The notes beneath the pieces were generated by a model. It did no database searches, was not told the DNA's origin, and saw only the letters and a program-made list of their open reading frames with translations. From the NCBI GenBank assembly GCA_031264425.1, contig JAISDY010000043.1, forward strand, positions 1 through 11,256: a DNA stretch of 11,256 nucleotides. Reading direction: 5' to 3'. A program made the position numbers and the translations under genes. Origin of the DNA: Endomicrobium sp. (lineage in GTDB: Bacteria > Elusimicrobiota > Endomicrobiia > Endomicrobiales > Endomicrobiaceae). Of this stretch, positions 1-11,256 are shown one piece after another; the first letter of the stretch is position 1; each line of letters opens with the position of its first letter.

Positions 1-252
1 AAGAAATGACAAGGAAGATGTTGGATAAGTAAAGGAATGAGTAGAGAGATGGTAGAGAAGCTAGAAAGAGGGGAAGAGGTAGGAACAACGAAGAAAGAGG
101 GGAATGGGATAGGGATGCAGCAGATAAGAGGAGTGATAAAAGAAATGAGATGGAAGATAAAGATAGAGTCAAGAGAAGGAGAAGGGACGGAGTTTATCCT
201 AACATTCCCAAAGGCTGAGAACCCAAGCCAAGATGGTTTGCAGACAGGATAG
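1..252 (+). pseudogene. Histidine kinase ATPase-domain remnant (5' part of broken hybrid kinase)
   Basis: The frame readable from about 10 to 252 encodes the C-terminal half of a HATPase_c domain. It has a GNGIGMQQI G2-type box (about 109-135) and a typical closing strand with EGEGTEFILTFP (about 175-210). Upstream, the G1 box (DxGxG) is not intact: this frame reads ISKGM, but GAT at 24-26 followed by a frame change would give D-x-G-K-G-M, so I infer a two-base loss near 27-30. The same frame also has a TGA at 7-9. At 217-222 the frame leaves the family pattern and stops at 250-252, while the next frame over continues sensibly into the receiver part. The ATG at 37 has no good ribosome binding site, so I do not regard it as a true start. 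I read this as a decayed gene; a functional short ATPase fragment is unlikely. Confidence 0.6.
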
Positions 253-617
253 AGATAAAGAAGAGAGAAGAGGTAGTGATACTGGATGACGAGGTAGTAT
301 TGCATGAAGTGTGGAGAGAGAAGTTGACGGAGTACGAGAAAGAGATAAGATTAAAGTTTTTTACGCAAGGAGTAGGAGCGTTAAAATATCTAAAATCATT
401 AGAAAATAAAGAGAAAGTATTTTTACTTACTGATTACAGATTTAAGAAAGAAGAAGTAAACGGAATAGATATAATAGAGGAAAGTGGAATGAAAGAAAGG
501 CATATACTTGTAACAGGCGAGGAAGTTTCAAGAATAAAAGATTTTAATGAAAAAGCTAAGTTTTTAAAATTGTTTCCAAAAATGTACATTGCTGGCATTC
601 CTTTAAGACTACTTTAA
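219..617 (+). pseudogene. Receiver-like domain remnant (3' part of broken hybrid kinase)
   Basis: This frame is open from just after a TGA at 216-218 to the TAA at 615-617. Before the GTG at 276 it encodes a linker (PRWFADRIEIKK) that would follow directly from the ATPase domain, so 276 is probably not a real start, and no Shine-Dalgarno sequence precedes it. The product resembles a two-component receiver. It has an acidic pair in the first strand (VILDDE, about 276-293), a likely phospho-acceptor Asp in FLLTDYRF (about 421-444), and a VTG segment at the fourth strand. The last strand has PKM rather than the usual Lys-Pro. With the preceding remnant it forms one hybrid kinase in which signalling would pass from ATPase to receiver. 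A one-base deletion near 217-222 is the simplest break. Whether it is a true mutation or a sequencing error cannot be told from this sequence. Confidence 0.6.
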
Positions 618-638
618 TTGTTTAATAAATTATTTTAT

Positions 639-642
639 AAGG
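639..642 (+). promoter_or_regulatory. Ribosome binding site of batB
   Basis: AAGG lies one base before the ATG at 644 but seven bases before the ATG at 650. The normal spacing favours 650 as the start. Confidence 0.5.
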
Positions 643-649
643 CATGGTT

Positions 650-1645
650 ATGTTTGCAGATAAAATTTATTTATTGTTACTGTTATTGCTTCCACTTTTA
701 GCAGGATTCCTTTATTTAACATTTCGTAAAAGAGCGTTTGATTTGGTACTGCTTATATCTAAGTCCAATTTCTTGTCTCTTACAAATGTTAATTTAAACG
801 CTTATAAAGTTAAAAATATTTTAATTCTTTCAGCCTTATTTTTTATTATTATTGCTTTGGCACGTCCACAGTTTGGCTATAAAAAGAAAACTGTAATAAA
901 AGAATCTTCTGAAATTGTTATATCTTTAGACGTTTCAAGAAGCATGCTTGCCCAAGATCTGAAGCCGAATAGACTTGAAAAAGCTAAAGATATGGTGTTA
1001 AAGATTGTTGAAGAGAACCCCGGCGAAAAAATAGGCATTATTGTCTTTTCAGGAAGCGCTATGTGGCAATGTCCCATGACCTACGATTCTCAGGCTTTAA
1101 AAATGTTCTTACAAAGTGTTGAGGTCGGCAGTCTTCCTATGGGCGGCACTCAAATAAGCGATGCTATTGTGCTAGCTTCAAAAGCTGTGGAAAAAGAACT
1201 TTCCAATGGAAAAGTTATGATTTTAATAAGCGACGGAGAAGATCACGATTCAAAAATTAAAGAAGCTATAAATAAAGCTAAAAAAGCGGGATTGAAAATT
1301 ATTACGGTCGGTATTGGCACGCCGACTGGCTCTCCAGTTCCTGTAAAAGATGAAAGCGGTATAATAAAGGATTATATTAAAGACAGAACCGGTCAGGTTG
1401 TTGTAAGCAAGATAAATGCAAATTTACTCAAAAGCGTTGCCAGCGAAACAGGCGGAAAATATTTTGATGCTTCAGGTAAAGATATTTCAGGGGATCTGTC
1501 AAAAGCAGTAAGAGATTTAGAAAAAAATAAAAATAAGGTCAGCGAAAGAGATGGCAAAATAGACAGATTCCAGATATTCTTACTTGTCGCTTTGCTGTTG
1601 CTGTTTATAGAATTATTATTTCCTGTAAAAAGATTAAAGAAATGA
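650..1645 (+). CDS. batB: BatA/BatB-family von Willebrand A membrane protein
   Basis: This is a 331-residue membrane protein of the Bat (Bacteroides aerotolerance) family. Two N-terminal membrane segments (about 7-25 and 56-71) are followed by the family hallmark ARPQFG (71-76). A vWA domain runs from about 88 to 285 with a complete metal-binding MIDAS: D94-x-S96-x-S98, T167 in GGTQ, and D195 in SDGED. A third membrane segment (about 307-323) and a basic tail close the protein, so the vWA domain should sit on one face of the inner membrane. I chose ATG 650 over 644 because AAGG at 639-642 is correctly spaced. The stop overlaps the next gene's start (ATGA). Being followed directly by a TPR gene matches BatB rather than BatA, but one vWA gene alone does not settle which. 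The biochemical role of the family is poorly defined; aerotolerance and envelope-stress phenotypes are reported. Confidence 0.88.
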   Translation: MFADKIYLLLLLLLPLLAGFLYLTFRKRAFDLVLLISKSNFLSLTNVNLNAYKVKNILILSALFFIIIALARPQFGYKKKTVIKESSEIVISLDVSRSMLAQDLKPNRLEKAKDMVLKIVEENPGEKIGIIVFSGSAMWQCPMTYDSQALKMFLQSVEVGSLPMGGTQISDAIVLASKAVEKELSNGKVMILISDGEDHDSKIKEAINKAKKAGLKIITVGIGTPTGSPVPVKDESGIIKDYIKDRTGQVVVSKINANLLKSVASETGGKYFDASGKDISGDLSKAVRDLEKNKNKVSERDGKIDRFQIFLLVALLLLFIELLFPVKRLKK

Positions 1646-2622
1646 AAATAGAGAAAAGACTTTTTGTTAAAATAATCGCTTTTTTCACGCTTTTGATTCT
1701 TCTATTTTTGATTTTATTTATATCAATCAAAAATGTAAGAGCCAATAACAAAGCTGTGAAGTATTTTAATAAAGAAAATTTTGAAGCGGCTGCGCAAACT
1801 TTTGATAATGAGCTTAAAAATAGTCCAAAAAATTATGTTGTAATAAACAATTCAGCGGGAACAGACTATAAACTAAATAAACTGGACGAAGCAGAGTCAA
1901 AGTATTCGGTTGTTATAAACTCCACAGATGCCGCAAAAGAAGACAAATTTACGGCTTTGTACGGTATAGGAAACGTTGAATTCTTAAAAAATAATTTTGA
2001 AAAATCCGCAGACTTTTACAGAGAGGCTTTGAAACTTAATCCAAATGATAAAGACGCAAAATATAACCTTGAGCTTGTGTTGTTAAAATTGAACGAGAAA
2101 AACAATAAACAAGACAGTAAAGACGATAAACAGAAAAATGATAAGCAAAAACAAAATCAACAAGCTCAAGATTTAAAAAAGCAGATGGAGCAAAATGATA
2201 AAGCTCAAAAAGAAAATGAAAAGAAACGCCAAGAAAAGAACGGCAAAAGCGGCGATAATAAAGATTCCGATTCCCAAAGAAGCGATGACAATAAACAAAA
2301 AGAGTTGGAAAAAGAAAAAAAAGAGCTTGATAAGCAGAAACAAGAAATAAGCGATAAAATAAAAAATTTAATGAATGCCCAAAAAGATAAAGATCAACCT
2401 AAACAAAAGCAATCTAATGCTCAAAAGGAAGAAAAATTTCAAAAAGGCAAACAGTCTGACAAAAGCGAGCCTATGCAACAAAACAAGATAAAAAAAGATG
2501 TTAATAAAGATACGCAAGCCGTAATGCTTTTAAATTATTATAATGAAGCTGATAAAAATTCAAATAAAGTCAGAAATAAAAATAAAGAACCTTTAACAAA
2601 TCAACCGCAAGAGGATTGGTAA
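1642..2622 (+). CDS. batC: BatC-like TPR protein with Lys/Gln-rich tail
   Basis: This 326-residue protein begins with an uncleaved-looking membrane segment (about 8-29). About three TPR-like helical pairs follow (roughly 35-140), the clearest being the third, with ALKLNPNDKDAKYN. From about 145 to 290 it is a highly charged, low-complexity stretch dominated by Lys, Gln, Asp, Glu and Asn, probably coiled-coil or disordered. The last 35 residues are ordered again (AVMLLNYYNEADK) and end in EDW, a style of ending seen in BatC/TPR proteins of Bat operons. The start overlaps the previous stop as ATGA and the stop overlaps the next start as TAATG, so the three genes are probably translationally coupled. 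TPR repeats usually mediate protein-protein contacts, so I infer a scaffold between the vWA protein and BatD. Assignment rests mainly on domain order and neighbours. Confidence 0.8.
   Translation: MKIEKRLFVKIIAFFTLLILLFLILFISIKNVRANNKAVKYFNKENFEAAAQTFDNELKNSPKNYVVINNSAGTDYKLNKLDEAESKYSVVINSTDAAKEDKFTALYGIGNVEFLKNNFEKSADFYREALKLNPNDKDAKYNLELVLLKLNEKNNKQDSKDDKQKNDKQKQNQQAQDLKKQMEQNDKAQKENEKKRQEKNGKSGDNKDSDSQRSDDNKQKELEKEKKELDKQKQEISDKIKNLMNAQKDKDQPKQKQSNAQKEEKFQKGKQSDKSEPMQQNKIKKDVNKDTQAVMLLNYYNEADKNSNKVRNKNKEPLTNQPQEDW
2611..2614 (+). promoter_or_regulatory. Ribosome binding site of batD
   Basis: GAGG lies seven bases before ATG 2622, inside the end of batC. This supports 2622 over an in-frame TTG at 2616. 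Confidence 0.5.
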
Positions 2623-4358
2623 TGTTTAAAAAGATATTTTGTTTAGTAATGTTATCTCTTGGAATAACATCGCTATATGCGGACGTTATTTCTTTTAATG
2701 CATCTGTAGATAAAAAAACGGTAGCTTTAAACGATTCTTCCATATATTCAATTACAATAAGTGGCGATGGAAAAAATTTGCCAGATCACGAAATAGGAAA
2801 TATTGTTGAATTTAACAGATTCGGCACCTCTACTTCGCAAAGTATGACTATAATAAATGGAAAGTCCAATGTGAGCGTTACTTATAGATATACTTTGGGA
2901 CCAAAAAGAACTGGTAAGTTTACAATACCTCCCGCTACTATATCCTATAATGGTAAAACATACTCAACCGAAAGTATAGAGATAGAGGTTGTTCCTGCTA
3001 AAAATATTCAGAGCATTTCTTCCGCGGATTCAAGCAGGGGAAGCGTTCGCCAACATTCGTCGCAAAATCCTCCCGGGAAAGCGTTTGTTAAAGCTTCAGT
3101 AAATAAAACAACGGTTTACGAAAACGAAAAATTAGTTTATAAATTTAACTTCTATAGAAATGTTGACTTAATATCTAATCCTGAATACTATCCTCCTGAT
3201 TTTACGGGTTTTTGGAATGACGGATCTAAACCAAAAGAACGTTACGATGTTATTGACGGCTCTAACTATCACATTGATGAAATAGATACTTTTTTATATC
3301 CAGTCGGCGTTGGAGTAAAGACTATTGCGCCGACAAAACTCAAAATAAGCGTTATGGATTTTTCAGGTTCAGACGACGACTTTTTCTCTATTTTCTCAAA
3401 TATGGGGCGAGGACGAACTAAAGTTTTAGAAACAAATCCTGTGGAAGTAAAAGTTATCGCTTTGCCACAAGAAGGAAGACCTTCAAATTTTGAGGGAGCT
3501 GTGGGTGATTTTAAAATAAAGGCTTTGGTTGATAAACAGAATGTACAGACAAACGAGCCTGTAACTTTGACGGTTACCGTAAGCGGAAACGGAAATATGA
3601 AAAGTATAGCCGACATACACTTTGATGATTATAGCGGTTTTAAAAAGTACGACACTATTGTTGCAAATACTTCGGATAATTCAAAAGAATTTAGAGCTAT
3701 ATTTATACCTCAGCTTCCGGGAGAGAAAGAAATACCTGCAGCAAGCCTTTCTTTTTTTAATCCTACAAAGAAACAATATGAGACTATCAAAACACAGGCG
3801 CAAATAATTGTTGTAAGAGGCGAGCCTGTTTATTCGTCCGGTTCTTCTAGTAAAGAATCCGGCACAAATATAATCCGCAGAGGCATAAATTATAACAATC
3901 CGATAAAAAATCTGAAACAATTTAAAGGACATTTTGTAAAAAAGCCTTCATTTTATTTGATTTTTGTTCCGTTTGTTATTTTATTGATGACAATTTTTAC
4001 ATATAAGAAGATACAAACAAATCCGTTGAAAAAAAGCAAAATTACTTCTTCTGTTGCAAAAATTCAAAAACTATTAGAAAGCGCGCGACTTGAAGTTTCA
4101 AAAAATAATTTGCACTTGGCTCTAAACTTAATCTATCAAGCTTTAATGGAATTTGTGACTATTAAAACAGGAATATTATCCGACAATTTATCCGGAGATC
4201 AAATAAAAGAAAAATTACTAACGTCAGGAGTAGATGAAGCGAATATTGGCAAAATAATGAAAATTTACGATAAACTCAACTTCTATAAGTTCGCTTCTGT
4301 AGATTTAGACAAAGATTCCATAAAAATTTTAATAGACGCCGTAAAATCTTTGATTTAA
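2622..4358 (+). CDS. batD: BatD-like exported, membrane-anchored protein
   Basis: This 578-residue protein has a clear signal peptide (basic MFKK, hydrophobic core, likely cleavage after LYA at about residue 20). A long beta-rich region of Ig-like repeats follows, in the pattern of the BatD/oxygen-tolerance family: an opening strand with FNASVDKKTVALNDS and a TGKFTIPPATISYNGK segment near 95-115. A second such repeat begins near residue 290, with VDKQNVQTNEPVTLTV. One membrane segment at about 443-464 leaves the repeats outside the cytoplasm and a C-terminal helical domain of about 110 residues inside. I chose ATG 2622, which shares one base with the batC stop and has GAGG upstream. Position in the operon, size and topology all fit BatD. 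I infer that it forms an envelope complex with the vWA and TPR proteins; no catalytic motif is visible. Confidence 0.83.
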   Translation: MFKKIFCLVMLSLGITSLYADVISFNASVDKKTVALNDSSIYSITISGDGKNLPDHEIGNIVEFNRFGTSTSQSMTIINGKSNVSVTYRYTLGPKRTGKFTIPPATISYNGKTYSTESIEIEVVPAKNIQSISSADSSRGSVRQHSSQNPPGKAFVKASVNKTTVYENEKLVYKFNFYRNVDLISNPEYYPPDFTGFWNDGSKPKERYDVIDGSNYHIDEIDTFLYPVGVGVKTIAPTKLKISVMDFSGSDDDFFSIFSNMGRGRTKVLETNPVEVKVIALPQEGRPSNFEGAVGDFKIKALVDKQNVQTNEPVTLTVTVSGNGNMKSIADIHFDDYSGFKKYDTIVANTSDNSKEFRAIFIPQLPGEKEIPAASLSFFNPTKKQYETIKTQAQIIVVRGEPVYSSGSSSKESGTNIIRRGINYNNPIKNLKQFKGHFVKKPSFYLIFVPFVILLMTIFTYKKIQTNPLKKSKITSSVAKIQKLLESARLEVSKNNLHLALNLIYQALMEFVTIKTGILSDNLSGDQIKEKLLTSGVDEANIGKIMKIYDKLNFYKFASVDLDKDSIKILIDAVKSLI

Positions 4359-4382
4359 ATATAAGTATTTGTCAAAGATATA

Positions 4383-4397
4383 AATAACCGGGTTATT
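4383..4397. repeat. Perfect short inverted repeat between batD and the M16 gene
   Basis: AATAACC and GGTTATT are exact inverted copies around a single G. There is no following T-run, so it is not a normal intrinsic terminator. It could be an operator for the M16 gene or chance. Confidence 0.4.
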
Positions 4398-4427
4398 AGA
4401 AAGACCCAACTATAAAAGAGGTATAAA

Positions 4428-7325
4428 GTGAAAAGAATTCTAATTAAAAGATTGTTTACGTCTTTATTGTCAATTTATTTTGTTCTCTCAATATTTGTTT
4501 CTTCATCGGCTGTTCAAACGTCTCATCTGGTTACAGAATCTGTAGATCTTTACGGCGGATTGGGTTTGCCGACAGACACTATTCCTTTTATGAAAAAAGT
4601 CCGCAGAGGCACGCTGCCTAACGGACTTCGTTATTACATTTTAAAAAATAATAAGCCTGAAAACAGGGCTTGCTTAACGCTAGCTGTTAATGCAGGGTCT
4701 GTCTTAGAGGAAGATAATGAGCAAGGGCTTGCTCATTTTGTGGAGCATATGGCTTTCCAAGGAACAAAACGGTTCCCTAAAAAAGGAGATATTTTAAATT
4801 ATTTCCGTTCTAAGGGAATGCGCTTTGGAGCGGACGAGAATGCATATACGTCTTTTAACGAAACAGTCTATGGGATAGAAATACCTGTTGAATCCGATGG
4901 CAAAGGCGGGAAGCGTATTCCCAAAAAAGCTCTTGATACCATTGACGATTGGACGTATGCAATTACTTTTGATCCGAAAAATATAGATGATGAAAAACTC
5001 GTTATATTAGAAGAAAAAAGATTGAGAATGGCAAACGCTAACGGAAGAGTTATAGAGAAACTTATTCCTATTATATATAAAGGATCTAAATACGCTGTGC
5101 GCATGCCCATAGGTTTGTCAGAAATAATAGAGAATGCAAATCAGAAAGTTATAAAAGATTTTTATGACAAATGGTATTGTACGGAGAATATGGCTGTTAT
5201 ATTGGTAGGAGACTTTGATGATAGCGATTTGGAAAAAGCGCTAATATCTTATTTTCACGCTGTTCCTAGCAAAGTTTTGTTGAAGCGTCCAGATTATGAA
5301 TTTCCGCTTCCTATAAAAGGAAATCAAAATATAGAAATTATTACTGATTCTGAGCTTTCTAATGCGTTGGTTTATCTTAGGTATAATCAATTTGCAAAAA
5401 TTTTGGATAATAGTTTAAGTTCTTTTAGAGAACAGTTGATAGATAAACTTATTTCAAGCATGATCGCCCAACGCTTTCAAGAAGAATCGCATAATCCGGA
5501 TGCGCCGTATATTTGGGCTTCTATTCAGGAAGATAGGGTTAAATCTTCTTCGCCGTCACGTTTTATGCAGCTTTATGCGAGGGCAAAAACAGACAAAACG
5601 GAAGAAGTCATTAAGTTTTTATTAAAAGAAAAAGAGCTTATTTATCGTTACGGCTGGACTAAGTCGGAAGTTGACGTTGCTAAACGTGCGCTTCTTGCCG
5701 AATTTACTTCTTTGGCTGCAGAAAAAAGATATGATTCAAGTGTATATATTTCAAAATTTACGAATCATTTTATTGGGGACAACGCCAGCGTGGCTGATAA
5801 CGATATTTTGCTTAATGCTGCAAAGAAAATACTGCCCAACATTAGTATAGAAGAATTGAATGAAACGGCAAAGAAATATTTTGCGGAAGACGACTTGATC
5901 GCCGTTGTAGTTGCTCCTGAGAAAGAAAGAATTCCATCTAAAGATAAAATTAAAAAGATAATTAAAACTTCAAAAAAGATGAAAATTTCGCCGCCAAAGG
6001 AAGAAATTGTAAATGATATTCTCTTGAATAATGCCCCTGTTTCTGGAAAAATTTTGAATGAAAATATAGACGCCGAAACAAACGCTATTATTTGGAACCT
6101 TTCAAACGGCGCTACGGTTGTCTTGAAGAAAACCGATAATAAAGCAAACGAAATTGTAATGGATGCTTTGGCAAAAGGCGGGATTTTAAACGTTTCTAGC
6201 AAAGATATTGTATCGGCGCAACTTGCCGCGGACATGTTTAATGTTTCTGGCGTTGGGAAATACTCTAGTGACGAATTGCCAAAGAAACTTGCCGATAAAC
6301 AAGTAAGCCTTTATTTCAATATGTCTGAGTTTACGCATGGTTTTTCTGGAGCGAGCGTAAATAAAGATATTAAAACTTTGTTTGAGCTTTTGTATTTGAA
6401 TTTTACTGACCCTAGATTTGATTCCGAAGCAGTAAAGGCTTATATTTCAAAACGCAAATCGTTTCTTGAAAACGAAGATCGGGACCCGAAAAATGTTTTT
6501 AGTAAGGATTTTATAAAAATTATTTACGGGAACGATCCATATTTTAAACCTTTAGAGTTTTCAGATATTGCCAAACTTAATAAAAGCACCGCGTTAAATC
6601 TTGTTAAAAAAGCTTTAAATCCTGCGGACTATACGTTTGTCTTTGTTGGAAGTGTTGACGACATTAATACTTTTAAAGAATATGCGGCGACATATTTAGC
6701 TTCTATCCCTGCGGGTAAAGAAAAAAATTCTTTACCGCAACATAATGTTGCTCGTCCGAGAGAAGTTAAGCGTAATGTTTATAAGGGAAAAGAAGAGTTA
6801 AGCAGTGTCCGAATGAAGTGGATTATAAAAGAACAATATTCTCAAAATGAAAAAGCCGCGGCAGACGCGCTGAGAGAATATTTAAATATTGTTCTTGTTG
6901 AAGATATTAGAATGAAACTTGGCAATACGTACAGTATTTACAGCTTTACTGATTTAGACATTTTACTTGGAGAATTGAGCTTAAACATTTCATTTTCCTG
7001 TGCCCCGAACAAAGTTGACGAAAGCATTGCCGAAATAATTAAAGACATAAATGCTATAGATTCGGGTAATATCAACCTTGATATTCTAAGTAAAGCAAAA
7101 AAAGCCTGCAAGAAAGTATATGAAATTTCAATTCAAGACAATTCTACGCTTGCAAGAAATTATGCGGACTTGGCTGTCATATATGGCAAACCATTTGCCT
7201 CTATAGGCGAATTCCCTAAACTCTATGATTCTATGTCTTCAAAAGATTTACAAACAATAGTCAACAAACTTTTAAAAGGCGGCTGCACTCAAGTTGTTTT
7301 ATACCCCGAAAAGTTGAAAGAATAA
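4428..7325 (+). CDS. Exported M16-family zinc metalloprotease (PqqL/insulinase-like)
   Basis: This 965-residue protein has a basic N-terminus and a hydrophobic core (about 8-25) ending SSSA, a likely signal peptide cleaved near residue 28, so it should act in the periplasm or outside the cell. The catalytic M16 unit follows: GTLPNGLRYY (61-70), the inverted zinc motif H103-F-V-E106-H107, and the downstream ExxxxxxE pair (E189 and E196) that supplies the third zinc ligand. A second M16-like half starts near residue 550 (IIWNLSNGATVVLKK) and lacks an HxxEH motif, as usual for two-unit M16 peptidases. Length matches the roughly 930-residue PqqL-like group. The start is GTG with AGAGG at 4417-4421, six bases upstream. 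It lies 69 bases after batD, so it may be read through or have its own promoter. The substrate is not evident; degradation of exported peptides is a family-level guess. Confidence 0.9.
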   Translation: MKRILIKRLFTSLLSIYFVLSIFVSSSAVQTSHLVTESVDLYGGLGLPTDTIPFMKKVRRGTLPNGLRYYILKNNKPENRACLTLAVNAGSVLEEDNEQGLAHFVEHMAFQGTKRFPKKGDILNYFRSKGMRFGADENAYTSFNETVYGIEIPVESDGKGGKRIPKKALDTIDDWTYAITFDPKNIDDEKLVILEEKRLRMANANGRVIEKLIPIIYKGSKYAVRMPIGLSEIIENANQKVIKDFYDKWYCTENMAVILVGDFDDSDLEKALISYFHAVPSKVLLKRPDYEFPLPIKGNQNIEIITDSELSNALVYLRYNQFAKILDNSLSSFREQLIDKLISSMIAQRFQEESHNPDAPYIWASIQEDRVKSSSPSRFMQLYARAKTDKTEEVIKFLLKEKELIYRYGWTKSEVDVAKRALLAEFTSLAAEKRYDSSVYISKFTNHFIGDNASVADNDILLNAAKKILPNISIEELNETAKKYFAEDDLIAVVVAPEKERIPSKDKIKKIIKTSKKMKISPPKEEIVNDILLNNAPVSGKILNENIDAETNAIIWNLSNGATVVLKKTDNKANEIVMDALAKGGILNVSSKDIVSAQLAADMFNVSGVGKYSSDELPKKLADKQVSLYFNMSEFTHGFSGASVNKDIKTLFELLYLNFTDPRFDSEAVKAYISKRKSFLENEDRDPKNVFSKDFIKIIYGNDPYFKPLEFSDIAKLNKSTALNLVKKALNPADYTFVFVGSVDDINTFKEYAATYLASIPAGKEKNSLPQHNVARPREVKRNVYKGKEELSSVRMKWIIKEQYSQNEKAAADALREYLNIVLVEDIRMKLGNTYSIYSFTDLDILLGELSLNISFSCAPNKVDESIAEIIKDINAIDSGNINLDILSKAKKACKKVYEISIQDNSTLARNYADLAVIYGKPFASIGEFPKLYDSMSSKDLQTIVNKLLKGGCTQVVLYPEKLKE

Positions 7326-7329
7326 CAGC

Positions 7330-7344
7330 TATAAATTATTATAA
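7330..7344. promoter_or_regulatory. Weak PerR/Fur-like AT dyad upstream of rubredoxin
   Basis: The right half, ATTATAA, matches the remembered PerR half-site exactly, and the left half matches at four of seven positions. It lies about 12 bases before the proposed -35. The region is so AT-rich that chance is a serious alternative. Confidence 0.2.
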
Positions 7345-7355
7345 AGGGCATAATA

Positions 7356-7384
7356 TTGCAAAAAATTGTCAAAAAAGTGATAAT
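7356..7384 (+). promoter_or_regulatory. Candidate sigma-70-type promoter for the rubredoxin-iscS genes
   Basis: TTGCAA at 7356-7361 and GATAAT at 7379-7384 are separated by 17 bases. Transcription would start near 7391, about 40 bases before the rubredoxin start. This is the best promoter-like sequence in the 107-base gap after the protease gene. Confidence 0.4.
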
Positions 7385-7432
7385 ATTGGGCAATTTGGAA
7401 AGTCCATATGATCAACTTAAGGAGGGTGTGTT

Positions 7433-7591
7433 ATGGAAAAGTGGAAATGTTCTGTATGTGGAGATGTTTATGATCCGGCAGTAGGTGACCCTGATAAAGG
7501 AATTGCTCCGAGAACATCTTTTGAGCAGTTGCCTGAAGACTGGACATGTCCTTTTTGCGGTCAGCCGAAATCTGTTTTTGAAAGAGAATAA
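7433..7591 (+). CDS. Rubredoxin
   Basis: This 52-residue protein is a full-length classical rubredoxin. The two iron-binding pairs are C6-x-x-C9 (CSVCG) and C39-x-x-C42 (CPFCG), with the usual intervening [25 protein letters not shown] core. It is a soluble one-iron electron carrier. In anaerobes rubredoxin commonly passes electrons to flavodiiron proteins and superoxide reductases, and genes for both lie downstream on the same strand, so that partnership is a reasonable inference. The ATG is preceded by an unusually strong AAGGAGGG (7419-7426) six bases upstream, and a promoter-like sequence lies just before it. The next gene begins 15 bases after its stop, so the two are very likely cotranscribed. 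All four cysteines are present and nothing looks truncated. Confidence 0.96.
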
Positions 7592-7606
7592 CTAACAGGA
7601 TGACTT

Positions 7607-8866
7607 ATGAAGCAAGTATATTTGGACAATCAATCTAATACCAAGCTAGATGAAAGAATTTTTGATGTTATGAAGCCGTTTTTTTTTGAGTATTACGGCA
7701 ATCCTCAGAGTATTTATTCTTTGGGATCTATCTCTAAAGAAGCTCTTGAAACTGCAAGAAAACAGGTGGCAGATTACATACATGCCGATGCCAACGAGAT
7801 TATTTTTACTTCTTGTGGGACCGAAGCCAATAATTTAGCTGTAAAAGGCATTTGTGAAGCGCTGAAGTCTAAAGGCAATCATATTGTTGTGTCTGCTATA
7901 GAACATTTTTCTGTTTTAAATGCTGTAAAAAAGCTTCAAAAAGATGGCTTTGAAGCAACTTATATATCTGTTGATGAAAAAGGGAATGTAAGTGAAACGG
8001 AACTTTTAAAAGCCTTGCGGAAAGATACAGTTTTGGTTTCAATACAGCATTCCAATACCGAAGTCGGTACTATACAAGATATAAAAAAATTAGCTTCAAC
8101 TGTTAAAAATAGCAAAGTTAACGATTTCGTTGTTTTTCATACGGATGCGGTAAGTTCAGGCGGTATGATGCCTATAGACGTAAAAGGTTTGGGTGTTGAC
8201 GCCTTGACTCTATCATCTTCGGCGATGTACGGACCCAAAGGAGCCGCGGCTCTCTATCTAAAAAAAGGGATACGTATTGTTCCTCAGATGGACGGTGGTG
8301 TGCAGGAGTATTCTAAACGCGCGGGGACTGAAAATATTCCCGCTATTGTTGGGTTTGGGAAAGCCTGCGAAATAGCTAAAGAAGAAACAGCGGCTAACAA
8401 CAGGAAAATTAAAGAATTAAGAGATAAACTTATAGAAGAACTTCCAAAGAGAATAGAATACGTTTATTTAAATGGAGCTTTAGAAAACCGCCTTGTAGGG
8501 AACGTAAATTTTTCAATTGAATTTGTTGAAGGTGAAGCATTGTTTTTGCTTTTAGATGCTAAGGGTATTATGGCGGCAAGCGGGTCGGCATGCGCAAATA
8601 AGAATCTTAAAATGTCGCATGTTTTAGACGCCATGAAAGTTGATGTTGCCGTCGGTCAAGGTTCAATTTTATTTACTTTGTCAAAGTATAATACAGAAGA
8701 AGAGATAAACTATGTCCTTGAGGAGTTCCCTAAGATTGTTAAAAGGCTTAGGGAAATGTCGCCTCTATATTCTTATTTTATTCAAACTGGAAAAAGAAAA
8801 CCTGCGGGTCCAGGGGCAGATTTTGACGATCATAATCACTGTCACTGCGATATAGAAATAGAATAA
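7607..8866 (+). CDS. iscS: IscS/NifS-like cysteine desulfurase homologue lacking the PLP lysine
   Basis: This 419-residue class-V aminotransferase-fold protein has SCGTEANNLA (69-78), IEH with H100, HTDA with D180, YGPKG (208-212), RAGTEN (238-243) and the persulfide cysteine C329 in GSACANKN. The residue that should be the Schiff-base lysine (SxHK before YGPKG) is Ala206, preceded by Ser205 in place of His. The usual Gln after DA(V/T) is Ser183, the second Asn of the HxNNE motif is Thr151, and the N-terminal AATT motif is altered to QSNT. PLP chemistry is therefore probably lost or changed while cysteine persulfide transfer may remain. Archaeoglobus fulgidus IscS is a known case with the lysine replaced (by Asp) and an IscU partner. 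The tail (about 397-419) adds an unusual acidic His/Cys cluster, DDHNHCHCD. AGGA at 7597-7600 supports the start. Followed by iscU, it probably acts in Fe-S assembly. Confidence 0.9.
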   Translation: MKQVYLDNQSNTKLDERIFDVMKPFFFEYYGNPQSIYSLGSISKEALETARKQVADYIHADANEIIFTSCGTEANNLAVKGICEALKSKGNHIVVSAIEHFSVLNAVKKLQKDGFEATYISVDEKGNVSETELLKALRKDTVLVSIQHSNTEVGTIQDIKKLASTVKNSKVNDFVVFHTDAVSSGGMMPIDVKGLGVDALTLSSSAMYGPKGAAALYLKKGIRIVPQMDGGVQEYSKRAGTENIPAIVGFGKACEIAKEETAANNRKIKELRDKLIEELPKRIEYVYLNGALENRLVGNVNFSIEFVEGEALFLLLDAKGIMAASGSACANKNLKMSHVLDAMKVDVAVGQGSILFTLSKYNTEEEINYVLEEFPKIVKRLREMSPLYSYFIQTGKRKPAGPGADFDDHNHCHCDIEIE

Positions 8867-8910
8867 GTATAACCCTTAATTATAGTAATTTATAAAGATA
8901 GCTTTAATCG

Positions 8911-8927
8911 TTGCAATGCTTTTGCAA
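8911..8927. repeat. Two palindromic TTGCAA copies one helical turn apart
   Basis: TTGCAA occurs at 8911-8916 and 8922-8927, 11 bases apart, in the 91-base gap before iscU. The same hexamer is the proposed -35 at 7356. It could be a regulator site or coincidence. Confidence 0.25.
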
Positions 8928-8947
8928 TAGAGAGGTTTGGAAGTATT

Positions 8948-8953
8948 GGAGGG
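8948..8953 (+). promoter_or_regulatory. Ribosome binding site of iscU
   Basis: GGAGGG lies four bases before ATG 8958. It rules in this start over an in-frame TTG at 8937. Confidence 0.6.
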
Positions 8954-8957
8954 CAGT

Positions 8958-9332
8958 ATGGCATTTTATTCTGAAAAAGTTATGGATCATTTTGCAAATC
9001 CGAGAAATGTAGGAGAAATAAAGAATGCCGACGGTATTGGTGAAGTCGGCAATCCTGTATGCGGCGATATGATGACTTTCTACATAAAAGTTAAGGATAA
9101 TAAAATAGAAGATGTAAAATTTAAAACTTTTGGATGCGGTGCGGCAATAGCCGTTTCTTCTATGGTTTCGGAAATGGCTTTAGGCAAAACGGTTGATGAA
9201 GTTTTAAAAATTACAAATGACGATGTGGCTAAAGCTTTGGGAGGGCTTCCTCCAAATAAGCTACATTGCTCTAATCTTGGCGCCGACGCTTTGCACAAAG
9301 CAATACAAGATTACAAAAACAAGAAAAAATAA
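8958..9332 (+). CDS. iscU: IscU-type iron-sulfur cluster scaffold
   Basis: This 124-residue protein is a complete IscU/NifU-N domain. The three cluster-binding cysteines are present: C35 in GNPVCGD, C60 in FGCGAA, and C104 in KLHCS. The conserved Asp37, which makes clusters labile for transfer, is also present. The stretch that recruits the HscA/DnaK chaperone in other IscU proteins reads LPPNK (97-101) where LPPVK is usual, so the Val is replaced. There is no C-terminal NifU extension. IscU accepts sulfur and iron and hands the finished cluster to apoproteins in the cytoplasm. Here its neighbour is the lysine-less IscS homologue, so its sulfur source may be unusual. I chose ATG 8958 for its GGAGGG. 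A 91-base gap separates it from iscS and only 22 bases from the Cys-rich gene after it. Confidence 0.94.
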   Translation: MAFYSEKVMDHFANPRNVGEIKNADGIGEVGNPVCGDMMTFYIKVKDNKIEDVKFKTFGCGAAIAVSSMVSEMALGKTVDEVLKITNDDVAKALGGLPPNKLHCSNLGADALHKAIQDYKNKKK

Positions 9333-9354
9333 AAATATTTTAGAGAGGTATAAA

Positions 9355-9561
9355 ATGGGTAACTGTAATTCTCACTCCGGCGGTTGTTCATGCCCCCATT
9401 GCGAAGACGAATTAAAAAACTGCTGCATAAGCCCAACATTTTGTAAACCGTGCGGACAAAAGGCTAAAAACATTAAAGTTTGTCCAGTCTGCCAAGCTGA
9501 ATACTCTTTAGAATACGAAAAGTGTCCTGCCTGTTCCGTAATAGGGAAAGAAAAAGAATAA
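9355..9561 (+). CDS. Small 12-cysteine protein of unknown function
   Basis: I do not recognise this 68-residue protein. It has 12 cysteines: C4, then CxCxxC (C11, C13, C16), a CC pair (C23, C24), CxxC (C30, C33), CxxC (C43, C46) and CxxC (C57, C60). There are also two histidines, at 7 and 15. The last two CxxC pairs, ten residues apart, look like a zinc ribbon or rubredoxin-like knuckle, and the C30/C33 pair could be a further half-knuckle. The N-terminal CxCxxC cluster is unlike either. GAGG at 9345-9348, six bases before the ATG, supports this start, and the upstream extension overlaps iscU in another frame. It lies 22 bases after iscU and is probably cotranscribed with it. A metal or sulfur carrier for Fe-S assembly, or an electron carrier, are possible roles; neither is shown by the sequence. 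Confidence 0.85.
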   Translation: MGNCNSHSGGCSCPHCEDELKNCCISPTFCKPCGQKAKNIKVCPVCQAEYSLEYEKCPACSVIGKEKE

Positions 9562-9585
9562 CTATTTTATAGTTTATACATTGTT

Positions 9586-9602
9586 TAAACGGTTTACTTT
9601 TT
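9586..9602 (+). terminator. Weak hairpin plus T-run after the Cys-rich gene
   Basis: TAAAC (9586-9590) and GTTTA (9592-9596) are inverted copies, followed by C and five T. The stem is short, AT-rich and has almost no loop, so termination would be weak at best. Confidence 0.15.
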
Positions 9603-9622
9603 AGGTTAAGCTGGGTTAAAAT
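9593..9622 (+). promoter_or_regulatory. Candidate promoter for fprA
   Basis: TTTACT (9593-9598) and TAAAAT (9617-9622) are 18 bases apart, about 27 bases before the fprA start. Two GGTTAA copies (9604-9609 and 9614-9619) lie inside it with a 10-base period. Confidence 0.3.
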
Positions 9623-9634
9623 ATTTGATATGTG

Positions 9635-9641
9635 AAAGGAG
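9635..9641 (+). promoter_or_regulatory. Ribosome binding site of fprA
   Basis: AAAGGAG lies seven bases before ATG 9649. It favours this start over an in-frame TTG at 9625 that would place the ribosome site inside the gene. Confidence 0.6.
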
Positions 9642-9648
9642 CTTTGTT

Positions 9649-10839
9649 ATGGCTGCAAAGATAATAAAAGACGGCGTGTACGCTGTCGGAGCTGTTGACT
9701 GGAACGAAAGGCATTTTCACGGGCATACATACGTGACAAAAAGAGGCGTTACATATAATTCTTACCTAATTATTGATGAAAAAATTACTTTAATTGACAC
9801 CGTTCGCAAAGGTTTTGAAAAAGAACTTTTAGAAAATATTAAAAGCATAGTGGATCCGTCTAAAATAGACATAATAATTATCAATCATATTGAACCGGAT
9901 CATTCGGGAGCGTTTCCGGAAGTTTTAAAAGCGTGTCCTAACGCCAAAGTTTACGGAACTGAAAAAGCAAGAGTTGGGCTTTTAAAATATTACGGCGTAA
10001 GCGGAAACTGGACTGCTGTGAAATCAAGTCAAAGTTTGAAGATTGGGAAAAGAACTTTGGAATTTATAGATGTTCCCATGATACATTGGCCTGACAGCAT
10101 GTTTACATATTGCGCGTCTGATAAAATCTTGTTTTCAAACGATGGATTTGGACAGCATTATGCGACTAACAAACTTTTTGATGACGAAGTTAATTTTGAT
10201 GTCTTAATGGAAGAAGCTCAAAAATATTATGCCAATATTCTTTGGCCATTTAATATGCTTGTTGCTTCTAAACTTGCCGCTATAAGCAAACTAAACCTTG
10301 CCATTGATTTTATTGCTCCAAGCCATGGACTTGTTTGGCGTAAACATATTTCTGACATTATGGAAAAATATCTTTACTGGGCTGCCCATAAATGCAAGAA
10401 AAGAATTGCGGTTGTTTATGAAACAATGTGGAATTCTACTGAAAAGATGGCGCGAAAAATTGTTGAAGGCATAACCTCAGAAGGCGTTGAAGTTGTTTTG
10501 TTTGATGTTACAAAAAACGATAGAACAGACATCGCTTCCTATATGCTGGACGCTAAAGGCTGGATTTTTGGCTCTTCAACTCACGATGGAGAAATGCTTC
10601 CCCTAATAGCAGGATTTTTACATTTCTTAAAAGGTTCCAAAGCTATAGGACGTAAATCTTTTGCTTTCGGCTCTTACGGCTGGAGCGGCGAAGCGGTAAA
10701 GGATATAGAAGATACTGTTTCTAATATTACGACTTTTGATCCCTCTTTTAGAGTTGTTTTTAATCCTACAGAAGAAGAGTTAAATAAGTGTTTTGAAGCT
10801 GGTAAATCTTTTGCTTTAAAAATAAAAAATGAAGAATAA
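9649..10839 (+). CDS. fprA: Flavodiiron protein (FprA/rubredoxin:oxygen oxidoreductase type)
   Basis: This 396-residue protein has the standard two-domain FprA length. The N-terminal metallo-beta-lactamase-like domain carries the full diiron ligand set: H80-x-E82-x-D84-H85 in HIEPDH, H146 in IHWPDS, D165 in SNDGFG, and H226 in PSHG. The C-terminal flavodoxin-like domain starts near 252, with an FMN phosphate loop YETMWNSTEKMA (257-268) followed by GSSTHDG (308-314) and GSYGWSG (341-347). There is no C-terminal rubredoxin or flavin reductase extension, so it needs an external electron donor; the rubredoxin at 7433 is the obvious candidate. FprA enzymes reduce O2 to water, and some reduce NO, in the cytoplasm of anaerobes. 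The ATG at 9649 has AAAGGAG upstream. A promoter-like sequence precedes it, and the superoxide reductase gene follows after 19 bases. Confidence 0.96.
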   Translation: MAAKIIKDGVYAVGAVDWNERHFHGHTYVTKRGVTYNSYLIIDEKITLIDTVRKGFEKELLENIKSIVDPSKIDIIIINHIEPDHSGAFPEVLKACPNAKVYGTEKARVGLLKYYGVSGNWTAVKSSQSLKIGKRTLEFIDVPMIHWPDSMFTYCASDKILFSNDGFGQHYATNKLFDDEVNFDVLMEEAQKYYANILWPFNMLVASKLAAISKLNLAIDFIAPSHGLVWRKHISDIMEKYLYWAAHKCKKRIAVVYETMWNSTEKMARKIVEGITSEGVEVVLFDVTKNDRTDIASYMLDAKGWIFGSSTHDGEMLPLIAGFLHFLKGSKAIGRKSFAFGSYGWSGEAVKDIEDTVSNITTFDPSFRVVFNPTEEELNKCFEAGKSFALKIKNEE

Positions 10840-10858
10840 GTATTTATAGGAGGGCAAA

Positions 10859-11256
10859 ATGAAAGGTATAGTATGCAAAGTGTGCGGATACGTGGCTTTG
10901 GACGGAGATAAAGGAGTTTGTCCAGTATGTCATACAAAGAACGAATTTGAAGAAAAAGAAGACGCTTATAAAATGCCTGATTTTAAAGCTGCTTCTGGTG
11001 AATCTGAAAAGAAGCATATTCCCGCTTTTACAGTTGTCAACGAATGCGGTTTAATACCAAGTAGTGGTTGCACTGACGTTCATGTGAAAATAGGAGAAAT
11101 CCTTCACCCTGCCTTGCCGGAACATCATATAACGGAAATAACTTTTTATCTTAATAATAAATTTATAGCCAATGTTATGTTGACGTCAGATATAAATCCT
11201 GCGGCTGTAATTCATTTGAAGAGCGGTACGAAAGGAAAAGTTCAGGTAATAGAAAA
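10859..11256 (+). CDS. dfx: Desulfoferrodoxin-like superoxide reductase, 3' end beyond window
   Basis: The 132 codons visible encode two modules. Residues 1-30 form a small knuckle with C6-x-x-C9 and C21-x-x-C24, resembling the rubredoxin-like tail of rubrerythrin more than the CC-containing desulforedoxin module of classical desulfoferrodoxin. After a linker, residues about 51-132 match a superoxide reductase domain: KKHIP (H53), LHPALPEHH (H83, H89, H90) and the following beta strands. The usual EKHxP motif has Lys51 where the Glu sits, while the catalytic-pocket Lys52 is kept. Two extra cysteines (C63, C71) lie in the loop. The expected final Cys and His iron ligands would be just past 11256. 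Superoxide reductases reduce superoxide to peroxide with electrons from rubredoxin. AGGAGG at 10848-10853 supports the start, and the 19-base gap from fprA suggests cotranscription. Confidence 0.88.
   Translation, partial: MKGIVCKVCGYVALDGDKGVCPVCHTKNEFEEKEDAYKMPDFKAASGESEKKHIPAFTVVNECGLIPSSGCTDVHVKIGEILHPALPEHHITEITFYLNNKFIANVMLTSDINPAAVIHLKSGTKGKVQVIE

Follow-up and report, generated by a model that had tools for sequence, protein, structure and literature searches.

IscS homologues whose genes adjoin iscU are routinely taken for cysteine desulfurases in annotation, and the MIS (minimal ISC) system is described as a cysteine desulfurase and a scaffold with no carrier (PMC12192291). A departure from this scheme is known from Archaeoglobus fulgidus: its IscS is reported to have no desulfurase activity and to donate a cysteine ligand to the IscU cluster (PMC7585200), and Cys321 has been named as that cluster ligand (PMC9769115). 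Work in E. coli bears on where the sulfur might come from. H2S is reported to restore anaerobic growth and Fe-S enzymes in cells without iscS and not to rescue cells without iscU; when both genes were missing, sulfide improved growth slightly and had no significant effect on fumarate reductase activity (PMC13015791). Because sulfide feeds E. coli IscU in the absence of IscS, a dead IscS is not needed for that in E. coli.

The locus considered here lies in a stretch of 11,256 nucleotides from Endomicrobium sp. (contig JAISDY010000043.1; hereafter the window), whose genome (G000) is a fragmentary MAG of 910 kb, 69% complete. The nearest named proteins to the protein of interest are also from Endomicrobium. 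The features that the argument draws on are as follows.

7433..7591, + strand: rubredoxin, directly upstream of the IscS-like gene (PF00301, E 3e-21; upstream in 29/30 genus loci)
7607..8866, + strand: lysine-less IscS-like protein of 419 aa with the Aminotran_5 fold, an intact ORF with an ATG start
8213..8224, + strand: S203-S204-S205-A206 (codons tca tct tcg gcg), against S-G-H-K206 of E. coli IscS
8591..8593, + strand: Cys329, the loop cysteine, kept in 51/51 relatives' loci and 119/119 close proteins
8669..8671, + strand: L355, facing the substrate-binding arginine R354 of E. coli, which is lost in 51/51 relatives' loci
8771..8863, + strand: C-terminal tail, His/Cys-rich towards its end (DDHNHCHCDIEIE)
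8958..9332, + strand: IscU/NifU-type scaffold (TIGR03419, 209.5 bits against a cut-off of 187.9; PF01592)
9355..9561, + strand: small CxxC-rich (zinc-ribbon-like) protein of 68 residues, 3' of iscU
9625..10839, + strand: flavodiiron protein, FprA-like (PF19583, PF00258)
10859..11254, + strand: desulfoferrodoxin-type protein, running off the window (PF01880, E 6e-9)

A sequence-only reading of the window had described the gene at 7607-8866 as an unbroken frame followed by iscU, in which S203-S-S-A206 stands for the usual S-x-H-K, three further PLP contacts have changed (Asn to Thr151, Gln to Ser183, His to Ser205), and Cys329, H100, D180 and T72 persist. All of this holds up. The codons at 8213-8224 are as described, and alignment with E. 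coli IscS (from NC_000913, locus L078) sets A206 against K206, T151 against N155, S183 against Q183 and S205 against H205, with H100 (H104), D180 (D180), T72 (T76), T241 (T243) and Cys329 (C328) unchanged; S203 of the PLP site is also kept. The ORF is intact and the IscU gene begins about 90 bases downstream. The alignment adds a fifth loss that the earlier reading had not listed, L355 at the position of E. coli R354, which we take to be the arginine that binds the carboxylate of the substrate cysteine. Measured against a catalytic IscS/NifS, the window protein has the fold and the loop cysteine, and K206 and R354 are absent. Loss of the lysine rules out the usual Schiff base with PLP, and loss of the arginine removes the anchor for the cysteine carboxylate; what remains is the fold, an IscU partner and the loop cysteine. 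The tail is a further distinguishing trait: at least three His are found there in 27/50 lysine-less Elusimicrobiota proteins, compared with 0/17 lysine-bearing paralogues.

The gene sits in an oxygen-stress and Fe-S neighbourhood. Within the genus the order is rubredoxin, lysine-less gene, iscU, CxxC protein and, mostly, where the stretch reaches that far, the flavodiiron protein; a desulfoferrodoxin gene after the flavodiiron gene was seen in the window. The CxxC-rich protein had no Pfam match and was matched in 21/30 genus loci, some of which end at contig ends. Equivalents of the IscU ligand residues C37, D39, C63, H105 and C106 are all present in the window IscU. Farther upstream, positions 644-4358 carry genes resembling a Bat-type aerotolerance set, look-alikes by NCBIfam models: a VWA protein that matches the models for BatB and BatA, a TPR protein that matches the one for BatC, and a third protein, of 580 aa, to which no NCBIfam model matched. 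Between these and the rubredoxin gene, positions 4428-7325 encode a 965-residue M16-type (pitrilysin/PqqF-like) peptidase.

The missing lysine is shared widely among relatives. Among 59 relatives' genomes, the window's own included, a lysine-less copy was read in 50, at 51 loci, one of which (L077) lacks the site itself; G002 has a C-terminal fragment only. The other eight showed a lysine-bearing paralogue only (read in all eight), seven of them together with an IscU, so that the lysine-less copy is there either dispensable or missed. At the 50 readable loci the lysine site holds V (24), Q (19), A (3), S, T, M or I (1 each) and never K. The position of R354 is L, V, I or T throughout the 51 loci, and none of the 119 database proteins closest to the window protein has K206 or R354. 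A broader draw from the phylum (148 genomes at a requested completeness of at least 90%, again with the window's own) gave the same picture: an ortholog at 63% identity or more occurs in 35/35 genomes of the window's family, all without the lysine, and in the 34 that reach those positions the Cys is kept and R354 lost. For many other families of the phylum the matches listed are at about 45% identity or less. Sequencing error or gene decay, which the fragmentary state of the source MAG might bring to mind, is ruled out as a negligible prospect by these counts (lysine in 0/119 close proteins and 0/50 readable loci) together with dN/dS values of 0.09-0.20 (11 pairs within the genus). Such ratios indicate that the lysine-less gene is maintained under purifying selection. 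The earlier proposal of selection rather than decay is thus well founded, given also the orthologs in all 35 family genomes of that draw and the parallel losses in a second lineage described below.

The association with iscU is similarly consistent. Counting loci with at least 500 nt of downstream sequence and an iscU within 750 nt downstream, 43/49 lysine-less Elusimicrobiota loci are followed by iscU compared with 3/18 lysine-bearing ones (Fisher p 9e-8). In a set mostly from outside the phylum, gathered by a pattern scan (below), the figures are 81/100 of the listed lysine-less loci and 8/32 lysine-bearing loci from genomes that also hold a lysine-less copy (p 1e-8); both p values are optimistic because related rows are not independent. 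A downstream iscU was not found within that distance at six of the 49 and 19 of the 100 lysine-less loci. The partners themselves have every ligand residue intact in 44/44 Elusimicrobiota cases and, elsewhere, in 83 to 85 of 87, depending on the residue. A search for SUFBD gave no match in nine Elusimicrobiota genomes, six of them 98-99% complete, and each of the nine has one strong NifU_N match (in G025 and G116 a weak second match scores 23 bits). Eight of the nine belong to the window's family and have their IscU beside the lysine-less gene, which makes the lysine-less IscS the head of the sole Fe-S scaffold system detected in them. The ninth, G057, has only a lysine-bearing IscS, beside its IscU.

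These observations, taken with the published A. fulgidus and E. coli results, are best read as cluster assembly on IscU driven by sulfide, with a ligand contributed by a dead IscS. It is probable that the window protein is a desulfurase-dead IscS homologue kept as a dedicated partner of IscU, with Cys329 serving as a ligand or thiol and with sulfide, or sulfur from another desulfurase, feeding the cluster. Neither the PLP internal aldimine nor normal binding of substrate cysteine would be available to such a protein. It would most likely form an (IscS-IscU)2 complex with the adjacent IscU, its mobile-loop Cys329 could act as a cluster ligand or as a (per)sulfide-handling thiol, and the [2Fe-2S] cluster would be assembled on IscU, its iron coming as Fe2+ and its sulfur either as free sulfide or from another desulfurase. 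The sequences themselves show the loss of active-site residues, the retention of the Cys, purifying selection, the pairing with IscU and the convergence. The lack of activity, the geometry of the complex and sulfide as donor are points that we infer from sequence, and we likewise infer the choice of sulfide-driven assembly over a purely structural role.

How much cysteine-derived sulfur could still be involved depends on the other desulfurases at hand. Most relatives have a second IscS-type gene, 39-49% identical, and H-K is kept in all 25 of these paralogues that were read, out of 52 near-full-length matches. Their surroundings differ: the lysine-bearing Elusimicrobiota loci show an mnmA match in 6/18 and mltG in three (L040, L042, L057). 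Both copies occur together in seven genomes of the window's family that are 92-99% complete (G016, G019, G023, G025, G029, G110, G116). The sequence-only reading had suggested looking for a second desulfurase that keeps the lysine, and the outcome is divided: such a copy is present in the sister genomes checked, and none was found in the window's own 69%-complete genome by a PF00266 search. The six other PF00266 matches in that genome scored best as other PLP enzymes (BhcA-like, GcvPB, GcvPA, lysine decarboxylase-like, HisC and aspartate transaminase). Among 40 other genomes with a lysine-less copy, 27 also have a lysine-bearing IscS-type copy, five have a remote H-K copy and no other, judged SufS-like from its motif and 27-37% identity alone, one (G089) is unclassified, and in seven (G059, G060, G070, G071, G075, G080, G087) no lysine-bearing desulfurase was found; in G099 the stretch concerned reads N. 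Of the seven, G059, G060 and G080 were covered by the PF00266 search, and G070, G075 and G087 show a further weak match of 20-29 bits. SUFBD is present in G059 and G080. Of the seven, G080 alone has been deposited as a chromosome; the other six are fragmentary, so absence in them is weak evidence. Where it is present, the lysine-bearing paralogue is likely the desulfurase, mostly located elsewhere in the genome.

With a lysine-bearing IscS-type copy in 27 of these 40 genomes and a remote H-K copy in another five, cysteine sulfur may still reach IscU. One could therefore suppose a sulfur relay in which a persulfide moves to Cys329 from the lysine-bearing paralogue, or from a rhodanese, and then on to IscU, so that the source is still cysteine. 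The intact H-K of every paralogue read and the near-universal retention of the loop Cys agree with this, but the seven genomes in which no lysine-bearing desulfurase was found, one of them the chromosome of G080, do not, and a relay is the less likely account, with perhaps one chance in several. A second use for the paralogue can be imagined as well. The two identical chains of an IscS dimer share an active site, and a lysine-less chain could serve as a regulatory or structural subunit in a heterodimer with a lysine-bearing one. There is a precedent for such an arrangement in trypanosomatids, where a catalytically dead paralogue is reported to activate deoxyhypusine synthase (PMC3663545). In the loci read, however, the two genes are mostly not neighbours, the lysine-less gene travels with iscU, and some genomes have no paralogue that could be found, all of which makes a heterodimer very improbable compared with the favoured reading, a dead IscS dedicated to IscU.

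Lysine-less IscS proteins extend well beyond the genus. Among the 120 proteins nearest A. fulgidus IscS2, 119 have D at the lysine site and one has K; the lone exception (100% identity, rounded, to A. fulgidus IscS2) looks like the D199K chain of 4r5f. The 121 proteins nearest a divergent Elusimicrobiota copy (L051, itself included), a set whose names include Aminicenantes, have Q in 119, E in one and R in one, with the Cys in all 121. A pattern scan of genome contigs, which required a non-lysine codon at the site, so that lysine loss there is by construction, found at least 117 loci, and all 117 listed are IscS homologues by BLAST. In these the lysine site is D (50), Q (49), E (5), L (4), V (3), A (3), R (2) or P (1); 111 extend as far as the Cys and 110 of them have it, R354 is kept in 4/110, N155 in 39/117 and H205 in 26/117, and the tail has at least three His in 7/99. 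Their titles cover archaea (Bathyarchaeota, Lokiarchaeota, Hadesarchaea, ANME-2, Methanocellales, Methanosaeta, Thermoplasmata) and bacteria (Dehalococcoidia, Nitrospirae, Acidobacteria, Zixibacteria, Desulfobacterales, Syntrophomonadaceae, Elusimicrobia), and some of these labels may be wrong because nearly all the genomes are MAGs. Three groups of loci deserve separate mention. Nitrospirae loci (L081, L086, L141 and similar) form a lysine-less subgroup with H-Q, in which the histidine is kept and the lysine and arginine are lost, possibly an intermediate stage. L153 (2054-3196, Clostridia) encodes an IscS homologue without either the lysine or the loop cysteine, with iscU 15 nt downstream. 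On a Methanophagales contig (L165, 4420-7534), a lysine-bearing and a lysine-less IscS lie less than 1 kb apart on opposite strands, with iscU after the lysine-less one only.

The variety of residues at the lysine site also bears on whether these proteins might be PLP enzymes of changed chemistry, holding the cofactor non-covalently and acting on another substrate. The PLP site retains H100, D180, S203 and T241, and the legend to Fig. 1 of PMC9769115 presents the A. fulgidus IscS-IscU complex drawn with PLP, so a protein that has lost the lysine may still bind PLP. Yet the lysine disappears together with Arg354, Gln183 and, usually, His205, and its replacement by V, A, Q, D, E or S fits a relaxed site rather than a new catalytic residue. 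Within subclades one residue does prevail (D for the archaeal type, Q or V for the bacterial one), so some role for it is conceivable. On balance a new PLP chemistry is improbable, and the evidence is more consistent with a dead partner of IscU.

Trees built without the active-site columns suggest that such partners arose more than once. The careful tree has 98 rows (59 lysine-less, 39 lysine-bearing) and leaves out five long-branched or odd sequences, all lysine-less (L142, L166, L153, L080, L157); a quick tree of 103 rows that includes them required three changes rather than two. In the careful tree an archaeal-type lysine-less clade contains A. fulgidus IscS2 (27 rows, support 100/99, a few with bacterial titles), and a separate bacterial lysine-less clade contains the window protein (32 rows, support 97/88; Elusimicrobiota, Nitrospirota, Chloroflexota, Acidobacteriota and Bacillota). 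The sister of the bacterial clade is a single lysine-bearing row, the PDB chain 9wep (100/98). A single lysine-less clade that would include A. fulgidus IscS was rejected (dlnL 49.8, p-AU 0.0025, 0% of 200 bootstrap trees, a bootstrap short of fully settled). On these trees, the bacterial lysine-less clade is one that arose separately from the archaeal-type clade. The A. fulgidus precedent invoked in the earlier reading therefore stands in part: A. fulgidus IscS is as stated in PMC7585200 and the pairing with IscU is strong, but the window protein belongs to a separate clade and is a convergent case. Two archaeal IscS-like genes, L142 (1231-2376) and L166 (2563-3687), have His-Leu and Thr-Leu, respectively, at the site and keep Arg354; they apparently represent a further separate loss of the lysine.

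Comparison of columns across the 32 bacterial, 27 archaeal-type and 39 lysine-bearing rows shows that Q183, H205, K206 and R354 were lost in both clades, as were C111 and S332; in the bacterial rows Q183 is kept in 3/32 and H205 in 8/32. Both clades have Ser in place of A106 (59/59 lysine-less rows) and have gained a basic residue three after the Cys. Four of the 39 lysine-bearing rows already have Ser at A106 and six have the basic residue, so these two changes may precede loss of the lysine. For the same reason the basic residue is no clear replacement for it, as a migrated lysine would be.

The separate origin of these losses in numerous bacteria and archaea suggests that cluster assembly there may run on sulfide rather than cysteine. 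A wider statement is possible but more tentative, and we would put it at somewhat less than an even chance: two lineages, one bacterial and one in the main archaeal, would have independently made dead IscU partners by losing the same four residues, so that IscU in many prokaryotes would assemble clusters from sulfide instead of cysteine supplied through its own IscS. The same would hold for the Endomicrobium line, where this is the only Fe-S scaffold system detected, and Cys329, perhaps along with the His-rich tail, would assist in taking up sulfide or iron. If many such proteins cannot use cysteine, the sulfur source for Fe-S clusters in their hosts has been misassigned, and A. fulgidus IscS is one example of a repeated evolutionary outcome and not an oddity. 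It also becomes testable whether, in living cells, an IscU partnered by a dead IscS makes its clusters from sulfide.

A literature search, judged mainly by titles and the starts of abstracts and covering few subscription journals, found no report of a lysine-less IscS in bacteria. Several known systems can nevertheless be set beside the window locus. Canonical IscS/NifS proteins such as E. coli IscS share the fold and loop cysteine with the window protein (about 40% identity) but have the lysine and the substrate arginine that it lacks, and the window protein falls below the NCBIfam equivalog cut-offs (464 against 530.75 for TIGR03402, 363.6 against 643.2 for TIGR02006). The closest solved sequence, PDB 9wep (388 bits), is named a cysteine desulfurase and, unlike the window protein, keeps H-K and the arginine. 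Compared with the MIS system, the window locus has the scaffold, but its IscS partner is without the catalytic residues. Methanosarcina acetivorans IscS1, which is archaeal and is likened here by its published description, lacks the essential lysine and adjoins iscU according to PMC7585200. The nearest counterpart is A. fulgidus IscS2 (PDB 4eb5, 4eb7, 4hvk; D199), which is also without the equivalents of the lysine, Gln183, His205 and Arg354 and has the loop Cys, the fold and the iscU partner in common with the window protein; it belongs to the archaeal-type N-D clade, whereas the window protein belongs to the bacterial clade, with A, V or Q rather than D at the site and a longer tail. The kind of protein is thus already known from A. 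fulgidus IscS2, and the bacterial clade and its convergence with the archaeal type appear to be new.
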